This document shows positions 1 through 64,000 of a stretch of DNA of 64,000 nt, piece after piece. Both the position numbers and the translations under genes were made by a program. Positions within the stretch are counted from its first letter, which is position 1, and each line of letters opens with the position of its first letter. Origin of the DNA: Roseivirga ehrenbergii (lineage in GTDB: Bacteria > Bacteroidota > Bacteroidia > Cytophagales > Cyclobacteriaceae); assembly GCF_001593005.1 (NCBI RefSeq), contig NZ_LQZQ01000049.1, positions 62,001-126,000 of the forward strand. The letters run 5' to 3'. The notes under the pieces are model-generated. The model was not told the origin of the DNA. It saw only the letters and a program-made list of their open reading frames with translations, and made no database searches.

Positions 1-1432
1 CCTGCAATGGAATCAACACTACATTGTCTTTATTAAAGCCTAGGTCTTTGGTTCTCAAAAAGTCGATTTGGCTATTCATTAGTAGAGTGGTAATAACTAC
101 CGCAATGGAGATAAAAAACTGAAATGCCACTAAGACTTTTCTTAAGAAAACACTCTTAGGGCCAGTTTTTACACTTCCCTTCATAGCCACTAATACTGAA
201 ATGGCAGACAGATAAAAAGCAGGATAAATACCTGAAAATAAACCGATGATTATAGCAACCCCCAGCGACCCAAACAATAGAAGTGGATTGCCAAAGAAGT
301 TGAGTTGAAGGTCTTTTCCTAAAAGTGCATTTAAGTTTGTACCATGAATTAAAATGTTCACGATTAATATGGCCAACATCAATGAAAGAAAAGTAATGAT
401 GACCGATTCACTTAAGAATTGAGCGCGCAGTTTTCCTCTGCTTGATCCTAACACTTTTCGTACTCCTACTTCTTTAGATCGGTTGGTGGCCCTTGCCGTG
501 GCCAAGTTCATGTAATTTATGCTGGCTAACAGAAGAATGAAAATACCAATGGCGGTAAAGGCTTTTGTGTAGGTTAAGTTCCCAGTGGGTAAGTCGTATT
601 GCACTTTGGAGTTAAAGTGGATTTCTGCTAAAGGCCTTAATCGCGGGCTAAAGCCAGCATCTCCCAAGCCAGCTTGTAGCACTAAAGGCTTCATGTATTT
701 TTCAAAAAAGTCAGGAAACTTGTTGTAGATGTTATTCACATCATAGTTTTTCGGAAGCATGATGTAAGAATAGAGTGAGATATTCCACAACTGATTGGCT
801 TTTTGTTGACCTGTTTGTACAGGTTGCCCAGACGTAACTGTTGAGATGGAAATCAATCCTTCAAATGTGAGATGGACGTTGTCCGGTAAGTCTTTGATTA
901 TACCCGTTACCTTAAAGTTATTGTTATCGGTTTCTATTACTTGCCCCATTGCTTCGCCATTACCAAAAATACGCTTGGCGGCTGTTTGTGTGAGCACAAT
1001 ACTGCTAGGCTCTACTAAGGCCGTATTAGGGTTTCCTTCGATAAATTCATGAGTAAAAATGCTGAATACAGAAGAGTCAGCGAAGTATAGATTGTCTTGA
1101 TAAATGTTTTTATCACCAATTCTGAATAATTGCCTTCCAGCACCCATAAACCTTGTGAAATTCTGAATTTCAGGAAATTCTTCTTTCATCATTTCGGCCA
1201 ATACAAAAGAGCTAAGAGCAAATTCATCATCCTTAGGAGGGATTCTAAATTTAGATTCTACCCTATAAATCTGATCGTACTTTTCATGGTGTTTATCAAA
1301 GCTCATGTCGCTTTGAACATAAAGAAGAATGATAATAGCCACAGCCAAGCCAATAGCTAAACCGAAGATATTTAGGAATGAATAAAACTTATTACGAAGT
1401 AAGACTCTGAAGGCGTAGGAAAAATTCTTCAT
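1..1432 (-). CDS. ABC transporter permease, MacB/FtsX type (3' end outside window)
   Basis: This reading frame has a start but no stop inside the window. Translating the minus strand from the ATG at 1430-1432 gives MKNFSYAFRVLLRNKFYSFL, then a hydrophobic first membrane helix (about residues 18-40). A long extracytoplasmic MacB-like domain follows, with SFDKHHEKYDQIYRVE and the family-typical TQTAAKRIFG and VTGIIKDLPDNVHLTFEG. Towards the window edge the frame reads QIDFLRTKDLGFNKDNVVLI, typical of the segment after the second and third helices. At least 477 codons are present and the C-terminal FtsX half is missing. The family acts in the inner membrane with a separate ATPase in export or lipoprotein/cell-envelope processes; the substrate cannot be told. 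It resembles the permease at 49578-52184 but lacks the N-terminal prefix domain. No PadR gene lies directly upstream. Confidence 0.9.
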   Translation of the reverse strand, partial: MKNFSYAFRVLLRNKFYSFLNIFGLAIGLAVAIIILLYVQSDMSFDKHHEKYDQIYRVESKFRIPPKDDEFALSSFVLAEMMKEEFPEIQNFTRFMGAGRQLFRIGDKNIYQDNLYFADSSVFSIFTHEFIEGNPNTALVEPSSIVLTQTAAKRIFGNGEAMGQVIETDNNNFKVTGIIKDLPDNVHLTFEGLISISTVTSGQPVQTGQQKANQLWNISLYSYIMLPKNYDVNNIYNKFPDFFEKYMKPLVLQAGLGDAGFSPRLRPLAEIHFNSKVQYDLPTGNLTYTKAFTAIGIFILLLASINYMNLATARATNRSKEVGVRKVLGSSRGKLRAQFLSESVIITFLSLMLAILIVNILIHGTNLNALLGKDLQLNFFGNPLLLFGSLGVAIIIGLFSGIYPAFYLSAISVLVAMKGSVKTGPKSVFLRKVLVAFQFFISIAVVITTLLMNSQIDFLRTKDLGFNKDNVVLIPLQ

Positions 1433-1662
1433 AGAAGTGGTTTAAAGCTGATGAACAACAAGCTTAGTACCACTAAAGATGCCAAAGCTTTATATTGGTT
1501 TTAATGCTTTGTTAATCAATGGTTTGTGTTGAATATGAGTGGAGAGAGCTACGTTTTCTGTTCGCTATCGAACTGAATTATGAACGCATTCGTACAATTT
1601 ATGTGCTGTGTTTTTTGATTAACAGAAGGCAATTGAAACTGTATGCGCCAGATCGGCAATCT

Positions 1663-1695
1663 TCTGATTTAATGGTCTTTAGCGATTAAATCAGA
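1663..1695. repeat. Inverted repeat between the permease and the helicase
   Basis: TCTGATTTAAT (1663-1673) and ATTAAATCAGA (1685-1695) form a perfect 11-bp stem with an 11-base loop. It lies in the 291-base gap between the permease start and the 3' end of the helicase gene. It is AT-rich and has no T tract, so it is more likely an mRNA hairpin or protein site than a terminator. The rest of 1433-1723 shows nothing I can name. Confidence 0.4.
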
Positions 1696-1708
1696 ACGAC
1701 TTGCCATG

Positions 1709-1734
1709 AAAGGAGGTTTTATATTACCTCCTTT
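1709..1734 (-). terminator. Intrinsic terminator overlapping the helicase stop codon
   Basis: AAAGGAGGT (1709-1717) and ACCTCCTTT (1726-1734) form a 9-bp stem. The loop begins at the stop codon of the leftward DEAD-box gene, so the last Arg codons are part of the stem. A-rich and T-rich ends flank it on both strands. It could end the helicase transcript. Confidence 0.5.
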
Positions 1735-2938
1735 TAAATCCTTTTTTATTGCCGAAGGAGCGTTTGCCCTTGCTCTTATTTTTGACAGGGTCATAAACGG
1801 GGGCTTCTCCCAAAAATTCAGGCAAAGCTACTTTACGCACAGGTTTACCTATTAGATCTTCAATTTTGGAAAATTTGAACTGATCTTCTTCATTGATAAA
1901 AGTTACCGCTTCACCTTCAGAAGAAGCCCTGGCCGTACGGCCAATACGGTGGATGTAATCTTCCGCATCGTTGGGGACATCATAGTTAATCACCATGTCA
2001 ATATTGTCAATATCGATACCTCTTGAAATTACATCGGTAGCTACTAAAATTTGAAGTTTTCGGCTTTTAAATTCTCGAAGAATGTCTTCTCTGTCTTTTT
2101 GCTCTAAGTCAGAAGAAATTGGTTTCGCATTCATTTTTTCACGCTGTAGTTCTCTAGTGAGTTCTTTTACCTTCAGTTTTGTCGAAGCAAAAATCACCAA
2201 GCTAGGAATGTCGTTGAAGCGTAACAAATGCTTTACAAGGGCAATTTTCTGATTATTGTAGGTATTGAAAGCTACCTGAACCACCTTTTCGGCAGGTTTA
2301 GAAATGGCTATGCTGATTTCATGCGGGTCTTGCAGAATGTCTTTAGCCAGCTTCCTGATTTTTGGAGGCATAGTAGCTGAAAACATCAAGTTTTGTCTGT
2401 TTTTAGGCAAGAAACCAATGATGCGCATCAGGTCTTCATAAAAGCCCATGTCTAGCATTCGATCAGCCTCGTCCAGAATTAAGTGCTCTAAGTGATCAAT
2501 TTTAGCGTAACCCAAATTAAGGTGAGAAATAAGTTTCCCCGGTGTTCCCACAATAATATGAGCTCCTGTGGTCAACGCTTTCTTTTCTCTTGAAAATCCA
2601 TCGCCATCACCGCCACCATAAATCGGTAATGAAGTAGCTGGAGTAAAGTAGCCAAGGCCTTCAAGTTGCTGATCTATTTGCACGGCAAGCTCTCTGGTAG
2701 GGCAAATAATCAAGGTGTTGATTTGGCCGTCTGGTATTTCGTTCGAACAGATTTTATGTAGAATTGGTAGCAGGAAAGCAGCAGTTTTTCCGGTGCCCGT
2801 TTGAGCCACAGCAATTAAATCTTTGTTTTCAATAATTACTGGGATAGCTTGCTCTTGGATAGGGGTTGGGTTTTCAAAACCCATAGCATCCAAACCTTCC
2901 AATACACTTTCGTGGAGATTAAGTTCTTTAAATGTCAA
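1724..2938 (-). CDS. DEAD-box ATP-dependent RNA helicase
   Basis: The 404-aa protein carries the full superfamily 2 motif set in order: Q motif (GFENPTPIQEQ, about 20-30), Walker A AQTGTGKT (45-52), PTREL (80-84), TPGK (132-135), DEAD (156-159), SAT (187-189), ATDVISRGID (300-309) and HRIGRTAR (330-337). The short basic C-terminus (KNKSKGKRSFGNKKGFKRR) probably binds RNA. Such proteins unwind short RNA duplexes in ribosome assembly, mRNA decay or cold adaptation. It resembles the RhlE/DbpA group, but subfamily assignment needs a tree. It is monocistronic, divergent from the HMA gene, with a hairpin between them. A second, longer DEAD-box helicase lies at 34367. Confidence 0.95.
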   Translation of the reverse strand: MTFKELNLHESVLEGLDAMGFENPTPIQEQAIPVIIENKDLIAVAQTGTGKTAAFLLPILHKICSNEIPDGQINTLIICPTRELAVQIDQQLEGLGYFTPATSLPIYGGGDGDGFSREKKALTTGAHIIVGTPGKLISHLNLGYAKIDHLEHLILDEADRMLDMGFYEDLMRIIGFLPKNRQNLMFSATMPPKIRKLAKDILQDPHEISIAISKPAEKVVQVAFNTYNNQKIALVKHLLRFNDIPSLVIFASTKLKVKELTRELQREKMNAKPISSDLEQKDREDILREFKSRKLQILVATDVISRGIDIDNIDMVINYDVPNDAEDYIHRIGRTARASSEGEAVTFINEEDQFKFSKIEDLIGKPVRKVALPEFLGEAPVYDPVKNKSKGKRSFGNKKGFKRR

Positions 2939-2956
2939 GTGTGATTTATCTTTATG

Positions 2957-2980
2957 AGACTTAGGGAATTGCCTAAGTCT
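2957..2980. promoter_or_regulatory. Inverted repeat in the divergent helicase/HMA promoter region
   Basis: AGACTTAGG (2957-2965) and CCTAAGTCT (2972-2980) form a perfect 9-bp inverted repeat with a 6-base spacer. It sits in the 66-base gap between two divergent start codons. It could be an operator or a 5' UTR hairpin for either gene. No dedicated regulator is next to it. Confidence 0.4.
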
Positions 2981-3004
2981 GTTACAATTTAGATTGAAAA
3001 TTAA

Positions 3005-3238
3005 ATGAAAAAAGCCGTATATAAAACCAATATTAATTGTGGCAACTGTCTTTCTACGGTTACACCTTTCTTAAATGAGTTAAAAGAAGTGTCGGAATGG
3101 TCTGTAGATTTAAGCAGTAAAGATAGACTGCTTACCGTGAAGGCCGAAAATATTGATTCTGACCGAGTTATTCAAGCGGTTGAACAAGCAGGATTCAAGG
3201 CAGAAAAAAAGCAGTCCGTTTTTGGTAAGTTATTTTAA
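3005..3238 (+). CDS. Heavy-metal-associated (HMA) domain protein
   Basis: This 77-aa protein is a single ferredoxin-like HMA domain. The metal-binding CxxC lies near the N-terminus in INCGNCLSTV (residues 11-20), followed by a typical strand-helix pattern (LLTVKAENIDSDRVIQAVEQAGFKAE). HMA proteins of this size bind soft metals such as copper or zinc and act as chaperones or buffers in the cytoplasm. The usual Met before the first Cys is absent. No metal ATPase is adjacent, so the partner is unknown. Its stop overlaps the end of convergent trkH by 4 bases, leaving no room for an intergenic terminator. Confidence 0.85.
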   Translation: MKKAVYKTNINCGNCLSTVTPFLNELKEVSEWSVDLSSKDRLLTVKAENIDSDRVIQAVEQAGFKAEKKQSVFGKLF

Positions 3239-4710
3239 TTCTTCTTCCAGAAGTAAGGAGAAAGTAACATAAGTACGGTGAATAACTCTAGCCTACCTAA
3301 AAGCATCAAGAAAGAGAGGAGCCATTTTCCTGGGGCTGGTATATTATAGAAGTTGTCCAAAGGGCCTACATTTCCAATTCCAGGCCCAACGTTACCCAAT
3401 GATGTAGCCACGGCTCCAAAGGCAGTGTCGAAGTCTACATTCATGGTAGAGAGTAAGATTACTCCCAAAATCATCACCAAAATATAGATCATAATAAAGG
3501 CCAGTACATTCGACACAACTCCTTGTTCAATGGCTTTTCCGCTTATTCTTACAGGAATAACTGCCGATGGATGAAGTTGCCTTTTTAATTCTAAAAATGA
3601 GTTTTTGAACAACACTACATGTCGAATCACTTTAACACCACCAGCTGTGGAACCGGCAGAACCTCCAACTAATAATAGAATGAAAAAAAGTGTGGTAAGA
3701 AAAGGTGCCCAAGCGGTATAGTCGGCTGATACAAAACCAGTTGTTGTAATGATCGAAACCACTTGAAAGAGTGAATCTCTGAATGATTTTTCAAGTCCAC
3801 TATCCGTAGCAATAAATACCGTAATGGTAACAATAAGCGCTATAACGATTGTGAAAATGCTGTAAACAATGAACTCTTCGTTTTTAAATACTTTTTTGAA
3901 ATTCCTTTTAAGTGCGTAGTAGGTAAGCGTAAAACTAGTGCCCGCTAAAAACATAAATACGATCAATACATATTGAATAAAAGGAGAATCATAATGTGCT
4001 GCACTGGCATTTTTAGTAGAAAAACCTCCAGTAGCCATGGTGGTAAGCGAATGATTCACTGCATCGTAAATGGTCATTCCACCGAAGTAGAGAAGAATGG
4101 CTTCTGCAACAGTTAAGCCTACATAAATAAACCATAGGCGTTTGGCAGTATCTTGTATTCTAGGTTGTAATTTGTCGGGCGTAATGCCAGGGGCTTCTGC
4201 CACAAAAAGCTGCATGCCACCAATACCTAAAAATGGAAGAATGGCTACGGCCAATACAATAATACCCATCCCTCCAATCCATTGGGTAAGACTTCGCCAT
4301 AATAAAATCCCTTTTGGAACGGCCTCTATATCATTAAGAATTGAAGCTCCTGTGGTCGTATAGCCAGAGATGGTCTCAAAAAAAGCATTGGTAAAATCAG
4401 GAATACTATTACTCAACACAAATGGCAGTGCCCCAAAAATTGACATAAAAATCCAGCCTGATGTAACAACAATGTACCCATCACGTTTTTTGAGTTCTTT
4501 GTCTGGAAGTTTTCGTGTAAAGAATTTCATTGAAAACCCCACCAATGCTGTAATGGCTGCTGAAGAGGCAATGGCTATTAAATCATGTTCGCCATAATAA
4601 ATGGATACAGGCAGACAAAGAGCCATAAAGCCGGCATTCATCATAAGAAGAATACCGAGGACTTTTGAAATTGCTTTAATATTGAACCTCATCTGTCTGT
4701 AATTTATCAA
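3235..4710 (-). CDS. trkH: Trk potassium uptake protein TrkH
   Basis: The 491-aa inner-membrane protein has the four pore-loop architecture of the SKT/TrkH family. Filter-like segments are visible in order: ETISGYTTTGASIL, TTMATGGFSTKN, SIITTTGFVSADY and ATSLGNVGPGIG, each with a conserved Gly. Its length matches E. coli TrkH. It forms the ion-conducting subunit that takes up K+ with the cytosolic RCK-domain partner TrkA. The ATG overlaps the stop of trkA by 4 bases (ATGA), so the two are translationally coupled from one leftward transcript. The gene end overlaps the convergent HMA gene. Confidence 0.95.
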   Translation of the reverse strand: MINYRQMRFNIKAISKVLGILLMMNAGFMALCLPVSIYYGEHDLIAIASSAAITALVGFSMKFFTRKLPDKELKKRDGYIVVTSGWIFMSIFGALPFVLSNSIPDFTNAFFETISGYTTTGASILNDIEAVPKGILLWRSLTQWIGGMGIIVLAVAILPFLGIGGMQLFVAEAPGITPDKLQPRIQDTAKRLWFIYVGLTVAEAILLYFGGMTIYDAVNHSLTTMATGGFSTKNASAAHYDSPFIQYVLIVFMFLAGTSFTLTYYALKRNFKKVFKNEEFIVYSIFTIVIALIVTITVFIATDSGLEKSFRDSLFQVVSIITTTGFVSADYTAWAPFLTTLFFILLLVGGSAGSTAGGVKVIRHVVLFKNSFLELKRQLHPSAVIPVRISGKAIEQGVVSNVLAFIMIYILVMILGVILLSTMNVDFDTAFGAVATSLGNVGPGIGNVGPLDNFYNIPAPGKWLLSFLMLLGRLELFTVLMLLSPYFWKKN

Positions 4711-6053
4711 ATAAAGTAAGACTCTACTTTATTGATACTTTCTGGTTTCGATAGCACTACTACTCTGTCTTTTGGTTGAAATCTAAAATCACCAGGAGTG
4801 GTGAAACCTCTGCCATCACGAATAACACCGCCAATAATTGCGGTTTTCGGGAATTGAAGGTTCCTTAATTGGTGCTGGGTAATCTTTGAGCCTTCTTTTA
4901 CTTCAAACTCAAGAATTTCTGCGTCTACACCATGAATACTGGTAATGGATACAATATCACCTTGCCTAATATGGCGGAAGATAAAGTTGGCTGCAATGAG
5001 CTTTTTGTTGATCATAGTATCCACTCCAATGCTTTGAGAAAGGTGGATGTAGTCCATGTTTTCTACCATTGCAATGGTTTTCTTCACCCCATTGTTTTTG
5101 GCTACCAAACAGGAAATAATATTGGTTTCTGAGTTTCCAGTTACAGCAATAAATGCATCAATATCGCTAATGCCTTCTTCATGAAGTAAGTCTACATTTC
5201 TGCCGTCTCCATTAATTACCATCGCATCAGGAAGTTGATCGGCAAGTTCGAAACACTTCTGAGGGTCGCGCTCAATGATTTTAACATTGTAACGGTTACT
5301 TAAGATTTTAGCTGCATGAAACCCAACTCTTGACCCTCCTAAAATCATTACACTTTTAACGGGCTCTTTTTTCTTGGCAGCCAAGAAGAGTAGTTTTTCA
5401 ACCCCGTCAGGTTGTGCTACAAAATAGGCATGGTCGTTTACCTGAAACTTAGTGTTTCCGTATGGAATTAATGTTTCATCGTGGCGTAGAATGGCCACGG
5501 TCATAAACTTCTGATCAGGATTTAATTTGGCTACCTCCATCATGGTTTTACCGTTCAGAGGGCTGTTTTCTGCGATATTTACCCCAATTAAAGAAAGAAG
5601 CCCCTTTTCAAATTCAAAACTGTCGGTGAGAGCTACTTCTTTTAAAAGTCTTTTAATTTCTTTGGCGGCTAGCGACTCTGGAGAAATGATATCATCAATC
5701 CCTAGATGTTTAAGGTTGAGTTTATCTTTTTGATAGATAAACTCGGTATTCGAGATTCTTGCAATGGTTCTCTTTGCGCCCAAGTGCTTGGCTATAATGG
5801 CCGTGGCTATATTGGCGTCTTCTGATGAAGTTACGGCAATAAGTAGGTCTGCTTCTGAAACTCCCGCTTCCTCCAAAACACTGTATGAAGTGGAGTTTCC
5901 TTTAATTGTAGACGCATCTACAGAGTTTGACGCAGACTTCAACTTATCTGCCACTTGGTCAATCAGTACAATGTTCTGACCTTCAGCGCATAGTAATTTA
6001 GCCAAATGAAATCCCACATTCCCAACACCCGCAATTATTACTCTCATTGTCAT
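4707..6053 (-). CDS. trkA: Trk system potassium transporter subunit TrkA
   Basis: The 448-aa cytosolic regulator has two tandem RCK modules, each a Rossmann TrkA_N domain plus a TrkA_C domain. The first nucleotide-binding loop is VIIAGVGNVGFHLAKLL at the N-terminus; the second is VMILGGSRVGFHAAKILS at about residue 236. This is the standard length for two-domain TrkA. It gates TrkH in response to nucleotides (NAD(H), ATP/ADP). The next gene downstream is trkH with a 4-base overlap. An 79-base gap separates it from mscS, so osmotic functions cluster here. Confidence 0.95.
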   Translation of the reverse strand: MTMRVIIAGVGNVGFHLAKLLCAEGQNIVLIDQVADKLKSASNSVDASTIKGNSTSYSVLEEAGVSEADLLIAVTSSEDANIATAIIAKHLGAKRTIARISNTEFIYQKDKLNLKHLGIDDIISPESLAAKEIKRLLKEVALTDSFEFEKGLLSLIGVNIAENSPLNGKTMMEVAKLNPDQKFMTVAILRHDETLIPYGNTKFQVNDHAYFVAQPDGVEKLLFLAAKKKEPVKSVMILGGSRVGFHAAKILSNRYNVKIIERDPQKCFELADQLPDAMVINGDGRNVDLLHEEGISDIDAFIAVTGNSETNIISCLVAKNNGVKKTIAMVENMDYIHLSQSIGVDTMINKKLIAANFIFRHIRQGDIVSITSIHGVDAEILEFEVKEGSKITQHQLRNLQFPKTAIIGGVIRDGRGFTTPGDFRFQPKDRVVVLSKPESINKVESYFI

Positions 6054-6132
6054 ATCCGAAAATCGCTATGTTTAGCTTAAATCCTAGTGGTGCAAGTAAA
6101 TGCTTTTAACAATATGCCAAAAAGGATTTCTA

Positions 6133-7287
6133 TCATTTTTGAGGAAGTGCACTTCCAGATTTTATGTGAATATCTCTTTGAGGGAAAGGGATCTCTACAT
6201 TGTGCTCTTTAAACTTCTCAAATATCAAGTAATACAGCTGGCTTTTTAATACGGTAGGCCTGTTTATATAAGTGCTTGTCCATACTAATAAGTCGAAATT
6301 CAGAGAATTATCACCATACTCTTTAAAAAGCACATCGGGTGGAGGTGTTTGTAGTACATCAGGGTGTTTGGTGGCTATGCCCAATAAAATTGATTTAATG
6401 TGCGCAGGATCTTCTTTATAAGCCACTCCAACAGGAACATGAAAACGAATATTTCTACCACTATGGCTCCAGTTAATAACAGGTTTGCTGATGAATTCTG
6501 CATTAGGGATAATGATTGAAATATTATCATTGGTACTCACCGTAGTAGCTCTTGAAGAAATCCTGACAATATCGCCAGTTACTTGACCTACTTCAATTCG
6601 ATCACCTACTTTAATGGGACGCTCAAAAAGTATAATTAAACCCGAAATGAAATTGTTAGCAATATTCTGAAGTCCAAAACCTATACCAACACCAAGTGCA
6701 CCTGCCAAAACATTTAATGACCCTAGTTCAATTGTACTTTGTATAATAATGAGACCTCCAATTAAAACAGCAACATATTGAAAAATAGTACCGATGGACT
6801 GGTTTACACCAATATCATCGGAATAACGACTCATGACTTGTTTTACAAAGATGATTTTAAGTTTTCCACTTAAAAAAACGAGTAAAACCAATAAGAAAAT
6901 TACCCTGAGCAACTCGAAAAGCATTAATGGGTCTTCTCCAGTTTTGCCCAGCGCAAAGTTTAAACTTGAGTCTTTATCTATTCCAATAGCAGTAAGCGCT
7001 ATTAACAAACCGAAAAACAGAATAATGTATTTGGTAGTGTTTCCTATTGAAAGAATTGTTTTTCTATCTTCAATGTATTTGCCCAACACTTTATTAATTA
7101 GGATAGACCTTACCAGGTTACCCAGTAGATTAATTAATATCAAGAAAACTACAGGCAGAACCACTTCAGCGATGGTGAACTCTATTCCTAAAAAAGAAAT
7201 AGGCTCGCTGATGAATGGAATACTATCATTAATAGAGATAATTAGCTGGTCATAGCTAGACAATACCTCTTCTAAGTCATTTTGCAT
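6133..7287 (-). CDS. Mechanosensitive ion channel, MscS family
   Basis: The 384-aa protein has several N-terminal hydrophobic helices (around residues 26-60, 80-105, 125-150, 165-185). They are followed by the MscS core: the Gly/Ala-rich pore helix GALGVGIGFGLQNIANNFIS, the beta domain (LFERPIKVGDRIEVGQVTGDIVRIS) and the C-terminal alpha/beta domain. Members open on membrane tension and release solutes after hypo-osmotic shock. It is larger than E. coli MscS (286 aa) because of extra N-terminal helices. It lies in the same direction as trkA-trkH and just downstream of queA with a 27-base gap. The association with K+ uptake fits osmotic homeostasis. Confidence 0.92.
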   Translation of the reverse strand: MQNDLEEVLSSYDQLIISINDSIPFISEPISFLGIEFTIAEVVLPVVFLILINLLGNLVRSILINKVLGKYIEDRKTILSIGNTTKYIILFFGLLIALTAIGIDKDSSLNFALGKTGEDPLMLFELLRVIFLLVLLVFLSGKLKIIFVKQVMSRYSDDIGVNQSIGTIFQYVAVLIGGLIIIQSTIELGSLNVLAGALGVGIGFGLQNIANNFISGLIILFERPIKVGDRIEVGQVTGDIVRISSRATTVSTNDNISIIIPNAEFISKPVINWSHSGRNIRFHVPVGVAYKEDPAHIKSILLGIATKHPDVLQTPPPDVLFKEYGDNSLNFDLLVWTSTYINRPTVLKSQLYYLIFEKFKEHNVEIPFPQRDIHIKSGSALPQK

Positions 7288-7314
7288 AAGTGGTTACCAA
7301 TATAGCACATTTCT

Positions 7315-8526
7315 TTACTTGGGCAGTAAAAAAGATGAATCGCCATAGCTCAGAAAGCGATAACCATTGTTGTCAGCTTCTTGATATACTTTGCGCCAAT
7401 CTTCGCCAATAAATGCGGCTACCAGTAAAATCAAAGTGCTTCCAGGTTGATGGAAATTGGTGATCAAACCATCACAAACTCTAAATTGGTACCCAGGAAA
7501 AATGAAAATTTCTGTTGTGCCAATTACTTGACTTAATTCGTTTTTGTCCATCCATTTCAGAATGGCAGAAAAGGCTTCTGAACGACTGGCTTCATGTTTA
7601 GATTGGTAAGGCTCCAATTTCTGAATGGAGAAATCTTCATTCCCATTTATTAGTCGAACACCAAACCAATAAAGGCTTTCCAAAGTACGCATTGAAGTTG
7701 TACCAATGGCAATGATCTTTCCTTCGGCCTCAACTACACTCTGAATACTCTGTCTATTTACCACCATTTGTTCCGAATGCATTGGGTGTTCCAATATATT
7801 TTCGGTTTTAATAGGCTGAAAAGTACCAGCACTAACATGGAGCGTAAGGAAACTTTCTTTAATCCCTCGGTTAGCCAAAGACTTCAGAATTTCTGGAGTG
7901 AAATGTAGACCCGCTGTGGGGGCGGCTACAGCACCGTCATGTGCTGAGTAAACGGTTTGATAACGTGGTTTGTCATCTTCTTCTGGCTGTCGGTTTAAGT
8001 AGGGGGGAAGTGGCACCTTACCAGAAGCTTCAACTATTTCTGAAAACGAAATAGAGTCGTCATTCCAACTGAATTGAATTTGTCGCTTTTCTCGATCGTG
8101 AATACTGGCCTGAAGTGTGATTTTATTGTCGTCAATAATCAACTCTCTCACCAAAGGAATGTCTTCCTTCCATTTTTTGACATTGCCAATCATGCATTCC
8201 CAAATCACGGTTTCACGCTCTTCCATTACAATACTTAAGATGGGTGAAGGCGAAATGGGCTTGAGTAGAAAAATCTCTATTTGAGCACCAGTCGATTTAT
8301 GAAAAATCAATCGGGCTGGAATTACTTTAGTATTGTTAAAAAAAAGCGTGGATTGATCAGGAATGAGTTCTTCAATCTCCTTAAAACTCTTATGCTCAAT
8401 TGAGCCATTATGATAATGCAGAAGCTTAGACTGATCTCTTTTGGCTAACGGATATTTAGCAATTCGTTCATCAGGTAATGAGTAAGTGTAATCGCTCAGG
8501 TTAATCTCTTTCTCTGTATTCATCAT
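7315..8526 (-). CDS. queA: S-adenosylmethionine:tRNA ribosyltransferase-isomerase QueA
   Basis: The protein is 403 aa from 8526, or 402 aa from the second ATG at 8523. It has the QueA signature: the N-terminal DYTYSLPDERIAKYPLAKRD, the central PTAGLHFTPEIL, the SAGTFQP segment and the C-terminal ITNFHQPGSTLILLVAAFIG. QueA transfers the ribosyl part of SAM to preQ1 at the wobble position of GUN-type tRNAs, forming epoxyqueuosine. No other queuosine gene is in the window. It is probably first in a transcript with mscS. Confidence 0.95.
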   Translation of the reverse strand: MMNTEKEINLSDYTYSLPDERIAKYPLAKRDQSKLLHYHNGSIEHKSFKEIEELIPDQSTLFFNNTKVIPARLIFHKSTGAQIEIFLLKPISPSPILSIVMEERETVIWECMIGNVKKWKEDIPLVRELIIDDNKITLQASIHDREKRQIQFSWNDDSISFSEIVEASGKVPLPPYLNRQPEEDDKPRYQTVYSAHDGAVAAPTAGLHFTPEILKSLANRGIKESFLTLHVSAGTFQPIKTENILEHPMHSEQMVVNRQSIQSVVEAEGKIIAIGTTSMRTLESLYWFGVRLINGNEDFSIQKLEPYQSKHEASRSEAFSAILKWMDKNELSQVIGTTEIFIFPGYQFRVCDGLITNFHQPGSTLILLVAAFIGEDWRKVYQEADNNGYRFLSYGDSSFLLPK

Positions 8527-8625
8527 TTGCGATGCAATTTATTAAGGCACAACCGTAAACGGAGATAGATTGAAACTTTTTTCTATCTGATTAGTAAAAT
8601 GAGTAAATCTTAAACAATCAATATT

Positions 8626-8742
8626 ATGGGAAAAGGAGACATAAAAACCAAGAAAGGCAAAATCGCCAACGGAAGTTTTGGCGTTAACCGTCCTCGGAAA
8701 GCGAGTAAAATCGTTAGTCCTAAACCAAAAACAAAGCGCTGA
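8626..8742 (+). CDS. Small ribosomal protein THX (bTHX)
   Basis: This 38-aa ORF is very basic. It begins MGKGDIKTKKGKIANGSFG and continues VNRPRKASKIV with a Lys-rich end. That is the THX family pattern (MGKGDxKTKKGKI.xGSYG..RP.K). The protein binds 16S rRNA in the head of the 30S subunit and is common in Bacteroidota and Thermus. A strong intrinsic terminator follows 30 bases after the stop, as expected for a short monocistronic gene. It is divergent from queA, with a 99-base gap. No clear -7 box was found upstream. Confidence 0.9.
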   Translation: MGKGDIKTKKGKIANGSFGVNRPRKASKIVSPKPKTKR

Positions 8743-8772
8743 ATTAAGTGCTAATCAATTGAACAAATTTAT

Positions 8773-8800
8773 GTGAGGTCGGCAGAAATGCCGACCTCAC
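8773..8800 (+). terminator. Intrinsic terminator after the THX gene
   Basis: GTGAGGTCGGCA (8773-8784) and TGCCGACCTCAC (8789-8800) form a perfect 12-bp stem with a GAAA tetraloop. TGTTTTTAGG follows. It is one of the strongest terminators in the window. A 69-aa ORF on the other strand across it is a by-product. Confidence 0.9.
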
Positions 8801-8967
8801 TGTTTTTAGGTATTCAAAAGTGTTCACATGATCGGTCGTTTTCGTACACTTTTTTATTAGTAATGGATTGTGATTTGAGTTAAGTGTTTGATTTTTAGGT
8901 TTATAACTGTTTTGGCATGCCGATTGGAAAGAAGTTGGCAAGGTTAAAAACAATAAGGTTAAAATTA

Positions 8968-8987
8968 ACCGCCTTTGGTCGGGCGGT
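8968..8987 (+). promoter_or_regulatory. 5' UTR hairpin upstream of the 9012 gene
   Basis: ACCGCC (8968-8973) and GGCGGT (8982-8987) form a 6-bp GC-rich stem with an 8-base loop. It ends 24 bases before the ATG of the secreted-protein gene. It could protect the mRNA or affect translation. Function is not shown. Confidence 0.3.
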
Positions 8988-9011
8988 AACTCAAAATATC
9001 AAAACAACAAC

Positions 9012-9353
9012 ATGAAAAATCTAGGTCAAAAAAACATCTCTGCGTTAATCGCACTTTTTTTAGCAATTACAATCGTTACATCGGTTGACGCTAAATCTAA
9101 TGATTCCAACACCCCAATTTTCGAAGAAGACTTATCCTATTTAGAGGATGTTCAAGAGTATGTTGACGCATACATGGAACCAAGTCCAATGGTGTTCGAA
9201 GAAGCTCCTCAAACTGTAAAAGTATTCGATGCGGAAGGCAACTTGGTTTTACAAGGTATGGTTTCTGAATTAAGCGAAGAAGGTTTGAAAATTTACAGAC
9301 AGGCAGATTATTTGTCGTCTTTGTATAACACGAAATACTATCGATTGAAATAA
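9012..9353 (+). CDS. Small secreted protein of unknown function
   Basis: I do not recognise the family. The 113-aa product has a Sec-type signal peptide: a basic start (MKNLGQKN), a hydrophobic core (ISALIALFLAITIVTSV), and probable cleavage after the Ala at residue 27 (VDA-KSN). The mature part is about 85 aa and acidic. Its second half (VKVFDAEGNLVLQGMVSELS) looks like a short beta-hairpin, as in cell-surface or sorting-related domains. The gene stands alone between two terminators, so it is probably monocistronic. A short secreted protein with its own transcript would fit a periplasmic or surface accessory role, but that is inference. Confidence 0.7.
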   Translation: MKNLGQKNISALIALFLAITIVTSVDAKSNDSNTPIFEEDLSYLEDVQEYVDAYMEPSPMVFEEAPQTVKVFDAEGNLVLQGMVSELSEEGLKIYRQADYLSSLYNTKYYRLK

Positions 9354-9386
9354 TAGTATAGCTAGTAGTTTAGTTTAAGGTTGATT

Positions 9387-9413
9387 AAGGCGATTTCAGA
9401 CGGAGATCGCCTT
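9387..9413. terminator. Terminator between convergent genes
   Basis: AAGGCGAT (9387-9394) and ATCGCCTT (9406-9413) form a perfect 8-bp stem with an 11-base loop, followed by GTCTATTTT. It lies between the secreted-protein gene and the convergent pxpC, so it may serve both. Confidence 0.65.
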
Positions 9414-9431
9414 GTCTATTTTAAGGGACTA

Positions 9432-10307
9432 CTATTTAAAACTAATCAATTCAAACTTCACTTTGTCACCAGGCTTAAATTGAGCCAATCGGTCTAAATC
9501 ATTTGAACTTACATTGGCAATTCTTGGGTAGCCGCCTGTGGTTTGGGCATCGGCCATTAAAACGATGGGTTGACCAGAATTTGTAATTTGTATGGTACCT
9601 GGAATCACTCCTGACGAAATCACCTCTTTCTTTTGAGTATAGCCGCTAAGTGCTTCTTTTAGTCTATAACCCATTCTATTCGAATCTGGGCCAATGGTGA
9701 AGCTGTTGCCAAAAAAGCTTTGTTTTTCAATGTCAGAAAAAGCATCGAACTCAGGTCCAGGATACACTTTTATTGGTGCTTCAATGGATAAACTTAGTCT
9801 TTCACTTTCAGAAATGGCAATAATAGGCTGTTCTTTACCACGGATGATCTCTAAGATTTGATCTTTGACGATTATACTGTCAGGCGTAGTTTGGGCAGTG
9901 TTGGTAGCCGAAGCACTACAACTCCCTAACCAACTTTGAATGTCCCACTTTCCATTAATGGCTAAATAAGCCCTGCAACCTGTAAGGGGTTTACCAAAGC
10001 TCAATACATCCCCATGTTCAATGTTTATTGTTCTGAATAGTGGTATTGTATTTCCGTTAATTTCGGCAGAAAGGTCAGCACCAGTAATAGCAATTTGACA
10101 TGGGTCTTCGAATTGAATTTTCGGCCCTAGTAAAGCGATTTCTAAAACCGGGGAATTAGCATCGTTGCCAGCCAACTGATTGGCAAGTTGAGCCGAAGCT
10201 TTGTCCATAGTTCCGTTAATGGGGATGCCCAAATCCTGCACACCCTGTCTACCCAAATCTTGTATGGTAGTTTGTAAACCCGATTTTAGAAAATGTAGCC
10301 TAGCCAT
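9432..10307 (-). CDS. pxpC: 5-oxoprolinase subunit PxpC (biotin-dependent carboxyltransferase family)
   Basis: The 291-aa protein matches the KipA/PxpC half of allophanate hydrolase subunit 2. Visible landmarks are GLQTTIQDLGRQGVQDLGI near the N-terminus, LAITGADLSAEING, and the conserved SNRMGYRL in the second half. With PxpA and PxpB it cleaves 5-oxo-L-proline (pyroglutamate) to glutamate using ATP. It is the last gene of the leftward operon. Its start overlaps pxpB by 8 bases. A terminator follows at 9387-9413. Confidence 0.93.
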   Translation of the reverse strand: MARLHFLKSGLQTTIQDLGRQGVQDLGIPINGTMDKASAQLANQLAGNDANSPVLEIALLGPKIQFEDPCQIAITGADLSAEINGNTIPLFRTINIEHGDVLSFGKPLTGCRAYLAINGKWDIQSWLGSCSASATNTAQTTPDSIIVKDQILEIIRGKEQPIIAISESERLSLSIEAPIKVYPGPEFDAFSDIEKQSFFGNSFTIGPDSNRMGYRLKEALSGYTQKKEVISSGVIPGTIQITNSGQPIVLMADAQTTGGYPRIANVSSNDLDRLAQFKPGDKVKFELISFK

Positions 10308-11007
10308 AATATTCTTCTAAGTTGAATGTATTGCTGGATACTCGCTTTTCTATTTCCTCAAATTCTGAAGTGGAAATAGGCTTGAATTTGACAGCGTCAC
10401 CCGCTTTGAAAAGCGTGGGTTTCTCCGCTTTGGGGTTAAAAGTAGGAATGGGAGTCCGGCCTATAATTTGCCATCCGCCCGGTGCATTGGCTGGATAAAT
10501 ACCGGTTTGCAAACCCGCCAAGCCGACTGAACCAACCAAAACTTCTTTTCTTGGTTCTTCTTTTCTAGGGCAGAATAATTGCTCGGGCAAACTGCCTAAA
10601 TAGGCGAAGCCCGCTACAAAACCGAGCATGTATACTTTGTAAGTTTCTTGGCAATGAGTATCAATGATTTCCTGCTGAGTCAGGCCAGTTTTTTCACTTA
10701 CTTCATTCATGTCGAGCGCGTAAGGTGTCTGATAGCAAACAGGAATTTCAATGATTTTTGAGTTTAACTCTAGGTCTGTCGATTGGCTTTTTGAGTTTAG
10801 TTCTTCAATTTGTTTAGAGAGAGTTTTGAACGAAGTGTTCTCACTAAAACCCACCGTTAACGAGCAATAAGCCGGAATAAGAAAAGTGACTTCTTTGATC
10901 TCTTGAAGTTGTTTATACAGTGAAAGCACTTGATTGTTGATGGCTTCATCAATTTTCTGCTCAAAGTTTAAGAGCAAAGCTGAGTCGCCAAAGCGCACAA
11001 TTTTCAT
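10300..11007 (-). CDS. pxpB: 5-oxoprolinase subunit PxpB
   Basis: The 235-aa protein matches the KipI/PxpB family (allophanate hydrolase subunit 1). It has the typical start KIVRFGDSALLLNFEQKID and the diagnostic GFVAGFAYLGSLPEQL, plus GSVGLAGLQTGIYPANAPGG and GWQIIGRTP near the C-terminus. In Bacillus the homologue KipI also inhibits the kinase KinA, but next to pxpA and pxpC the metabolic role is more likely. It overlaps pxpA by 4 bases and pxpC by 8, which implies translational coupling. Confidence 0.93.
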   Translation of the reverse strand: MKIVRFGDSALLLNFEQKIDEAINNQVLSLYKQLQEIKEVTFLIPAYCSLTVGFSENTSFKTLSKQIEELNSKSQSTDLELNSKIIEIPVCYQTPYALDMNEVSEKTGLTQQEIIDTHCQETYKVYMLGFVAGFAYLGSLPEQLFCPRKEEPRKEVLVGSVGLAGLQTGIYPANAPGGWQIIGRTPIPTFNPKAEKPTLFKAGDAVKFKPISTSEFEEIEKRVSSNTFNLEEYYG

Positions 11008-11768
11008 GGTGTTGAAAAAGCTTTTTGAGTTATTCCGTTTTCTTCCAAACCTAATTTAATGGCTTTTAGAATTTCCACCGCCTGAGGATTGTCGCCATGA
11101 ATGCAAAAGCTTTGCGCTTGCAATTCAACCTTTTCACCATTTAGCGTTTGGGTATAGCCATCCTTAACCACCGACAATACTTGATTGGCGGCCTCTTCGG
11201 CATTATGAATTACTGAGTTTTTTTTTGCTCTGCTCATTAGTTTTCCATCAGCTTCATACCTTCTGTCGGCAAATGCTTCGGCTATAAAAGTCATGCCTTC
11301 TGCTTCTACAATTCGTTTTACATGACTTCCGGCCAACCCCATAATCATCAGGTTTGGGCCTATGGATTTAATGGCTTTTACAACGGTGGAAGCCTCCTTT
11401 TCATTAATGGCCATTTCATTATAAAGGGCACCGTGCGGTTTTACATATTTCAGTTGCCCTCCAGCGCTTTCTACCATTCCTTTTAAAGCGGCTACCTGGT
11501 ATTTGATGGAAGCAGATAATTCTTCAGCAGACATTGGAATCACCCTTCTACCAAAGCCTTGTAAATCTGGATAGCCAGGATGCGCACCGATTTGAACACC
11601 TTGAGCAATGGCCATTTCTATGGTTTTCTGAATATGGTAAGGATCGCCAGCATGCATGCCACAGGCAATATTGGTGGAGGTAATATGAGGAAAAATAGCC
11701 TTGTCATTGCCAACTGAAAAGTTGCCGTAGCTTTCTCCCATATCGCAATTGATGTCTATTTGTTTCAT
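11004..11768 (-). CDS. pxpA: 5-oxoprolinase subunit PxpA (LamB/YcsF family)
   Basis: The 254-aa protein begins with the family signature DINCDMGESYGNFSVGND and continues with NIACGMHAGDP, GVQIGAHPGYPDLQGFGRR and KYVKPHGALYNEM. These are the metal/substrate-site elements of the LamB/YcsF fold. Length equals the family norm. It acts with PxpB and PxpC to remove pyroglutamate, a damage product of glutamine and glutamate. It overlaps the NTF2-like gene upstream by 4 bases and pxpB downstream by 4. Confidence 0.94.
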   Translation of the reverse strand: MKQIDINCDMGESYGNFSVGNDKAIFPHITSTNIACGMHAGDPYHIQKTIEMAIAQGVQIGAHPGYPDLQGFGRRVIPMSAEELSASIKYQVAALKGMVESAGGQLKYVKPHGALYNEMAINEKEASTVVKAIKSIGPNLMIMGLAGSHVKRIVEAEGMTFIAEAFADRRYEADGKLMSRAKKNSVIHNAEEAANQVLSVVKDGYTQTLNGEKVELQAQSFCIHGDNPQAVEILKAIKLGLEENGITQKAFSTP

Positions 11769-12238
11769 TTTTGAATGTACTTATGAAGTGATGATAAAGC
11801 CGTTTTTCGAACTTTATTTTTCATAAAACCACTCCAGCCTAAAAGCATTCCGGGCAAGCCCAGTGCCATCGAACACCATTTCCACATATTGAAGTGGTCT
11901 TTATGGTATACAATCTTTCCCTCTTCAATAATAAATTCGGCCGTAATTTTGTTGTGTACCACTCGCTGTGTTTTGCTGAAAGGGTACACAGCCGTCCATT
12001 GAGCTTTGGCTTTTCCGTTGGTGACATCGAGAATTTTATGGGTCACCGTCAAGTCTTTTCCACCTCTTTCTATCAACATCGACCACATGGAAGTGATTTC
12101 TGAATCATTTAATCTACCAAAGGCTGGATCTTCGAATACTGCTTGTTTGGCATAGCAGGCATTCATGGCTTCGGCATTCTTTTGGGCAAATGCAGTGTAA
12201 AACTGATCGATAAGTAGGCGGTTCTCTTGTATCGACAT
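11765..12238 (-). CDS. NTF2-like (SnoaL) family protein
   Basis: The 157-aa protein looks like a cone-shaped NTF2/SnoaL domain: an N-terminal helix (ENRLLIDQFYTAFAQKNAEAMNACYAKQAVFEDP) followed by strands (LTVTHKILDVTNGKAKAQWTAVYPF). A C-terminal extension (KWCSMALGLPGMLLGWSGFMKNKVRKTAL) is hydrophobic and may contact the membrane. The family includes small enzymes and ligand-binding proteins; no catalytic residue can be assigned. It sits between the epimerase gene (19-base gap) and pxpA (4-base overlap), so it is co-transcribed with pyroglutamate catabolism genes. The reason for that link is unknown. Confidence 0.75.
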   Translation of the reverse strand: MSIQENRLLIDQFYTAFAQKNAEAMNACYAKQAVFEDPAFGRLNDSEITSMWSMLIERGGKDLTVTHKILDVTNGKAKAQWTAVYPFSKTQRVVHNKITAEFIIEEGKIVYHKDHFNMWKWCSMALGLPGMLLGWSGFMKNKVRKTALSSLHKYIQK

Positions 12239-12257
12239 AAGGCAATGGAGTTAAAAT

Positions 12258-13247
12258 TTACTCAATATAACCTTCTTTCTTGAACCAATTGTAAGCTCTT
12301 TCGATAGCGTCTTTCACGGTAAGGTCAGGTTCGTAACCCAATTCTTCTTTGGCCTTACTTCCATCCAAATGCTGACCGTAAGCTAAAATGGCCACTGCCG
12401 TTGAGGAAAGAGTAGGAGGAGAGCCTCTGAAAAGGGTATATTTTATTTCTTGTGATTTAGAAATGAACTTGGCCATGTTCAAAGGAATGGTCTTTTTGAT
12501 CATAGGAACTTGAGCAATTTCACAAATCATTTTAATGATTTCTTCTATCGAAGTATTTTCACCAGTGATCAAGTATCGCTCCCCAAAACGACCTTTTTCT
12601 AATGCCAATAGTAAACCCCGGGCTGCATCGCCAGCATAAACCGCATTTCGAAGTCCATGAACATAAGCCGGGATTTCTTCATTCGCCACATCTTGAATTA
12701 ATCGACCTGTAGTAGGGGCATAATCATATTCACCAAAAGTCATACTTGGAATTCCAATGACAATAGGCAGGCCGTCTTCAGCATTTATTTTGGCCATATA
12801 ATCCATGAGCCATTTTACCCTTAAATAGGCATTAGTGCTTTCTGGTTCTTGAGGGTAGTTCAGACTTTCATGGCCTAAGCCGTTAGGGTTTTTAGGCAAA
12901 ACAATGGAGCCGCCCACATACAAAGCTCGACTTACTTTCGCTTCGCGAACGCCATCAATAAAGAACTGCATTTGCAAACGGGCAGTCTTAATTTCTTGGG
13001 CGAGTGGTTTTGGAACGGTGGGGTAATAAGCAGCGCAATTGGCTACATAGTCTAATCCTTCCATGGCTCGAATCATACTGCCTCTATCGTTTAGGTCGGC
13101 AATACGACTTTCGAACTGAAGGTCTTTAATATGGGATAGGTTGGAGTCTTTTCGATGAATAATCACTACTTCGTACTGCCGCAATTGAGCAGCAATGGCC
13201 AAATGGTGACCCAACATGCCTGTGCCACCAATAATGCCAATTTTCAT
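12258..13247 (-). CDS. NAD(P)-dependent epimerase/dehydratase family protein
   Basis: The 329-aa extended short-chain dehydrogenase starts with the Rossmann loop IGIIGGTGMLGHHLAIAA (GxxGxxG). It has a YxxxK catalytic pair in AYLRVKWLMDYM. The fold resembles the dihydroflavonol 4-reductase/HpnA-like group, which reduces or epimerises sugars or carbonyl compounds. The substrate is not identifiable. It is the first gene of the operon that continues to pxpC. The upstream acidic-protein gene ends 53 bases away and may also belong to the transcript. Confidence 0.88.
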   Translation of the reverse strand: MKIGIIGGTGMLGHHLAIAAQLRQYEVVIIHRKDSNLSHIKDLQFESRIADLNDRGSMIRAMEGLDYVANCAAYYPTVPKPLAQEIKTARLQMQFFIDGVREAKVSRALYVGGSIVLPKNPNGLGHESLNYPQEPESTNAYLRVKWLMDYMAKINAEDGLPIVIGIPSMTFGEYDYAPTTGRLIQDVANEEIPAYVHGLRNAVYAGDAARGLLLALEKGRFGERYLITGENTSIEEIIKMICEIAQVPMIKKTIPLNMAKFISKSQEIKYTLFRGSPPTLSSTAVAILAYGQHLDGSKAKEELGYEPDLTVKDAIERAYNWFKKEGYIE

Positions 13248-13300
13248 AATTTATAGGAAGTAGTGAGTTTTAAGTTAGAGGATAAATAGAGGAATGAAGA

Positions 13301-13672
13301 TTAATCTTCATCATCATCTTCGTCCTCATCGTCTGCAATGTCGAAGCCAGTACCTTCGTCTTCGTCATCCACATCTTCAGCATGTCTTTCTTCGTATTCC
13401 TCTTTAATCTCATCTTTGAGGTTACCGTCTGCATCGTAATCATCGTCATCTTCAATGATTTGTTGTGCTTCTTCAACGGTCATTCGAACAAGGTAATATT
13501 TCTCCTCAGTTTCGAAAGGAAGGGCAGATACACGTTTACCATCTTTATTGGTAAAGTAAATAAGGTTGTCTTCAAAGCCTTCAGGATACTCAAGCTTAAT
13601 TTGCTCTTGGATTTCTACGTCCAGCTTGTCAAAATCTTTAATTACCCTTGGCTTGGGACTTGGTGAGCTCAT
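13301..13672 (-). CDS. Conserved acidic protein of Bacteroidota, unknown function
   Basis: The 123-aa protein has a conserved-looking core (KLDVEIQEQIKLEYPEGF, then NLIYFTNKDGKRVSALPFE, EKYYLVRMTVEEAQQII). A strongly acidic tail follows with several Asp/Glu runs, ending DDEDEDDDED. I recall similar proteins in many Bacteroidota, sometimes given unsupported names; I assign no function. The acidic tail suggests a basic partner such as a ribosomal or DNA-binding protein, which is speculation. ORFs in other frames across the acidic tail are artefacts of GAA/GAT codon repeats. Confidence 0.82.
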   Translation of the reverse strand: MSSPSPKPRVIKDFDKLDVEIQEQIKLEYPEGFEDNLIYFTNKDGKRVSALPFETEEKYYLVRMTVEEAQQIIEDDDDYDADGNLKDEIKEEYEERHAEDVDDEDEGTGFDIADDEDEDDDED

Positions 13673-13819
13673 AGTTTATTTCTGATTCAATTTTAAGGCA
13701 ATTTCTATTTAAAAGTTAAAAAGTCAAGGGCTAGGGCAAATAAAAAGAGAATATCTGTTTTAGAGAATTGATTTGGCCTCTTTCACCATGGGCTAAAATA
13801 GGTAAATGAACTAAGGAGG

Positions 13820-14626
13820 CTACTGCTTCTTCTCAATGAAGAATCTGGCATTGGCATTAGTCCTGACAGGTGTGTTCTTTATTTTTCCCGGTATCCAAAT
13901 AGGGTATTTTTGTTTGATGTGTTCTGTAACTTTTGAAAAGAGCTCTTCTTTAAACTTCTTATTTTTTTCGTGCTGAGGTACAAAGTTGTTTATTCTGAAT
14001 TCCGAGATCGTACAGTCCTTTTCAATAATAAACCCGACATCAAAAAATGGCCAACCTCCATTTTCACCACTTTTCTCTTGGATGTCTATATCTGAAACCT
14101 TAAGTAGATAAATATCTCTTTCACTTAATTCATTTGGTAGTCTTGGTTGCTTATCACAGTCGAAAGAATCTACAAGCCGATTTTCTGATTGAATTAAAGA
14201 AAAGTAGAGACTGTCAGCTTCTAGGTGGATTTTTTCTTTAAATCCTAACCCATATTTTTCAATGATTACCTTGTCCATGTAGTAGCCATAGCAGCCCTGA
14301 GTTTCTCCGTCAAACTGCACATCGCTGATAAGCTCAATGTCAAATTCAAGCCCATTTTCTTTGCAGATTTGTTTTAATTCAGACTCGTATCTGATATATC
14401 CATAAAGGAATCCAACCTGTTGAGTAAAAACAATTTTACCGTTGGCTATATCTTTTTTTGCACGCTCAATTTCTGAAATGCAAAGATCATCGCCTCGGTT
14501 CGGATTACTTACATAGATGATTTCATCGGGGAGCTTCTGTTCATTCGTTTGGTTTTGCCCATAAACGTTAGAGCACAGTGTGATCATAACGAGTAATAAA
14601 TTTTTTATGAGTAATCTTAAACGCAT
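13820..14626 (-). CDS. Secreted protein of unknown function
   Basis: The 268-aa product starts with a signal peptide (MRLRLLIKNLLLVMITLCSN, probable cleavage after VYG). The mature region is about 245 aa with no family I recognise. It has a few Cys (DDLCISEIE, LKQICKENG, TQGCYGYY, SFDCDKQ, EKDCTISEF). The C-terminal segment about the ability to build from other subunits (FKEELFSKVTEHIKQKYPIW) resembles the TonB C-terminal-like segments seen in some Bacteroidota proteins. It ends 22 bases downstream of the ddl stop in map order, so ddl and this gene may share a transcript. Confidence 0.7.
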   Translation of the reverse strand: MRLRLLIKNLLLVMITLCSNVYGQNQTNEQKLPDEIIYVSNPNRGDDLCISEIERAKKDIANGKIVFTQQVGFLYGYIRYESELKQICKENGLEFDIELISDVQFDGETQGCYGYYMDKVIIEKYGLGFKEKIHLEADSLYFSLIQSENRLVDSFDCDKQPRLPNELSERDIYLLKVSDIDIQEKSGENGGWPFFDVGFIIEKDCTISEFRINNFVPQHEKNKKFKEELFSKVTEHIKQKYPIWIPGKIKNTPVRTNANARFFIEKKQ

Positions 14627-14648
14627 TTGATGGTGTCGTTTGAATGGA

Positions 14649-15716
14649 TTATTTCACCTCCCGAGCAACAATTTTTAACTGTCGTTCTCTTTCAAACCTT
14701 TCCAAGCCAAACTGAATAAGCAACTCAATTAACTCAGTATAACTTACTCCTGTGGCTTCCCACATTTTTGGATACATACTAATTGGCGTAAAACCTGGAA
14801 GCGTATTAATCTCGTTGATCATAATGGTTCCATCGGTGCTGATAAAGAAATCGACACGGGCGAGGCCTTCACAACCTAATGTGGTATATGCTCTCTTGGC
14901 TATTTCTCGCACATCGTTGATTTGCTCATCTGTTAATTGAGCAGGAATATGAATGCTCGAAGCATCTTTACTTACATATTTCGATTCGAAATCATAAAAA
15001 CCAGCCGTGTTTACTATTTCGCCAGGTAAAGACGCTTGTGGCTTTTCATTGCCCATTACCGCTACTTCGATTTCGCGTCCGTTGATATTCTGTTCTATAA
15101 GTACCTTACTGTCGTACTTTAGCGCATCTTGTAAGGCCGCATCATATTCCGTTTTGGAATTTACTTTATGCACACCTACGGAAGAACCTAAATTAGCAGG
15201 CTTGATGAAAAGTGGGAGACCAAGCTCTTGTTCTACCTTTTCGAAATTAGGTTGATGAGTCCATGTAGCGCAAACATATGGAGCAATGGCAATGTTGGCA
15301 TCGCGCAACAAACGTTTGGTTACATCTTTGTCCATACAAGTAGCAGAAGCTAAAACCCCGCAGCCTACAAAGGCCACATTGAGCATTTTCAACATGCCTT
15401 GAATGGTTCCGTCTTCCCCAAAAACCCCATGTAACACAGGGAAGACAATGTCGATTTCTCTCAATATTTTTCCAGAGCCGTTTTCTAACACCGCAGCTCC
15501 TTTCTCACCCTGAATCAAGGTTACAGAGGTTCCTACTTTATCATGTGTGTTTTCAGTGTCTTGTAAAAACCAATGGCCTCCAATGTCAATCCGTAACGGA
15601 ATGACTTCAAATAACGATCTATTAATATGTTTCAGAATACCTTCTGAAGATATAAGGGAAATTTCGTGCTCGGTAGATCGCCCACCGAAAACCACCGCAA
15701 CTTTAATTTTTGACAT
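14649..15716 (-). CDS. ddl: D-alanine--D-alanine ligase
   Basis: The 355-aa ATP-grasp enzyme begins KIKVAVVFGGRSTEHEISLIS, the family signature. It carries VFPVLHGVFGEDGTIQGM, LPLFIKPANLGSSVGVHKV and GLARVDFFISTDGTIMINEINTLPGFT, which hold the ATP, Mg2+ and D-Ala ligands. The length fits the DdlA-like type. It joins two D-Ala molecules for peptidoglycan synthesis in the cytoplasm. It is the likely first gene of a pair with the secreted-protein gene at 13820. Confidence 0.96.
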   Translation of the reverse strand: MSKIKVAVVFGGRSTEHEISLISSEGILKHINRSLFEVIPLRIDIGGHWFLQDTENTHDKVGTSVTLIQGEKGAAVLENGSGKILREIDIVFPVLHGVFGEDGTIQGMLKMLNVAFVGCGVLASATCMDKDVTKRLLRDANIAIAPYVCATWTHQPNFEKVEQELGLPLFIKPANLGSSVGVHKVNSKTEYDAALQDALKYDSKVLIEQNINGREIEVAVMGNEKPQASLPGEIVNTAGFYDFESKYVSKDASSIHIPAQLTDEQINDVREIAKRAYTTLGCEGLARVDFFISTDGTIMINEINTLPGFTPISMYPKMWEATGVSYTELIELLIQFGLERFERERQLKIVAREVK

Positions 15717-15820
15717 CTAAAAAGTAAATGAATTTGTACACGTGAATAACGCCAAGAGAACTAAATATTCATATTGGTTTAAGAAATTTATTCAAGTGAG
15801 TTTGACAGGAATAAAGATAT

Positions 15821-16489
15821 TTACTGATTTCTATCTGACTTGAACTGGGTGTTGGCTTTTTCAATTGGCCATGTCAGTGATTGAACGGGGTTTACTTTTT
15901 CCGATGCCCTTACTTTTAGGTTATACAGCGTGCCGCTCAATCGTTTTCTAATTCTACTGATAATAATGCTGTTAAGGTTAATCACCATTTTTTGGTCTTG
16001 GTATACGCCCAAGTAGTTAACCTTTACATCATTTTCCCCGTGCTTTTGCAATTTCCATTGAGCAGAATAGAAATCCATTAAATCGTAGTCCTTATTTCTG
16101 TTATACTCTTTTATTTGGCTGGAAAGAGTATGAAAGGTCTCGTTTTCGTACCTGACATCTACTTTTACTCGGCCTGTTTTCTTAACAAAGAGCCAAGGAA
16201 TGTCGACAAAGAAATCGAAGGTAAATGAAGAGTCTTGTTTATCTACCAAGAGCATTTTCGATTTGCTTTCGCCTTCTACCCAGTTGTAGCCATCTACATC
16301 TAAAATCAGGTTCATGACTTCATAGATGCTTGAATTTTTAATAGTGAAGGTGCCTCTTAAAGCTTCATATCCATCGGCAAGGGTGTCCAGTTGAGTCATG
16401 GAAATGCCTTTATGCTCCCAAGTTTTTTGGGCTTGTAAAAACCCACAGCAGCTAAACCAAATGATAAAAGACAGGGTAGATCGTTTCAT
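15821..16489 (-). CDS. Secreted START/SRPBCC-like protein
   Basis: The 222-aa product has a signal peptide (MKRSTLSFIIWFSCCGFLQA, cleaved before QKTWE). The mature part has the strand-helix-strand pattern of START-type proteins: EALRGTFTIKNSSIYEVMNLI, then DGYNWVEGESKSKMLLVDKQ, then DIPWLFVKKTGRVKVDVRYE. Bacterial versions are periplasmic and may bind lipids, but the ligand is unknown. The fold call rests on pattern only. It is probably monocistronic; gaps of about 100 bases lie on both sides. Confidence 0.6.
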   Translation of the reverse strand: MKRSTLSFIIWFSCCGFLQAQKTWEHKGISMTQLDTLADGYEALRGTFTIKNSSIYEVMNLILDVDGYNWVEGESKSKMLLVDKQDSSFTFDFFVDIPWLFVKKTGRVKVDVRYENETFHTLSSQIKEYNRNKDYDLMDFYSAQWKLQKHGENDVKVNYLGVYQDQKMVINLNSIIISRIRKRLSGTLYNLKVRASEKVNPVQSLTWPIEKANTQFKSDRNQ

Positions 16490-16599
16490 GTTTTAATTAT
16501 ACTTCCGAAGGTATGTTTTTAAGTCATAAGCCTCAATAGTTTTGACTGGTTTTCTTGTTAAAGTAGGTTAAGACTATGGTTTTGATAAATCCAATGGAC

Positions 16600-17265
16600 T
16601 TATAATTCATAAGAAGATTTAATTTGATGTCTCTTGATTTCCTTTAATTCACCATTCCTATTTGTTCTATACGTCACTTTAAGAGTATCTGAAAAACAAG
16701 TTGTTTTATCATCTTCGGATAATACATCGGAGCAATTTTTGGTGAACGTTTGTGTAATAATATTTCCACCTTCCAAAAAGGTGCATTCCGTGATTTTTGT
16801 GAATTCCGTAATTCCCATGAGATTAGTGTACTCAGCAATCACAATTAATTCATTGTCATTTTTTTGGGGCTTGGAATAGACCGTAATATCCTTATCATCT
16901 TCATCAAAATCGCCCTGAAAATTAATAAGAATGAATGAGTATTTAGCTGCCCCAGCCTCAAATGGGAACTCATAGAATTCCCGCTGATCAATAAATTTTT
17001 TTGTAAATGCTTGCTTTCTTTGATCAAGAAGTGACTCCCAGTCACCATCAGGATAGTCATCCATGAGGAGACTCTCTAAATCACTCCACCCAGTTAGATT
17101 GTCATTTTCTGCCAACGCTAAAATACTTGTTGAATCAAGAGGTGTCAATACATCGAAGGGGTAAACGGCAAGTTCCAATGCGTTGATTTTTTTCAACACA
17201 ACGGGTTCAGGTTTACAGCTGATCAATGAGATGATAGCTAGTAAATAGATGCGTTTCCCTATCAT
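16600..17265 (-). CDS. Lipoprotein of unknown function
   Basis: The 221-aa product starts MIGKRIYLLAIISLISCKPE, a type II signal peptide with a lipobox LISC at residues 14-17. The mature acidic protein has four more Cys in its second half (TKITECTFLE, TKNCSDV, KTTCFSD) that could pair. No family is recognised. A possible Bacteroidota export signal (Lys/Asp/Glu just after the lipid Cys) is not clear here (KPEPVVLKK). It is a stand-alone gene, divergent from the NRAMP gene. Confidence 0.68.
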   Translation of the reverse strand: MIGKRIYLLAIISLISCKPEPVVLKKINALELAVYPFDVLTPLDSTSILALAENDNLTGWSDLESLLMDDYPDGDWESLLDQRKQAFTKKFIDQREFYEFPFEAGAAKYSFILINFQGDFDEDDKDITVYSKPQKNDNELIVIAEYTNLMGITEFTKITECTFLEGGNIITQTFTKNCSDVLSEDDKTTCFSDTLKVTYRTNRNGELKEIKRHQIKSSYEL

Positions 17266-17342
17266 AAACTATTTATTTAGTTTAAAGTAATCACATAATT
17301 ATCGATCACACAAGCTTTTGTAATCTTTTCATATCTTCCCGA

Positions 17343-18626
17343 ATGAAATCAAAACTGTGGAGTTTACTTTTTTGGATGGTCATTGCTGCAGCCTTTATTG
17401 GTCCTGGTACCGTAACGACAGCTGCAGCCGCTGGCACTGGTTATGGCTATAGCTTACTTTGGGCATTGGTCTTTTCTATTTTTGCCTGTATCATCTTACA
17501 AGAGTCGGCTGCTAGAATTACCATTGCTTCTGAACTCACCTTGGGCGAAGCAATTAAAGATAGGTTTAAGTCGCAGCGAGTAGCACTGAGCATTGGAGTT
17601 GCCATATTTTTGGGCTGTGCGGCTTATGAAGCAGGGAATATTCTAGGGGCTATTTCTGGTGTTGCGCTAATTTTTACGGGTGTACAACCCGCAATTTTCA
17701 CTTTGATTATTGTAGGTGCAAGCACTTTTGTATTGTGGAGTGGTAAAACGAAAACAGTAGCCAATATCATGGGCTTTGTGGTGGCCATCATGGGAGTCGC
17801 TTTTTTAATTTCTGGCTTAAGTACGCCCATTAATGGAGCTGATTTATTGAAGGGCGCTCTCATTCCTTCTTTACCCGAAGGTTCTATTTTGATCACTTTA
17901 GGCTTGGTCGGAACCACCATTGTGCCTTATAATATTTTCATGGGGTCGGGCTTGGCGAAAGGGCAAAGCTTGTCTTTTATGCGTTTTGGTTTGGTACTGG
18001 CTATTTTAATTGGCGGATTGATCTCTACGGCCATTTTATTGGCGGGGGCTTCGGTAGTCGGGGAATTTAGCTTTGAAAATTTAGCCGCTACCTTAACCAA
18101 TAACAATGGTATTTGGATGTCCTATACTTTTGCAATTGGCCTTTTTGCAGCAGGATTTACTTCCAGCATAACAGCACCATTAGCAGCGGCCATTACTTTA
18201 AAGAGTGTGGCCAAAAGCAAAAAAGGTTGGGAAGCCAATGGTTTAAAATATAGATTGGCATGGGGGAGTGTAATGCTCACGGGCTTAGTTTTTGGTGTAA
18301 CGGGCGTAAAGCCCATTCCTGTAATAATTTTAGCCCAAGCGGCCAACGGGTTGATACTTCCCGTGATCGCTATTTTTCTTTGGCTGATCTGTAATAATTC
18401 AAATTACCTCAAAGTATATAGGAATGGGATTGGAATGAATTTAGCCATGTTGATTACGGTTTTTGTTGCTAGCGTTTTGGGTTTTATTAATGTTTTCAAG
18501 GCGGGTTACGCTGCAGTGGGAAGTAGTTTTGCTTTTGAGGGCTTAAATCAAATGACTATTCTTGCCTTGTCACTTTTAGTTACTTTTTTGGCGGGCTGGA
18601 AAGTGATGAAAGAGAGGTTACAATAG
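17343..18626 (+). CDS. NRAMP (SLC11) family transporter with non-canonical metal site
   Basis: The 427-aa protein has about 11 membrane helices and clear NRAMP similarity (AAAFIGPGTVTTAAAAGTGYG, QESAARITIAS, AAYEAGNILGAISG, FAAGFTSSITAPLAAAI). Classical members bind Mn2+/Fe2+ with a DPGN motif in helix 1 and an Ala/Met in helix 6 (AxxMPHN). Here helix 1 has GPGT (20-23) and helix 6 has TTIVPYN (191-197), so the Asp, Asn and Met ligands are all replaced. The substrate therefore may not be Mn2+ or Fe2+. The gene is followed by a secreted-protein gene 30 bases downstream, perhaps in the same transcript. The ATG sits next to a short AT-rich leader without a clear SD. Confidence 0.88.
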   Translation: MKSKLWSLLFWMVIAAAFIGPGTVTTAAAAGTGYGYSLLWALVFSIFACIILQESAARITIASELTLGEAIKDRFKSQRVALSIGVAIFLGCAAYEAGNILGAISGVALIFTGVQPAIFTLIIVGASTFVLWSGKTKTVANIMGFVVAIMGVAFLISGLSTPINGADLLKGALIPSLPEGSILITLGLVGTTIVPYNIFMGSGLAKGQSLSFMRFGLVLAILIGGLISTAILLAGASVVGEFSFENLAATLTNNNGIWMSYTFAIGLFAAGFTSSITAPLAAAITLKSVAKSKKGWEANGLKYRLAWGSVMLTGLVFGVTGVKPIPVIILAQAANGLILPVIAIFLWLICNNSNYLKVYRNGIGMNLAMLITVFVASVLGFINVFKAGYAAVGSSFAFEGLNQMTILALSLLVTFLAGWKVMKERLQ

Positions 18627-18656
18627 CTTATTCAACAAGTAAAAGTATTGGTAAAT

Positions 18657-19163
18657 ATGGTTTCTAGAATTTCTTTCGTTCTGTGGTCAGTGCTGATTTC
18701 GGTAGTACTGTCCAGTATGCAACTTCCAAATGTTCATCAATTAAAACACACTCCAAAACTTACGGTTACCGAACTTGATTTTGGAACAGAAGCCGTTACA
18801 TTTTGTATGCACGAAGGAGTCAAAATTAGATTCAAACTGACTTTGGATGATTTCAAAACTGAGGATGTAATAGTAAAAAAATCAAAAGGCGAGGTAGACT
18901 TGAAAACTTGGGAAGCTGAAACGTTTACCTACTTAATTAATCCTAAAGCGGAAGCATTTGAGGTGGAGGTTTGGGTGAAGATGAAAGATGTAGGCCAAAT
19001 ACATGTACCTGTAATAGATGGGAAGGTGGCGGCTTATGATGCCTCAGGTATTTATAATACAACAAATGCCAAATGGAGGTCAGTCAAAGAAATGAATGAA
19101 GTAGAAGGAGATTATGTAAAGGTGATTTCTAACTGGAAACTATATGGCCGTATTTGTGAGTAA
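18657..19163 (+). CDS. Secreted protein of unknown function
   Basis: I start at the ATG at 18657; an upstream TTG at 18648 is in frame but less likely. The 168-aa product has a signal peptide (MVSRISFVLWSVLISVVLSS). The mature domain is beta-rich (LTVTELDFGTEAVTF, VKIRFKLTLDDFKTEDVIV) and may form an Ig-like sandwich. No family is recognised. It follows the NRAMP gene by 30 bases and is in the same direction, so co-transcription is plausible. Confidence 0.65.
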   Translation: MVSRISFVLWSVLISVVLSSMQLPNVHQLKHTPKLTVTELDFGTEAVTFCMHEGVKIRFKLTLDDFKTEDVIVKKSKGEVDLKTWEAETFTYLINPKAEAFEVEVWVKMKDVGQIHVPVIDGKVAAYDASGIYNTTNAKWRSVKEMNEVEGDYVKVISNWKLYGRICE

Positions 19164-19223
19164 ATCTTGGACTTTCAGTGCAAAAAGGTAATGTTAGCTT
19201 AATACGAATTGATAGAGATTAAT

Positions 19224-19236
19224 CATGCAATGCATG
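19224..19236. promoter_or_regulatory. 13-bp palindrome upstream of the lipoprotein phosphatase gene
   Basis: CATGCA, a central A, then TGCATG form a perfect palindrome (19224-19236). It lies 10 bases upstream of the -7-like box at 19247. This is where an operator overlapping the -33 region would sit. No cognate regulator is known. Confidence 0.35.
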
Positions 19237-19246
19237 AAATATCGCT

Positions 19247-19254
19247 TAATTTTG
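19247..19254 (+). promoter_or_regulatory. Bacteroidota -7 box for the 19274 gene
   Basis: TAATTTTG matches the TAnnTTTG consensus of the Bacteroidota primary sigma factor. It ends 19 bases before the ATG at 19274, giving a short leader. No TTTG lies at the expected -33 spacing, so support is partial. Confidence 0.45.
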
Positions 19255-19273
19255 CACAAAAAAAGAAAGTGAT

Positions 19274-20164
19274 ATGAAGTTGTGGAGATTAGCAGTGGTA
19301 GTGTGTTTTTTGGTGACGGCCTGTGGGGGAGGAGATACTCCAGCTCCAACTCCCGTGATAGAAACCCCAAATTACGATGCTTGCTTGCCAGAAGTTGGAG
19401 AGAGTACTTTAGAGGTAGTGACTTGGAATGTTGAAAATTTCCCGGTGCACACCAATACTGCGGTTGCGGTAAAAACAGTCATTGAAGATACAGATGTGGA
19501 TGTAATCGCGCTTCAAGAGATTACCTCAAAGTCAGAATTTAATGCCCTTGTGGATGCTTTAGATGGCTGGTCTGGTCATGTTGAGGATTATGCAGGCTCA
19601 CAGTGGGTGGGCTATATGTATAAAACTTCCGAAATCACCGTGCTGACACAACCTGAAAACCTATTTCCAGAAAGCAGTAATGACGATTACAATTTTGCTT
19701 TCACTAGTGTAAGAAGGCCATTATATATGAAATTTCAGCACATAAACGGGTTGACAGTAAACATCATCAATGTTCATATGAAGTGTTGTAATGGTTCAGA
19801 AGACAGAAGGAGAAGTGGAGCTGTATTACTGAAAGACTACATTGATACTAATTTACCGAATGAGAATGTGATTTTACTCGGAGATTTTAATGATGAAATT
19901 GTTGACCAAGCGGATAACGTTTATCAGAACTTTATTGATGACAATGCGAACTATAAATTTGCTACCATGCCTATTGCTCAAGGGCCTTCAAGTGAATGGT
20001 CATACCCTTCTTGGCCAAGCCAAATCGATCAAATTCTAATCACTAATGAGCTTTTCACAAAGGCAACAGAAACCTTAGTATTGAAACTCGACAATTGTCA
20101 AACTACATTTGAATCGCAGGTTTCTGACCACAGGCCTGTAATGATTCGGTTGAATAATAATTAA
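19274..20164 (+). CDS. Endonuclease/exonuclease/phosphatase-fold lipoprotein
   Basis: The 296-aa product has a lipobox (LVTAC, Cys at residue 17) followed by GGG and a Pro/Thr linker, so it is probably membrane-anchored outside the cytoplasm. The catalytic elements of the EEP (DNase I-like) fold are present in order: WNVENF, the Glu in ALQEI, NVHMKC, LLGDFNDE, then QIDQIL and SDHRPVMIRL. It may hydrolyse nucleic acids or phosphoesters at the surface; the substrate is unclear. It is monocistronic with a strong terminator 23 bases after its stop. Confidence 0.88.
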   Translation: MKLWRLAVVVCFLVTACGGGDTPAPTPVIETPNYDACLPEVGESTLEVVTWNVENFPVHTNTAVAVKTVIEDTDVDVIALQEITSKSEFNALVDALDGWSGHVEDYAGSQWVGYMYKTSEITVLTQPENLFPESSNDDYNFAFTSVRRPLYMKFQHINGLTVNIINVHMKCCNGSEDRRRSGAVLLKDYIDTNLPNENVILLGDFNDEIVDQADNVYQNFIDDNANYKFATMPIAQGPSSEWSYPSWPSQIDQILITNELFTKATETLVLKLDNCQTTFESQVSDHRPVMIRLNNN

Positions 20165-20187
20165 ATCTGATTCTTTTAATGAAAATC

Positions 20188-20227
20188 GCCCTTCCAAAAA
20201 CTTCTTGGTAGGGCTATTTTGTTTTTT
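20188..20227 (+). terminator. Intrinsic terminator after the EEP lipoprotein gene
   Basis: GCCCT-T-CCAA pairs with TTGG-T-AGGGC (20188-20214): a 5-bp plus 4-bp stem with one T-T mismatch. TATTTTGTTTTTTA follows to 20227. It separates this gene from the convergent miaE. Confidence 0.85.
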
Positions 20228-20267
20228 ATAGCGATTATAAGACGATTTAAGCTAGAATTTGATCCAC

Positions 20268-20849
20268 TCAACCATGAATGGACTCTGATTTACCGTAGCG
20301 TTGAATAATCTCGCCTTCAATTTCAATTAGTTCTTTCCATTGCTTATCTACATCTAAACCTTCACCGTACTTTCTGGCAAAACCTAGAAATGTGGTATAA
20401 TGCCCCGCTTCACTGACCATTAGCTGGTAATAGAATTTAGACAATTCTTCATCTTTTATATTTTCTGAAAGTACTTTAAAGCGTTCGCAGCTTCTGGCTT
20501 CAATCATGGCAGAAAATAGCAGTCGGTTTACCAAGCTTTGTTGCCTGCTGCCCCCTTTAATTCTCGCTTTAAACAGCTCATTGACATAGCTGTCTTTTCG
20601 TTCTCGCCCTAAAGTATAACCACGTTTCTTGATGATTTCGTGCACCATTCTAAAATGCTCAAGCTCTTCTTGCGCCAAAATTAGTAGTTCAGTAACCAGT
20701 TCAGTATGTTCCGAATTTCCCGCAATAATGGTGATGGCATTGGTAGCTGCTTTTTGTTCGCACCAAGCATGGTCTGTTAGAATTTCTTCAATATTAGTTT
20801 CTGCTAAATGTGCCCAACGTGGGTCGGTAGCGAGTTTTAAACCGAGCAT
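20268..20849 (-). CDS. miaE: tRNA-(ms2io6A)-hydroxylase MiaE-like
   Basis: The 193-aa ferritin-like protein has paired diiron motifs: EQKAAT (E31), EELEHFRMVHEI (E62-H65 region), EARSCERFKVL and SEAGHYTTFLGFARKYG. These match the MiaE family, which hydroxylates 2-methylthio-N6-isopentenyladenosine at A37 of tRNA. The MiaB and MiaA genes are not in the window. It is monocistronic: a terminator for the upstream gene lies at 20925-20966, and a -7-like box TATTTTTG (minus strand, 20874-20881) sits just upstream. Confidence 0.9.
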   Translation of the reverse strand: MLGLKLATDPRWAHLAETNIEEILTDHAWCEQKAATNAITIIAGNSEHTELVTELLILAQEELEHFRMVHEIIKKRGYTLGRERKDSYVNELFKARIKGGSRQQSLVNRLLFSAMIEARSCERFKVLSENIKDEELSKFYYQLMVSEAGHYTTFLGFARKYGEGLDVDKQWKELIEIEGEIIQRYGKSESIHG

Positions 20850-20873
20850 ATCAATTTGATTTTATAAGAAAGG

Positions 20874-20881
20874 CAAAAATA
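20874..20881 (-). promoter_or_regulatory. -7-like box upstream of miaE
   Basis: On the minus strand the sequence is TATTTTTG (TAnnTTTG), 24 bases upstream of the miaE ATG. The region is AT-rich and has no matching -33 element, so chance occurrence is possible. Confidence 0.3.
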
Positions 20882-20924
20882 GGGTTAAGCCTAATGGATT
20901 AATAATTATGCAGCGGTTTTATGT

Positions 20925-20966
20925 TTTTCAATCCTAACTATTATCGTAAACAGTTAGGATTGAAAA
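20925..20966 (-). terminator. Terminator hairpin downstream of the 20983 gene
   Basis: TTTTCAATCCTAACT (20925-20939) and AGTTAGGATTGAAAA (20952-20966) form a perfect 15-bp stem with a 12-base loop. On the minus strand it starts 17 bases after the stop of the 20983 gene and ends in T's, so it is a Rho-independent terminator between that gene and miaE. Confidence 0.85.
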
Positions 20967-20982
20967 GATTAAAGCTGTTCAA

Positions 20983-21714
20983 TTATTTGATGCTAGTGGC
21001 ATAGTAGTACACGGTACCTTTCAAATCGTTGTAAGCAAAAATATGCGCTGCAAAATTTTTGAACTTAGGCTTACGGTCTACCTCATTCATTAATTCTAAC
21101 TCGTCAGAAAATAGCTCAGTAAAACTTTTGTCGTAAGAAACTTTGCGGACAATTTGTGCCTGTTGTCCGTTTTTGACCACCAAAAGTGTGCGATCTTCTC
21201 CTCCAATAACTCTAATTCCAGCTAGCTTTACAGGCATTGACTTTGATCCAAAGGGATGATGATAAACCTTAATGTGCTGGTCGAAGCCTGGGTTGAGCAA
21301 TTGGAGCATTCCAAATTTGTTCTTTTTTCTCGGTAGCTGTTGAGTTTCGTATATCAGCCATTCTCGTTGAATAATTTCATGATAATCCGTTTTTGTCATT
21401 TGCCTTATGCTGAAGGAGTTATCGGAAATCGCATCCATTTTGGCGAAATCATCGGGTTTTAAGGCGAAACGCCTCAATTCTTCCGCTCCAAATTTGTGAA
21501 CCTGTTTGTTTTCACCGAGTAGTACAACACGTTTTATAATGCCATTGTCTTGGCTTACGCTCCTTAATGTTCCAGTAATACTGTCACCAGCTTGTGTAAT
21601 CACGTAACTGGTGTTGTTTCCAATAAAGCTCGAGTAAGGTGCTAAAAAGTCTTGGGCCAATGCACTAGCACCGAAGCCCAGAAAAATGATGATGGTTAAT
21701 TTGAGTTTTTGCAT
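20983..21714 (-). CDS. Secreted protein of unknown function
   Basis: I start at the ATG at 21714, which begins a clear signal peptide (MQKLKLTIIIFLGFGASALA, cleavage before QDFLAPY). The upstream in-frame start at 21747 lies inside the terminator of the M28 gene and is unlikely. The 243-aa product has a SYVITQAGDSITGTLRSVSQ segment typical of Bacteroidota secreted proteins that begin with a small beta-rich domain; no function is assigned. It is probably monocistronic, bounded by terminators. Confidence 0.72.
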   Translation of the reverse strand: MQKLKLTIIIFLGFGASALAQDFLAPYSSFIGNNTSYVITQAGDSITGTLRSVSQDNGIIKRVVLLGENKQVHKFGAEELRRFALKPDDFAKMDAISDNSFSIRQMTKTDYHEIIQREWLIYETQQLPRKKNKFGMLQLLNPGFDQHIKVYHHPFGSKSMPVKLAGIRVIGGEDRTLLVVKNGQQAQIVRKVSYDKSFTELFSDELELMNEVDRKPKFKNFAAHIFAYNDLKGTVYYYATSIK

Positions 21715-21722
21715 GGTTAAAA

Positions 21723-21759
21723 AATTTCTGACACCGTGACAATTCAAATGCCAGAAATT
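21723..21759 (-). terminator. Probable terminator after the M28 peptidase gene
   Basis: AATTTCTGACA (21723-21733) pairs with TGCCAGAAATT (21749-21759) with one G-T wobble: an 11-bp stem. On the minus strand it lies 30 bases after the M28 stop and runs into TTTTTT. It ends just before the start of the next gene, whose leader it overlaps. Confidence 0.6.
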
Positions 21760-21788
21760 CTTCCGTACCTAAAAACTTGAAAAATATT

Positions 21789-22646
21789 TTATTTCAACAA
21801 TTCCTCAAACACCTTCTGAACATACACAGTGATAGTCCTTAAGTATTCAAAGTTAATAGTTTCGAAAGTATCGGTTGGTTTGTGGTAATGCGGAGTAGTG
21901 TCTTTGTTTACATACTCTTCAGTTAAACCAATGGCATTAAAACCCACATTTCTGAAAGAACGGTGATCGGTAGAAGTTACGGTAGACATATGGATTGGGA
22001 ATTCATAACCGTAATCTTTAGCCACTTTCAAGTAATGGTCTTTTAGTGCTTCTGTAGGCATTTCTAACTCAAAACCACGATCACCATCATTGTCCCAACC
22101 CATTTGGTCAATGGTGTGCACGGAAACAATATTGAAGTTCTCATCCTTTAGTTTCTTCGCATAAGCCTTACTGCCTTTTAGGCCGCGCTCTTCTTCATCG
22201 AAGAAAACAATCTTTACATTGTACTTACGCGAGTTTAAACCTGCAATATGCTTGGCCACTGAATAGACCAAAGCAGTGCCCGAAGCATTGTCATTTGCTC
22301 CGGGGCTGTCTTTTACGGAATCATAATGCGCACCTAAAACCACCCATTCGTCCGTTTTTGTAGAGGCCATAATAGTACCCACTACATTATTTCCCGTGAC
22401 GCTGTAATTCTCAATCTCGACTTGATCGATGAATTTTGAGAGTTCTGCTTTCAAGAAATCAGCTACTATTTCACGCGATTCTTGTGCATGACGGTCTTTT
22501 AGTTTTGTATCGCCTTTGATGGCGGTGTGCCCAGTAAGCTTAGAGGTTAAGTCTACTTGCTCTGCAAGTTTTTGCCCTTGAAAGGCCATTGAATTGAAAG
22601 AGAAGAGAAGAGCTGTAGCAACTAAAAAATTCAATTTACGGGTCAT
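21789..22646 (-). CDS. M28 family zinc peptidase, secreted
   Basis: The 285-aa product starts with a signal peptide (MTRKLNFLVATALLFSFNSM, cleavage near AFQ). The catalytic core has the M28 ligand order: VLGAHYDSVKDS (His and Asp), GANDNASGTALV (bridging Asp), FFDEEERGLKGSKAY (Glu pair), TIDQMGWD (Asp) and STDHRSFRNVGF (His). It would be a two-zinc aminopeptidase acting outside the cytoplasm. Specificity is unknown. It is divergent from the trp leader. Confidence 0.93.
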   Translation of the reverse strand: MTRKLNFLVATALLFSFNSMAFQGQKLAEQVDLTSKLTGHTAIKGDTKLKDRHAQESREIVADFLKAELSKFIDQVEIENYSVTGNNVVGTIMASTKTDEWVVLGAHYDSVKDSPGANDNASGTALVYSVAKHIAGLNSRKYNVKIVFFDEEERGLKGSKAYAKKLKDENFNIVSVHTIDQMGWDNDGDRGFELEMPTEALKDHYLKVAKDYGYEFPIHMSTVTSTDHRSFRNVGFNAIGLTEEYVNKDTTPHYHKPTDTFETINFEYLRTITVYVQKVFEELLK

Positions 22647-22779
22647 GTCTTAAGCGTTTTTTGAATTCACAATTTAGAATATTCCTTAATGATAAAAACA
22701 GGAATGTCGGTTAAATGGAATTTAATTTCAACTTAATGGAATGGAGAAATGACCTCAGATGTAAATTTCTAATTTTCTG

Positions 22780-22810
22780 TTTGCTTTGAAAAAATCCTTT
22801 CCTAGATTTG
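22780..22810 (+). promoter_or_regulatory. Promoter of the trp operon
   Basis: TTTG (22780-22783) and TAGATTTG (22803-22810) match the Bacteroidota -33/-7 consensus with a 19-base spacer. It is one of the two best promoters in the window. Only 7 bases separate the -7 box from the leader-peptide ATG at 22818. The transcript would therefore start at or within a few bases of that ATG. Upstream bases 22647-22779 show nothing else. Confidence 0.75.
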
Positions 22811-22817
22811 GGGCATA

Positions 22818-22874
22818 ATGAGAAACACAATTTTACATAGCGCATGGTGGTGGCATTTAACTGAACTCAGTTGA
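22818..22874 (+). CDS. trpL: trp operon leader peptide
   Basis: The 18-codon ORF encodes MRNTILHSAWWWHLTELS and has three consecutive TGG codons at positions 10-12. It lies between a strong promoter and an intrinsic terminator, immediately upstream of trpE. That is the classic arrangement for ribosome-mediated attenuation: when charged tRNA-Trp is scarce, the ribosome stalls at the Trp codons and the terminator does not form. The short gap to the -7 box suggests a leaderless or nearly leaderless mRNA. Bacteria of this group often do without Shine-Dalgarno sequences, so this is credible. Confidence 0.88.
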   Translation: MRNTILHSAWWWHLTELS

Positions 22875-22890
22875 TGTGAACTCATGCTAT
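22837..22890 (+). promoter_or_regulatory. Candidate attenuator pairing around the Trp codons
   Basis: ATAGC (22837-22841) and ATG (22844-22846), with a 2-base bulge, can pair with CATGCTAT (22883-22890). This loop would enclose the Trp codons, like the 1:2 hairpin of other attenuators. A weak alternative is GTGAA (22876-22880) with TTCAC in the terminator loop (22920-22924), plus GCT (22886-22888) with AGC (22913-22915). This was judged by eye, with no folding energies. Confidence 0.4.
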
Positions 22891-22910
22891 ACGTAATCTA
22901 ACGATATTCA

Positions 22911-22941
22911 AAAGCCTGCTTCACGCAGGCTTTTTTTTTTG
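22911..22941 (+). terminator. trp attenuator terminator
   Basis: AAAGCCTGC (22911-22919), a TTCAC loop and GCAGGCTTT (22925-22933) form a 9-bp stem. It runs directly into eleven T's (22931-22940). It lies 26 bases before the trpE ATG and 37 bases after the leader stop, so it would stop transcription before trpE when Trp is plentiful. Confidence 0.92.
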
Positions 22942-22966
22942 TTTTAGGCCATTGAAGAACCGAAAA

Positions 22967-24376
22967 ATGAACAAGATTAAATTAAATACTACCTCGCAAA
23001 AACTACTGGCAGATACAGTCACTCCGGTGAGTATCTACTTGAAGCTGCGCGACAAATACGAGAACCCAATTTTGTTGGAAAGCTCTGATTATCATGGAAA
23101 TGACAATAGCTTTTCTTATATCTGTTGCGAACCTCTGGCCAGTTTTAGGTTGAAGGATGGTCAATTGACAAAGCAGCTGCCCGGTCAAACTGAAACACAA
23201 TATCAGGTAGAAAATAGTAAGGTAGGCGATGAATTGAGTGCTTTTTCAAAAAGCTTCGAATCCGATGCTAACCCTTACAAATTCATCAATAATGGCCTTT
23301 TCGGATACATTGGTTACGATGCGGTGAAGTATTTCGAGAACATTCGGGTAAACGAGAAGAAGGAAGATCAATACGGTATTCCTGATGTGCTTTACCATGT
23401 GTATCGCTATGTAATCGCTATCGATCATTTCAAAAACGAACTCTATGTTTTTGAACATTCGCCAGAGGGAACTGCGCCCAAAGGCTTGGAGCCAATTATC
23501 AATTTGGTGAACAATAAGAACTATCCTTCTTACGAGTTCAAAACTGTAGCCGAAGAAAGCTCTAACTATACAGATGATGAGTTTTTGAACATCATTCAAA
23601 AGGGAATTGACCATTGCCACAGAGGAGATGTATTCCAGATTGTGCTTTCAAGAAGGTTCCAGAAGGGCTTTAAGGGAGATGAATTTAACGTTTATCGTGC
23701 CCTAAGGTCGGTAAATCCTTCACCTTACCTTTTCTACTTTGACTACGGTAGCTTCAAAATATTCGGATCTTCACCCGAAGCGCAATTGGTGATTAAAGAT
23801 GGTGAAGCCACTATCCACCCCATTGCAGGTACTTTCAAACGTACTGGGAATGATGAAGCCGATGCGGAATTGGCCAAGGCATTGCACAACGATCCAAAGG
23901 AAAATTCGGAGCATGTCATGTTGGTGGATTTAGCCCGTAACGACTTGAGTCGTGCTGGATCGAATGTGAAAGTGGATACTTACAAAGAAATTCAATATTA
24001 CTCGCATGTGATTCACTTGGTATCGAAGGTAACGGGAACGCTGAATCCCGATGTGCTTTCAACCGACATGGTAACGGGTACATTTCCAGCCGGAACACTT
24101 TCTGGCGCCCCGAAAGTACGTGCCATGCAACTGATCAACGAATACGAAAAAACCAGACGAGGATACTACGGTGGCGCCATCGGTTTTATGGGTTTCGATG
24201 GCAATTTCAACCATGCAATTATGATCCGTTCTTTCTTAAGTAAAAACAGCAATCTACACTTTCAAGCAGGCGCTGGTGTAGTCGCTAAATCAGACAAAGC
24301 TTCTGAGTTGCAAGAAGTAAACAATAAACTTGGAGCGTTGAGAAAGGCCATTGAAATGGCTGAGAATATTAGGTAG
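22967..24376 (+). CDS. trpE: Anthranilate synthase component I (TrpE)
   Basis: I start at the ATG at 22967 (MNKIKLNTTSQKLLADTVTP); an upstream TTG at 22952 falls beside the terminator and is less likely. The 469-aa protein has the chorismate-binding core: QIVLSRRF, FGSSPEAQLVIKDGEATIHPIAGT, HVMLVDLARNDLSRAG, VTGTFPAGTLSGAPKVRAMQLI and AIGFMGFDGNFNHAIMIRS. The N-terminal segment with LLESSDYHGNDNSFSYI carries the tryptophan feedback site region. It converts chorismate with glutamine/ammonia from TrpG to anthranilate. It heads the trp operon below the attenuator. Confidence 0.96.
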   Translation: MNKIKLNTTSQKLLADTVTPVSIYLKLRDKYENPILLESSDYHGNDNSFSYICCEPLASFRLKDGQLTKQLPGQTETQYQVENSKVGDELSAFSKSFESDANPYKFINNGLFGYIGYDAVKYFENIRVNEKKEDQYGIPDVLYHVYRYVIAIDHFKNELYVFEHSPEGTAPKGLEPIINLVNNKNYPSYEFKTVAEESSNYTDDEFLNIIQKGIDHCHRGDVFQIVLSRRFQKGFKGDEFNVYRALRSVNPSPYLFYFDYGSFKIFGSSPEAQLVIKDGEATIHPIAGTFKRTGNDEADAELAKALHNDPKENSEHVMLVDLARNDLSRAGSNVKVDTYKEIQYYSHVIHLVSKVTGTLNPDVLSTDMVTGTFPAGTLSGAPKVRAMQLINEYEKTRRGYYGGAIGFMGFDGNFNHAIMIRSFLSKNSNLHFQAGAGVVAKSDKASELQEVNNKLGALRKAIEMAENIR

Positions 24377-24402
24377 TAGTTATTGGTTAAAAGTTAAGAG
24401 AA

Positions 24403-24807
24403 ATGAGTATTCACAGTTTTACGGATTTGGAGGTTTGGAAAAAGGCAAGGGTGCTGAGAAAGAGCATTTCAACTTTAACTCAAAAATTTCCTGCTGATGA
24501 GAAGTTCAAATTAACCGATCAGATCAAACGTTCGAGTAGGTCGATCACAGCTAATATTGCTGAGGGTTATGGTCGATTTCACTACCAGGAAAATATTCAG
24601 TTCTGTAGAGTAGCAAGAGGTTCTATAACCGAGACTTTAGACCATTTAATTGTTGCCTTCGATGAAGGGTATATCGATGAACAAACTTTAAAGAATTATG
24701 AATCTCAATTGACTGAGGTTAAGAAAATACTGAATGGATATATCAAGTATCTCGCAAAGGCAAAGCAATTGCCATTAGATACCGATGAAACTCCCCCTAA
24801 TAACTAA
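24403..24807 (+). CDS. Four-helix-bundle protein (23S rRNA intervening-sequence/S23 family)
   Basis: The 134-aa protein matches the four-helix bundle family often encoded in 23S rRNA intervening sequences: DLEVWKKARVLRKSISTL, TDQIKRSSRSITANIAEGYG and ENIQFCRVARGSITETLDHL. The function of the family is not settled; related Avd proteins act in diversity-generating retroelements. No reverse transcriptase is nearby. Here it sits between trpE (26-base gap) and trpG (39-base gap) in the same direction, which looks like insertion into an operon. The flanking spacers contain TAACT/TAATTAC-like words seen between other trp genes. Confidence 0.88.
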   Translation: MSIHSFTDLEVWKKARVLRKSISTLTQKFPADEKFKLTDQIKRSSRSITANIAEGYGRFHYQENIQFCRVARGSITETLDHLIVAFDEGYIDEQTLKNYESQLTEVKKILNGYIKYLAKAKQLPLDTDETPPNN

Positions 24808-24846
24808 TTTCTAATTACTCATAACTAAAAGTGAGCAAAGCGAACG

Positions 24847-25434
24847 ATGAAGATACTAATACTAGATAACTACGATTCATTCACCTACAACTTGGTGCAT
24901 TACCTGCGCGAGTTGGCAGAAGGTGCGGAAATGACCGTGGTACGAAACGATCAAATTACACTAGACGAAGTGGAGGCTTACGATAAGATTTTGCTTTCTC
25001 CTGGGCCAGGAATTCCAGAAGAAGCGGGAATTATGCCTGAACTGATCAAGCGTTATGGGGCAACCAAAAGCATTTTGGGAGTTTGCTTAGGGCATCAAGC
25101 CATTGCCGAAGCCTATGGAGCGTCACTTTATAATATGGCTGAAGTGCTGCATGGTGTTTCGAGCAAGATTAAAGTAGTGAAGCCAGAGGACAGACTGTTC
25201 AATGGAATTCCAAGCGAATATGAAATTTGCCATTACCACAGCTGGAATGTGAGTAAGGAGGATTTAGGCAATGAACTGGAAGTCACCGCTTATGACGAAC
25301 TCGGTGAAATCATGGCGATCAGTCATAAGGAATATGATGTGAAAGGCGTACAGTTCCACCCAGAATCCATCATGACAGAGCATGGGCATGAGCTGCTTGA
25401 GAATTGGCTGAAAGCAGGGCTCAGTAAAGGGTAA
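24847..25434 (+). CDS. trpG: Anthranilate synthase component II, glutamine amidotransferase (TrpG)
   Basis: The 195-aa class I amidotransferase begins KILILDNYDSFTYNLVHYL. It has the nucleophile in GVCLGHQAIAEAYG (Cys80) and the His/Glu pair in VQFHPESIM (His171, Glu173). It releases ammonia from glutamine and passes it to TrpE. Its length matches stand-alone TrpG. It is separated from trpE by the four-helix-bundle gene and from trpD by an 80-base spacer containing an inverted repeat. Confidence 0.96.
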   Translation: MKILILDNYDSFTYNLVHYLRELAEGAEMTVVRNDQITLDEVEAYDKILLSPGPGIPEEAGIMPELIKRYGATKSILGVCLGHQAIAEAYGASLYNMAEVLHGVSSKIKVVKPEDRLFNGIPSEYEICHYHSWNVSKEDLGNELEVTAYDELGEIMAISHKEYDVKGVQFHPESIMTEHGHELLENWLKAGLSKG

Positions 25435-25436
25435 AT

Positions 25437-25496
25437 AGTTATTGGTTATGAGTTCTGACCCGATAGAAAATACTCATAACTAATTTCTCAATAACT
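25437..25496 (+). repeat. Inverted repeat in the trpG-trpD spacer
   Basis: AGTTATTG (25437-25444) plus GTTATGAGT (25445-25453) can pair with ACTCATAAC (25472-25480) plus CAATAACT (25489-25496): 9 bp inner and 8 bp outer, separated by an 8-base bulge. It is not followed by a T tract, so read-through should continue. Similar AT-rich repeats occur in other trp spacers. Confidence 0.4.
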
Positions 25497-25514
25497 AATA
25501 ACTAGTTAAAGAAG

Positions 25515-26501
25515 ATGAAAGACATATTAAACCAACTTATAGAATATAAATCGCTGGATAAAACCACTGCAAAGGAGATTTTGATGAACCTCACACTGGG
25601 GAAATACAATCAAAGTCAGGTGGCGGCATTTCTAACGGTGTACTTAATGCGAAGCATCACGGTAGAGGAACTCGAAGGCTTTCGAGATGCCATGCTAGAA
25701 CTTTGTGTACCTGTAGATATTCCAGAATACGATGCCATTGATCTTTGTGGAACGGGCGGAGACGGAAAGAACACCTTTAACATTTCCACACTAAGCTCAT
25801 TTATTGTGGCTGGTGCAGGGCAAAACGTAGCCAAACACGGAAACAATGGAGTGTCGTCTGTTTCTGGTTCTTCTAACCTGATGGCGCATTTCGGTTACGA
25901 GTTCACCAACGACATTGGTAAGCTGAAGAAGAGTTTGGATGAAAGCGGAATTGCCTTTTTACATGCACCACTTTTTCACCCAGCGATGAAAAACGTAGCA
26001 CCCATTCGAAGAGACTTGGGCGTAAAAACCTTCTTCAATATGTTGGGGCCAATGGTAAATCCTTCCTTCCCCAAAAAACAATTGGTGGGAGTGTTTAGTC
26101 TAGAGTTGGCCAGATTATACGGCTACCTTTACCAAAAAACCGATAAGCAGTTTGTGATTTTGCATGCCCTCGATGGCTATGACGAAATTTCATTGACAGG
26201 AGGTTTTAAGAAAATCACGCACTTGCAGGAAGAAATTGTTCAACCCGAAGATTTAGGACTTACTCGAATTCAGCCCGAAGCCATTTTTGGTGGCGAAACG
26301 GTAGAAGAATCAGCTAAGATTTTCGAGAAGATCTTAAAAGGAGAAGGCACAAAAGCCCAAAACGAAGTGGTGATTGCCAACTCGGCCATGGCTTTACAAT
26401 GCGGGAAGGGCTATAATGCCGATGATGCAGTGGGTTACGCACGGGAATCACTCGAATCGGGGAAGGCATTCAAGGTATTTAAGACATTATTAGATTTATA
26501 A
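25515..26501 (+). CDS. trpD: Anthranilate phosphoribosyltransferase (TrpD)
   Basis: The 328-aa protein has the family landmarks DLCGTGGDGKNTFNISTLSS, VAKHGNNGVSSVSGSSN, FLHAPLFHPAMKNVAPIRRDLG and RTFFNMLGPMVNP-like (KTFFNMLGPMVNPS). It transfers a phosphoribosyl group to anthranilate. The Mg2+/PRPP site lies in the GTGGD loop. Length is typical (about 330-345 aa). It follows trpG by 80 bases and precedes trpC by 91 bases; both spacers hold AT-rich inverted repeats. Confidence 0.96.
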   Translation: MKDILNQLIEYKSLDKTTAKEILMNLTLGKYNQSQVAAFLTVYLMRSITVEELEGFRDAMLELCVPVDIPEYDAIDLCGTGGDGKNTFNISTLSSFIVAGAGQNVAKHGNNGVSSVSGSSNLMAHFGYEFTNDIGKLKKSLDESGIAFLHAPLFHPAMKNVAPIRRDLGVKTFFNMLGPMVNPSFPKKQLVGVFSLELARLYGYLYQKTDKQFVILHALDGYDEISLTGGFKKITHLQEEIVQPEDLGLTRIQPEAIFGGETVEESAKIFEKILKGEGTKAQNEVVIANSAMALQCGKGYNADDAVGYARESLESGKAFKVFKTLLDL

Positions 26502-26522
26502 AATCGAGAAAACAGAGAATCA

Positions 26523-26586
26523 GTAATCAGTAGAATGGATGACAATAATTCACTGATCCACTGATTAACTAATCCCTGATAACTGA
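26523..26586 (+). repeat. Inverted repeat in the trpD-trpC spacer
   Basis: The spacer contains ATCAGTAATCAGT near 26519-26531. It can pair with ACTGATTA (26560-26567) and, after a 7-base gap, CCTGAT (26575-26580). The words CTGATTAACTAAT and CTGATAACTGA recur here. It has the same style as the trpG-trpD spacer. Positions are by hand count. Confidence 0.35.
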
Positions 26587-26592
26587 CATAGA

Positions 26593-27393
26593 ATGGATAT
26601 ACTACAAAAAATAATCGCACACAAAGAGAAGGAAGTAGCCGAACGAAAAGGCCTTTTTCCTCCTAAATTATTAGAACAGAGCATTTACTTCGAGAGCAAA
26701 ACCGTTTCGCTAAAAAAGTATTTGCTACGCGAAGATAAATCGGGGATAATAGCTGAATTCAAGCGTAAATCGCCTTCGAAGGGAGTGATTAATGCGCATG
26801 CGAAGGTAGAACGCACTACTATTGGTTACATGCAGGCAGGAGCTTCGGCACTTTCTGTACTGACGGATTCTGAATTTTTCGGAGGAAAGAACGAAGACCT
26901 TTCTACGGCCAGAAAATTCAACTTCTGCCCAGTATTGAGAAAGGACTTTATCATTGATGAATACCAGATCATTGAAGCCAAGTCGATTGGTGCCGATGCT
27001 ATTTTGCTGATTGCTGCTTGCTTGACACCAGAGCGGCTTAAGGAATTAGCCGCATTTGCCAAAACGCTTCAGTTAGAAGTACTGATGGAAATTCACAATG
27101 AAGAAGAGTTGCATCCGTACCTCTCACCAGATTTAGATGTGGTAGGAGTAAACAACCGTAACCTCAAGACTTTCGAAACCAGTATTGAAACTTCTAAAAT
27201 GTTGGTGGACAAAATTCCTAACGAGTTTGTGAAGATTTCGGAAAGCGGTATTAGCGATCCTGCTACGATTGTTGAGTTGAAAAAGGCAGGCTTCCAAGGT
27301 TTTCTAATTGGCGAAGCCTTTATGAAAACAGGACGGCCAGAGCGCGCAGCTGCGGAATTTATTGAGGCAGTTCAGAAACAGCTTTCAGTGTAA
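26593..27393 (+). CDS. trpC: Indole-3-glycerol phosphate synthase (TrpC)
   Basis: The 266-aa TIM-barrel protein has GIIAEFKRKSPSKGVIN, ASALSVLTDSEFFGGK, FCPVLRKDFIIDEYQI and EIHNEEELHPYL. These are the IGPS signatures, with the catalytic Lys residues in KRKSPSKG and LRKDFI. NNRNLKTFE and KISESGISDPATI close the barrel. It cyclises the ribulose phosphate intermediate to indole-3-glycerol phosphate. It is a stand-alone trpC, not fused to trpF. Confidence 0.96.
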   Translation: MDILQKIIAHKEKEVAERKGLFPPKLLEQSIYFESKTVSLKKYLLREDKSGIIAEFKRKSPSKGVINAHAKVERTTIGYMQAGASALSVLTDSEFFGGKNEDLSTARKFNFCPVLRKDFIIDEYQIIEAKSIGADAILLIAACLTPERLKELAAFAKTLQLEVLMEIHNEEELHPYLSPDLDVVGVNNRNLKTFETSIETSKMLVDKIPNEFVKISESGISDPATIVELKKAGFQGFLIGEAFMKTGRPERAAAEFIEAVQKQLSV

Positions 27394-27420
27394 AAAAGGA
27401 AAAAGTTGATCAGAAAACAG

Positions 27421-27436
27421 CCCCGAAACTTCGGGG
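27421..27436 (+). repeat. GC-rich hairpin in the trpC-trpF spacer
   Basis: CCCCGAA and TTCGGGG around a two-base centre make a tight palindrome (27421-27436). In RNA it would form a 5- to 6-bp stem. It has no T tract and lies in the 91-base spacer before trpF, so it may stabilise processed mRNA ends. Confidence 0.35.
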
Positions 27437-27484
27437 AGGGAACTGAAACCTCTGAAAAGAATTCGCTTTAACTGATAACTAATC

Positions 27485-28099
27485 ATGAAACTAAAAGTCT
27501 GCGGCATGCGAGAAAGCACCAATATCAGCGAGCTGTTAAAGCTACAGCCTGACTATATGGGCTTTATTTTCTACGGAAAGTCGAAACGTGATGTAGCGGA
27601 TGGTTTGGATGCTCAGCTGTTGAATGCTTTTCCTTCCAGTACGAAGAAAGTGGGTGTGTTTGTAAATGCAGCACTTGATTTCGTGAAAGAGAAAGTATCT
27701 CTGTTTGGGCTGAATTTAGTGCAGCTACACGGTGACGAATCCCCTGAATATTGTGCTGAACTAAAAGCGAGTGGAGTTAAAGTAATGAAGGTCTTTTCGG
27801 TGGGAGAAAGCTTTGATTTCGGTGCATTGGAAGCGTATAAGCCTTATGTTGATTTCTTCCTTTTTGATACCAAGGGAAAAGAAAGAGGAGGGAATGGAGA
27901 GTTGTTTAACTGGGGTTTATTGAATGAATACGATGGGGAAATTCCTTTCTTTTTAAGTGGAGGAATTGACTTAGAAAATATTGAATCGTTAAGCGATTTG
28001 AAAGTTCAACCTTATGCCATTGATGTCAACTCAAAGTTTGAGATTGAACCTGGGTTGAAGGATGTGGAGAGGTTGAAGGAATTGAAGAATTTAATTTAG
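27485..28099 (+). CDS. trpF: Phosphoribosylanthranilate isomerase (TrpF)
   Basis: The 204-aa TIM barrel begins MKLKVCGMRESTNISELLKL, with the catalytic Cys in CGMR. It continues PDYMGFIFYGKSKRDV, VQLHGDESPEYCAEL, FLFDTKGKERGGNGELFNW (catalytic Asp) and FFLSGGIDLENIESL. It carries out the Amadori rearrangement after TrpD. It is separated from trpB by 408 bases of repeat DNA, which could insulate expression of trpB-trpA-DAHP synthase. Confidence 0.96.
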   Translation: MKLKVCGMRESTNISELLKLQPDYMGFIFYGKSKRDVADGLDAQLLNAFPSSTKKVGVFVNAALDFVKEKVSLFGLNLVQLHGDESPEYCAELKASGVKVMKVFSVGESFDFGALEAYKPYVDFFLFDTKGKERGGNGELFNWGLLNEYDGEIPFFLSGGIDLENIESLSDLKVQPYAIDVNSKFEIEPGLKDVERLKELKNLI

Positions 28100-28102
28100 A
28101 GC

Positions 28103-28227
28103 CGTCATTGCGAGAAAGCTTCCTTGCGGTAGCAAAGAAAGGTGACGAAGCAATCTCTTTATTAGATACAGTGAGATTGCTTCGTAACAAACCATTGCTC
28201 GCGCATGGCTTGTTCCTCGCAATGACG
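28103..28227. repeat. Nested palindromic REP-like element 1
   Basis: CGTCATTGCGAG (28103-28114) and CTCGCAATGACG (28216-28227) are perfect terminal inverted repeats. Inside, ACGAAGCAATCTC (28145-28157) and GAGATTGCTTCGT (28173-28185) form a 13-bp stem. It is a 125-bp, two-level palindrome like small miniature repeats in many bacteria. It lies directly after trpF. The short ORF through it is not a gene. Confidence 0.8.
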
Positions 28228-28236
28228 ATCAGTTAC

Positions 28237-28391
28237 CGTCACTGCGAGTGCTTTTTCGACCAGAGGGAGATAAAGAACGCGGCAGTCTCGAGGTTGAAAT
28301 AAACAGATTGCCGCGGTCGTAACCTTGTCTATCGACAAGTCTACTTCCTGCGCCAACGCTGAAGCTAATGCGCAAGCGTTCGCAATGACGG
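28237..28391. repeat. Nested palindromic REP-like element 2
   Basis: CGTCACTGCGAG (28237-28248) and CGCAATGACGG (28381-28391) are near-inverted ends similar to element 1. Inside, CGCGGCAGTCT can pair with AGATTGCCGCG (about 28274-28313) with one G-T wobble. It is a diverged second copy of about 155 bp next to element 1. Adjacent copies in opposite variants suggest repeated insertion or expansion. Confidence 0.65.
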
Positions 28392-28402
28392 TTCGAACAG
28401 TC

Positions 28403-28423
28403 ATCCTGAACTTGTTTCAGGAT
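28403..28423. repeat. Short palindromic repeat ATCCTGAA/TTCAGGAT
   Basis: ATCCTGAA (28403-28410) and TTCAGGAT (28416-28423) form an 8-bp stem with a 5-base loop. The wording (GTCATCCTGAAC...TTTCAGGATC) is that of a widespread small repeat. It lies between element 2 and trpB. Nothing else is seen in 28424-28507. Confidence 0.5.
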
Positions 28424-28507
28424 CTGTCCAAGCGACTAAAGAAGAATGATGAGTGAAAAGCGTAGTCCTTCGTGGCTGGCCAAATAAAGTTTAGAAAACA
28501 AAAGGAA

Positions 28508-29689
28508 ATGAAAATACAAGTAGACGAAAGAGGGTATTACGGAAATTTTGGAGGAGCATTCATTCCTGAAATGCTTTATCCAAACATTGAAGAGCTACGA
28601 GAGAACTACGAGCAAATTGTTCAGGCACCTGATTTTCAAAAGCAATTCAATCATTTGCTTCGTGATTTTGTAGGTCGTCCAACACCTTTGTACTTAGCCG
28701 AGCGTTTGTCTGAAAAGTACGGTGCTGAAATCTACCTTAAAAGAGAAGACCTTTGTCATACAGGAGCGCATAAGGTGAACAATACGGTAGGCCAGATTCT
28801 ACTTGCGCAAAAGCTAGGCAAACAAAAAATCATCGCAGAAACCGGTGCTGGTCAACATGGGGTAGCAACCGCTACGGTTTGCGCTTTAATGGGCATTGAA
28901 TGCATTGTGTACATGGGCGAAGTAGACATGGCGCGGCAAAAACCAAATGTGGAACGGATGCGCATTTTGGGCGCTGAAGTTCGCCCGGCTAAAAGTGGGA
29001 GCAAAACCCTAAAAGATGCCACCAACGAAGCTATGCGTCACTGGATCAATAACCCAACCGATACGCACTACATTATCGGTTCGGTAGTGGGGCCTCATCC
29101 GTACCCTGAAATGGTGGCTCGTTTTCAGTCCGTCATTAGTAAAGAAATTAAAACCCAATTGTTAGAAAAGAAGGGCAAGGAAAATCCAGATTATGTTATC
29201 GCTTGCGTGGGTGGAGGTAGCAATGCTGCTGGCGCTTTCTACCACTATTATAATGAAGAGGACGTGAAGCTGGTAGCCGTTGAAGCCGCTGGTTTGGGAA
29301 ATCATACGGGAGAATCTGCAGCGACTACGGTTTTAGGAAAACCAGGCATTCTTCACGGTAGTAAAACACTTTTAATGCAAACGGAAGACGGCCAAGTTGT
29401 AGAGCCTTATTCAATTTCTGCGGGACTGGATTACCCTGGAATTGGTCCTGTGCACGCGCATTTGTTTGAAACTGGCAGAGCGAAATTCTACAGCGTAACG
29501 GATGAAGAAGCCATGAAAGCGGGAGTACTATTGAGCCGAACAGAAGGAATTATCCCTGCGGTGGAAAGTGCACATGCTTTTGCTGCGCTCAATCAAATGA
29601 CATTTAATCCTTCCGATGTAGTGGTCATCAACCTTTCTGGCCGAGGCGATAAGGATTTGGAGACTTACATCAAATGGGGAAAATATTAA
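28508..29689 (+). CDS. trpB: Tryptophan synthase beta chain (TrpB)
   Basis: I start at the ATG at 28508 ([20 protein letters not shown]), preceded by AAAGGAA; an upstream GTG at 28472 adds 12 non-conserved residues. The 393-aa PLP enzyme has [20 protein letters not shown] with the Schiff-base Lys89, the phosphate loop [13 protein letters not shown], and [10 protein letters not shown] and [15 protein letters not shown]. It condenses indole and serine to tryptophan together with TrpA. It is 81 bases upstream of trpA. Confidence 0.97.
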
Positions 29690-29769
29690 TCGGTTGATGG
29701 TTTATAGTGCCCAGTGCTCGGTTTTGAAATCTCTGAGCACCGTGCACAAATTACTAAGCACTAAAAACA

Positions 29770-30543
29770 ATGAACAGAATAGATAAATTATTTCAGAACA
29801 AAAAGGAGCGCATACTGAACGTGTACTTTACTGCGGGTTACCCTCAGCTGAACGATACTACCACAATCTTAGAAGCGCTTGAAACTTCGGGTGCCGACTT
29901 GATCGAAATCGGGATTCCGTATTCCGATCCCATTGCCGATGGCCCAACCATTCAAGAAAGCAATGGTGTGGCTTTGGACAATGGCATGACATTGAAGGTG
30001 CTTTTCAATCAATTAAAAGGCATTAGAGACAAGGTTTCTGTACCGATTGTGCTGATGGGTTATGTAAACCCAATTGTGCAGTATGGCATGGAGAACTTTT
30101 GCGCCAAGTGCGAAGAAGTAGGGGTGGACGCAGTAATTCTACCCGATTTACCGATGTTTGAGTATTTAGAGATTTATAAGCCGATGTTCGAAAAGCATGG
30201 CTTGTATAATATCTTCTTAATTACTCCGCAAACTTCTGAGGCTAGAATCAAACAGATAGACGATAACTCAAACGGTTTTATCTACATGGTATCGTCAGCG
30301 AGTACCACTGGGGCAAAGACCAGCATTTCAGTAGATCAATCCGACTATTTTGCTCGCGTAAAAAACATGAATTTGAAAAACCCGACCCTCATCGGTTTTG
30401 GGATTTCAAATGCAGAAACCTTTGACAAAGCCTGTGAAAATGCCAACGGAGCCATTATTGGCAGCGCCTTTATTAAAGCCATTTCGGAAGAGGGGAATTT
30501 GAAAGAGAAGATTTCTGGTTTTGTGAGATCAGTGATTGGGTGA
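29770..30543 (+). CDS. trpA: Tryptophan synthase alpha chain (TrpA)
   Basis: The 257-aa TIM barrel contains VYFTAGYPQLNDT, LIEIGIPYSDPIADGPTIQ (catalytic Glu and Asp), PIVLMGYVNPIVQYG, VILPDLPMFEYLE, GFIYMVSSASTTGAK and IGFGISNAETFDKA. It splits indole-glycerol phosphate and channels indole to TrpB. The preceding 80-base spacer has GTGCTC/GAGCAC inverted words. The following 126-base spacer carries the direct repeat GACCAATGACTA/TTGACCAATGACTAAA. Confidence 0.96.
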   Translation: MNRIDKLFQNKKERILNVYFTAGYPQLNDTTTILEALETSGADLIEIGIPYSDPIADGPTIQESNGVALDNGMTLKVLFNQLKGIRDKVSVPIVLMGYVNPIVQYGMENFCAKCEEVGVDAVILPDLPMFEYLEIYKPMFEKHGLYNIFLITPQTSEARIKQIDDNSNGFIYMVSSASTTGAKTSISVDQSDYFARVKNMNLKNPTLIGFGISNAETFDKACENANGAIIGSAFIKAISEEGNLKEKISGFVRSVIG

Positions 30544-30639
30544 TTAAGGGATCAGTATATCAGTGAATCGGAAAACAGGGATTAGAGGAGCCAAAAATAT
30601 TTAAAGAAATTAGAATTCATAGTTACTGGTTACTATCGA

Positions 30640-30665
30640 CCAATGACTATTGACCAATGACTAAA
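30640..30665 (+). repeat. Direct repeat GACCAATGACTA in the trpA-DAHP synthase spacer
   Basis: GACCAATGACTAT is followed at once by TGACCAATGACTAAA in the 126-base gap between trpA and the DAHP synthase gene (about 30639-30664). It is a tandem 14-base duplication next to the AT-rich words AGTTACTGGTTACTA. It resembles the other trp spacers in style. Confidence 0.4.
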
Positions 30666-30669
30666 TACC

Positions 30670-31680
30670 ATGATTATACAATTCGAAAAAGACATTAATA
30701 CGGCACAGAAAGAGGCTATTGTCAATAGAGTAAAAGGTTTGAAATATAAGCCGACCACCGTGATTACCCAAAAAGGAGAATACCTGATTGGTACGGGTAA
30801 AAAAGATTTCGATATCCGCGAGATCGGTCATATGGAAGGTATAAGTGATGTTCACATCGTTTCGGACGACTATAAACTGGTATCGAAAAAGTGGAAGGTA
30901 AAACCTACCATTATCGACCTTGGCGATGGTGTTGTCATTGAAGAAGGCGGTTTCCAAATTATGGCTGGGCCATGTTCTATCGAAAGTGAAGACCAAATCA
31001 GAAAGGTGATTGGTCACTTGAAAGAAAATGGCATTTCTATTATGCGCGGTGGAGTATACAAGCCCCGAAGCTCGCCTTACTCTTTCCGTGGTTTAGGAAT
31101 TGAAGGTTTACAGTTGTGGTATCAATTGGCCAAAGAAGCAGGTATTAAAATCATTACTGAAGTAATGCAGGTTTCTCAAATTGCCGAAATGTATCCATAC
31201 ACCGATATCTATCAGGTAGGCGCAAGGAACACCCAAAACTTCAACCTACTAGATGAATTGGGTAAAGTGGATAAACCCGTAATGATCAAGCGTGGTATTT
31301 CTGGCACCATTGACGAATTGCTTTCTTCTGCGGAATATGTTTTCAGTGGAGGAAATGAAAGGCTTTTGCTTTGTGAAAGAGGTATTCGTACTTATGAAAG
31401 CGCTACAAGAAACACAATGGACTTGAATGCGATTGCTGTTTTGAAAGAGAAAACGCATTTGCCAGTGATTTCAGATCCTTCTCATGGTATTGGGATTCGC
31501 GATTTTGTTGAACCTATTGCTTTGGCAAGCATTATGGCCGGTGCCGATGGCGTAATTTTCGAAACACATGAAAAGCCAGAAGAAGCTTACTCTGATGGCC
31601 AGCAAACGCTAAACTTCGAAGAGTCTACAAAAATGATCAAGCGAATGCGCAAGACCTTTGAGCTGAGAGAGAGTTTTTAG
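30670..31680 (+). CDS. aroF: 3-deoxy-7-phosphoheptulonate synthase, AroF type
   Basis: The 336-aa protein is a DAHP synthase of the type I-beta class. It has an N-terminal ferredoxin-like regulatory domain of about 80 residues and a TIM barrel with AGPCSIESEDQI, GGVYKPRSSPYSFRGLG, QVGARNTQNFNLL, MIKRGISGTIDELL, RGIRTYESATRN and VISDPSHGIGIRDFVEP. It starts the shikimate pathway from PEP and erythrose-4-phosphate. Its place as last gene of the trp operon couples supply of chorismate to Trp demand. A terminator follows at 31705-31734. The N-terminal domain may mediate feedback by an aromatic amino acid. Confidence 0.94.
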   Translation: MIIQFEKDINTAQKEAIVNRVKGLKYKPTTVITQKGEYLIGTGKKDFDIREIGHMEGISDVHIVSDDYKLVSKKWKVKPTIIDLGDGVVIEEGGFQIMAGPCSIESEDQIRKVIGHLKENGISIMRGGVYKPRSSPYSFRGLGIEGLQLWYQLAKEAGIKIITEVMQVSQIAEMYPYTDIYQVGARNTQNFNLLDELGKVDKPVMIKRGISGTIDELLSSAEYVFSGGNERLLLCERGIRTYESATRNTMDLNAIAVLKEKTHLPVISDPSHGIGIRDFVEPIALASIMAGADGVIFETHEKPEEAYSDGQQTLNFEESTKMIKRMRKTFELRESF

Positions 31681-31704
31681 GTTGAAGAGAGAACTATGAT
31701 TTTT

Positions 31705-31740
31705 AAACCTGTTAGTTTGTATACTGACAGGTTTTTTTTG
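31705..31740 (+). terminator. Terminator at the end of the trp operon
   Basis: AAACCTGTTAGT (31705-31716) and ACTGACAGGTTT (31723-31734) form a 12-bp stem with one G-U wobble and a 6-base loop. TTTTTTTT follows. It marks the 3' end of the trp-DAHP synthase transcript. Confidence 0.9.
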
Positions 31741-31781
31741 TTTAACGAATAGATTAGTTGTCGATTCTTTTGTAAGTTCAA

Positions 31782-32366
31782 ATGAATTTGAATAGTCCCA
31801 TGATGAGATACTTCATCCTGCCAATGATAATAGCTTTGCTGTGTTTACCGCAATTCGCGCATGCCTGTAGTTGCGTGGAAATCGATAAAGCACTGGTCAA
31901 ATCCTTTATAAAGAATTATGATTACGTATTTGTAGGCAGTGCAGTAGAGGTGCTTCATTTTGATGATGACATTAGAAGACTTATTTCAGAAAGAGATAAA
32001 GGTTATTCTGAAGTTCTTTTTAAGGTGGACTCAATGATTAAAGGCGATTATAAACTTAAACAAATTGTGATAAATCAATTTGATCAAGGGAGTTGTTCGG
32101 AATGGTTTAAAATAGGTGATCAATTCGTCATTGTTGGAAATAGGATTGAGAATGTTATTTGGAATGGTGGAAAGAAAGAAGACTTTCTTTCTTTAGAAGA
32201 AGTCCCTCCAGCACCCTCTGGTTACAATAATTCAATTCAAATTCGAGAAAACCGTAAAGCATATCGCTACTGGAAAAGGCTGGCAAGAAGGAATACTATA
32301 GTTACAACAGCCATGTGCTCTACTTTTAAGATGGGGACTGAGTATGCGGATTTATTTTTGAGGTAA
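31782..32366 (+). CDS. Secreted protein with TIMP/netrin-like N-terminus
   Basis: The 194-aa product has a signal peptide with an HAC-like cleavage (LCLPQFAHA before CSCVEI). The mature protein therefore starts Cys-Ser-Cys, as in tissue-inhibitor-of-metalloproteinase and other NTR-domain proteins. Two more Cys (GSCSEWF, AMCSTFKM) could pair with them. The first 100 residues look like an OB-type barrel (YDYVFVGSAVEVLHF). Bacterial proteins of this kind are uncharacterised. The start could be at 31782 or at the second ATG (31800 region). This is a fold guess from pattern. Confidence 0.6.
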   Translation: MNLNSPMMRYFILPMIIALLCLPQFAHACSCVEIDKALVKSFIKNYDYVFVGSAVEVLHFDDDIRRLISERDKGYSEVLFKVDSMIKGDYKLKQIVINQFDQGSCSEWFKIGDQFVIVGNRIENVIWNGGKKEDFLSLEEVPPAPSGYNNSIQIRENRKAYRYWKRLARRNTIVTTAMCSTFKMGTEYADLFLR

Positions 32367-32412
32367 GAGTTTAGTTCTCAAACTCACTTCTCAATCAATA
32401 GATTTTCTTCAC

Positions 32413-32838
32413 TTAACTATTTTCGGGGAAGTGTTTTTCCATAAGTCGGTTGAGCATATCAAAGGTTAGAGGTTTCTTTTCAAACTCTGAAATCTCAGGA
32501 ATTCGTATGGCTTTTTCTTTATCGTCAGGATCATAAGATGTAGTGAGCATCACAATAACGATCTGCTTTCTTATGCTTTCACTTAGTCCCTTATAGGCTT
32601 CGATAAACTCCCAGCCATCCATTACAGGCATGTTGATGTCGAGAAAAATTAATGAAGGGAGAGTATTTTCGGTATTAGCGTCTTCAACATTCTTTGTTAA
32701 AAAATCAAGTGCTTGTTTCCCATTTAGGGTTGTGACTAACTGCTCTGTGATATCAGATTTCTTAATGATCACCTGATGGATGAAGTTCGTGGCATCATCA
32801 TCATCGATCAGCAATATGCAGTTGAGCTTATTATTCAC
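32413..32838 (-). CDS. Response regulator (receiver domain only)
   Basis: The receiver domain reads NCILLIDDDDATNF (acidic pocket), LIFLDINMPVMDGWEF (phospho-Asp in LDIN), VMLTTSYDPDDKEKA (Thr switch) and FEKKPLTFDML (Lys). I start at the GTG at 32838, giving 141 aa that begin VNNKLNCILL, because homologues start close to this point. The ATG at 32880 gives 155 aa and overlaps the kinase gene by 38 bases. It has no output domain, so it is a CheY/Spo0F-like phosphocarrier or Rcp-type regulator. It lies directly downstream of the kinase in the same direction. Confidence 0.88.
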   Translation of the reverse strand: MNNKLNCILLIDDDDATNFIHQVIIKKSDITEQLVTTLNGKQALDFLTKNVEDANTENTLPSLIFLDINMPVMDGWEFIEAYKGLSESIRKQIVIVMLTTSYDPDDKEKAIRIPEISEFEKKPLTFDMLNRLMEKHFPENS

Positions 32839-32842
32839 AGAT

Positions 32843-34042
32843 TTAAACTTTGGAAATGGTAAAAAGGAAAGTGCTTCCATTTCCTAACACAGATTCTACC
32901 CAAATGTTCCCATTATGTAGCTCTACTATTTTTTTACAGTTGGAAAGGCCAATTCCAGTACCCTCATATTTACTTCTATCATGTAACCTTCTAAAGATCA
33001 CAAAAATCTTCTCCTTATCATTTTCATCTATGCCAATACCATTGTCTTTTACAGAGAACAACCAGTCTTTTTCGCGTTCAGTGGCTGAAATTCTGATTTC
33101 AGGGATTATATCTTTATCCATAAATTTCATTGCATTGACAATCAAATTCTGAAAGAGCTGTCTCAGTTCGGTTTTATAGCCCCACACCACAGGTAAATCC
33201 TCAATTGTAATCTTCGCCTTGCTTTCATTTATAGTCAGTGAAATATCAGCTAAAACTTCTTTTACCACTTGGTTGCAATCCACTTCAGCAAAGTTGTCAA
33301 GCTTTCCGATTTTAGAATAATCTAATAAGCCTTTTACCAGCATTTGCATTCGCTTGGCGGACTCATTAATAAATTTAAGATAGGTGTCGGCTCTTTCATC
33401 TAAACGCCCTTTGAACTCGCTTTGAAAAAGCTGATTCATGCTAGTTAAAGTTCGCAATGGTTCCTGAAGATCGTGTGAAGCGATATAAGTAAATTGCTCT
33501 AATTCTTTGTTTTGCCTTTCTAATTCTTTGTTTTTGTTAAGCAGTGCTTGCTCATAATTGTTTCGTTCAATCTCATGCGCTACCCGAACTGCCACAATTT
33601 GCAGAATAGTCTCAATGGCCGAGGCGTTAGTGATTGGCTTCGTGTCTAATAAGGCAATTAAGCCTATTGCCTTTCCTTCAGAATCCCATAGTGGAATGCC
33701 AATGTAACTTTCAGCTTTTAGAGGTACCAACATGTCGTCTTCAGGAAATAGTTTCTGAATATTGTCGGAATAAACACACAGGTTTTTGCCTACTACGTTT
33801 TCGCAAGGAGTATTTTGAAGAGGGTATGAAATGTTGGTTTTTATCTCACCATTTGCATAAAATGTAATCGTCTCTACGCTCCCTTCTTCTTCACCAACCT
33901 TGTCAATTAGCACATAGGCCATATCTAATTTCTCGCCTAAAAATATTGCTAAGGAATCGTAGAAGGAATTTTCATTAATGGTCCATCCTTTTTGAGCAAT
34001 AAAGAATAGAGTCTCGTCAACTAGTTTCTTGTAGTCTTTCAC
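32843..34042 (-). CDS. GAF-domain sensor histidine kinase
   Basis: The 399-aa cytosolic kinase starts at a GTG (34042). It has a GAF-like sensor domain (about residues 10-160; YIGIPLWDSEGKAIGLIALL), a coiled coil (EQALLNKNKELERQNKELEQ), a HisKA domain with the phospho-acceptor in YIASHDLQEPLRTL (His near 186) and an HATPase domain (NLIVNAMKF, VKDNGIGIDENDKE, GTGIGLSNCKKIVE). There is no membrane segment, so the signal is probably cytosolic. It is followed by a single-domain response regulator. Light-responsive phytochrome-type kinases are similar in layout, but there is no chromophore Cys visible. Confidence 0.9.
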   Translation of the reverse strand: MKDYKKLVDETLFFIAQKGWTINENSFYDSLAIFLGEKLDMAYVLIDKVGEEEGSVETITFYANGEIKTNISYPLQNTPCENVVGKNLCVYSDNIQKLFPEDDMLVPLKAESYIGIPLWDSEGKAIGLIALLDTKPITNASAIETILQIVAVRVAHEIERNNYEQALLNKNKELERQNKELEQFTYIASHDLQEPLRTLTSMNQLFQSEFKGRLDERADTYLKFINESAKRMQMLVKGLLDYSKIGKLDNFAEVDCNQVVKEVLADISLTINESKAKITIEDLPVVWGYKTELRQLFQNLIVNAMKFMDKDIIPEIRISATEREKDWLFSVKDNGIGIDENDKEKIFVIFRRLHDRSKYEGTGIGLSNCKKIVELHNGNIWVESVLGNGSTFLFTISKV

Positions 34043-34223
34043 ATGTTTGATTTTGAATAAAATGTTGGAACTGCATTTCCATTTTCAACGATAATAAATA
34101 TAAGGGAATGAAGGGTTTATTTTGCTTAATGTATAATATTAAATTTAGTGCTAATTTGGTTTTGCTTCTTATCCTTTGTTTCCGAAACTCTTAATAAAAG
34201 CCAACAATGGTAGAAATTAGGTG

Positions 34224-34231
34224 TACCTTTG
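34224..34231 (+). promoter_or_regulatory. Bacteroidota -7 box for the 34367 helicase
   Basis: TACCTTTG followed by CCTCG matches TAnnTTTG with the usual GC-rich start region. No TTTG lies at the expected -33 spacing. The transcript would start near 34238 and have about 130 bases of 5' UTR. The rest of 34043-34223 shows nothing I can name. Confidence 0.55.
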
Positions 34232-34314
34232 CCTCGCACTTCGAAATGGCTTGTGAAATTGACCAGACATTTCTTCTGCTTAATATTTTAACATAGTCAA
34301 ATCATCAAGTGACA

Positions 34315-34337
34315 AGCTCCACCGTTTAGTGGGCGCT
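34315..34337 (+). promoter_or_regulatory. 5' UTR hairpin of the helicase mRNA
   Basis: AGC (34315-34317) and CCAC (34319-34322) can pair with GTGG (34329-34332) and GCT (34335-34337), with a CGTTTA loop. It lies 29 bases before the ATG. A long structured leader fits a cold-shock-type control of DEAD-box helicases, which is not shown. Confidence 0.3.
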
Positions 34338-34366
34338 CTCGTTCGCTTGTTTCGTAATTAATTTAT

Positions 34367-35827
34367 ATGTCATTTAAGTCATTAGGGCTTTCTGATTCGC
34401 TTTTACATGCGATCACAAAAAAGGGTTATACTGAGCCATCTCCCATCCAAACAAAAGCAATTCCCCCCATTTTAGAGCGAAAAGATATTCTAGCTTCTGC
34501 CCAAACCGGAACGGGAAAAACGGCAGGATTTACCTTACCTATGCTACAGATTTTATCTGAAAGCAAACAGCCTAAAAGAAGACCAATTAGGGCTTTGGTA
34601 TTAACACCCACGCGTGAGCTTGCTGCTCAGGTATATGAAAACGTAAAAGAGTATAGTGAATTCTTAAGCATCGAGTCTACCGTGATTTTTGGTGGAGTGA
34701 ATCAAAACCCTCAGGTACGTGCTTTGCGCAACGGAGTGGATATTTTGGTAGCCACCCCAGGTCGTTTACTCGATTTGTACAACCAAAGGGCTTTATCGTT
34801 AAGTCAGGTAGAAATTTTAGTTTTAGATGAAGCAGACAGAATGCTCGATATGGGCTTTTTGCGCGACATCAAAAAGATATTGGCATTAATGCCAGGAAAA
34901 CGTCAAAATCTATTGTTCTCAGCTACTTTCTCTACGGAAATTAAGCAGTTGGCCGGCAGTTTTATGACTGACCCAATTTTGGTGGAAGCTACACCAAAGA
35001 ACACCGCAGCGGAATTGGTGATTCAGAAGGTGTACCATGTAGATAAGGTGAAGAAAACTTCTTTAGTAACCAAGTTGATTTCTCAAGGCAACTGGAGTCA
35101 GGTGTTGATTTTCACAAGAACTAAACACGCGGCCAATAAGCTAAGCGAAAAGCTAACGAAAAATGGAATCGCCTCTTTAGCGATTCATGGTAACAAAAGC
35201 CAAGGCGCTAGAACCAAAGCTTTGGAAGGTTTTAAGAATGGAACGACCCGCGTATTAGTAGCGACTGATATCGCAGCCAGAGGTTTGGATATTCCTTTAT
35301 TGCCCCATGTAATCAACTTTGAGTTGCCGAACGTATCTGAAGATTACGTGCATAGAATTGGCCGTACAGGTAGGGCAGGAGCAAGTGGTGAAGCCATTTC
35401 TTTAGTCAGTCACGATGAGCATGATTTGGTGCATGGTATAGAGAAGCTCTTGAGACAAAAGCTTCAGATCGAGGTTATGGAAGGTTATGAGCCAAGTGCT
35501 GCACCACCTGCACCAAAAGACGAACCAAGAAGGTCGAGTGGAGGCAGAAAGCCAGACTTCCGTAAAGGAGGTTCAGGTGGAGGCCAGGGCCCACGTAGTG
35601 GCGGTCAAGGCGGGCAAAGAAGAACGGACGGACGAGATGGAGGTGACCGTAGAACTGAAGGAAAGAGTGGCGGATTCCGTAAATCTGGTGGAGGCCAACG
35701 TTCTAGTGGTGGCGGAACGCCAAGAGGAAACTCTAGCGGCCCACGTTCAGGTGGTGGAGCTCCAAGAGGTAATTCTGGTGGCCAACGCAGCGGAAACTCA
35801 AGGCCGAATAAAGGAAATAGAGATTAG
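34367..35827 (+). CDS. DEAD-box RNA helicase with RG-rich C-terminal tail
   Basis: The 486-aa helicase has all core motifs: Q motif ([12 protein letters not shown], about 21-32), AQTGTGKT (45-52), PTREL (81-85), ATPGRLLD (129-136), DEAD (154-157), SAT (185-187), [12 protein letters not shown] and [10 protein letters not shown]. From about residue 380 it has a Gly/Arg/Ser-rich tail with many RGG-, RSGG- and GGQR-like repeats, an RNA-binding and phase-separation-prone tail common in RhlE/CsdA-type enzymes. Likely roles are rRNA assembly and growth in the cold. The ORF at 35487-35834 in another frame is a by-product of the repetitive tail. It is monocistronic with promoter and terminator. Confidence 0.94.
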
Positions 35828-35858
35828 GGCTTAAACCCTTGATCAAGCAAAATATAAG

Positions 35859-35890
35859 GTCTGCTGATTTATTTCAGCAGACTTTTTATT
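35859..35890 (+). terminator. Terminator after the helicase gene
   Basis: GTCTGCTGA (35859-35867) and TCAGCAGAC (35874-35882) form a perfect 9-bp stem with a 6-base loop, followed by TTTTTATTG. Confidence 0.88.
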
Positions 35891-35966
35891 GTTTGGAGAT
35901 AGCCTGAGGTTTACTGAATTTGCTCGAAAAAACTTTAGGCAGGACACAAATGAAATCAGCTCTTTT

Positions 35967-36548
35967 TCAATTCCTATTTAAATACACCTTTGTTCTTTCA
36001 GGTAATTTTGTGGTGCTGTATTCAAAGTCAGAGTTCCACTCAATTGTACAAATGTTAAAGCCATCGAAGCATTCTGTGGGAGTGAGACCATAAGCTCTTA
36101 ATGTAATTAGAAAGCGCTCTAAGCCACCAAAAGGATAGTTGCCAGTGGAGAATTCAATAATTCCCGATTGTGCATTGAGCTTTTCAATTTTGTCCATATC
36201 CACTTCGAAATCGAATTCTAAATAATTGAAGATGGACAGTGTTTCTTGAATGCCAAGTGCACCTAGTTTCTCATTGTCCACTTGAAGGTAGCTTTGCAGA
36301 AATTCATTTACATAGGCTGGTATTATGGCTAAGTACCTGCGCTCTTCTGGTGCTTGGTCTAAAAATGTAGATAGTTTTTCTACCGTATCATCTACTTCCG
36401 CTTGCGTCATGCCACCCCAATCAAACTCGGGGCCGTCCTCTTCTTCAAATTCAAATTCAGGCTGTCTTACCTTAACCATGTGGTCATACAGCTTTTCAAA
36501 ATCTTGATAATTTGAACTGTCTTGAATATTGAATTTGATGTAAAGCAT
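35967..36548 (-). CDS. Protein of unknown function
   Basis: I do not recognise the family of this 193-aa protein. It starts MLYIKFNIQDSSNYQDFEKL and has an acidic stretch (EFEFEEEDGPEFDW), a helical middle and a C-terminal beta-rich half (LERFLITLRAYGLTPTECFDGF). There is no signal peptide or membrane segment, so it is probably cytosolic. It lies alone between the helicase (convergent) and the paralogue operon; a 113-base gap separates it from the last paralogue stop. Confidence 0.7.
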   Translation of the reverse strand: MLYIKFNIQDSSNYQDFEKLYDHMVKVRQPEFEFEEEDGPEFDWGGMTQAEVDDTVEKLSTFLDQAPEERRYLAIIPAYVNEFLQSYLQVDNEKLGALGIQETLSIFNYLEFDFEVDMDKIEKLNAQSGIIEFSTGNYPFGGLERFLITLRAYGLTPTECFDGFNICTIEWNSDFEYSTTKLPERTKVYLNRN

Positions 36549-36661
36549 TTAATAGGTGGTGGTTTTTTAATCGAAGTTTAATGATAGTGGAAAATAACTT
36601 ACCTACTGAAATTTAAGGCAATAGAACCGTTTCTTTTCCTGAGCATACGAAGAATCTAAAA

Positions 36662-37366
36662 CTACACCGCTACCTCAGGCATATACTTTGCCCATTTTTC
36701 GTTGACCGTAGCAATGCCCCATTTCATTAAATCATAATTGATGAAAACAGTAAGTGAGGTTAATACAAAGCCAGCTATAAATACATAAGGAAAAGCTGAA
36801 GAGCCTTGCTCATAAAGTGTTTTTGTTACTAAACCGAACCCTTGGCCAAAAACGAATTGAGTTATATATAGGCCATAAGTGCTCATTTTAGCAAAACTAG
36901 ATCGCTTTTCCCATCGCTTCATTTGCTTTCTAAATATGGAATAAGGAATTACTGCTAAAAGGAATCCATAGATAAGGAAGCCCGATTGGAGAAACATTCC
37001 TTTATCGTTTTGTGGGTATTGGGTTAGAAGAAAGTAGCCTATTATAGCCAATCCCATGGGTATAAGTATTTTGGAACTGTTGAAATAGGATAGGAGCTCC
37101 TTGAAGAATTGTCGCTTGAAACGCTGAAGCAAACCGCCTTCGATTGATTCTGCCAAAGTAGATAAGCCGTAAATCCCGAAGGATGCATGAGCTTTGGTAA
37201 TGGCCAAATCAAAGTTCATATCTGGCTTTTCTTCAAGCAATGCTTCTACCTTACTGGCCATATGGTCAAGTGCTTCCATTTCCACTTCAATGGTGTTAAA
37301 GCCACGCTTGTTGATAAAAGTCCTAATGGCTGCAATCTGTTCTTGAGTAAGAGGTGTACTAGGCAT
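36662..37366 (-). CDS. Paralogue 7 of the PadR-linked membrane family
   Basis: The 234-aa protein has a soluble helical N-terminal domain of about 90 aa with the invariant pair in EALDHMASKVEAL (Asp34-His35). Four hydrophobic helices follow (about 105-125, 130-150, 170-190, 200-220). Residues 19-65 are nearly identical to paralogue 6, also in DNA, while the membrane half is unrelated in detail. It overlaps paralogue 6 by 8 bases and is the last gene of the run. Family function is unknown; the architecture suggests a small sensory or scaffolding membrane protein. Confidence 0.85.
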   Translation of the reverse strand: MPSTPLTQEQIAAIRTFINKRGFNTIEVEMEALDHMASKVEALLEEKPDMNFDLAITKAHASFGIYGLSTLAESIEGGLLQRFKRQFFKELLSYFNSSKILIPMGLAIIGYFLLTQYPQNDKGMFLQSGFLIYGFLLAVIPYSIFRKQMKRWEKRSSFAKMSTYGLYITQFVFGQGFGLVTKTLYEQGSSAFPYVFIAGFVLTSLTVFINYDLMKWGIATVNEKWAKYMPEVAV

Positions 37367-38039
37367 ATTTTAAATATTTCTCTTCAGTGAAAGCGATTGC
37401 CTCTTTTATAATGGCAAAGTTGATCAAAGCTATTAAACTGAGCTTCAGGATTACGAATGTAAATATGATTTGTAATAATAGTGGAGACAGTGTGCCAAAT
37501 TCAAGTACGAACCTCGTGATGTAGAATATGATTAGGCTTGCTCCACTGGTTCCTGCAAAAGTGTTTGATATCACAAACGATCTCTTGCCCCATTTCCTTT
37601 TTGTTTTTATGAAATAGATAGATGGAAGAATGATCATGGTTAGGACAACCGAAAAAATGAAAACAACCATAGCTTCTTCAGACCATGGTAGGTTTAATAA
37701 AAATTTTTGAATGAGAAATGCGACTGAGATTATGGCTAAAGTTATTAAAAGCTTAGGGCCTTTTAGATAATCGCGGAGTACAGCCTTGCGGATTTTTTTA
37801 GATCGCTCTTTACACCCAGCAAAAATAGCTTCTTCAAAAGTAGCAAAACCAAAAATGCCTAAGTCTGCATGAGCTTTGGTAATGGCCAAATCAAAGTTCA
37901 TATCTGGCTTTTCTTCAAGCAATGCTTCTACCTTACTGGCCATATGGTCAAGTGCTTCCATTTCTACTTCAATGGTATTGAAGCCACGTTTGTTAATAAA
38001 CGCCTTGATTTGGTCAATTTGATTAACGGTAAGCGACAT
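37359..38039 (-). CDS. Paralogue 6 of the PadR-linked membrane family
   Basis: The 226-aa protein has the same N-terminal domain (Asp31-His32 in EALDHMASKVEAL) and then hydrophobic helices (LLITLAIISVAFLIQKFLL, AMVVFIFSVVLTMIILPSIY and others). It overlaps paralogue 5 by 17 bases and paralogue 7 by 8. The DNA encoding residues about 14-60 matches paralogue 7 almost base for base. No catalytic motif other than the Asp-His pair stands out. Confidence 0.85.
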   Translation of the reverse strand: MSLTVNQIDQIKAFINKRGFNTIEVEMEALDHMASKVEALLEEKPDMNFDLAITKAHADLGIFGFATFEEAIFAGCKERSKKIRKAVLRDYLKGPKLLITLAIISVAFLIQKFLLNLPWSEEAMVVFIFSVVLTMIILPSIYFIKTKRKWGKRSFVISNTFAGTSGASLIIFYITRFVLEFGTLSPLLLQIIFTFVILKLSLIALINFAIIKEAIAFTEEKYLKYA

Positions 38040-38667
38040 GGTTTTTGATGTTTTTATAGTGCTTTTTTATTACGTTAAAGGCCAAATACAGTCCAGTGAA
38101 AATGATGGCGAAGTAGATTGGATAATAAAACGGTGTTGTTTTTAAAGAAGTAGGAACAAGCCTTTCATCTACAAATCCGAAAATGATGATGTATAGAAAT
38201 ACGCCATTACAACTTCCAATAAAACTCGTGTAGTTATAGGGTTTGAACCTCCTATCAAAAAGGGATATAAGCAGAGGTAATAATATTGCGCAAATACTCA
38301 GTGTTTTAAAGAGTTTAATAAGCCATATGGCATCTGTTAGCCCGTTAAAAATAAGGTATAACGAAAAGAACAGTCCAACTGGAATAAAAGCGTGAACAGT
38401 TTTTAACATGTTCATTAATTCTTTAAAAATGGATTTATGTACACCGTATGTGGCTGCTTTGGTTCTTGAACGCTGAATGGACCGGCAATTAATGGACTCA
38501 ATGATTTGGCTAAAAGCAGAAGAGAATGAAATTTGGTCCTCATCCATTTTAGTTTCAATGGCCGATGCAATGTGGTCAACTAGCTCATGCTGTACATCAT
38601 AGTACCAAATATTTTGGTCCTTTACATACGATCTAATATGCTCAATTTGATAGTGCGCTAGTTTCAT
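38023..38667 (-). CDS. Paralogue 5 of the PadR-linked membrane family
   Basis: The 214-aa protein starts MKLAHYQIEHIRSYVKDQNI with the Asp31-His32 pair in ELVDHIASAIETK. The linker after it lacks the FGG motif of paralogues 1-4. About four membrane helices follow (FIPVGLFFSLYLIFNGL, LFKTLSICAILLPLLISL, NGVFLYIIIFGFV, YPIYFAIIFTGLYLAF). It is 12 bases after paralogue 4 and overlaps paralogue 6 by 17 bases. Confidence 0.83.
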   Translation of the reverse strand: MKLAHYQIEHIRSYVKDQNIWYYDVQHELVDHIASAIETKMDEDQISFSSAFSQIIESINCRSIQRSRTKAATYGVHKSIFKELMNMLKTVHAFIPVGLFFSLYLIFNGLTDAIWLIKLFKTLSICAILLPLLISLFDRRFKPYNYTSFIGSCNGVFLYIIIFGFVDERLVPTSLKTTPFYYPIYFAIIFTGLYLAFNVIKKHYKNIKNHVAYR

Positions 38668-38679
38668 ATCAGTTCAACT

Positions 38680-39393
38680 TTAAGGTTGGGTAATAAGCTT
38701 AGAGGTGATTTTTTTGTTTATGGTGGTTTTACGCCAAATTATTTCAAGGCAAACCCAACCATATATAATTACCAGAAAAGTGACTATAGAAAGCATTGTG
38801 GTGTTCGTTTCTATAGTTTTCAACAAACTAAAATGCTCACCATATAAAATTCGACTTGTGATATCAGGTAAACCCTGTACAACTCCCACAAAGAAAGCGG
38901 TTAAAATAACCACCATTTGATTTGTATAGCTACTATAGAAAGGAAGTTTTTGTTTTTTGCATTTTAGTTTAAAGCGCCAGCTGACAATATTTGAAATAAG
39001 GAAAGGCAAACAAGAGGCTAATACTAGTAATGTAGAGATGGACGATTTCGAAAACCGCATTTCGTTAAGTAATAGAATTATACCCAGAAGAAGAGTACTC
39101 TTTAATAATCCTACTGGTGTTGAAAAGAAGGAAATGTAATTCCTAAGTGCTTCCTTGTAAATTCCCTTTCTTACAAACCTTCTCTGCCTCTGTATTTCTA
39201 CAAGTATTCCTTGTTCTCCACCAAATCTTGGGGGCATAACCACTTCTAAGAACTCCTGAATACCCAATGATTGGTCTGCTCTGTCACCATACGCTGTTGC
39301 AATGTGGTCATACAGTTCGTTGTAGAACTCTACCTCATCAACCTCCAAATCTGCAAGGTACAGCTGTATGGCTTTCGCTTCTAGTGCTGTCAT
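38680..39393 (-). CDS. Paralogue 4 of the PadR-linked membrane family
   Basis: The 237-aa protein has the pair Asp29-His30 in NELYDHIATAYG and the linker motif PPRFGGEQGI, then membrane helices from about residue 105 (LLKSTLLLGIILLL, LLVLASCLPFLISNI, MVVILTAFFVGVVQGL, LSIVTFLVIIYGWVCLEI). It overlaps paralogue 3 by 4 bases. It is the most diverged of the four copies with the FGG motif. Confidence 0.84.
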   Translation of the reverse strand: MTALEAKAIQLYLADLEVDEVEFYNELYDHIATAYGDRADQSLGIQEFLEVVMPPRFGGEQGILVEIQRQRRFVRKGIYKEALRNYISFFSTPVGLLKSTLLLGIILLLNEMRFSKSSISTLLVLASCLPFLISNIVSWRFKLKCKKQKLPFYSSYTNQMVVILTAFFVGVVQGLPDITSRILYGEHFSLLKTIETNTTMLSIVTFLVIIYGWVCLEIIWRKTTINKKITSKLITQP

Positions 39394-40076
39394 GCCACCT
39401 CCAGTTTAAAGATGAACTGCTCTTTCGTAAGCTTTAGGCAGGTAAAGCCATAAAGTAGTGCAAAAGCACATAGGAAAGTACTTAGCCAGATGTTTTCCGA
39501 GATGAAATGTTTAAACACATCTCGACCAATAACCACAGGCACAATTAGGTTTCCGAAGATATTCATTAATGAGAAAGGCAAATGAACGAGCAACATCAAT
39601 GAACTATTCAGGTCGGAGTTTCTATAATTTCTATTATTCCTTTTACAGTCTCTGTGAAAACTGATTGCACCGTAGGCTAATATGATGAAAGGTAATAGAA
39701 AGCCTAAGGCAAGAGTAGCCACTATAGTAAACTTAGTTCCGAGTTGAATAAAGCTGGTTTGAACGAGAATGAAGCTTACCATTACAATACCAATTGCAGG
39801 CCAACCAAACAGGCTAAAGAAGATTTCCTTCATCCTCTTCCAGATCATTTTAGATCGTGCTTTTCTTTGGTTTAGCACTATTTTTTTGATTCCTTTTGCT
39901 CCTCCAAAAGAAGGTTGAATTACCTCTCTCAAATAAGTACTTACATCTTCTGGTTTGTCCTTTTCAATTGCTGTGGCAATATGATCATAAAATTCCTCGA
40001 AAGGCTCTTGATGTCCAATGCCTACACCCTTGAGGTACTTCACCAATATGTCGTGCTGTTCGGTAGTTAGGCTCAT
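39390..40076 (-). CDS. Paralogue 3 of the PadR-linked membrane family
   Basis: The 228-aa protein has Asp31-His32 in EEFYDHIATAIEKD and QPSFGGAKGIKKI, followed by four helices (FFSLFGWPAIGIVMVSFIL, VATLALGFLLPFIILAYGA, LVHLPFSLMNIFGNLIVPV, STFLCAFALLYGFTCLKL). The N-terminal third is almost identical to paralogue 2 at protein and DNA level. It overlaps paralogue 2 and paralogue 4 by 4 bases each, consistent with translational coupling. Confidence 0.86.
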   Translation of the reverse strand: MSLTTEQHDILVKYLKGVGIGHQEPFEEFYDHIATAIEKDKPEDVSTYLREVIQPSFGGAKGIKKIVLNQRKARSKMIWKRMKEIFFSLFGWPAIGIVMVSFILVQTSFIQLGTKFTIVATLALGFLLPFIILAYGAISFHRDCKRNNRNYRNSDLNSSLMLLVHLPFSLMNIFGNLIVPVVIGRDVFKHFISENIWLSTFLCAFALLYGFTCLKLTKEQFIFKLEVA

Positions 40077-40759
40077 CTCACTGTCAATTTAAACGTGAAC
40101 TTCTCTTTAAAAAGTTTAAGACAGGTAAAGCCAAATAACAAGACTAGTGTAGAAAAACATACGGTTATTGCTGGGTAAGCGGTTAGAAACTGACCGAAGT
40201 TATCTCTGCCAATAAATATTGGAATCAGGAGGTTTCCTACAATACTCAAGGCATTAAATGGAATCACCATAAGCAATAGAATTGAAGAGTTCAGGTCGTT
40301 AGTTGTATAAGGTAGTTGCTGCTTTTTACAATCCTTGTAAAATGAAAATACACCGTACATCATGACGGAGGCTGGAATAAAGAGACCTAAAATTGCTGCG
40401 TAAATGAGTACATACTTTTCGTCAAATTGATTTGATAAGGTTTGGAGTAATATAAAAGACACCATAACAAAGCCTATGGCTGGCCAGCCAAATAGGCTAA
40501 GGAAGATTTCTTTTGCCCGTTTCAAAATTGCAATCCTCCTGATTTTACTCTGTTCATTCACTACATTCAGCATGCCCTGAACCCCACCAAAAGAGGGTTG
40601 AATTACCTCTCTCAAATAAGTACTTATATCTTCAGGTTTGTCCTTTTCAATTGACGTAGCAATATGATCATAAAATTCCTCGAAAGGCTCTTGATGTCCA
40701 ATGCCTACATCTTTGAGGTATTTCACCAATATGTCGTGCTGTGCGGTGGTGAGGCTCAT
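40073..40759 (-). CDS. Paralogue 2 of the PadR-linked membrane family
   Basis: The 228-aa protein is the closest relative of paralogue 3 (MSLTTAQHDILVKYLKDVGI; Asp31-His32; QPSFGGVQGM). It has the same length and helix layout but its membrane half is clearly diverged (AAILGLFIPASVMMYGVF; LLMVIPFNALSIVGNLLI). The pair probably arose by tandem duplication, with later exchange of the N-terminal part. It overlaps both neighbours by 4 bases. Confidence 0.86.
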   Translation of the reverse strand: MSLTTAQHDILVKYLKDVGIGHQEPFEEFYDHIATSIEKDKPEDISTYLREVIQPSFGGVQGMLNVVNEQSKIRRIAILKRAKEIFLSLFGWPAIGFVMVSFILLQTLSNQFDEKYVLIYAAILGLFIPASVMMYGVFSFYKDCKKQQLPYTTNDLNSSILLLMVIPFNALSIVGNLLIPIFIGRDNFGQFLTAYPAITVCFSTLVLLFGFTCLKLFKEKFTFKLTVR

Positions 40760-41454
40760 GTGGTCAGCAGTTTGGTTTTGAAATCGTGCTTCATTACGGT
40801 GAGCATGGTGTAGCAGTAAAGCGCAGCAAGTCCAATTAGGGTAGCCTGAAACAAAGGTACTTCAGTGTAGAGTTGGTTAAACTCGATATGATTTTCTAAA
40901 CTTCTGTATGTAAGGTGGCCTAAATTATAGAGCAAATACAGTGAAATCGTTGAGTAAGTCATAATAATACTGTTGCGCAGGTTCCTGTAATAACCAGGCT
41001 TATTTTCTCGAATCGATTTTTTGAACTGATAGTGTTTGTGAATAACAACCGCCATAGGCAAGGCAAAGCAGGCAATAATTAAACTGACCATTATGGTTAG
41101 GTTTTGAGTGGTTGCCATTAAGCCCCAAGCGGCAAGGAATATGCCCAAAGAATAAAGCAAGTTTATTCCTTTAAAAGCCGATAGGCCAGTAATGAACACT
41201 CGTTTGCTGACATTCCAGCCAATGGCTTTTTCATGTTTTTTGATCACCTTTTTGAAGCCGCCTACACCGCCAAATTCAGGCTGAAGACGATGCCAAATAT
41301 GTGTTTTAATCTCCAACTCAGGTTCTTTTTGGAGTTGTGTCTCATAGGAGCACACAATATGATCGTAGAACTCCTCGAATAACTCTTGAGAATCAATGTC
41401 TAAATGCTGAAGGTAGAAGACTACCTGCTCGTGCTGCTCTACCGTTAATTTCAT
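40756..41454 (-). CDS. Paralogue 1 of the PadR-linked membrane family
   Basis: This 232-aa protein is the first paralogue after the PadR gene. It has MKLTVEQHEQVVFYLQHLDI, Asp31-His32 in EEFYDHIVCSYE, and QPEFGGVGGFKKVI. Membrane helices follow (YSLGIFLAAWGLMATTQ, IMVSLIIACFALPMAVVI, SIIMTYSTISLYLLYNL, LFQATLIGLAALYCYTML). Its ATG overlaps the padR stop by 4 bases, so regulator and first membrane protein are translated together. This links the family to PadR control. Confidence 0.86.
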   Translation of the reverse strand: MKLTVEQHEQVVFYLQHLDIDSQELFEEFYDHIVCSYETQLQKEPELEIKTHIWHRLQPEFGGVGGFKKVIKKHEKAIGWNVSKRVFITGLSAFKGINLLYSLGIFLAAWGLMATTQNLTIMVSLIIACFALPMAVVIHKHYQFKKSIRENKPGYYRNLRNSIIMTYSTISLYLLYNLGHLTYRSLENHIEFNQLYTEVPLFQATLIGLAALYCYTMLTVMKHDFKTKLLTT

Positions 41455-41789
41455 CCCATACCTAATTTAGGGTTCAACAACTTTTGTAAATTCAATAGGA
41501 ACTCTTCCAGTTCGGCCACTTTGGTTTGGGCTTCGGCATTACCTTCTTTGGTAAGGGAGTAGTATTTTCGGATGCGATTATCTACCTTTTGTGTTTCGGT
41601 AGAAAGCATTCCTTCTGCTTCTAGTTTATGAAGGGTAGGGTATAAGGCACCTTCCGTGATTTTGAATTCACCCGCGGTAATTTCCTTTACGCGTTGTGTG
41701 ATTTCATAACCGTACATTTTTTCGTTCTCTTCCAGCAGCTTGAGAACAATGGTGGCCAGACTTCCTTTTAATAGTTTACTCGATGACAT
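41451..41789 (-). CDS. PadR family transcriptional regulator
   Basis: I start at the ATG at 41789 (MSSSKLLKGSLATIVLKLLE); an upstream TTG at 41795 is in frame but unlikely. The 112-aa winged-helix protein has EKMYGYEITQRVKEITAGEFKI (helix-turn-helix) and EGALYPTLHKLEAEGML (wing), then a dimer helix. PadR proteins are usually repressors of membrane or detoxification genes. It overlaps paralogue 1 by 4 bases. A perfect 24-bp palindrome lies 15 bases upstream of the start, so autoregulation is likely. Confidence 0.92.
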   Translation of the reverse strand: MSSSKLLKGSLATIVLKLLEENEKMYGYEITQRVKEITAGEFKITEGALYPTLHKLEAEGMLSTETQKVDNRIRKYYSLTKEGNAEAQTKVAELEEFLLNLQKLLNPKLGMG

Positions 41790-41803
41790 ACACAAGTATA
41801 CAT

Positions 41804-41827
41804 AATTTTCTTATGCATAAGAAAATT
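41804..41827. promoter_or_regulatory. Perfect 24-bp palindrome, probable PadR operator
   Basis: AATTTTCTTATG (41804-41815) and CATAAGAAAATT (41816-41827) form an unbroken palindrome. TACAT-type words flank it (TATACAT at 41797-41803; TATGTA at 41831-41836). It lies directly upstream of padR in the leader or promoter. PadR regulators usually bind such symmetric AT-rich sites. Confidence 0.65.
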
Positions 41828-41911
41828 GGGTATGTAAAATTTTATCGTGGTTAAGAGATTAACATTCCGAGTCTAACTTTCTACTTACTCAGTTGTCAAT
41901 AAAAAAATCAC

Positions 41912-42030
41912 CGTCATTCCAATGAGCCTGTAGTGAAACGAAAGGTGAAGAAGGAATCCGTTTGTAAAAGGCGCCAAGAGTCAAGAACAGACGGATTCTT
42001 TCCTCCTCGTGCCTCGTCATCAGAATGACG
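41912..42030. repeat. Nested palindromic REP-like element 3
   Basis: CGTCATTC (41912-41919) and GAATGACG (42023-42030) form the outer arms. GAAGGAATCCGTTTGT (41950-41965) pairs with ACAGACGGATTCTTTC (41987-42002) with two G-U wobbles. The layout equals the elements at 28103 and 28237 but the sequence family differs. It fills the gap between the paralogue operon promoter and the CoA-transferase operon. Nothing else is seen in 42031-42172. Confidence 0.7.
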
Positions 42031-42172
42031 CTTCGAATGAGCTTAATTGAACAGTTATCCTGCCCGCGAGGCTTCTAGGTGTTTCAGTAATACATTGAAG
42101 GTTGACTTGTGGAACGTGAAAGGATTCCTACGGAATGACTTACAATTCAATCTTTTGACGAAAATACTAGAA

Positions 42173-42829
42173 TCAAATCTTCATTTCAGGAATATCGCCT
42201 TCGATGATTAGCTTGCCTGCGGTGGCTGCTTTGATTTCTTCTACAGTTACGCCCGGTGCGCGTTCTAAAAGTTTAAAACCACCTTCAGGAAGTACATCCA
42301 AAACCGCCATATCGGTTACAATCTTCTTTACGCAACGCAAACCAGTGATGGGCAAGCTGCATTCGCTCAAAAGTTTAGAATCTCCACTGCGGCTGCAATG
42401 CTGCATGGCCACAATAATATTGTCGGCAGAGGCTACAAGGTCCATGGCTCCACCCATTCCTTTCACCATTTTACCTGGAATTTTCCAGTTGGCAATGTCT
42501 CCATTTTCAGACACTTCCATAGCGCCTAAAATAGTAAGATCAACATGTCCGCCTCTAATCATCTCGAAGCTCTGAGAAGAGCTGAAAAGTGCAGAGCCTT
42601 TGGTAGTAGTTACCGTTTGTTTGCCTGCATTGATCAAATCAGCATCTACTTCATCCTCTTCCGGAAAAGGGCCAATACCCAATAATCCATTCTCGGACTG
42701 AAGCACAACATTGATGTTTTCAGGAATAAAATTGGCTACAAGGGTAGGAATACCAATTCCCAGATTGATATAAGTACCATCTTGAACTTCCTGTGCTATT
42801 CTTTTCGCTATTCCGATTTTATCTAACAT
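42173..42829 (-). CDS. scoB: 3-oxoacid CoA-transferase subunit B
   Basis: The 218-aa protein has the family features GTYINLGIGIPTLVANFIP, the catalytic Glu46 in LQSENGLLGIGPFP, the DVTGG-like VDLTILGAMEVSENG and MVKGMGGAMDLVA. Together with subunit A it transfers CoA from succinyl-CoA to acetoacetate or a similar 3-oxoacid. This allows ketone-body or branched-chain catabolism. It is 78 bases downstream of scoA; the spacer contains the repetitive words ATGAGTCATTAATTCATTG. Substrate range is inferred from family only. Confidence 0.9.
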   Translation of the reverse strand: MLDKIGIAKRIAQEVQDGTYINLGIGIPTLVANFIPENINVVLQSENGLLGIGPFPEEDEVDADLINAGKQTVTTTKGSALFSSSQSFEMIRGGHVDLTILGAMEVSENGDIANWKIPGKMVKGMGGAMDLVASADNIIVAMQHCSRSGDSKLLSECSLPITGLRCVKKIVTDMAVLDVLPEGGFKLLERAPGVTVEEIKAATAGKLIIEGDIPEMKI

Positions 42830-42907
42830 AATGATTTGAATATGAGGGTTATGTGTTGACGCTGTGTCTAATGAGTCATTAATTCATTGAATCAATAATT
42901 CATCAAA

Positions 42908-43606
42908 TCATTTAAGTTTCGTGGTTCTCTGTTCAATTCTTTTCTCGTAATCCTTTCCTTGAAAAATACGCTGAACGTAAATACCGGGAGTGTGAATGTG
43001 ATTGGGATCCAACTCGCCCGGTTCTACCAGTTCTTCAACTTCGGCAATGGTGATTTTACACGCTGCAGCCATCATTGGGTTGAAGTTTCTGGCGGTGCCT
43101 TTAAAGATTAGATTACCAGAAGTATCGCCTTTCCAAGCCTTAACCAAAGCGAAATCTGCCTTAAGCCAATTTTCGAGCAAATACATTTTACCATCGTATT
43201 CTCTGGTTTCCTTGCCTTCGGCCACTTCGGTACCGTAACCTGCTGGTGTATAAAAAGCAGGGATTCCAGCCCCACCAGCCCTGATTCTTTCGGCCAAGGT
43301 GCCTTGTGGAATAAGGTCTACTTCCAACTCCCCAGAAAGCAATTGCCTTTCAAATTCAGCATTTTCGCCTACATAAGAGGAAATCATTTTCTTTACTTGA
43401 CGGGTTTTAAGCATTAAGCCAATCCCGAAATCGTCAACTCCAGCGTTATTTGAAATGCAGGTCAAACCGTTTACTCCCGTTTTCAGCAGGGCAGAAATAC
43501 AGTTTTCAGGAATACCGCAAAGCCCAAAACCGCCCAACATCAATACGGCATTGTTAGGAATGTCTTTTACAGCTTCATCGGCATTGGCAACTACCTTATT
43601 GATCAT
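42908..43606 (-). CDS. scoA: 3-oxoacid CoA-transferase subunit A
   Basis: The 232-aa protein has [70 protein letters not shown] and [20 protein letters not shown], all typical of subunit A of succinyl-CoA:3-ketoacid CoA transferases. It pairs with scoB. Its start overlaps ribF by 11 bases, so it belongs to the same leftward transcript as ribF-truB, or is read through from it. Confidence 0.9.
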
Positions 43607-44549
43607 GATTTTTTGCTTTATAATTTGATAAACAGGCTTTTACAGCGATTTCATCTTGCTTCAGTTGGTTTTGAAGTGCTTCTACCGAACTGAATTTTTC
43701 TTCTCTTCGAATCAAATCTATAAACTCTACACTAATTTCCGAATCGTAGATGTCTTCATCAAAATCGAAAATATGTACTTCGATGGTTTTGTCATCGCCA
43801 CCAATGGTTGGGCGGTTGCCAATGTTAAGCATTCCATCTCTCTTTTCGTACTTGTTACATACCTGAACGGCATAAATGCCATCGGCAGGAATGAGCTTAT
43901 AACTTTCTTTTACGTGAATGTTGGCGGTAGGAAAGCCAATGGTTCTTCCAATTTTTTGTCCGTGCACCACCATTCCTGCTACTGAATACGGACGGCCAAG
44001 GTATTCGTTGGCAGTTTTTACATCTCCTGTTTCTAGTGATCTTCTGATTTTGGTAGAAGAAACTCCGATTTCGTCAATGTCTTGTCTAGGAATTTCTTCC
44101 ACTTCGTAACCGTATTTGGGAGCAAATTCTTGAAGTTCTTTCAGTCCACCATCTCTGTTTTTCCCAAAGCGATGGTCGTAGCCTATAATTAGTTTTTTGG
44201 TATGAACACGCTCAGTCAGAATAACTCGAATGTATTCTTCACTGCTCATTTGGGCAAATTCTTGGGTAAAAGGAATTTTTACCAAATGGTCTACTCCATA
44301 CTTTTCTAGAACGGTAGCTTTTTCTGGAAAAGTGGTCAACAGTTTTAAAGAATTATCCCAAGGTTTGAGCACTTGGCGCGGATGAGGCCAGTAAGTAATA
44401 AGTACCGTTTCTCCACCAATTCTGTCGGCTTCTTCGCGCAAGCGAGCAAGTATTTTTTGGTGGCCTACGTGTACGCCATCAAAAGTACCGCTGGTGACTA
44501 CTGCATTGCGTAGTTCTGTAATGTCGTTTGTTCCGAGATGAATTTTCAT
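43596..44549 (-). CDS. ribF: Bifunctional riboflavin kinase/FAD synthetase (RibF)
   Basis: The 317-aa protein has an N-terminal adenylyltransferase ([32 protein letters not shown]; about residues 1-180) and a C-terminal flavokinase ([49 protein letters not shown]). It makes FMN from riboflavin and FAD from FMN. It overlaps truB by 4 bases upstream and scoA by 11 downstream. The pairing of truB and ribF is common in bacteria. Confidence 0.96.
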
Positions 44550-45256
44550 TCTATCGTTTTCACGTAGTTTATAAAGTCTTCAAGTTGCCAGGCTTCATCA
44601 ACCGAATGTTCACCAATTTTAGTTCGCCTTAATGCACTTAAATATGCGCCAACGCCTAACTTTTCTCCAAAGTCATTGGCCAGTGTACGAATATAAGTGC
44701 CTTTTGAACAGACCACCCTGAAGTTGACTTTAGGTAAATCTAAGCTTACTATTTCAAATTCCGAAATTGTTACTTGTCTTGATTTTAATTCTACATCCTT
44801 ACCCGCACGCGCTAAATCATAAGCACGCTTTCCATCTACTTTAATGGCAGAAAAAATAGGAGGGGTTTGGGTGATTTCTCCGATGAAATTTTCGGTGTTT
44901 TGCTGTATTTCCTCGGCTGTTAAATGCGAAATATCAACAGCGCGAGTTGGTTCAGATTCCAAATCATAGCTAGGGGTAGTGCTGCCCAATGTAAAGCTGC
45001 CCGTGTATTCTTTTACATCGGCCATATAACTTTCAATAGACTTGGTTTTTTTTCCTGTACAAAGAATTAAAAGTCCAGAAGCAAGTGGATCCAAAGTGCC
45101 TGCATGGCCAATTTTCTTAATCCCTATGTTGTACCTGATTTTCTTAACTACCCCAAAAGATGTCCATTCTAAAGGCTTGTCAATTAGAATGACCTGACCG
45201 TTTTTGAAATTTTCTTCTTTACTGAGGGATGGATCTATTTCTAAAGATTTCGGCAT
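44546..45256 (-). CDS. truB: tRNA pseudouridine(55) synthase TruB
   Basis: I start at the ATG at 45256 (MPKSLEIDPSLSKEENFKNG), which overlaps the uppP stop by one base (TAATG). A longer in-frame ORF to 45352 would lie within uppP and begins with non-conserved residues. The 236-aa protein has GQVILIDKPLEWTSFGVVKKI, GHAGTLDPLASGLLILCTG (catalytic Asp) and PIFSAIKVDGKRAYDLARAG. It makes pseudouridine 55 in tRNA. It overlaps ribF by 4 bases. Confidence 0.95.
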   Translation of the reverse strand: MPKSLEIDPSLSKEENFKNGQVILIDKPLEWTSFGVVKKIRYNIGIKKIGHAGTLDPLASGLLILCTGKKTKSIESYMADVKEYTGSFTLGSTTPSYDLESEPTRAVDISHLTAEEIQQNTENFIGEITQTPPIFSAIKVDGKRAYDLARAGKDVELKSRQVTISEFEIVSLDLPKVNFRVVCSKGTYIRTLANDFGEKLGVGAYLSALRRTKIGEHSVDEAWQLEDFINYVKTIE

Positions 45257-46047
45257 TATATGAAGGTGTAGATTATTGCACCTAAACCAACGGCAAAGCA
45301 ATAGAATGAGAAATATTTCAATTGACTTTTCTTCACCAAGGCAATCATCCACTTACAAGCCACAAGGCCTGCGAGAAAAGCCGCTAAAAAGCCAACGATA
45401 AGTGAAGCACTTTCAATTTGGCTAGAAGCGATATCGCCACTCAGCATGTCTTTGGCTACTTTTCCTAGGATTAATGGAACCACCATTAGGAAAGAGAAGC
45501 GAGCGGCTTTTTCTCTGTCGATGCCCAAAAGTACGGCAGTAGAAATGGTCGCGCCAGAGCGTGAAATGCCTGGTAAAATGGCAATGGCCTGTGCAATACC
45601 GATAGTGATTGCGTTGGGCATTGATACGGCTTTGTCAGTTTTTTTGGCTTTATCGGCCAAGAATAAAAGGCCTGCAGTGAGAATAAGCATACAACCCACC
45701 AATAACAGTTGTCCGCCAAATAGCGATTCAATTTCTTCATCGAAGAGCACGCCAATAACGGCTGCAGGAATCATTGAGGCTACTATTTTTAAGGAATACT
45801 TGAACTGGTCGTTGTTCTTGAACTGGAAAAGGCCCATCACCAATTCACCAATTTCTTTTCTGAAAATTACAATGGTACTTAGGGCAGTGGCAGCGTGTAG
45901 CACTACTGTCATCAATAAACTTTCTTCAGGAACACTAGTGTCGCCTAAAATGGCTTTTACTATTTCTAAATGCCCACTACTACTTACTGGCAAAAACTCT
46001 GTTAACCCTTGAACGATGCCAAGAATAATCGATTCAATAATGGTCAT
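45256..46047 (-). CDS. uppP: Undecaprenyl-diphosphatase UppP (BacA)
   Basis: The 263-aa protein has eight or so helices with the family signatures GLTEFLPVSSSGHLEIV (about 15-31) and AILPGISRSGATISTAVLLG (about 155-175), which form the active site. It dephosphorylates undecaprenyl diphosphate, recycling the lipid carrier of peptidoglycan. It overlaps the DUF3098 gene by one base upstream and truB by one base downstream. It sits in the conserved envelope/translation cluster. Confidence 0.96.
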   Translation of the reverse strand: MTIIESIILGIVQGLTEFLPVSSSGHLEIVKAILGDTSVPEESLLMTVVLHAATALSTIVIFRKEIGELVMGLFQFKNNDQFKYSLKIVASMIPAAVIGVLFDEEIESLFGGQLLLVGCMLILTAGLLFLADKAKKTDKAVSMPNAITIGIAQAIAILPGISRSGATISTAVLLGIDREKAARFSFLMVVPLILGKVAKDMLSGDIASSQIESASLIVGFLAAFLAGLVACKWMIALVKKSQLKYFSFYCFAVGLGAIIYTFI

Positions 46048-46262
46048 TAATCGTTCTTATCTTTCTTGAAAATGGCAAAAAACTCAATAATGAAACCCGC
46101 AAGAATAATGATCGGCCCTAAAGTAAGCCCAAGAAAACCTTGGCCTTGTGGGTTGCTTTCTAAAGACATAACGATAAAGCCCAAGAGCAAAACGCATAAT
46201 CCAATGAGCATCCATTTGTAGTTTTCTTTCCCGAAGGCGAAGTTCTTTTTATTTTCAGACAT
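46047..46262 (-). CDS. DUF3098 family membrane protein
   Basis: The 71-aa protein has two hydrophobic helices (WMLIGLCVLLLGFIVMSLE and LTLGPIIILAGFIIEFFAIF). Between them is SNPQGQGFLGLTLGP, typical of DUF3098. It lies between ftsX and uppP, as is usual in Bacteroidota. It may help envelope assembly, which is inference from position. It starts one base after the ftsX stop region and overlaps uppP by one base. Confidence 0.9.
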   Translation of the reverse strand: MSENKKNFAFGKENYKWMLIGLCVLLLGFIVMSLESNPQGQGFLGLTLGPIIILAGFIIEFFAIFKKDKND

Positions 46263-46263
46263 A

Positions 46264-47163
46264 TTAGTATAGTTCGTCTAGTGACATTTTTAAATACTTG
46301 TTCATGGCCCTATAGGTGCTGATAAAGGCAATGAAACTTCCCAGAATAATGAGTAAGCCGTAAAGGGCCAAGATGAAAACTTCTTGCTGAAGTTCTACTA
46401 ACCTTTCTATTTTGGTATTGGCAAATTGAAGCAGTCCATAAAGCAATAGCGATGAAACAATTCCTGCTATAGCACCATGAAAGATGGCTCTTTTTAGAAA
46501 TGGTTTTTTAATAAAACCACTGGTAGCACCCACCAATTGCATACTTCTGATTAAGAATCGCTGAGAGAAAAGGGCCAGCTTAATGGTATTGTTAATTAAC
46601 ATGACCACTACAATCAGAAGAATAGTGGCAAAGCCCATCAGAATCAATCCGATGTTTCTAAGGTTTTTGTTGATGGAATCTACAAGACTTTCTACAAAAG
46701 TGACTTCATAAACACCGCTAATGGTTTCGATTTTATTGCCGATACTATCTAGTTTAGCATTGGTTTGAAACTCAGGAGCAATGTTTACCACCAAGGCATC
46801 GCGCAGTGGGTTATCGCCTAAGAATTCAGAAAAATCTTCACCTGTATCTTTTACGAACTGCTCGGCCGCATCCTCTTTCGAAATAAAGGTGATTTGAGGT
46901 TTGTCTTCTTTTTTGAGCACGTAAGGGCTTGTAGAAATTTCTCGCTGAATGCGGTTACGCTGATTTTCTGACGTGTTTTTATTGAGGTATACTTGGATCT
47001 CAATATTCTCCTGAATCACCGAAGTGAGACGGTTGGTATGTAATAGGAGCATTCCGAAAAGTCCAACCACAAATAGGGCCAAGGTCACACTAAAAATGAC
47101 ACTGCCATATTGGTATGAACCAACCTTTTTCTTCCTTCTGACTTTCTTTTCTTGCTTATTCAC
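46264..47163 (-). CDS. ftsX: Cell division protein FtsX-like permease
   Basis: The 299-aa protein begins with a basic cytoplasmic stretch (MNKQEKKVRRKKKVGSYQYG; GTG start), then a first membrane helix, an extracytoplasmic domain with QVYLNKNTSENQRNRI-like residues, and three C-terminal helices. It matches the FtsX family, which with the ATPase FtsE controls periplasmic cell-wall hydrolases during division. No ftsE lies in the window. The gene is first in the ftsX-DUF3098-uppP-truB-ribF cluster. Confidence 0.9.
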   Translation of the reverse strand: MNKQEKKVRRKKKVGSYQYGSVIFSVTLALFVVGLFGMLLLHTNRLTSVIQENIEIQVYLNKNTSENQRNRIQREISTSPYVLKKEDKPQITFISKEDAAEQFVKDTGEDFSEFLGDNPLRDALVVNIAPEFQTNAKLDSIGNKIETISGVYEVTFVESLVDSINKNLRNIGLILMGFATILLIVVVMLINNTIKLALFSQRFLIRSMQLVGATSGFIKKPFLKRAIFHGAIAGIVSSLLLYGLLQFANTKIERLVELQQEVFILALYGLLIILGSFIAFISTYRAMNKYLKMSLDELY

Positions 47164-47450
47164 GATTGCTTAAACTCGTTCAAAAATAGTAATTTATTCA
47201 TTCAGAGAACTGTCTATTCCAGTTAATATTATTTAATGTGATATCGAATTGTCGGGCGAAGTGGAAGTCTTTGCTACAAACAGGTAAGACCAAAAATATG
47301 TCTGATAATTTTGAGCTCTATGTTTAAGCCGATTATTTCGCAATGATTAAAGGTCTTGGCAGATTTTTTGAATACGCACAATCTTTGATCATAGCCTTCG
47401 TGTTTTAGAACAATAGATCGCTTGATGAGGTTGAAACAGAGTTATTACCT

Positions 47451-47885
47451 ATGAAATTAATTGTTACCATATTCCTTTTAACGATGTCTGTTTTTAAAGC
47501 ACCATCCGATACTGCCGATACCATTTTGGGTGTTTGGTGGACGGAAGGAAAGAAGGCGAAAGTGAGGATTTATAAAGAAGCGGGTCGTTATTCTGGTGAA
47601 ATTATTTGGCTGAAAGCAAGTGCCAATAGCGATCATGTCATCCGTGATGCTAATAATGAGATTGAAAGTTTGAAGAAAAGACCACTCATTGGTATTGATT
47701 TGATAGAAGGTTTTACCTTCAAAGATTCAAAGTGGGTGGAAGGAAAAGTGTATGATCCTGAAAAGGGAAAATCATACGATTGCATTCTCAAACTGGATGG
47801 CGACCAACTGGAGGTAAGGGGTTATATGAAAATGCCTATGTTCGGTAAATCGGTGTATTGGAAAAGGGTGAATGAGACCGAATAA
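47451..47885 (+). CDS. DUF2147 family secreted protein
   Basis: The 144-aa product has a short signal peptide (MKLIVTIFLLTMSVFKAPSD) and the DUF2147 core: ILGVWWTEGKKAKVRIYKEA, RYSGEIIWLKASAN, RPLIGIDLIEGFTF and DQLEVRGYMKMPMFGKSVYWKR. The family is a small beta-barrel of unknown function in the envelope. It is convergent with the SDR gene with a 5-base gap. The 287-base region upstream shows no clear promoter. Confidence 0.88.
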   Translation: MKLIVTIFLLTMSVFKAPSDTADTILGVWWTEGKKAKVRIYKEAGRYSGEIIWLKASANSDHVIRDANNEIESLKKRPLIGIDLIEGFTFKDSKWVEGKVYDPEKGKSYDCILKLDGDQLEVRGYMKMPMFGKSVYWKRVNETE

Positions 47886-47890
47886 TTAAC

Positions 47891-49438
47891 CTACCAAGAA
47901 GTGGGTTTATAGTCTTTCAAGAATTTCCCGCACCAATGTTTGCCCGTATTAATTCCATCAAATAAAGGATCCATTACCCTTGCAGCGCCATCCACAATAT
48001 CAAGTGGCGGCTGAAAATCATGCAGTTCTTCTTTTCTTCGGGCCAATTCTGCTGGGTCTTCGTCTGTTACCCAACCTGTATCTACGGCATTGGTGTAAAT
48101 TCCAAATTTAGCCAAGTCCGATGCCGAAGTAAGCGTCATCATGTTCAAAGCGGCTTTCGCCATATTGGTGTGCGGATGGCGCGGTTCTTTATGGAATTGG
48201 TGGAATTTACCTTCCATGGCCGACACATTGATGATATGTTTAATTCCAGTATTTTCCTTTTTCATCAGGTTCACCAAACGGTTACACAATACAAAAGGAG
48301 CAACTGAATTCACCAGTTGAACTTCCAGCATTTCGTTGGTGTGCACTTCGCCAAGCTTCAATCGCCAACTGTTCGTTTTTCGTAAATCCACCTGCTGTAA
48401 ATCTGCATCTAGTTTCCCTTCAGGAAAAACCTCCTTAGCAGTAAGTGAATTGTCGATACTGTATGGGATTTGAGAGAGCTGAGCTGAAGCACTTAGTCCA
48501 ATACCCAATTGTTTGCCGTGCCAGCTTACAGGTAAATTCTTGTTTTCGCCTTTGGCAAAGCCAGCACTTAAAGTTCTTAATTCTTGTATGCAGTCGTTGT
48601 GATCAGCCAGAAGGTCTTGGGCGAAGGGTGTTAACTCTTCAAACTTGAGCCTTTCATTGGGCATTAAATGCGCATAAAAACCAGCAGGTCGTCTCACGGT
48701 TTGTGCCGCATTGTTGATTAGAATATCGAGCCTGTCGTATTGCTGTTCAATGAAATTGCAGAAGATTTCTACGCTCGGAATATGCCTTAAATCTAAGCCA
48801 TGAATGTTCAAACGATGGCCCCAATCTTTGAAATCGGCTTCTTTAGAAAAGCGCAAAGCCGAATCGATAGGGAAGCGAGTGGTAGCAATTACCGTAGCTC
48901 CAGCCCTCAACATCATTAAAGTAATGTGGTAACCGATTTTCAACCTAGAGCCTGTGACCAGAGCCACTTGGCCGGTGAGGTCTGCGGTTTGAAAACGTTT
49001 GGCATAATTGAAGTCACCACATTCTTTGCACATGGTGTCGTAGAAATGGTGAAGTTTATTGAAAGTGGTTTTGCACACGTAGCATTCTCTTGGAGATTCC
49101 AGCTCGACTTCTTTCTCATGCTCTTTGCCCGTGAGGTCAATCATAGTAGGGGCAATGAAAATGGAGGCTTCCCGAGCACTTCTAATACCAGTGGCGTTTC
49201 TTGCTTCCTTATCTTTGGCTGCTATTTTCTTCTTGATTACTTTTTTAGCGCCTCTTTTGCGCTTCAAAAGTTCTTCTTTGCTCGGACGCGAAAAAGTACC
49301 TGCCGCTATAATCAAAGCCAGTCGTTCTTCTTTTGGAATATCGAAGATTTGGTTGGTGTTGGCATTTAGGCTCTCCAATACCTCAATGCACTGGCGAATC
49401 TGTTCTGGACTTAATTTGGTGGGCTCCTCTTTCGCCAT
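47891..49438 (-). CDS. SDR-fold protein with zinc-knuckle insert
   Basis: The 515-aa protein has a long N-terminal region, a Cys4 motif (Cys119, Cys122, Cys137, Cys140) like a small zinc ribbon, then a Rossmann domain ([20 protein letters not shown]; residues 158-177). The Asn-Asn-Ala segment ([14 protein letters not shown]) and INVSAMEG fit a classical SDR. The usual YxxxK is replaced by TNMAK, so the catalytic Tyr is missing. The real role may be structural or a different chemistry. A -7 box TACTTTTG (minus strand, 49457-49464) lies just upstream. Confidence 0.82.
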
Positions 49439-49456
49439 GTTTGTTGCTTAGTTCAG

Positions 49457-49464
49457 CAAAAGTA
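49457..49464 (-). promoter_or_regulatory. -7 box for the SDR-like gene
   Basis: On the minus strand the sequence reads TACTTTTG (TAnnTTTG), 18 bases before the ATG at 49438. No -33 TTTG was found at the right distance. The match is exact but could be by chance. Confidence 0.45.
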
Positions 49465-49522
49465 AGATTATAAGCGTTGATTTTCATTCATAGGAGAGTG
49501 AATGATTTCAATGGAAGGAAAT

Positions 49523-49563
49523 AAAAAGCCCTCCAAACTAATCTTGTTTAGCTTTGGAGGGCT
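49523..49563 (-). terminator. Terminator after the PadR-permease operon
   Basis: AGCCCTCCAAA (49527-49537) and TTTGGAGGGCT (49553-49563) form an 11-bp stem; CTAA/TTAG extends it with a bulged base. On the minus strand it follows the permease stop by 14 bases and ends in TTTTTAT. Confidence 0.88.
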
Positions 49564-49577
49564 GATTTTGAAGATTG

Positions 49578-52184
49578 TTATTCGCTTCTTAGGCTCTTTA
49601 CTGGGTTTGCCTTGGCGGCCTTAAAGGTTTGTAAGCCTACGGTAAGCCATGCAATGACGAGCGCAGCAAGGCCAGCCAATAAGAAATACCAGATTTCAAG
49701 ATCGATATGATAGGCGAATTCATCCAACCATGATTTCAGTAAGAAATAGCTTAAAGGAAGCGCAATCAGAATGGCCAATACAATCATTTGGTTAAAATCG
49801 ACAGAGAGTAACCTAACGATGTTTGAATTACTGGCGCCTAGCGCTTTTCTAACTCCAATTTCTTTAGAGCGTCTTTCTGCGGTAAAAGCAGCCAATCCGA
49901 AAATGCCTAGGCAAGAAATGATAATGGCTATTCCTCCAAAGTATTTTGAAAGTGTGGAAATACGTTCTTCAGAAGCATATTGAATGGCGTAGTCTTGGTC
50001 TAAAAAGGTGTAATTGAAATCGAAACCAGCATTGTATTCTTTGTAAAGCTTTGAGATTCTATCAATGGTATTGCGCTCTTGTCCGGGTTCAATCCGAACC
50101 AAAATATTCATCATTCTTTGGTCTTCTAGTTTGAAGAACATTGGGGTGATTGGCTCATGTAAAGAACTGAAATTAAAGTCTTCCACCACACCAATGATTT
50201 GCATGTCTTTGCCCCAAAGCCTTACGGTTTGCCCTATTGGATTGATCAACCTCATTACTTTAACTGCCTCCTGATTTATGATGAGTTTAGAAATGTCTGT
50301 GGTTAGTTCTCTAGAAAAACTTCTGCCTTCAATAATATCTACGCCAAGCGTTTCTATAAAATCATAAGTCACCGTCATATTACCGAATCGGGTTTGCACG
50401 TCCTCGTTTTTTTCTGGCCAGTGCACATCGGTAGTGTAACTTCCGCCACTAATAATGGTATGTTGCGTACCGCCTGCATTGATTACTCCAGGGGTGTTTT
50501 TGAGTTGATCGATAAAGGTGTCTAGGTTCTCTGTTACTTTGCCTTCGTTGGCAAAGAGAATCAGGTTTTCCTTATTGTAACCTATGTTCTTGTTCTGTAC
50601 GAATTCAATTTGTTTTGAAACCACCAGTACAGCTGCAATGAGAACAACAGATAAAGTAAACTGAAAAACAACCAAGCCTTTTCTCACCCAAAGTTCACCC
50701 AATGAATTCTTGATTTTCCCTTTAAGAATGGTAGTTACTTTGAATCCCGACAAGTAAAGCGCAGGATAACTTCCCGCTATCAATCCAGTGATTACTAGAA
50801 TGGCGAAAAGCAAAATGAGCAAATTAGAACTGAGTTGAAAAACGATCTGCTTGCCCGTAATCACATTGAACTGAGGAAGAATAAGCACAACCAACACCAA
50901 GGCTACTAGAATAGAAATGAAGGTCATGAGAAATGCCTCTTCCAAATACTGCCAAATTAGGGCTTCGCGTCTGGCGCCTATGGCTTTTTTAACGCCAATT
51001 TCTTTGGTTCTTCGTGAGGCTTTGGCCGTAGAAAGGTTCATAAAGTTGATGCAGGCGATCAGCAGAATGAAAATTGAAATAATAGAGAAGAGTCTTACAT
51101 ATTCTATTCTACCACCCGATTGTACACCATTTTCATAATTGGAGTACAGGTATTTATCGGAATAGGGGCGAACGAACGGAGTTACATTAGATTTAGGCGC
51201 TTTTTCCTTTACAAATGGTGCAAGCTTTTCATTGAGCTGGTCAACATCTGTTCCTTTGGCCAATTTGACATAGGTAAGCGCATTATAATTGCCCCAATGT
51301 TTACCTTCGCCCAGCATATCAGCGAAGATATCGAAGGGTAAAACAAAGTCGAATTCTTCAGTAGAATTGGCGGGAACATCTTCGAAAACTCCCGAAACCT
51401 GAAGGTCTTTGCTGAACTCCAACACTTGCCATTTTATGTTTTGGCCCATGGCTTTTTCTGGGTTTCCAAATAAGCTTGTGGCCAAGCTTTCAGAAATAGC
51501 AATGGACTCTTTGTTTACTAGTGCGCTTGTGGCTGAGCCATAAATCAGCGGAAAGGTGAAAAGCTCGAAATAGCGTTTTCCGGCAAATCTGCCCGAAGCT
51601 TTAATCGTTTTCTCAGAAGTTGTTAGTGGCATTTTACCGAACCAAAAGGAGGGGGTGGCCTGTAAGCCAATTTCTATTTCCGGTACTTCTTGCTCCAAGG
51701 CTTCGGCCAGTATGGCTTGCGTGTCTTCTTGCGTATTGAGGGTGCCCGACTCTTCATGGTGAAGCATGACCTGAAAAAGCTGGTCATCGAGCTTGTGGAA
51801 TTTATCTACGCTTAATTCATCGGTTACCCAAAGGTAGATGAGTAGGGTGCAGGCCAATCCGGTGGAAAGGCCAATTAGATTGATTAGAAATGCGCTTTTG
51901 TAGCGCAGAAAATTTCTGTAGCTGACTAATAAGTTGTGTTTGAACATACCGTAATAATTGAGTTTTTGATTTCCTTCTAATTTTCGGATTATGCTGGGCC
52001 TGAACAGCTTTAGCACGTCTTTCTTGAATAACCTTTTTGCCTTTTGTACTCCGTGGTTTTCGGCATTCGCCTCAAACCGTTCTAATAAATCACCTTCAAT
52101 GTCTTCTTTGTACTCGGCTCTGCAGAACCACCTGAAGAACCTGAGCCAAAACTTTGAAGGCTGAATATTGTCATGTGACCGCAT
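49578..52184 (-). CDS. ABC transporter permease with N-terminal prefix domain
   Basis: The 868-aa protein has two MacB/FtsX units: helices near residues 95-115 and three more at 375-460, then a second set ending with the C-terminal trio. The first 80 residues (FRWFCRAEYKEDIEGDLLER, FEANAENHGVQKAKRLFKKD) form a soluble helical prefix domain like those on Bacteroidota permeases next to PadR genes. Large extracytoplasmic domains lie between helices. It probably exports or processes envelope molecules with an ATPase encoded elsewhere. It follows padR by 5 bases. Confidence 0.9.
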   Translation of the reverse strand: MRSHDNIQPSKFWLRFFRWFCRAEYKEDIEGDLLERFEANAENHGVQKAKRLFKKDVLKLFRPSIIRKLEGNQKLNYYGMFKHNLLVSYRNFLRYKSAFLINLIGLSTGLACTLLIYLWVTDELSVDKFHKLDDQLFQVMLHHEESGTLNTQEDTQAILAEALEQEVPEIEIGLQATPSFWFGKMPLTTSEKTIKASGRFAGKRYFELFTFPLIYGSATSALVNKESIAISESLATSLFGNPEKAMGQNIKWQVLEFSKDLQVSGVFEDVPANSTEEFDFVLPFDIFADMLGEGKHWGNYNALTYVKLAKGTDVDQLNEKLAPFVKEKAPKSNVTPFVRPYSDKYLYSNYENGVQSGGRIEYVRLFSIISIFILLIACINFMNLSTAKASRRTKEIGVKKAIGARREALIWQYLEEAFLMTFISILVALVLVVLILPQFNVITGKQIVFQLSSNLLILLFAILVITGLIAGSYPALYLSGFKVTTILKGKIKNSLGELWVRKGLVVFQFTLSVVLIAAVLVVSKQIEFVQNKNIGYNKENLILFANEGKVTENLDTFIDQLKNTPGVINAGGTQHTIISGGSYTTDVHWPEKNEDVQTRFGNMTVTYDFIETLGVDIIEGRSFSRELTTDISKLIINQEAVKVMRLINPIGQTVRLWGKDMQIIGVVEDFNFSSLHEPITPMFFKLEDQRMMNILVRIEPGQERNTIDRISKLYKEYNAGFDFNYTFLDQDYAIQYASEERISTLSKYFGGIAIIISCLGIFGLAAFTAERRSKEIGVRKALGASNSNIVRLLSVDFNQMIVLAILIALPLSYFLLKSWLDEFAYHIDLEIWYFLLAGLAALVIAWLTVGLQTFKAAKANPVKSLRSE

Positions 52185-52189
52185 GACGA

Positions 52190-52519
52190 TTAATCGTTAA
52201 GTGCTATTTCTGGAATGGCTTTCCACAAACTTAGGCGCTGTTCTTTGGCTTCGCGAAGCGTAGTTTTGCCTAAACTGGTAACGGTAAAAAACCGTTTTCT
52301 TTTTCCGCCCCGCACTTTGGTGGCTTCGCCAAATTCAGAAGTCAGAAATCCTTTGTCTTCCAATCTTCTTAATACTGTTTGCAAAGCACCAATGCTTACC
52401 GAGCGCTCCAAGCGCGATTCCATTTCATCGATAATCGCTACTCCGTAGGCCTCACCATGTAAAATGGCTACCGTTAAGAGCACAATTTCCTCGAATTCAC
52501 CAAGGTTATGTTTACCCAT
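52190..52519 (-). CDS. PadR family transcriptional regulator
   Basis: The 109-aa winged-helix protein has LGEFEEIVLLTVAILHGEAYGVAIIDEME and SVSIGALQTVLRRLEDKGFL, then the wing RGGKRKRFFTVTSLGKTTL. It lies 5 bases upstream of the permease in one leftward operon. It resembles the PadR gene at 41451, but the wing is more basic. It probably represses its own operon. A -7 box was not found. Confidence 0.92.
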   Translation of the reverse strand: MGKHNLGEFEEIVLLTVAILHGEAYGVAIIDEMESRLERSVSIGALQTVLRRLEDKGFLTSEFGEATKVRGGKRKRFFTVTSLGKTTLREAKEQRLSLWKAIPEIALND

Positions 52520-52661
52520 TGTTTTATTATTTACCTTAAATGTAGTTAATATAAAAATGGAAGCAAGAGATGGTGTGAATTATTTTTACCTGTATTGTAG
52601 TTTATATTGATTGTTCCCTTTGATGAGTGAGACATCCAAAATCCAATATTTGAACTGATGT

Positions 52662-52708
52662 CCGCCCTCCTTGCCTACGCGAAGCTTCAGCAAAGCGAGG
52701 TGGGGCGG
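52662..52708. repeat. Imperfect GC-rich inverted repeat
   Basis: CCGCCC (52662-52667) and GGGCGG (52703-52708) are the ends of an imperfect hairpin of about 47 bases with an internal GAAGCTTC palindrome (52681-52688). It lies in the 428-base gap between padR and the Mrr-like gene. Confidence 0.4.
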
Positions 52709-52770
52709 TAGGTGGGGGATTATAAAGTACTATGAACAGACAAACTGCTATTATAAGAGACAGTCCAGAA

Positions 52771-52810
52771 CCGTCACTGTGAGGAATAAACCGAGCGATA
52801 GCTCAGGTTT
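52771..52810. repeat. Partial REP-like element
   Basis: CCGTCACTGTGAG (52771-52783) resembles the end of element 2 at 28237. AAACC (52788-52792) plus AGC can pair with GCT plus GGTTT (52806-52810). It looks like a truncated copy with no matching right end. Confidence 0.4.
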
Positions 52811-52871
52811 GTGACGCGACAGTCTGTTCGTTTTATTGACGGAGCTTAGGACAGAGCCATGAATTATAATT

Positions 52872-52896
52872 GTCACAGGTTCGGAGAACCTGCGAC
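52872..52896. repeat. Hairpin GTCACAGGTTC/GAACCTGCGAC
   Basis: GTCACAGGTTC (52872-52882) and GAACCTGCGAC (52886-52896) form an 11-position stem with one A-C mismatch and a 3-base loop. It is followed by AGGGTTTAG, with no long T tract. It lies 51 bases downstream of the Mrr-like gene's stop and could serve as its end signal. Confidence 0.4.
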
Positions 52897-52947
52897 AGGG
52901 TTTAGACTTGTTAGGGGTATTTGATAATCATGGGCATTAGCATTTGT

Positions 52948-53859
52948 TTAGGTGTTATGTTTTAAAATTTCCCCCATTGATGCTGAAAAATTTCCTGAAA
53001 TTCTTATTTCAATGTGCATGCCATTGAAGCTATCTATTGTGGTTTTAGAAACTTCTTTAAATTCCTTATTCACATCTCTAATTGATTTTATGTCGAAGAA
53101 TATTGATGTGGATTCTTCAGTTATATTCTTTAAAATTTGTGTTCCATCAAGTTTACTCAATTCGGTTAGATAATACTTGGTATCAAACTTTGCGCTTATT
53201 GCAAATGAGTTTGCGAATCGAATATCTTCTTGCTCATTATTTATTTTTATTTCATAAGGCGGGGTAAGTTCATCTAAATATATTTTTTGTTCTTTCTCGC
53301 TTCTTAAGAAACCAAGTGAACCATCTTGCCATTTTCGTTTAAGCAGTTCAGTTAAATCAATGCCATTAATAATTAATGAATCTAGATCTATTTTATCTCC
53401 TTCTCTTAAGTCAGCACTTACTTCAAAATCAAAGCTAATTGGCTTAGTTACTTCTAACAATATGGGGAAGTCAATGTCCAATGACCATTGTTTATTTAGA
53501 ACTTGTTCCGCAGTGCATAACGTAATACCAAGTCGTTTCGCCTTAGAAATTGCAGTAGAGGAAAATCCTCTCTTAGCAACCAAAACCCCTTTATTTGCTT
53601 TTACATCTTGAAGCTTAGAGTGGAATGCGTCAATAGTACCAACTGAAATTTTACTATTATAATCTTTGCATTCGACTACAGTAACAAAGTTTATTCCGCA
53701 ACTTTTACAGCTGACCAAGACATCAATCTGTCTTGGTCCGTCTATTCCCTTTAAGTTTACGTTATGTTCTACCTTTTCATAACTAGGGTTTTTGACAAAT
53801 TTTCTGAAGATTGATTCCGTGAGTTTTTCGAATTCTCGTCCATTGTTTTTTATACCCAT
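52948..53859 (-). CDS. Mrr-like restriction endonuclease-fold protein
   Basis: The 303-aa protein has a PD-(D/E)xK nuclease core at the N-terminus: GIDGPRQIDVLV (Asp46), VVECKDYNS (Glu63, Lys65) and KGVLVAKRGFSSTAISKAKRLG, the Mrr_cat pattern. A CKSC pair (51-54) could bind a metal. The C-terminal half is not recognised. Mrr-type enzymes cut methylated or foreign DNA or act in stress responses. It lies 28 bases downstream of the antitoxin gene in the same direction, so it could be co-transcribed with the toxin-antitoxin operon. Confidence 0.8.
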   Translation of the reverse strand: MGIKNNGREFEKLTESIFRKFVKNPSYEKVEHNVNLKGIDGPRQIDVLVSCKSCGINFVTVVECKDYNSKISVGTIDAFHSKLQDVKANKGVLVAKRGFSSTAISKAKRLGITLCTAEQVLNKQWSLDIDFPILLEVTKPISFDFEVSADLREGDKIDLDSLIINGIDLTELLKRKWQDGSLGFLRSEKEQKIYLDELTPPYEIKINNEQEDIRFANSFAISAKFDTKYYLTELSKLDGTQILKNITEESTSIFFDIKSIRDVNKEFKEVSKTTIDSFNGMHIEIRISGNFSASMGEILKHNT

Positions 53860-53887
53860 TATAAATTAGCCTGATTTACTGCTTTAA

Positions 53888-54193
53888 TTACAACTTTATC
53901 GATAACTCAATTTCTCCACCTAAACCCAGTTCCACAATCTTCTTAAGGGTAGAAAGGCGCACTTCTTTAATGTTGTTTTCAATTTTAGAAATGTATGATT
54001 TAGTAGTGCCTACTTTTTCTGCCAATTGCGCTTGAGTAAGGCCTTTTTCTAAACGGGCTTCATGGATTAAAGTGCCAATCTTAAAGTTCTCATAACCATC
54101 TTCTAACTCGGTGCGGCTGGATGTACCCACTTCTCCAAAATGCTTGTCTTTGAATTGATCTAGGCTTGTGATATTATTTTTGCTCTTGCTCAT
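53888..54193 (-). CDS. HigA-type antitoxin, XRE family
   Basis: The 101-aa protein has a Cro/C1-type helix-turn-helix (EARLEKGLTQAQLAEKVGTT; KSYISKIENNIKEVRLSTL, about residues 45-85). The N-terminal part (residues 1-40) is acidic and flexible, as expected for a neutralising arm. It overlaps the upstream toxin gene by 20 bases in toxin-first order, typical of HigBA. It likely binds the palindrome at 54533-54556 to repress the operon. Confidence 0.88.
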   Translation of the reverse strand: MSKSKNNITSLDQFKDKHFGEVGTSSRTELEDGYENFKIGTLIHEARLEKGLTQAQLAEKVGTTKSYISKIENNIKEVRLSTLKKIVELGLGGEIELSIKL

Positions 54194-54515
54194 ATTCTTT
54201 CTTGATTTTCAAGGCTTTTTCAATTTCGCCCTTTGGTGTCTTTTGGCTTTTCTTCTGAAAGCCATTCATGATAACTACAATTTTGCCTTCGTCAAAAAAA
54301 CAAAAAACTCGGTAAATGTTACTTCCAGATTGTACCCTCACTTCATACAAGCCTTGCGTTCCCTTTAAGTGTTTTAAATAGGTTTCTGGAACGGTTTGTA
54401 CTTCCTCAATTAGGCTTAAAGTCCAAACTATCTTCTTTTTGACTTTATCGGTTTGTTTGATAAAGAAGGTTTCGAAGTAATTCTTGTAGAAAACTACTGT
54501 ACGTATCTTGGTCAC
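54174..54515 (-). CDS. RelE/HigB-type toxin
   Basis: The 113-aa protein resembles phage-type Gp49/HigB toxins of the RelE superfamily: VFYKNYFETFFIKQTDKVKKK, LKGTQGLYEVRVQSGSNIYR, VFCFFDEGKIVVIMNGFQKK and TPKGEIEKALKIKKEY. Such toxins cleave mRNA in the ribosome. It precedes the antitoxin (overlap 20 bases) and has a palindromic operator 18 bases upstream of its start. Confidence 0.88.
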   Translation of the reverse strand: MTKIRTVVFYKNYFETFFIKQTDKVKKKIVWTLSLIEEVQTVPETYLKHLKGTQGLYEVRVQSGSNIYRVFCFFDEGKIVVIMNGFQKKSQKTPKGEIEKALKIKKEYEQEQK

Positions 54516-54532
54516 CTATCAAAGATAGAAAT

Positions 54533-54556
54533 AAAGTTTCACTTTAGTGAAACTTT
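54533..54556. promoter_or_regulatory. Toxin-antitoxin operator
   Basis: AAAGTTTCACT (54533-54543), TT, then AGTGAAACTTT (54546-54556) form a perfect 11-2-11 inverted repeat. It lies 18 bases upstream of the toxin ATG, in promoter position. It is the likely binding site for the XRE antitoxin. Confidence 0.72.
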
Positions 54557-54566
54557 TCACTGACTT

Positions 54567-54932
54567 ATTCCGCCCCTTCAGGGCTTAAGTAGAAGAGGTG
54601 CTTTTTACGAAGGGCTGCACCCTTCGTTTGGATATGTCGCCCTTTCAGGGCTGTGAGAGGCAGTATTTTTTTGCTCTTTGTCGCTTCTAAGAAGCTAGAT
54701 GTTTTGAACTGAAAGCCCTGTAAGGGCTAGATATTGTAGGGACGGGTGCAGCCCGTCCCTAGTTTAGCACAAAATTAAATAAGCCCTGTAGGGGCGGGAT
54801 ACATTTTTCTTCCCACGAAGCGATCGGAATCAGGATGAAAAGTAGTGTGAGAATAACGGACTAATGTAGTAGATATGCTGGTGAAGAATACTGACAGTGG
54901 TGAAAATCCTCGTTGCAAACGAGGATTAGTGG
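54567..54932. repeat. Long direct repeat, copy A
   Basis: This 366-bp stretch matches copy B at 56071-56424. The first 150 bases differ at about six positions (both contain GGTGCTTTTTACGAAGGGCT), then similarity drops. It contains several internal hairpins: GGGACGGG/CCCGTCCC (54739-54759), AATCCTCGTT/AACGAGGATT (54905-54927) and CCCTGTAAGGG-type words. The two copies bracket the Fic gene. No transposase is inside. Bases 54933-55050 show nothing further. Confidence 0.85.
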
Positions 54933-55050
54933 GTTCCTCATTTCTTTCCTTGAGCCTGCCTGATTTCTACGGATTATGTATTCCTCTTTGTGACTCTCTG
55001 TGTCCTTTGCGGTAAATCCTTATGACGGTTTTTTGAGTAGAAGAAGTGGC

Positions 55051-56007
55051 TCAACTAAACTTATACTTAGTAAGCCTTTTATCCCCAAGCTTAAGTAGGA
55101 TGCCTTTTTCCACAGCAAGTTTTAAATCTCTGCTGGCGGTTGCGGATGAGATCTCTTTGAAATGTTTGAGGTACTCTATTCTAGAAAACTCTGATCCCAA
55201 AAATTTCTCTTTGAAAATCATTAATCGATCATGATTTGAAAGGCTCGGCCGTTGACTGTCCAAAACAATGGCCAGCGCATCATGGATTACGCTTAGCATA
55301 AACTCAATAAAAGGAGTGGCTTGCCCCAATTTATCTGACTTGTTTAGGGATAGATAATACTGATCTTGTTTTTCTTTAATGATTGATTCAACGGGGATGA
55401 ACTCAAATAAGGGGTTATGCTGGGTTAGAATAACGGTTTGCCATAAGCGTCCCATTCTTCCATTTCCATCTACAAAAGGGTGTATAAACTCTAGTTCATA
55501 ATGGAAAACACAGCTTTTGATCAGGGGGATGTCATCGTTTTGCTTGAGGTATTTAAAGAGCTCGTTCATCAAACCATTTACAATTGGGCCTGGTGGTGCT
55601 AAATGTTGAACTTTTGATCCTTTGACCACTCCAACGCCTGTTTTTCTAAACTCGCCTGTCGAATCAATCAAATTATACATCAATGTTTTGTGCGCTTTTT
55701 TGAAGTCGCTGATGGAGTCAAACTTGTAAGCCTGAATGCTATCGTAAACTGTAATGGCATTTTTTACTTCGGTAATGTCTTTAGCGGGAGCAATTACCCT
55801 TTTGTTGTCTAGTAGGGCTGTTATTTTTTCAACCGTTAGTGTGTTTCCCTCAATTTCAAGAGATGACTGAATGGTTTTGATTTTATTCCTCTTCCTTAAT
55901 TCAGTTTGTGGTTTAATTAGATGTGAAGCATTGATCTCACCAATTCGCTCCGAAATGGAGGAAATGAGCTTTAAAATAAAGTTAGTTATTTCGTAAGGTG
56001 GCTTCAT
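55051..56007 (-). CDS. Fic family protein (class II), with C-terminal winged helix
   Basis: I start at the ATG at 56007 (MKPPYEITNFILKLI); an upstream TTG at 56031 lies inside a palindrome. The 318-aa protein has the Fic core HPFVDGNGRMGR (176-187), which catalyses AMP transfer to a target hydroxyl. An N-terminal inhibitory motif SxxxEG lies at residues 49-54 (SLEIEG), so it is a self-inhibited class II Fic. The last 55 residues (SRIEYLKHFKEISSATASRD) look like a winged helix, as in related Bacteroides proteins. That domain may bind the 22-bp palindrome next to the start. Confidence 0.92.
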   Translation of the reverse strand: MKPPYEITNFILKLISSISERIGEINASHLIKPQTELRKRNKIKTIQSSLEIEGNTLTVEKITALLDNKRVIAPAKDITEVKNAITVYDSIQAYKFDSISDFKKAHKTLMYNLIDSTGEFRKTGVGVVKGSKVQHLAPPGPIVNGLMNELFKYLKQNDDIPLIKSCVFHYELEFIHPFVDGNGRMGRLWQTVILTQHNPLFEFIPVESIIKEKQDQYYLSLNKSDKLGQATPFIEFMLSVIHDALAIVLDSQRPSLSNHDRLMIFKEKFLGSEFSRIEYLKHFKEISSATASRDLKLAVEKGILLKLGDKRLTKYKFS

Positions 56008-56029
56008 GATAGTATCATATGATACTATC
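56008..56029. promoter_or_regulatory. 22-bp perfect palindrome at the Fic gene start
   Basis: GATAGTATCAT (56008-56018) and ATGATACTATC (56019-56029) are exact reverse complements. The palindrome abuts the ATG at 56005-56007, so a bound protein would block transcription or translation start. The C-terminal winged helix of the Fic protein is a natural candidate. Confidence 0.7.
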
Positions 56030-56070
56030 AAATGTAAGTAATGTTTTGAGGAAATTGAAGATAATCGTCT

Positions 56071-56424
56071 ATTTCGCCCCTTCCGGGCTTAAGTAGAAGA
56101 GGTGCTTTTTACGAAGGGCTGCACCCTTCGTTTGGGTATTCCGCCCTTTCAGGGCTGTGAGAGGCAGTATTTTTTTGCTCTTTGTCGCTTCTAAGAGGCT
56201 AGATGTTTTGAACTGAAAGCCCTGAAAGGGCGAGATATTGTAAGGACGGGCGTAGCCCGTTCCCTGTAAAGTATAAAATCAAATAAGCCCTGTAAGGGCG
56301 AATATCTTTCGTTCCTGGGGGTAGGATTAAAAGTAGTGTGCGAATAATGGGCTAATGTAGTAGATCTGCTGGTGAAGAGTATTGACAGTAGCGAAAATCC
56401 TCGTTGTAAACGATGATTAGAGGG
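56071..56424. repeat. Long direct repeat, copy B
   Basis: This 354-bp stretch is the second copy of the repeat at 54567-54932. It has the same order of hairpins (CCCTTTCAGGG, GACGGGCGTAGCCCGTTCC). It differs more in its second half. A 267-base ORF on the minus strand (56191-56457) reads through it and is not a gene. Bases 56425-56695 show nothing else that I can name apart from AT-rich DNA. Confidence 0.85.
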
Positions 56425-56695
56425 AGCCCTGAAAGTACGAGGTATCTTTAGTTGCAAACTATGATTCGTTGGGTTATTCCCTCTTTACAACTCTCTGTCT
56501 TTTTTGCAGTTAAATTCAAAATTCAATCAACTCAATTTTTATTCTAGTGTCAGTTCTACAATCTTTTTAAGGGGATAAATATGAGCCACAAAGTGGTGCA
56601 TTTTATGAATGGGCGCTTTAGATTAACCTCGATGCTTCCTCAAAAGCAGAGCATTTTTAATTTTTGATATTTAATGAAAAATTAACAAATCTGTA

Positions 56696-56727
56696 TTTGG
56701 CTATATTATTACGGTAATGTAGCTTTG
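56696..56727 (+). promoter_or_regulatory. Promoter of the small membrane protein gene
   Basis: TTTG (56696-56699) and TAGCTTTG (56720-56727) match the Bacteroidota -33/-7 consensus with a 20-base spacer. The ATG lies 7 bases after the -7 box, so the mRNA is probably leaderless. It has the same geometry as the trp promoter. Confidence 0.72.
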
Positions 56728-56734
56728 GCGCCTA

Positions 56735-57148
56735 ATGAAAAATCTGCGTTTAGGGTATTTTTTAGCAATAGGAATTCTGGTATTGAATGTCTGGGGCTAT
56801 CCATACGCACAATTAAATCAGGATTCTGCAACGTGTTCCGAACTGCTGAGTGAAAGCACTGAAGTTATACCTCTAGTTGCTCAAGATCATCAGTTTTTTC
56901 TTTCAGAAGCTCCATTGTCAGATTCTGAAAAAACTTTCAATGTTGATGTTGTTGAAACTGAAATTGAGGAAGAGTTAACTTCTTCAAAAAAGCACCTTGC
57001 AGGTAGCACATATATGGCTGCTATTATATGCTTACTGTTGCTTGGGTTTTTCTCTAGCCGAAGGGTTAAAAAAGCAACTTTTACACAGCGTTTTTCCTAT
57101 TTAACTTCTCGTCACTGGTATATTGTATATCAGGTTTTTCGTATATAA
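56735..57148 (+). CDS. Small membrane protein of unknown function
   Basis: The 137-aa protein has an N-terminal signal-like helix (LGYFLAIGILVLNVWGYPY), an acidic middle (VDVVETEIEEELTSSKK) and a second hydrophobic helix (YMAAIICLLLLGFFSSRR) before a basic C-terminus. It may be a two-pass or signal-cleaved single-pass protein. No family is recognised. It lies just upstream of the RND operon in the same direction (159 bases), so co-expression is possible. Confidence 0.7.
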   Translation: MKNLRLGYFLAIGILVLNVWGYPYAQLNQDSATCSELLSESTEVIPLVAQDHQFFLSEAPLSDSEKTFNVDVVETEIEEELTSSKKHLAGSTYMAAIICLLLLGFFSSRRVKKATFTQRFSYLTSRHWYIVYQVFRI

Positions 57149-57207
57149 TACTTATTATCAATAGGTTAGGTTTCGTTAAATAGCCTGGTCTAAAATTCTA
57201 TAGCTAA

Positions 57208-57225
57208 GTGACCTATAAAAGTCAC
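57208..57225. promoter_or_regulatory. Inverted repeat upstream of the RND operon
   Basis: GTGAC (57208-57212) and GTCAC (57221-57225), separated by 8 bases, form a dyad. It lies about 83 bases before the adaptor ATG at 57308. It could be an operator. No repressor gene is next to the operon. Confidence 0.35.
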
Positions 57226-57307
57226 AAGAGATCATTTTGTGCTTGTTTGCACTAATCTCAAAAGAAATACCCTTAAAATCTTATTGTTTTTAAATCCCAA
57301 AATTGTG

Positions 57308-58390
57308 ATGAAGAAAATTCTCATGCTTACGAGTTTGTGTGCATTGTTGCTATACACAAGCTGTGAATCAAAAAAGGAAGTTCATGAAACTGAAACCAAG
57401 TTTTCAGTAACTAGTCCTGCTCGGATGGACACTTCCATAACCAAAAATTATGTAAGTCAAATTCGGTCAATTCGCCATATTGAGTTACGTGCTCAGGAAA
57501 GAGGCTACTTGCAGAAAATTTATGTAGATGAAGGTCAGTCTGTAAAGCAAGGTCAACTGCTATTTAAGATTATGCCTAAGCTTTATGAAGCCGAATTAAA
57601 AAAGGCTCAAGCTGAGGTCAATTTTGCAAAAATAGAATACCAGAATACTAAAAAGTTGGCCGATGGCAATGTGGTAGCTCCAAATGAGTTGGCTTTAGCA
57701 CAGGCCACTCTAGAAAAGGCCAAGGCCGAATTGTCATTAGCCCAAGTTCATTTACAGTTCACAGAAATTAGAGCTCCTTTTGATGGAATCATCGATAGGT
57801 TTCATGTTCGTGAAGGAAGCTTATTAGAAGAAGGCGAACTGCTTTCAAACTTCTCTGATAATAGCCAAATGTGGGTGTACTACAATGTGCCAGAGGCTGA
57901 GTACTTAGATTATAAATCTCAAATACAGAGTATTGAGGCGATTAACGTAAAGCTATTAATGGCCAATAATAAGCAATTCGATCAGGCCGGAGTTGTCGAA
58001 ACTATTGAAGCTGACTTCAATAACGAAACAGGAAATATTGCTTTCAGAGCAACATTCCCCAACCCAAATGGCCTATTGCGCCATGGCGGAACAGGCAACG
58101 TATTAATGAGCGTTCCAATAGAAAACGCACTGCTAATTCCTCAGAAATCTACATTCGAAATTCTAGACAAAAGATATGTATTCGTGATTGACGAACACAA
58201 TGTAGTTAGGTCTAGAGAAATCAAAATTGCTGCTGAAATGCCCCATGTATTTGCGGTATCAGAAGGTTTGTCAGAAAACGATAAAATCCTTCTTGAAGGC
58301 CTACGCTTGGTTAGGGAAAACGATGAGATCAGCTATGACTTTGTGCAGCCAATGGCAGTACTGTCTAATCTGAATTTATACGCTGAATAA
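57308..58390 (+). CDS. RND efflux periplasmic adaptor (lipoprotein)
   Basis: I start at the ATG at 57308 (MKKILMLTSLCALLLYTSCE); the upstream ORF start at 57239 lacks a signal. The lipobox is YTSC. The 360-aa protein has a lipoyl-like half (ERGYLQKIYVDEGQSVKQGQ), a coiled coil (AELKKAQAEVNFAKIEYQ, then ELALAQATLEKAKAEL), the second lipoyl half (QFTEIRAPFDGIIDRFHVRE) and beta-barrel domains. It links the inner-membrane pump to the outer-membrane channel. It is 24 bases upstream of the pump gene. Confidence 0.92.
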   Translation: MKKILMLTSLCALLLYTSCESKKEVHETETKFSVTSPARMDTSITKNYVSQIRSIRHIELRAQERGYLQKIYVDEGQSVKQGQLLFKIMPKLYEAELKKAQAEVNFAKIEYQNTKKLADGNVVAPNELALAQATLEKAKAELSLAQVHLQFTEIRAPFDGIIDRFHVREGSLLEEGELLSNFSDNSQMWVYYNVPEAEYLDYKSQIQSIEAINVKLLMANNKQFDQAGVVETIEADFNNETGNIAFRATFPNPNGLLRHGGTGNVLMSVPIENALLIPQKSTFEILDKRYVFVIDEHNVVRSREIKIAAEMPHVFAVSEGLSENDKILLEGLRLVRENDEISYDFVQPMAVLSNLNLYAE

Positions 58391-58414
58391 TCTACCTCCT
58401 TAAAATCAGAAAAA

Positions 58415-61400
58415 ATGTTTAATAAAATATTACACAGACCCGTCTTCGCAATTGTGATTTCGGTCGTTATCATTTTCATAGGTGGGCTGGCCATTAAGCA
58501 GCTGCCTATCTCTCAGTTTCCCCAAATAGCACCAACCACGGTTAGTATATTTATTGCTTACCCTGGCTCTAGTGCCGATGTTTTGGTAAAGTCTACCCTC
58601 ATCACTTTAGAAAATTCAATCAACGGTGTTCAAGACATGCGCTATATGGCCACAGATGCTACAAGTGCTGGAGAGGCTACTATAAACGTGGTTTTTGAAC
58701 CCGGTACAGACCCCAATCTCGCGGTTATCCGGGTGAAAACTCGGGTAGACCAAGTAATGCCGTTGTTGCCTGAATTAGTGCAACGGGAAGGGGTAATCAT
58801 TACGCCCATTCAGCCAAGTATGCTGATGTATGTTAACCTGTATGCGGACAATGAAAGTATGGATGAGAAGTTCCTTTACAATTACGCAAACGTTCAGATG
58901 ATCCCCGAAATAAACAGGATTAAAGGGGTTGCCAGATCACAGATTTTGGGTAGCCGTACTTACGCTATGCGTATATGGCTGAACCCAGATAGAATGCGCG
59001 CTTATAATATTTCTGTAGAGGAAGTAATGGAAGCCTTGGCAGAGCAAAGTATTATTGGTCGACCAGGTAGAATTGGCCAAAGCTCTGGTATTGCAGCCCA
59101 ATCGTTGGAGTATGTACTTACCTATAAAGGTAGGTTTAACAAACCTGAGGAGTATGATAATATCATTATTAGGGCTAATTCTGAAGGGGAAAGCATTCAC
59201 CTAAAGGATATAGCCAAATCTGAATTGGGAAGTGAGTTTTTCGATATCTACTCTAATTTAGATGGGCATCCTTCTGCCGCTATTGTATTAAAGCAAAATT
59301 ATGGAAGTAATGCCAGTGATGTAATTGCGGAGGTGAAATCTAAACTGCAGGAAATGAAAGCCAATTTCCCTCCCGGAATGGACTACAAAATTAGCTATGA
59401 TGTATCTCAATTTTTAGATGCATCAATTGATAAAGTACTCCATACTTTGGGCGAAGCTTTTATTCTGGTTGCTGTGGTGGTTTTCCTATTTATAGGTGAC
59501 TGGCGATCTACATTAATTCCTACACTTGCCGTTCCTGTTTCGTTGATTGGTGCATTTTTCGTTATGCAGTTTTTCGGTCTTTCCATTAACCTAATTACGC
59601 TTTTTGCGCTGGTATTGGCCATTGGTATAGTGGTCGATAATGCCATTGTTGTGGTGGAAGCAGTGCACGCCAAAATGGAAGAGAAAAACCTTTCTCCTTA
59701 TGTGGCTACGCAAGAAGTGTTGCATGAAATCAGTGGCGCTATTATAGCCATTACTGCGGTAATGACAGCCGTTTTTGTGCCGTTGGCGTTTATGACTGGT
59801 CCAGTGGGTATTTTCTACAGGCAGTTTTCTATTACCATGGCTTCGGCAATTGTACTTTCAGGTGTGGTGGCGCTTACGCTTACGCCTGTGCTTTGTGCCA
59901 TGATTTTAAAGAACAATCATGGTAAGCCCAAGAAAAAAACGGTAATGAACAAGCTCCTCGATGGATTCAATAATGGCTTTGAAAAAATGACCGGGAAGTA
60001 TACCTCCTTGTTAAGGCGAATTGTAAACCGAAGAGTAGTGACTTTCGGAATTCTGATCGCATTTTGTGCGGGCATTTATTTAGAAAGCAAAGTACTTCCA
60101 TCAGGATTTATTCCGGGCGAAGACCAAGGTACTATTTATGCGATTATCCAAACTCCTCCGGGGGCTACCTTGGAAAGAACCAATCAGATATCTCAAAAAC
60201 TTCAGAAAATCTGTGAAGAAATTGACGGGGTAGAATCGGTTTCTTCATTGGCAGGTTATGAAATTATGACTGAAGGAAGAGGCTCTAATGCAGGCACTTG
60301 TCTAATTAACCTCAAGCCTTGGGGAGATCGAGAAGAATCTGTAAAGGAGATCATGGAAGAGCTGGAAGAAAAGTCGAAAGGGCTCGGTGCCGTGGTAGAG
60401 TTTTTCGAGCCACCAGCGGTACCTGGTTTCGGTTCTTCAGGTGGTTTTTCTATGCGTTTGTTAGATAAAACTACCAATACAGACTATCAGGAATTTGATA
60501 AAATCAATAAGCAGTTTATTGAGGATTTGGGCAAGCGCGAAGAGTTGACAGGTCTGTTTACATTCTTTGCTGCCAATTACCCACAATACGAATTGGTGAT
60601 AGACAATGAATTGGCAATGCAAAAAGGGGTTTCTATTAATGATGCCATGGAAAACCTCAACATACTCATCGGTAGTACTTATGAACAGGGTTTTATTAGG
60701 TTTGGGCGCTTTTTCAAGGTGTATGTTCAGTCAGACCCTGAATTCAGAAAACTTCCTTCAGATGTGTTAAAACTCTTTGTTAAAAACGATCATGGAGAAA
60801 TGGTGCCTTATTCAGCTTTTATGAAAATTGAGAAGAAGCAAGGGCCAAATGAGGTAACCCGTTATAATATGTATAATTCAGCCTCTATCAGGGGCTTACC
60901 TTCAAAAGGATATACTACTGCAGATGCTATTCAGGCAATCAATGAGGTGGCCAAGGAAACCTTACCTAAGGGTTATGATATTGCTTGGGAAGGACTGTCA
61001 TATGACGAGGCCAGTAGTGGAAACCAAGCCATTTATATTTTCATCATTGTTTTGGCCTTTGTGTATTTTGTTTTGGCAGCTCAGTACGAAAGTTTCCTTT
61101 TACCACTTGCGGTTATTCTATCAATTCCAATGGGGGTATTTGGTTCGTTTCTATTGCTCAAATTGATGGGCTTAGATAACGACATCTATGCTCAAATCGG
61201 TCTGATTATGTTGGTGGGTCTGCTGGGTAAAAATGCTGTATTAATTGTAGAGTTTGCTGTGCAGAAACATAGGCAAGGGTTTACAATTCTTGAAGCAGCT
61301 ATTGAGGGAGCAAAAACGCGTTTCCGACCAATTTTAATGACATCATTTGCTTTTGTGGCTGGTTTGATTCCGCTTGTAATAGCCACTGGAGCCGGTGCAA

Positions 61401-61576
61401 TTGGAAACAGAACAATTGGCGCTTCGGCATTAGGGGGTATGATGCTCGGAACAATTTTCGGGGTAATAATCATACCTGGGCTCTATTTCATTTTTGCGAA
61501 AATGGCAGAAGGCCGTCAATTAATTAGAGATGAACACGACAGACCATTAACCGAAGAACGATTTAAAAATGCGTAA
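58415..61576 (+). CDS. RND efflux pump, HAE1 (AcrB) type
   Basis: The 1053-aa pump has the usual 12 helices and two large periplasmic loops. It starts MFNKILHRPVFAIVISVVII and contains QLPISQFPQIAPTTVSI, the proton-relay helix LAIGIVVDNAIVVVEAV (Asp408-Asn409), and GLLGKNAVLIVEFAV with the conserved Lys in the second half. The usual Asp-Asp pair of AcrB is Asp-Asn here. It exports hydrophobic drugs, bile salts or lipids using the proton gradient. It is followed by a TolC-like gene with an 8-base overlap. Confidence 0.94.
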   Translation: MFNKILHRPVFAIVISVVIIFIGGLAIKQLPISQFPQIAPTTVSIFIAYPGSSADVLVKSTLITLENSINGVQDMRYMATDATSAGEATINVVFEPGTDPNLAVIRVKTRVDQVMPLLPELVQREGVIITPIQPSMLMYVNLYADNESMDEKFLYNYANVQMIPEINRIKGVARSQILGSRTYAMRIWLNPDRMRAYNISVEEVMEALAEQSIIGRPGRIGQSSGIAAQSLEYVLTYKGRFNKPEEYDNIIIRANSEGESIHLKDIAKSELGSEFFDIYSNLDGHPSAAIVLKQNYGSNASDVIAEVKSKLQEMKANFPPGMDYKISYDVSQFLDASIDKVLHTLGEAFILVAVVVFLFIGDWRSTLIPTLAVPVSLIGAFFVMQFFGLSINLITLFALVLAIGIVVDNAIVVVEAVHAKMEEKNLSPYVATQEVLHEISGAIIAITAVMTAVFVPLAFMTGPVGIFYRQFSITMASAIVLSGVVALTLTPVLCAMILKNNHGKPKKKTVMNKLLDGFNNGFEKMTGKYTSLLRRIVNRRVVTFGILIAFCAGIYLESKVLPSGFIPGEDQGTIYAIIQTPPGATLERTNQISQKLQKICEEIDGVESVSSLAGYEIMTEGRGSNAGTCLINLKPWGDREESVKEIMEELEEKSKGLGAVVEFFEPPAVPGFGSSGGFSMRLLDKTTNTDYQEFDKINKQFIEDLGKREELTGLFTFFAANYPQYELVIDNELAMQKGVSINDAMENLNILIGSTYEQGFIRFGRFFKVYVQSDPEFRKLPSDVLKLFVKNDHGEMVPYSAFMKIEKKQGPNEVTRYNMYNSASIRGLPSKGYTTADAIQAINEVAKETLPKGYDIAWEGLSYDEASSGNQAIYIFIIVLAFVYFVLAAQYESFLLPLAVILSIPMGVFGSFLLLKLMGLDNDIYAQIGLIMLVGLLGKNAVLIVEFAVQKHRQGFTILEAAIEGAKTRFRPILMTSFAFVAGLIPLVIATGAGAIGNRTIGASALGGMMLGTIFGVIIIPGLYFIFAKMAEGRQLIRDEHDRPLTEERFKNA

Positions 61577-63002
61577 TAGATTGAAATATAAATACATAGT
61601 CGTAGCCAGTTTGTTAATGGCCTTTTCGGCTTGTACGGCTCCAGAATTAGCGCAAAAAGTGGCTAATACAGATGTGCCTGATCGTTATTACAGCGATCAG
61701 GATACCACTAACACCGCCAATATGCAATGGCGAGAATACTTTACCGATCCTTACTTGGTATCATTAATTGATACTGCCCTGAGCAATAATCAAGAATTGA
61801 ATATTACTCTTCAAGAAATTGAGATTGCAAGAAACGAGGTAAGTGCGAAGAAAGGGGAATACTTGCCTTCGGTGAATTTAAGAGCGGGAACGGGAGTAGA
61901 CAAAGTAGGACGATATACTCGTAATGGTGCGCTAGAGGCGAATACGGATATCGAACCAGGTAGAGAATTTCCAGAACCGCTAGGCGACTTTATGGTTGGC
62001 GCTTATGCCACTTGGGAAGTGGATGTTTGGCGTAAACTGCGTAATTCTAAAAAGGCAGCTTTAACACGTTACCTCTCTTCTGTTGATGGGAAGAACTTCA
62101 TGGTCACTAATCTTATTGCTGAAATTGCTAATTCATATTATGAGTTATTGGCTTTGGATAATCAGTTAGACATTGTCAAACAGAACATTGTAATTCAGAC
62201 TGGGGCTTTGAAAATAGTAAAGCTGCAAAAAGAAGCTGCTAGAGTTACAGAACTGGCGGTGCGTAAATTCGAAGCTGAGGTATACCATACTCGTAGTTTA
62301 CAATTTGATATTCAGCAGAAAATCATTGAAACGGAGAACCGAATTAACTTTTTGGTGGGACGATACCCTCAATCAGTTGAGCGGGACTCTAAAACTTTCA
62401 ATGATCTGTTGCCTAAACAAATTCATTCAGGAATTCCTTCGCAATTGCTAGCCAACCGACCTGATATTAGACAGGCAGAATTAGAGCTAGAAGCTTCGAA
62501 ATTGGATGTGCAAGTAGCCAGGGCTAGGTTTTATCCTTCTGTAGGAATTAGTGCTGGTGTTGGACTTCAAGCTTTTAACCCAAGCTTTTTGCTAAAAGCC
62601 CCGGAGTCATTACTGTACTCATTGGCGGGTGATCTTATGGCACCTTTGATCAATAAGAATGAGATTAAGGCGACTTATAATAATGCCAATGCAAAGCAAA
62701 TTCAGGCTGTTTTTAATTATGAGAAAACGATTTTAGGTGCTTTTGTTGAGGTAGCCAATCAGCTTTCAAACATTGAAAATTTAAAACAGAGCTATGACTT
62801 GAAAGCGAAAGAAGTTGATGCGCTTTCACAGTCGATCAATATTTCAAATGACCTTTTCAAATCGGCAAGGGCAGATTATATGGAAGTATTGTTGACACAG
62901 CGCGATGCTTTAGAATCGAAGTTTGAACTGGTTGAAACTAAAATGCAGCAAATGAACGCCATGGTCAATATTTATAAGGCGCTAGGCGGTGGTTGGAATT
63001 AG
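61569..63002 (+). CDS. TolC-family outer-membrane efflux lipoprotein
   Basis: The 477-aa product has a lipobox (LLMAFSACTAPE, Cys22 or so) and two repeats of the OEP domain, seen as LIDTALSNNQELNITLQEIE at the start of the first and ANRPDIRQAELELEASKLDV at the second. The C-terminal part has SARADYMEVLLTQRDALESKF. It forms a trimeric channel in the outer membrane with the RND pump. It overlaps the pump gene by 8 bases and is the last gene of the operon. Confidence 0.93.
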   Translation: MRNRLKYKYIVVASLLMAFSACTAPELAQKVANTDVPDRYYSDQDTTNTANMQWREYFTDPYLVSLIDTALSNNQELNITLQEIEIARNEVSAKKGEYLPSVNLRAGTGVDKVGRYTRNGALEANTDIEPGREFPEPLGDFMVGAYATWEVDVWRKLRNSKKAALTRYLSSVDGKNFMVTNLIAEIANSYYELLALDNQLDIVKQNIVIQTGALKIVKLQKEAARVTELAVRKFEAEVYHTRSLQFDIQQKIIETENRINFLVGRYPQSVERDSKTFNDLLPKQIHSGIPSQLLANRPDIRQAELELEASKLDVQVARARFYPSVGISAGVGLQAFNPSFLLKAPESLLYSLAGDLMAPLINKNEIKATYNNANAKQIQAVFNYEKTILGAFVEVANQLSNIENLKQSYDLKAKEVDALSQSINISNDLFKSARADYMEVLLTQRDALESKFELVETKMQQMNAMVNIYKALGGGWN

Positions 63003-63038
63003 TTAACTTTAACCTAAGATACTTTGTAGCAATAGAAG

Positions 63039-63071
63039 GTCCATTTTGCAGCAATGCGAGATGGACTTTTT
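63039..63071 (+). terminator. Terminator after the RND operon
   Basis: GTCCATTTTGCA (63039-63050), a GCAA loop, and TGCGAGATGGAC (63055-63066) form a 12-position stem with two G-U pairs. TTTTTAATT follows. The GNRA-type loop would make a stable hairpin. Confidence 0.82.
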
Positions 63072-63208
63072 AATTTACAGCAATTGAGGACAGTCAAAAC
63101 CTTTTTGTCAATGAATGATTTTATCTCATATTCTAATGTGAATGATTTAAATGATGTTCAATCGGGTAAAAAGCATGTATAAACTTACCGATAAGTCAAC
63201 TTTGGCTT

Positions 63209-63216
63209 TATGTTTG
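63209..63216 (+). promoter_or_regulatory. -7 box for the 63311 lipoprotein gene
   Basis: TATGTTTG followed by CATC matches TAnnTTTG. The predicted start would leave a 5' UTR of about 85 bases. No -33 TTTG was found. The rest of the 308-base gap (63003-63310) holds the RND terminator and AT-rich DNA. Confidence 0.45.
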
Positions 63217-63310
63217 CATCGTTTAAATTCAAGACTCATTTTTTTTTGACTATTCTTATTTCAAACTGAAAACTCAATTATTTTTTAACATAACAACACA
63301 ATACAACACA

Positions 63311-63805
63311 ATGAAAAAACAATTATCTCTACTCTCAATCATGGTAATGACCGTGGTTTTATCGAGCTGTGCTAGTATCTTAAGTCGAAGTACTTATCCT
63401 GTTAGCATCAATAGTAATCCAGCTTCTACTATATCAGTAACGGATGCAAGGGGCACAGAAATTTACAAAGGCAATACACCCGCAACAGTAGTGCTGAAGT
63501 CGGGCGATGGATTCTTTAAAAGAGCGGCTTACCAAGTAAAGTTCTCAAAAGCAGGTTATGATGAAAAAATTGTACCTATAACTTTTAAAGTTGATGGTTG
63601 GTATTGGGGTAATTTACTACTGGGTGGAGTAGTAGGTATGCTGATAGTAGACCCTGCCACTGGAGCCATGTATAAGCTGGAAAGTGAATTCATTAATGAA
63701 ACACTTCTTCGGTCATCAGCAAGTGCTTCTCAAGCTGGATTGAATGTATATGGAATTGATGATATTCCCGCTAATTGGAAAGCACACTTGGTGCCATTAA
63801 AGTAA
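63311..63805 (+). CDS. Lipoprotein with PEGA-like domain
   Basis: The 164-aa product has a lipobox (VVLSSCASI, Cys20) and a PEGA-like segment: YPVSINSNPASTISVTDARG, EIYKGNTPATVVLKSGDGFF and YQVKFSKAGYDEKIVPITF. PEGA domains are small beta-folds on bacterial surface proteins. A hydrophobic stretch (WGNLLLGGVVGMLIVDPATG) follows. The role is unknown. It is monocistronic, with its own terminator downstream. Confidence 0.82.
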   Translation: MKKQLSLLSIMVMTVVLSSCASILSRSTYPVSINSNPASTISVTDARGTEIYKGNTPATVVLKSGDGFFKRAAYQVKFSKAGYDEKIVPITFKVDGWYWGNLLLGGVVGMLIVDPATGAMYKLESEFINETLLRSSASASQAGLNVYGIDDIPANWKAHLVPLK

Positions 63806-63853
63806 GCTTACTATTTGATAATAGTAATTAGCCTCTGGAGGCTGATGAAATAC

Positions 63854-63889
63854 AAAGGCCATTCTAATCATTAGAATGGCCTTTTCTTA
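63854..63889. terminator. Terminator between convergent genes at the window end
   Basis: AAAGGCCATTCTAA (63854-63867), a TCA loop and TTAGAATGGCCTTT (63871-63884) form a perfect 14-bp stem with T's at the right end. A smaller GCCTC/GAGGC hairpin lies at 63831-63842. It probably ends the 63311 gene, and on the minus strand (A-run at the left) also the gene entering from the right. Confidence 0.9.
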
Positions 63890-63911
63890 TGCTCTATATT
63901 ATTCTGAAATA

Positions 63912-64000
63912 TTATTCCAAAATCTCATCTAAAACATCAAAAGCCTCTTCGGTACTACCTACAAAGCGCTTAATGATTTTTCCTTCGGGGTCTAAAATGA
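63912..64000 (-). CDS. C-terminal fragment of a probable thioredoxin-fold protein (5' end outside window)
   Basis: The minus strand has an open frame from the window edge to a TAA at 63912-63914, giving about 29 residues: ILDPEGKIIKRFVG, then STEEAFDVLDEILE. A D-P-E-G-K-I turn followed by a helix is the usual end of AhpC/TlpA-type thioredoxin-fold proteins. With so short a piece the call is tentative. Confidence 0.45.
   Translation of the reverse strand, partial: ILDPEGKIIKRFVGSTEEAFDVLDEILE

Follow-up and report, generated by a model that had tools for sequence, protein, structure and literature searches.

A PadR-headed array of seven membrane paralogues in Roseivirga ehrenbergii, resembling an enlarged HAAS-PadR dyad

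What is the role of seven adjacent copies of one membrane-protein gene behind a single PadR regulator? The question is raised by a minus-strand locus in the window, the whole 64,000-nucleotide stretch of Roseivirga ehrenbergii DNA that we analysed. The array has the look of a scaled-up bacterial membrane-signalling system of a kind that has received little study, and not of a collection of enzymes. What is new is the arrays of 1 to 11 copies, their near-identical N-domain tracts over strongly differing membrane parts, and an apparent cassette replacement.

Array layout and distribution

The original prediction of a PadR gene followed by seven membrane paralogues in one direction proved real, with its coordinates and ORF lengths of 214-237 aa confirmed; the seven ORFs run from 41454 down to 36662 (Table 1). 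The PadR gene spans 41451-41795 if it begins at TTG, and ends five-prime at 41789 if it begins at the internal ATG chosen in that prediction. The ORF coordinates also bore out the 4-base overlap of PadR with the first copy and the mostly overlapping arrangement (4-17 bases): 4 bp at PadR/1, 1/2, 2/3 and 3/4, 17 bp at 5/6 and 8 bp at 6/7, the exception being a 12-bp gap at 4/5. The operon contained no genes other than PadR and the seven copies, and hence no PspC or Toastrack partner. The window's other PadR lies at 52190-52519.

Table 1. Features of the array, in window coordinates
Feature	Position	Strand	Evidence
PadR-family winged-helix regulator	41451..41789 (ATG start; ORF open from TTG at 41795)	-	PF03551 (Pfam), E 3.5e-22; TIGR03433 (NCBIfam), E 9.8e-21, under the model's own cut-off
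Predicted PadR operator	41798..41833	.	pattern scan, 0 mismatches
Copy 1, 232 aa: N-domain and membrane part	40756..41454	-	
Copy 2, 228 aa	40073..40759	-	
Copy 3, 228 aa	39390..40076	-	
Copy 4, 237 aa	38680..39393	-	
Copy 5, 214 aa, without FGGxxG	38023..38667	-	
Copy 6, 226 aa	37359..38039	-	
Copy 7, 234 aa	36662..37366	-	AlphaFold2-predicted structure, pLDDT 88.2
Copy 1 membrane cassette, apparently replaced relative to R. seohaensis	40795..41202	-	blastn, codon comparison
Copy 2 N-domain tract, near-identical to copy 3, codons 1-60 (approximate limits)	40580..40759	-	
Copy 3 N-domain tract, near-identical to copy 2, codons 1-60 (approximate limits)	39897..40076	-	
Copy 6 N-domain tract, near-identical to copy 7 (approximate limits)	37860..38009	-	
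Copy 7 N-domain tract, near-identical to copy 6 (approximate limits)	37178..37327	-	

A profile built from the seven copies matched 29 of 60 genomes of the same family (own genome counted). Across 65 arrays, the membrane part of the first copy proved homologous to that of the last (hhalign 96.9%, E 1.4e-10, against 0.7% in the reversed-sequence control). These results ruled out the alternative that the copies share only chance motifs. The number of copies per array ranged from 1 to 11 among relatives, and multi-copy arrays recurred across many genera.

In 66 of the 71 named loci PadR was encoded upstream, in the same orientation. L187 showed a PadR remnant at the contig start and L162 was an array without PadR; L137 was cut by the locus edge, and L123 and L150, whose sequence begins 551 and 411 bases before the first detected copy, allowed no judgement. 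PadR was adjacent in all 21 loci taken from 20 of the 28 other matching genomes and the host's second locus, and among 30 loci of the phylum it came before in 23 and after in 2, with the flank cut in 5, these locus sets overlapping partly in that some genomes occur in more than one. The loci with PadR downstream of the membrane gene were L072 and L084.

The predicted PadR operator

Just 5' of the PadR start codon, two opposed, overlapping copies of ATACNYAANTTTCTTATGYAT form a palindrome, which we predict to be the PadR operator. Of 67 PadR upstream regions, the very set from which the pattern was derived, 65 contained the predicted 21-bp operator with 15 or more of 18 positions matching; 0.15% of shuffles reached this score and none of 2656 random windows held a site of this type. 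When 16 or more of 18 positions were required, all 74 sites in the 70 loci lay no more than 200 bases from a PadR start. The operator was absent from 2 of the 67 regions and from 1 of 10 hand-picked loci (L066). Similar sites also preceded the PadR of ABC- and M23-fused loci. In the host genome, a pattern scan at up to 2 mismatches showed only the two sites at the padR promoter of the array, with no second operator. Since the site precedes PadR in nearly all upstream regions and stands at a single host promoter, the most likely role of PadR is that of a dedicated autoregulator. A wider PadR regulon was rejected, as the ten host sites with 3 mismatches were not commoner than the 13 of a backward control pattern.

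Domain structure and known relatives

The layout claimed for every copy, a soluble helical N-domain followed by about four membrane helices, was real, and the AlphaFold2 model of copy 7 agreed with it, showing N-terminal helices at residues 8-19, 26-46, 52-61 and 67-96 and four long C-terminal helices at 98-116, 119-144, 157-186 and 192-228. Plain hydropathy showed four membrane regions in copies 2-6 and only three in copies 1 and 7. In the model, helix 52-61 is followed by a break at FGxxG, with glycines and no proline, before the next helix starts at 67. The FGGxxG linker reported for four copies was found in copies 1-4, with [FL]GI[FY]G in copies 6-7 and neither in copy 5. In a set of 17 sequences assembled ahead of the scan of named loci, residues 1-67 contained 13 of the 14 invariant columns; the membrane part, aligned over 69 sequences, showed zero invariant residues, and only Y228 attained 90%.

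Foldseek gave 0 PDB hits at E ≤ 0.001 for the N-domain and for the whole protein, and solved structures searched by sequence gave nothing below E 0.28. No Pfam or NCBIfam model named the paralogues. We rejected a known enzyme or transporter family, as the Pfam and NCBIfam hits were all sub-threshold and varied from copy to copy (Acyl_transf_3, HGSNAT_cat, heliorhodopsin). Anti-phage defence was also rejected: no PADLOC model matched the seven copies at E ≤ 0.01, and PadR gave three weak hits (E 4e-4 to 4e-3).

The N-domain, which carries the Asp-His pair, is a separate module: in other Bacteroidota it also heads ABC permeases and predicted M23 peptidases, again behind PadR. By profile comparison it is related to the NCBIfam 'permease prefix domain 1' (perm_prefix_1), with hhalign values of 93.5% (A2) and 88.9% (A5) against ten perm_prefix_1 domains and at most 0.3% for PadR controls. 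The ten were taken from 14 places above the NF038403 cut-off, leaving out the short contig ends L104 and L113, the frame L105, which is a bridging one, and a place that had no locus. Matches to NF038403 at E ≤ 0.1 were found for 15 of 84 N-domains (best 5.5e-6); the window's seven copies had none at E ≤ 1 and hence none above the curated cut-off. A 910-aa frame (G015:C13) scored 31.6 bits against the NF038403 cut-off of 30 and was also matched by the seven-copy profile. PF22564, the Pfam HAAS model, did not match the seven copies at E ≤ 1 and was absent from the 25 families listed, of 82, for the 84 N-domains. By hhalign the N-domain profiles scored no more than 3.7% when compared with 17 PF22564 domains from the phylum, 11 of which exceed the cut-off. 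Direct HAAS membership by profile was thus not supported against these members, a weak test because perm_prefix_1 and the same PF22564 domains did not align either (7.6%).

The original prediction knew of no named system with this composition. The copies do remain unnamed by Pfam and NCBIfam, but a HAAS-PadR dyad has been described and the N-domain is perm_prefix_1-related. The parts of PMC11237479 (mSystems 2024) used here describe a helical domain, its third of three helices kinked at a GxP motif, lying N-terminal to varied multi-TM parts beside a PadR-like wHTH gene; the output parts include FtsX/MacB permeases and uncharacterised 6TM, 4TM and 2TM domains, and the dyad is proposed as an alternative to two-component systems. 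Judged by this likeness, a PadR gene adjoining genes with a helical N-terminal domain on multi-TM or other parts, the arrangement of the array matches the proposed dyad, though PF22564 does not match the copies. It differs in having FGxxG where HAAS has the GxP kink, and in up to 11 tandem copies in an operon without other genes; tandem arrays, an operator and domain-limited recombination were not met in those parts of PMC11237479. ADOP permeases (TIGR03434) with their PadR (TIGR03433) carry the same N-domain on MacB_PCD and FtsX permeases, whereas the seven copies, unlike NF038403/ADOP proteins, have the roughly four-helix membrane part in place of the permease.

In the Listeria work, as far as the sections used here report it, the PadR protein LltR mainly controls its own operon, containing the DUF1700 membrane protein Lmo0600 (PMC6624303); LstR too regulates chiefly its own operon, and LftR also controls the distant transporter lieAB (PMC6624303, PMC4517056). 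LltR-Lmo0600 (DUF1700) and LftR-LftS (DUF1048) resemble the array as PadR-autoregulated operons encoding a member of a family classed as HAAS in the parts of PMC11237479 used here. However, they have one such protein and not seven, and while LftR acts at lieAB, the array PadR showed no second host operator at up to 2 mismatches. In the literature searched for arrays of this kind, only these three papers were relevant to the system, and little experimental work on HAAS-PadR signalling was met.

Recombination between copies and candidate functions

Nucleotide identity of the N-domain was at least 75% in 8 of 391 within-array pairs, whose membrane parts were 41-55% identical, and no pair of the 391 reached 75% in the membrane part. 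The high-identity tract reached the domain end (codon 60-70) in 5 of these 8 strong pairs, ended inside the N-domain near codon 40-50 in 3, and extended into the membrane part in none. At the amino acid level, N identity equalled or exceeded C identity in 292 of the 391 pairs.

Between sister species one membrane cassette appears to have been replaced. The cassette of copy 1 gave no blastn alignment (E ≤ 1e-10) to the R. seohaensis locus, while its flanks aligned at 92.3% and 88.5%, and the codon comparison showed 89% nucleotide identity in the N-part and 52% in the C-part.

In some orthologous pairs the membrane part was better conserved than the N-domain, which counts against the best explanation set out below: 98% vs 92% for window copy 6 and R. 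seohaensis copy 7, and 92% vs 88% for window copy 2 and R. echinicomitans copy 1.

The array is probably an autoregulated membrane-signalling operon that works like the HAAS-PadR dyad, enlarged on the membrane side. In the best reading, several exchangeable membrane sensors would feed one repressor via a common docking domain. PadR would occupy the palindrome 5' of its own gene and repress the operon, and the cytosolic helical N-domain of each paralogue would dock PadR, with E31, D34 and H35 (copy-7 numbering) as putative structural or interface residues. The roughly four-helix membrane part would report membrane perturbation; we infer that a signal in any one copy alters its N-domain and weakens the hold of PadR on the operator, which leads to expression of the array. 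No output other than the membrane proteins is visible in the genome, and these proteins probably serve as protective agents as well. Recombination between copies would take place inside the N-domain or at its boundary, with the membrane parts diverging and being exchanged. Homogenised N-domains would be expected because all copies must fit one PadR, and together with divergent membrane parts they fit several sensors with a common partner. Hetero-oligomers or graded specificity, which the original prediction read from copy number, are candidate explanations of the multiple copies.

More tentatively, and with considerable doubt, the array may be a repertoire of exchangeable membrane receptors, in which one repressor reads many multi-helix cassettes through a common dock; recombination inside the dock or along its border would swap or replace cassettes, and gene conversion would keep the dock itself uniform. 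If true, strains would differ in what they can sense. With a single regulator, a single operator and several natural variants that have a domain in common, the array offers a compact test bed in environmental bacteria. It would allow one to ask directly whether PadR senses its membrane partners through contact, and whether a bacterium can maintain an exchangeable set of membrane-stress sensors.

Many PadR proteins bind ligands directly, and LmrR itself senses a small hydrophobic compound. The membrane proteins could likewise be effectors only (e.g., membrane-protective, efflux-accessory or immunity-like), with PadR itself sensing a small hydrophobic compound and the N-domain serving assembly between copies. 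We regard this as possible but unlikely. The sole operator seen in the host genome precedes the membrane genes, and derepression of Lmo0600 in Listeria has a phenotype of its own (PMC6624303, in the sections used). However, effectors alone leave unexplained why the same N-domain occurs beside PadR with an ABC permease or M23 peptidase as partner, and why homogenisation between copies is confined to the N-domain.

It is distinctly improbable that the array is a drifting tandem duplication whose copy number has no functional meaning and whose N-domain tracts are ordinary gene conversion at the highest similarity. The wide range of copy number (1 to 11) would suit drift, as would the tracts that stop near codon 40-50 in 3 of 8 strong pairs, and the N-domain is generally the more similar part (292 of 391 pairs), so gene conversion would be favoured there. 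Against this, the other 5 tracts run to codon 60-70 and none enters the membrane part, and several-copy arrays recur in many genera.

The Asp-His pair predicted for every copy was confirmed (E28, D31 and H32, copy-1 numbering, are invariant in the seven-row alignment), and D and H were present in 239 of 239 N-domains of the named loci. The catalytic or metal role once proposed for it was not supported; catalysis is unlikely because the pair is kept whatever the fusion partner of the N-domain, equally on ABC permeases and predicted M23 peptidases. An Asp-His active site that would make the paralogues membrane enzymes or metal binders is therefore very hard to credit, despite this invariance and the weak sub-threshold hits, given that the pair sits in the helical N-domain, the membrane part lacks any invariant residue in 69 sequences, and the hits are not consistent between copies. 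The form E-x-E-D-H was found at the matching place in 3 of the 10 perm_prefix_1 domains.

Operon layout and linkage to PadR

The PadR gene and the seven membrane-protein genes behind it (copies 1-7, each an N-domain, or N-part, followed by a membrane part, or C-part) form an operon. Overlaps of 4 bp were found at four junctions (PadR/1, 1/2, 2/3, and 3/4), followed by a 12-bp gap at 4/5, a 17-bp overlap at 5/6 and an 8-bp overlap at 6/7.

Coordinates of the PadR gene and the array in the window
Feature	Position	Strand	Remark
PadR gene	41451-41789 (from ATG)	-	heads array
Seven membrane-protein genes	after PadR, down to 36662	-	array

The sole columns kept in an alignment of the seven copies were M1, E28, D31, H32, and F144. 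We modelled copy 7 with AlphaFold2 on an alignment with the last copies from 68 of 71 loci from named genera (without L135, L185, and L187). The model (pLDDT 88.2) showed N-terminal helices at 8-19, 26-46, and 52-61, a break at FGxxG, a helix at 67-96, and then four long helices at 98-116, 119-144, 157-186, and 192-228. Its helix 2 contains E31, D34, and H35. The N-domain modelled alone (84 rows) gave a pLDDT of 89.2 and much the same helices. Judged by hydropathy alone, copies 2-6 have four membrane regions, and copies 1 and 7 have three.

An upstream PadR on the same strand was present in 66 of the 71 named loci, which came from Roseivirga, Algoriphagus, Belliella, Cecembia, Pedobacter, and other genera. 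Among the remaining loci, the contig of L187 starts with a PadR remnant, the locus edge truncates L137, L123 and L150 start 551 and 411 bases ahead of the first detected copy, too short to judge PadR, and L162 showed no PadR within 8 kb. A profile of the seven copies matched 29 of 60 same-family genomes at E<=0.001 (own genome included). Of the 28 other matching genomes, 20 supplied one stretch each; with the host genome's second locus added, PadR lay before the N-domain genes, and on their strand, in 21/21, with 1-11 copies. Across 30 phylum loci, PadR stood before the copies in 23 and after them in 2 (L072 and L084), and five, including the window's own, showed further copies only, up to the locus edge. 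These three sets share some genomes. In L072 and L084 (two genomes, one genus) a membrane gene lies ahead of PadR, with an overlap of 4 or 1 bp.

The N-domain, its fused parts and its relatives

The N-domain is fixed and the output part variable. The Asp-His pair was found by pattern in 238 of 239 N-domains of the named loci, the remaining one being a cut ORF with the pair at residues 21-22; since the scan used peptide patterns including LDH and A-F-G-type stretches, anchor copies carry these residues by construction, while the other array copies are free of such bias. In 17 rows collected before that scan, 13 of the 14 invariant columns fell within residues 1-67, the last being Y228. D31 and H32 were also invariant in 42 N-domains of mixed architecture (one gene, fetched twice, counts as two). 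This N-domain also stands at the N-terminus of MacB_PCD/FtsX-type ABC permeases (L064 and L065), of predicted M23 peptidases (L060 and L061) and of a 396-aa protein without a Pfam match (L066). The N-domain profile A2 matched at least 34 of 395 phylum genomes, with up to 13 candidates scored per genome. First and last copies still share homology in their membrane parts (96.9%, E 1.4e-10, against 0.7% for the reversed control). In L060 and L061 PadR adjoins the N-domain/M23 fusion, in which a regulatory domain is joined to a predicted cell-wall hydrolase, an unusual combination.

Neither Pfam nor NCBIfam has a model that covers the seven copies. The most frequent NCBIfam match among 84 N-domains was NF038403 (permease prefix domain 1, perm_prefix_1), with 15 members at E<=0.1 and a best value of 5.5e-6; the next NCBIfam families and the most frequent Pfam family each reached 4/84. 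In profile-profile comparison with ten perm_prefix_1 domains, A2 scored 93.5% (E 2.3e-7) and A5, a further N-domain profile, 88.9%, against at most 0.2% for A2 or A5 with PadR and 0.3% for PadR with perm_prefix_1. One 910-aa frame above the NF038403 cut-off (31.6 bits) also matched the seven-copy profile (E 2e-4), and E-x-E-D-H stood at the matching place in three of the ten perm_prefix_1 domains (L102, L103, and L114). The copies gave no match to the Pfam HAAS model PF22564, nor did the N-domain profiles align with 17 PF22564 domains from the phylum (<=3.7%).

The principle of the HAAS-PadR dyad is already known: in its description in mSystems, HAAS is proposed to pass a signal to PadR, and FtsX/MacB and 4TM fusions are counted in the set (PMC11237479). 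The window's system shares with it a PadR and a helical N-domain on varied fused parts, but its copies lack a PF22564 match. Given this description, the perm_prefix_1 kinship and the missing PF22564 match, the system works like the dyad and is related to perm_prefix_1, and we do not class it as a HAAS member.

About 8 kb away (49578-52519, minus strand), a second PadR (52190-52519) adjoins an 868-aa ADOP-like ABC permease whose N-terminus matches NCBIfam perm_prefix_2 (E 8.6e-15). This unit repeats the regulator-plus-prefix-domain plan, but its prefix domain is another one and it lacks the array's operator (10/18). Elsewhere in the host genome, at C1:218043-218517, an 851-aa frame comes after a further PadR; the match of this frame to PF22564 is weak (E 0.0026, under the cut-off).

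The predicted operator

A conserved, locally unique operator-like site, ATACNNAANTTTCTTATGTAT, lies ahead of PadR; its most symmetric form is the inverted repeat ATACATAA-N5-TTATGTAT. Of the 67 upstream regions, which come from 66 named loci plus the window and from which the pattern itself was derived, 65 contain a site that matches 15 or more of the 18 informative positions, compared with 0.15% of Markov shuffles. The PadR starts of the two exceptions, L146 and L183, may be wrongly assigned, because their ORFs are unusually long. Random windows of the same loci gave 0/2656 sites, and in 70 loci all 74 sites of at least 16/18 lay within 200 bases of PadR starts, with 0 elsewhere. In the host genome only two sites had two or fewer mismatches, together forming a palindrome at 41798-41833; the ten three-mismatch sites were no commoner than those of a backward control pattern (13).

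In ten chosen loci checked with the window's other PadR, nine had 14-18 of 18 positions at PadR, including the ABC-fused L065 (18/18) and L064 (15/18) and the M23-fused L060 and L061 (16/18 each); L066 and the window's other PadR had 10/18 each. As the operator is kept in ABC- and M23-fused loci, PadR, operator, and N-domain travel together and the fused part varies. The host genome's second locus (L016, C1:245853-246409) pairs a PadR with a single 195-aa N-domain protein and has a 14/18 site at PadR.

Exchange between copies and a proposed mechanism

Recombination between copies was limited to the N-part. Copies 2 and 3 showed 90-100% DNA identity over codons 1-50, 83% over codons 51-60, and 33-77% in ten-codon blocks past codon 60; copies 6 and 7 showed 90-100% over codons 21-60 and 29-67% past codon 70. 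Where copies 2 and 3 share an amino acid, they also share its codon at 44/55 positions of the N-part but at 34/72 of the C-part (p 2e-4); the figures for copies 6 and 7 are 40/49 and 14/41 (p 5e-6). The within-array comparison covered 391 pairs, after those with too few aligned codons had been dropped. N-domain DNA identity reached 75% in eight of them, from six arrays, all with membrane parts at 41-55%; no pair reached 75% in the membrane part. Fisher's p was below 0.05 in six of the eight strong pairs, the exceptions being L117 7/8 and L128 1/2. Median amino acid identity over all within-array pairs differed modestly (N-part 29%, C-part 23%).

PadR would repress its own operon and be contacted by the N-domains, and repression would be relieved when the membrane part feels a membrane perturbation, making the membrane proteins sensor and product at once. 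The nearest systems studied by experiment are Listeria LltR/DUF1700 and LftR/LftS. LltR is reported to regulate mainly its own operon, with ~150-fold derepression in the mutant, and overproduction of the operon's DUF1700 membrane protein to impair cold growth (PMC6624303). For LftR, a functional link to the DUF1048 protein LftS is reported (PMC4517056).

The homogenised N-domains fit an array in which many copies must share one PadR, but the tracts could also reflect plain conversion where sequence similarity is highest. The high-identity tract reached codon 60-70 in five of the eight strong pairs; in the other three (both L128 pairs and L144) it stopped at about codon 40-50, within the N-domain and short of its edge, which slightly lowered our estimate for a repertoire of exchangeable membrane receptors read by one repressor through a common dock. 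We regard such a repertoire as an unlikely reading. We found no earlier description of the tandem arrays, the operator, or the domain-limited exchange in searches of the open-licence literature.

Comparison with R. seohaensis gave 92.3% DNA identity over 41203-41835 (PadR and the copy 1 N-domain) and 88.5% over 40656-40794; the stretch in between, 41202 to 40795, did not align at E<=1e-10. With its two sides aligned, the copy 1 membrane cassette appears to have been replaced relative to R. seohaensis. Copy 7 and its counterpart there are 93% identical, and flanking DNA is ~93.7% identical on the upstream side of the operon and 89% on the far side; by these identities the host is most likely a Roseivirga close to R. 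seohaensis. R. echinicomitans copy 4 combines an N-domain nearest to that of R. seohaensis copy 7 (84%; this copy corresponds to window copy 6) with a membrane part nearest to that of window copy 7 (88%). The opposite trend, with the membrane part closer than the N-domain, was seen between window copy 6 and its R. seohaensis counterpart, copy 7 (98% against 92%), and between window copy 2 and copy 1 of R. echinicomitans (92% against 88%). Directly past the array, a 193-aa protein (35967-36548, minus strand) had no NCBIfam match at E<=0.01, and its DNA aligns not to the R. seohaensis locus but to that of R. echinicomitans.
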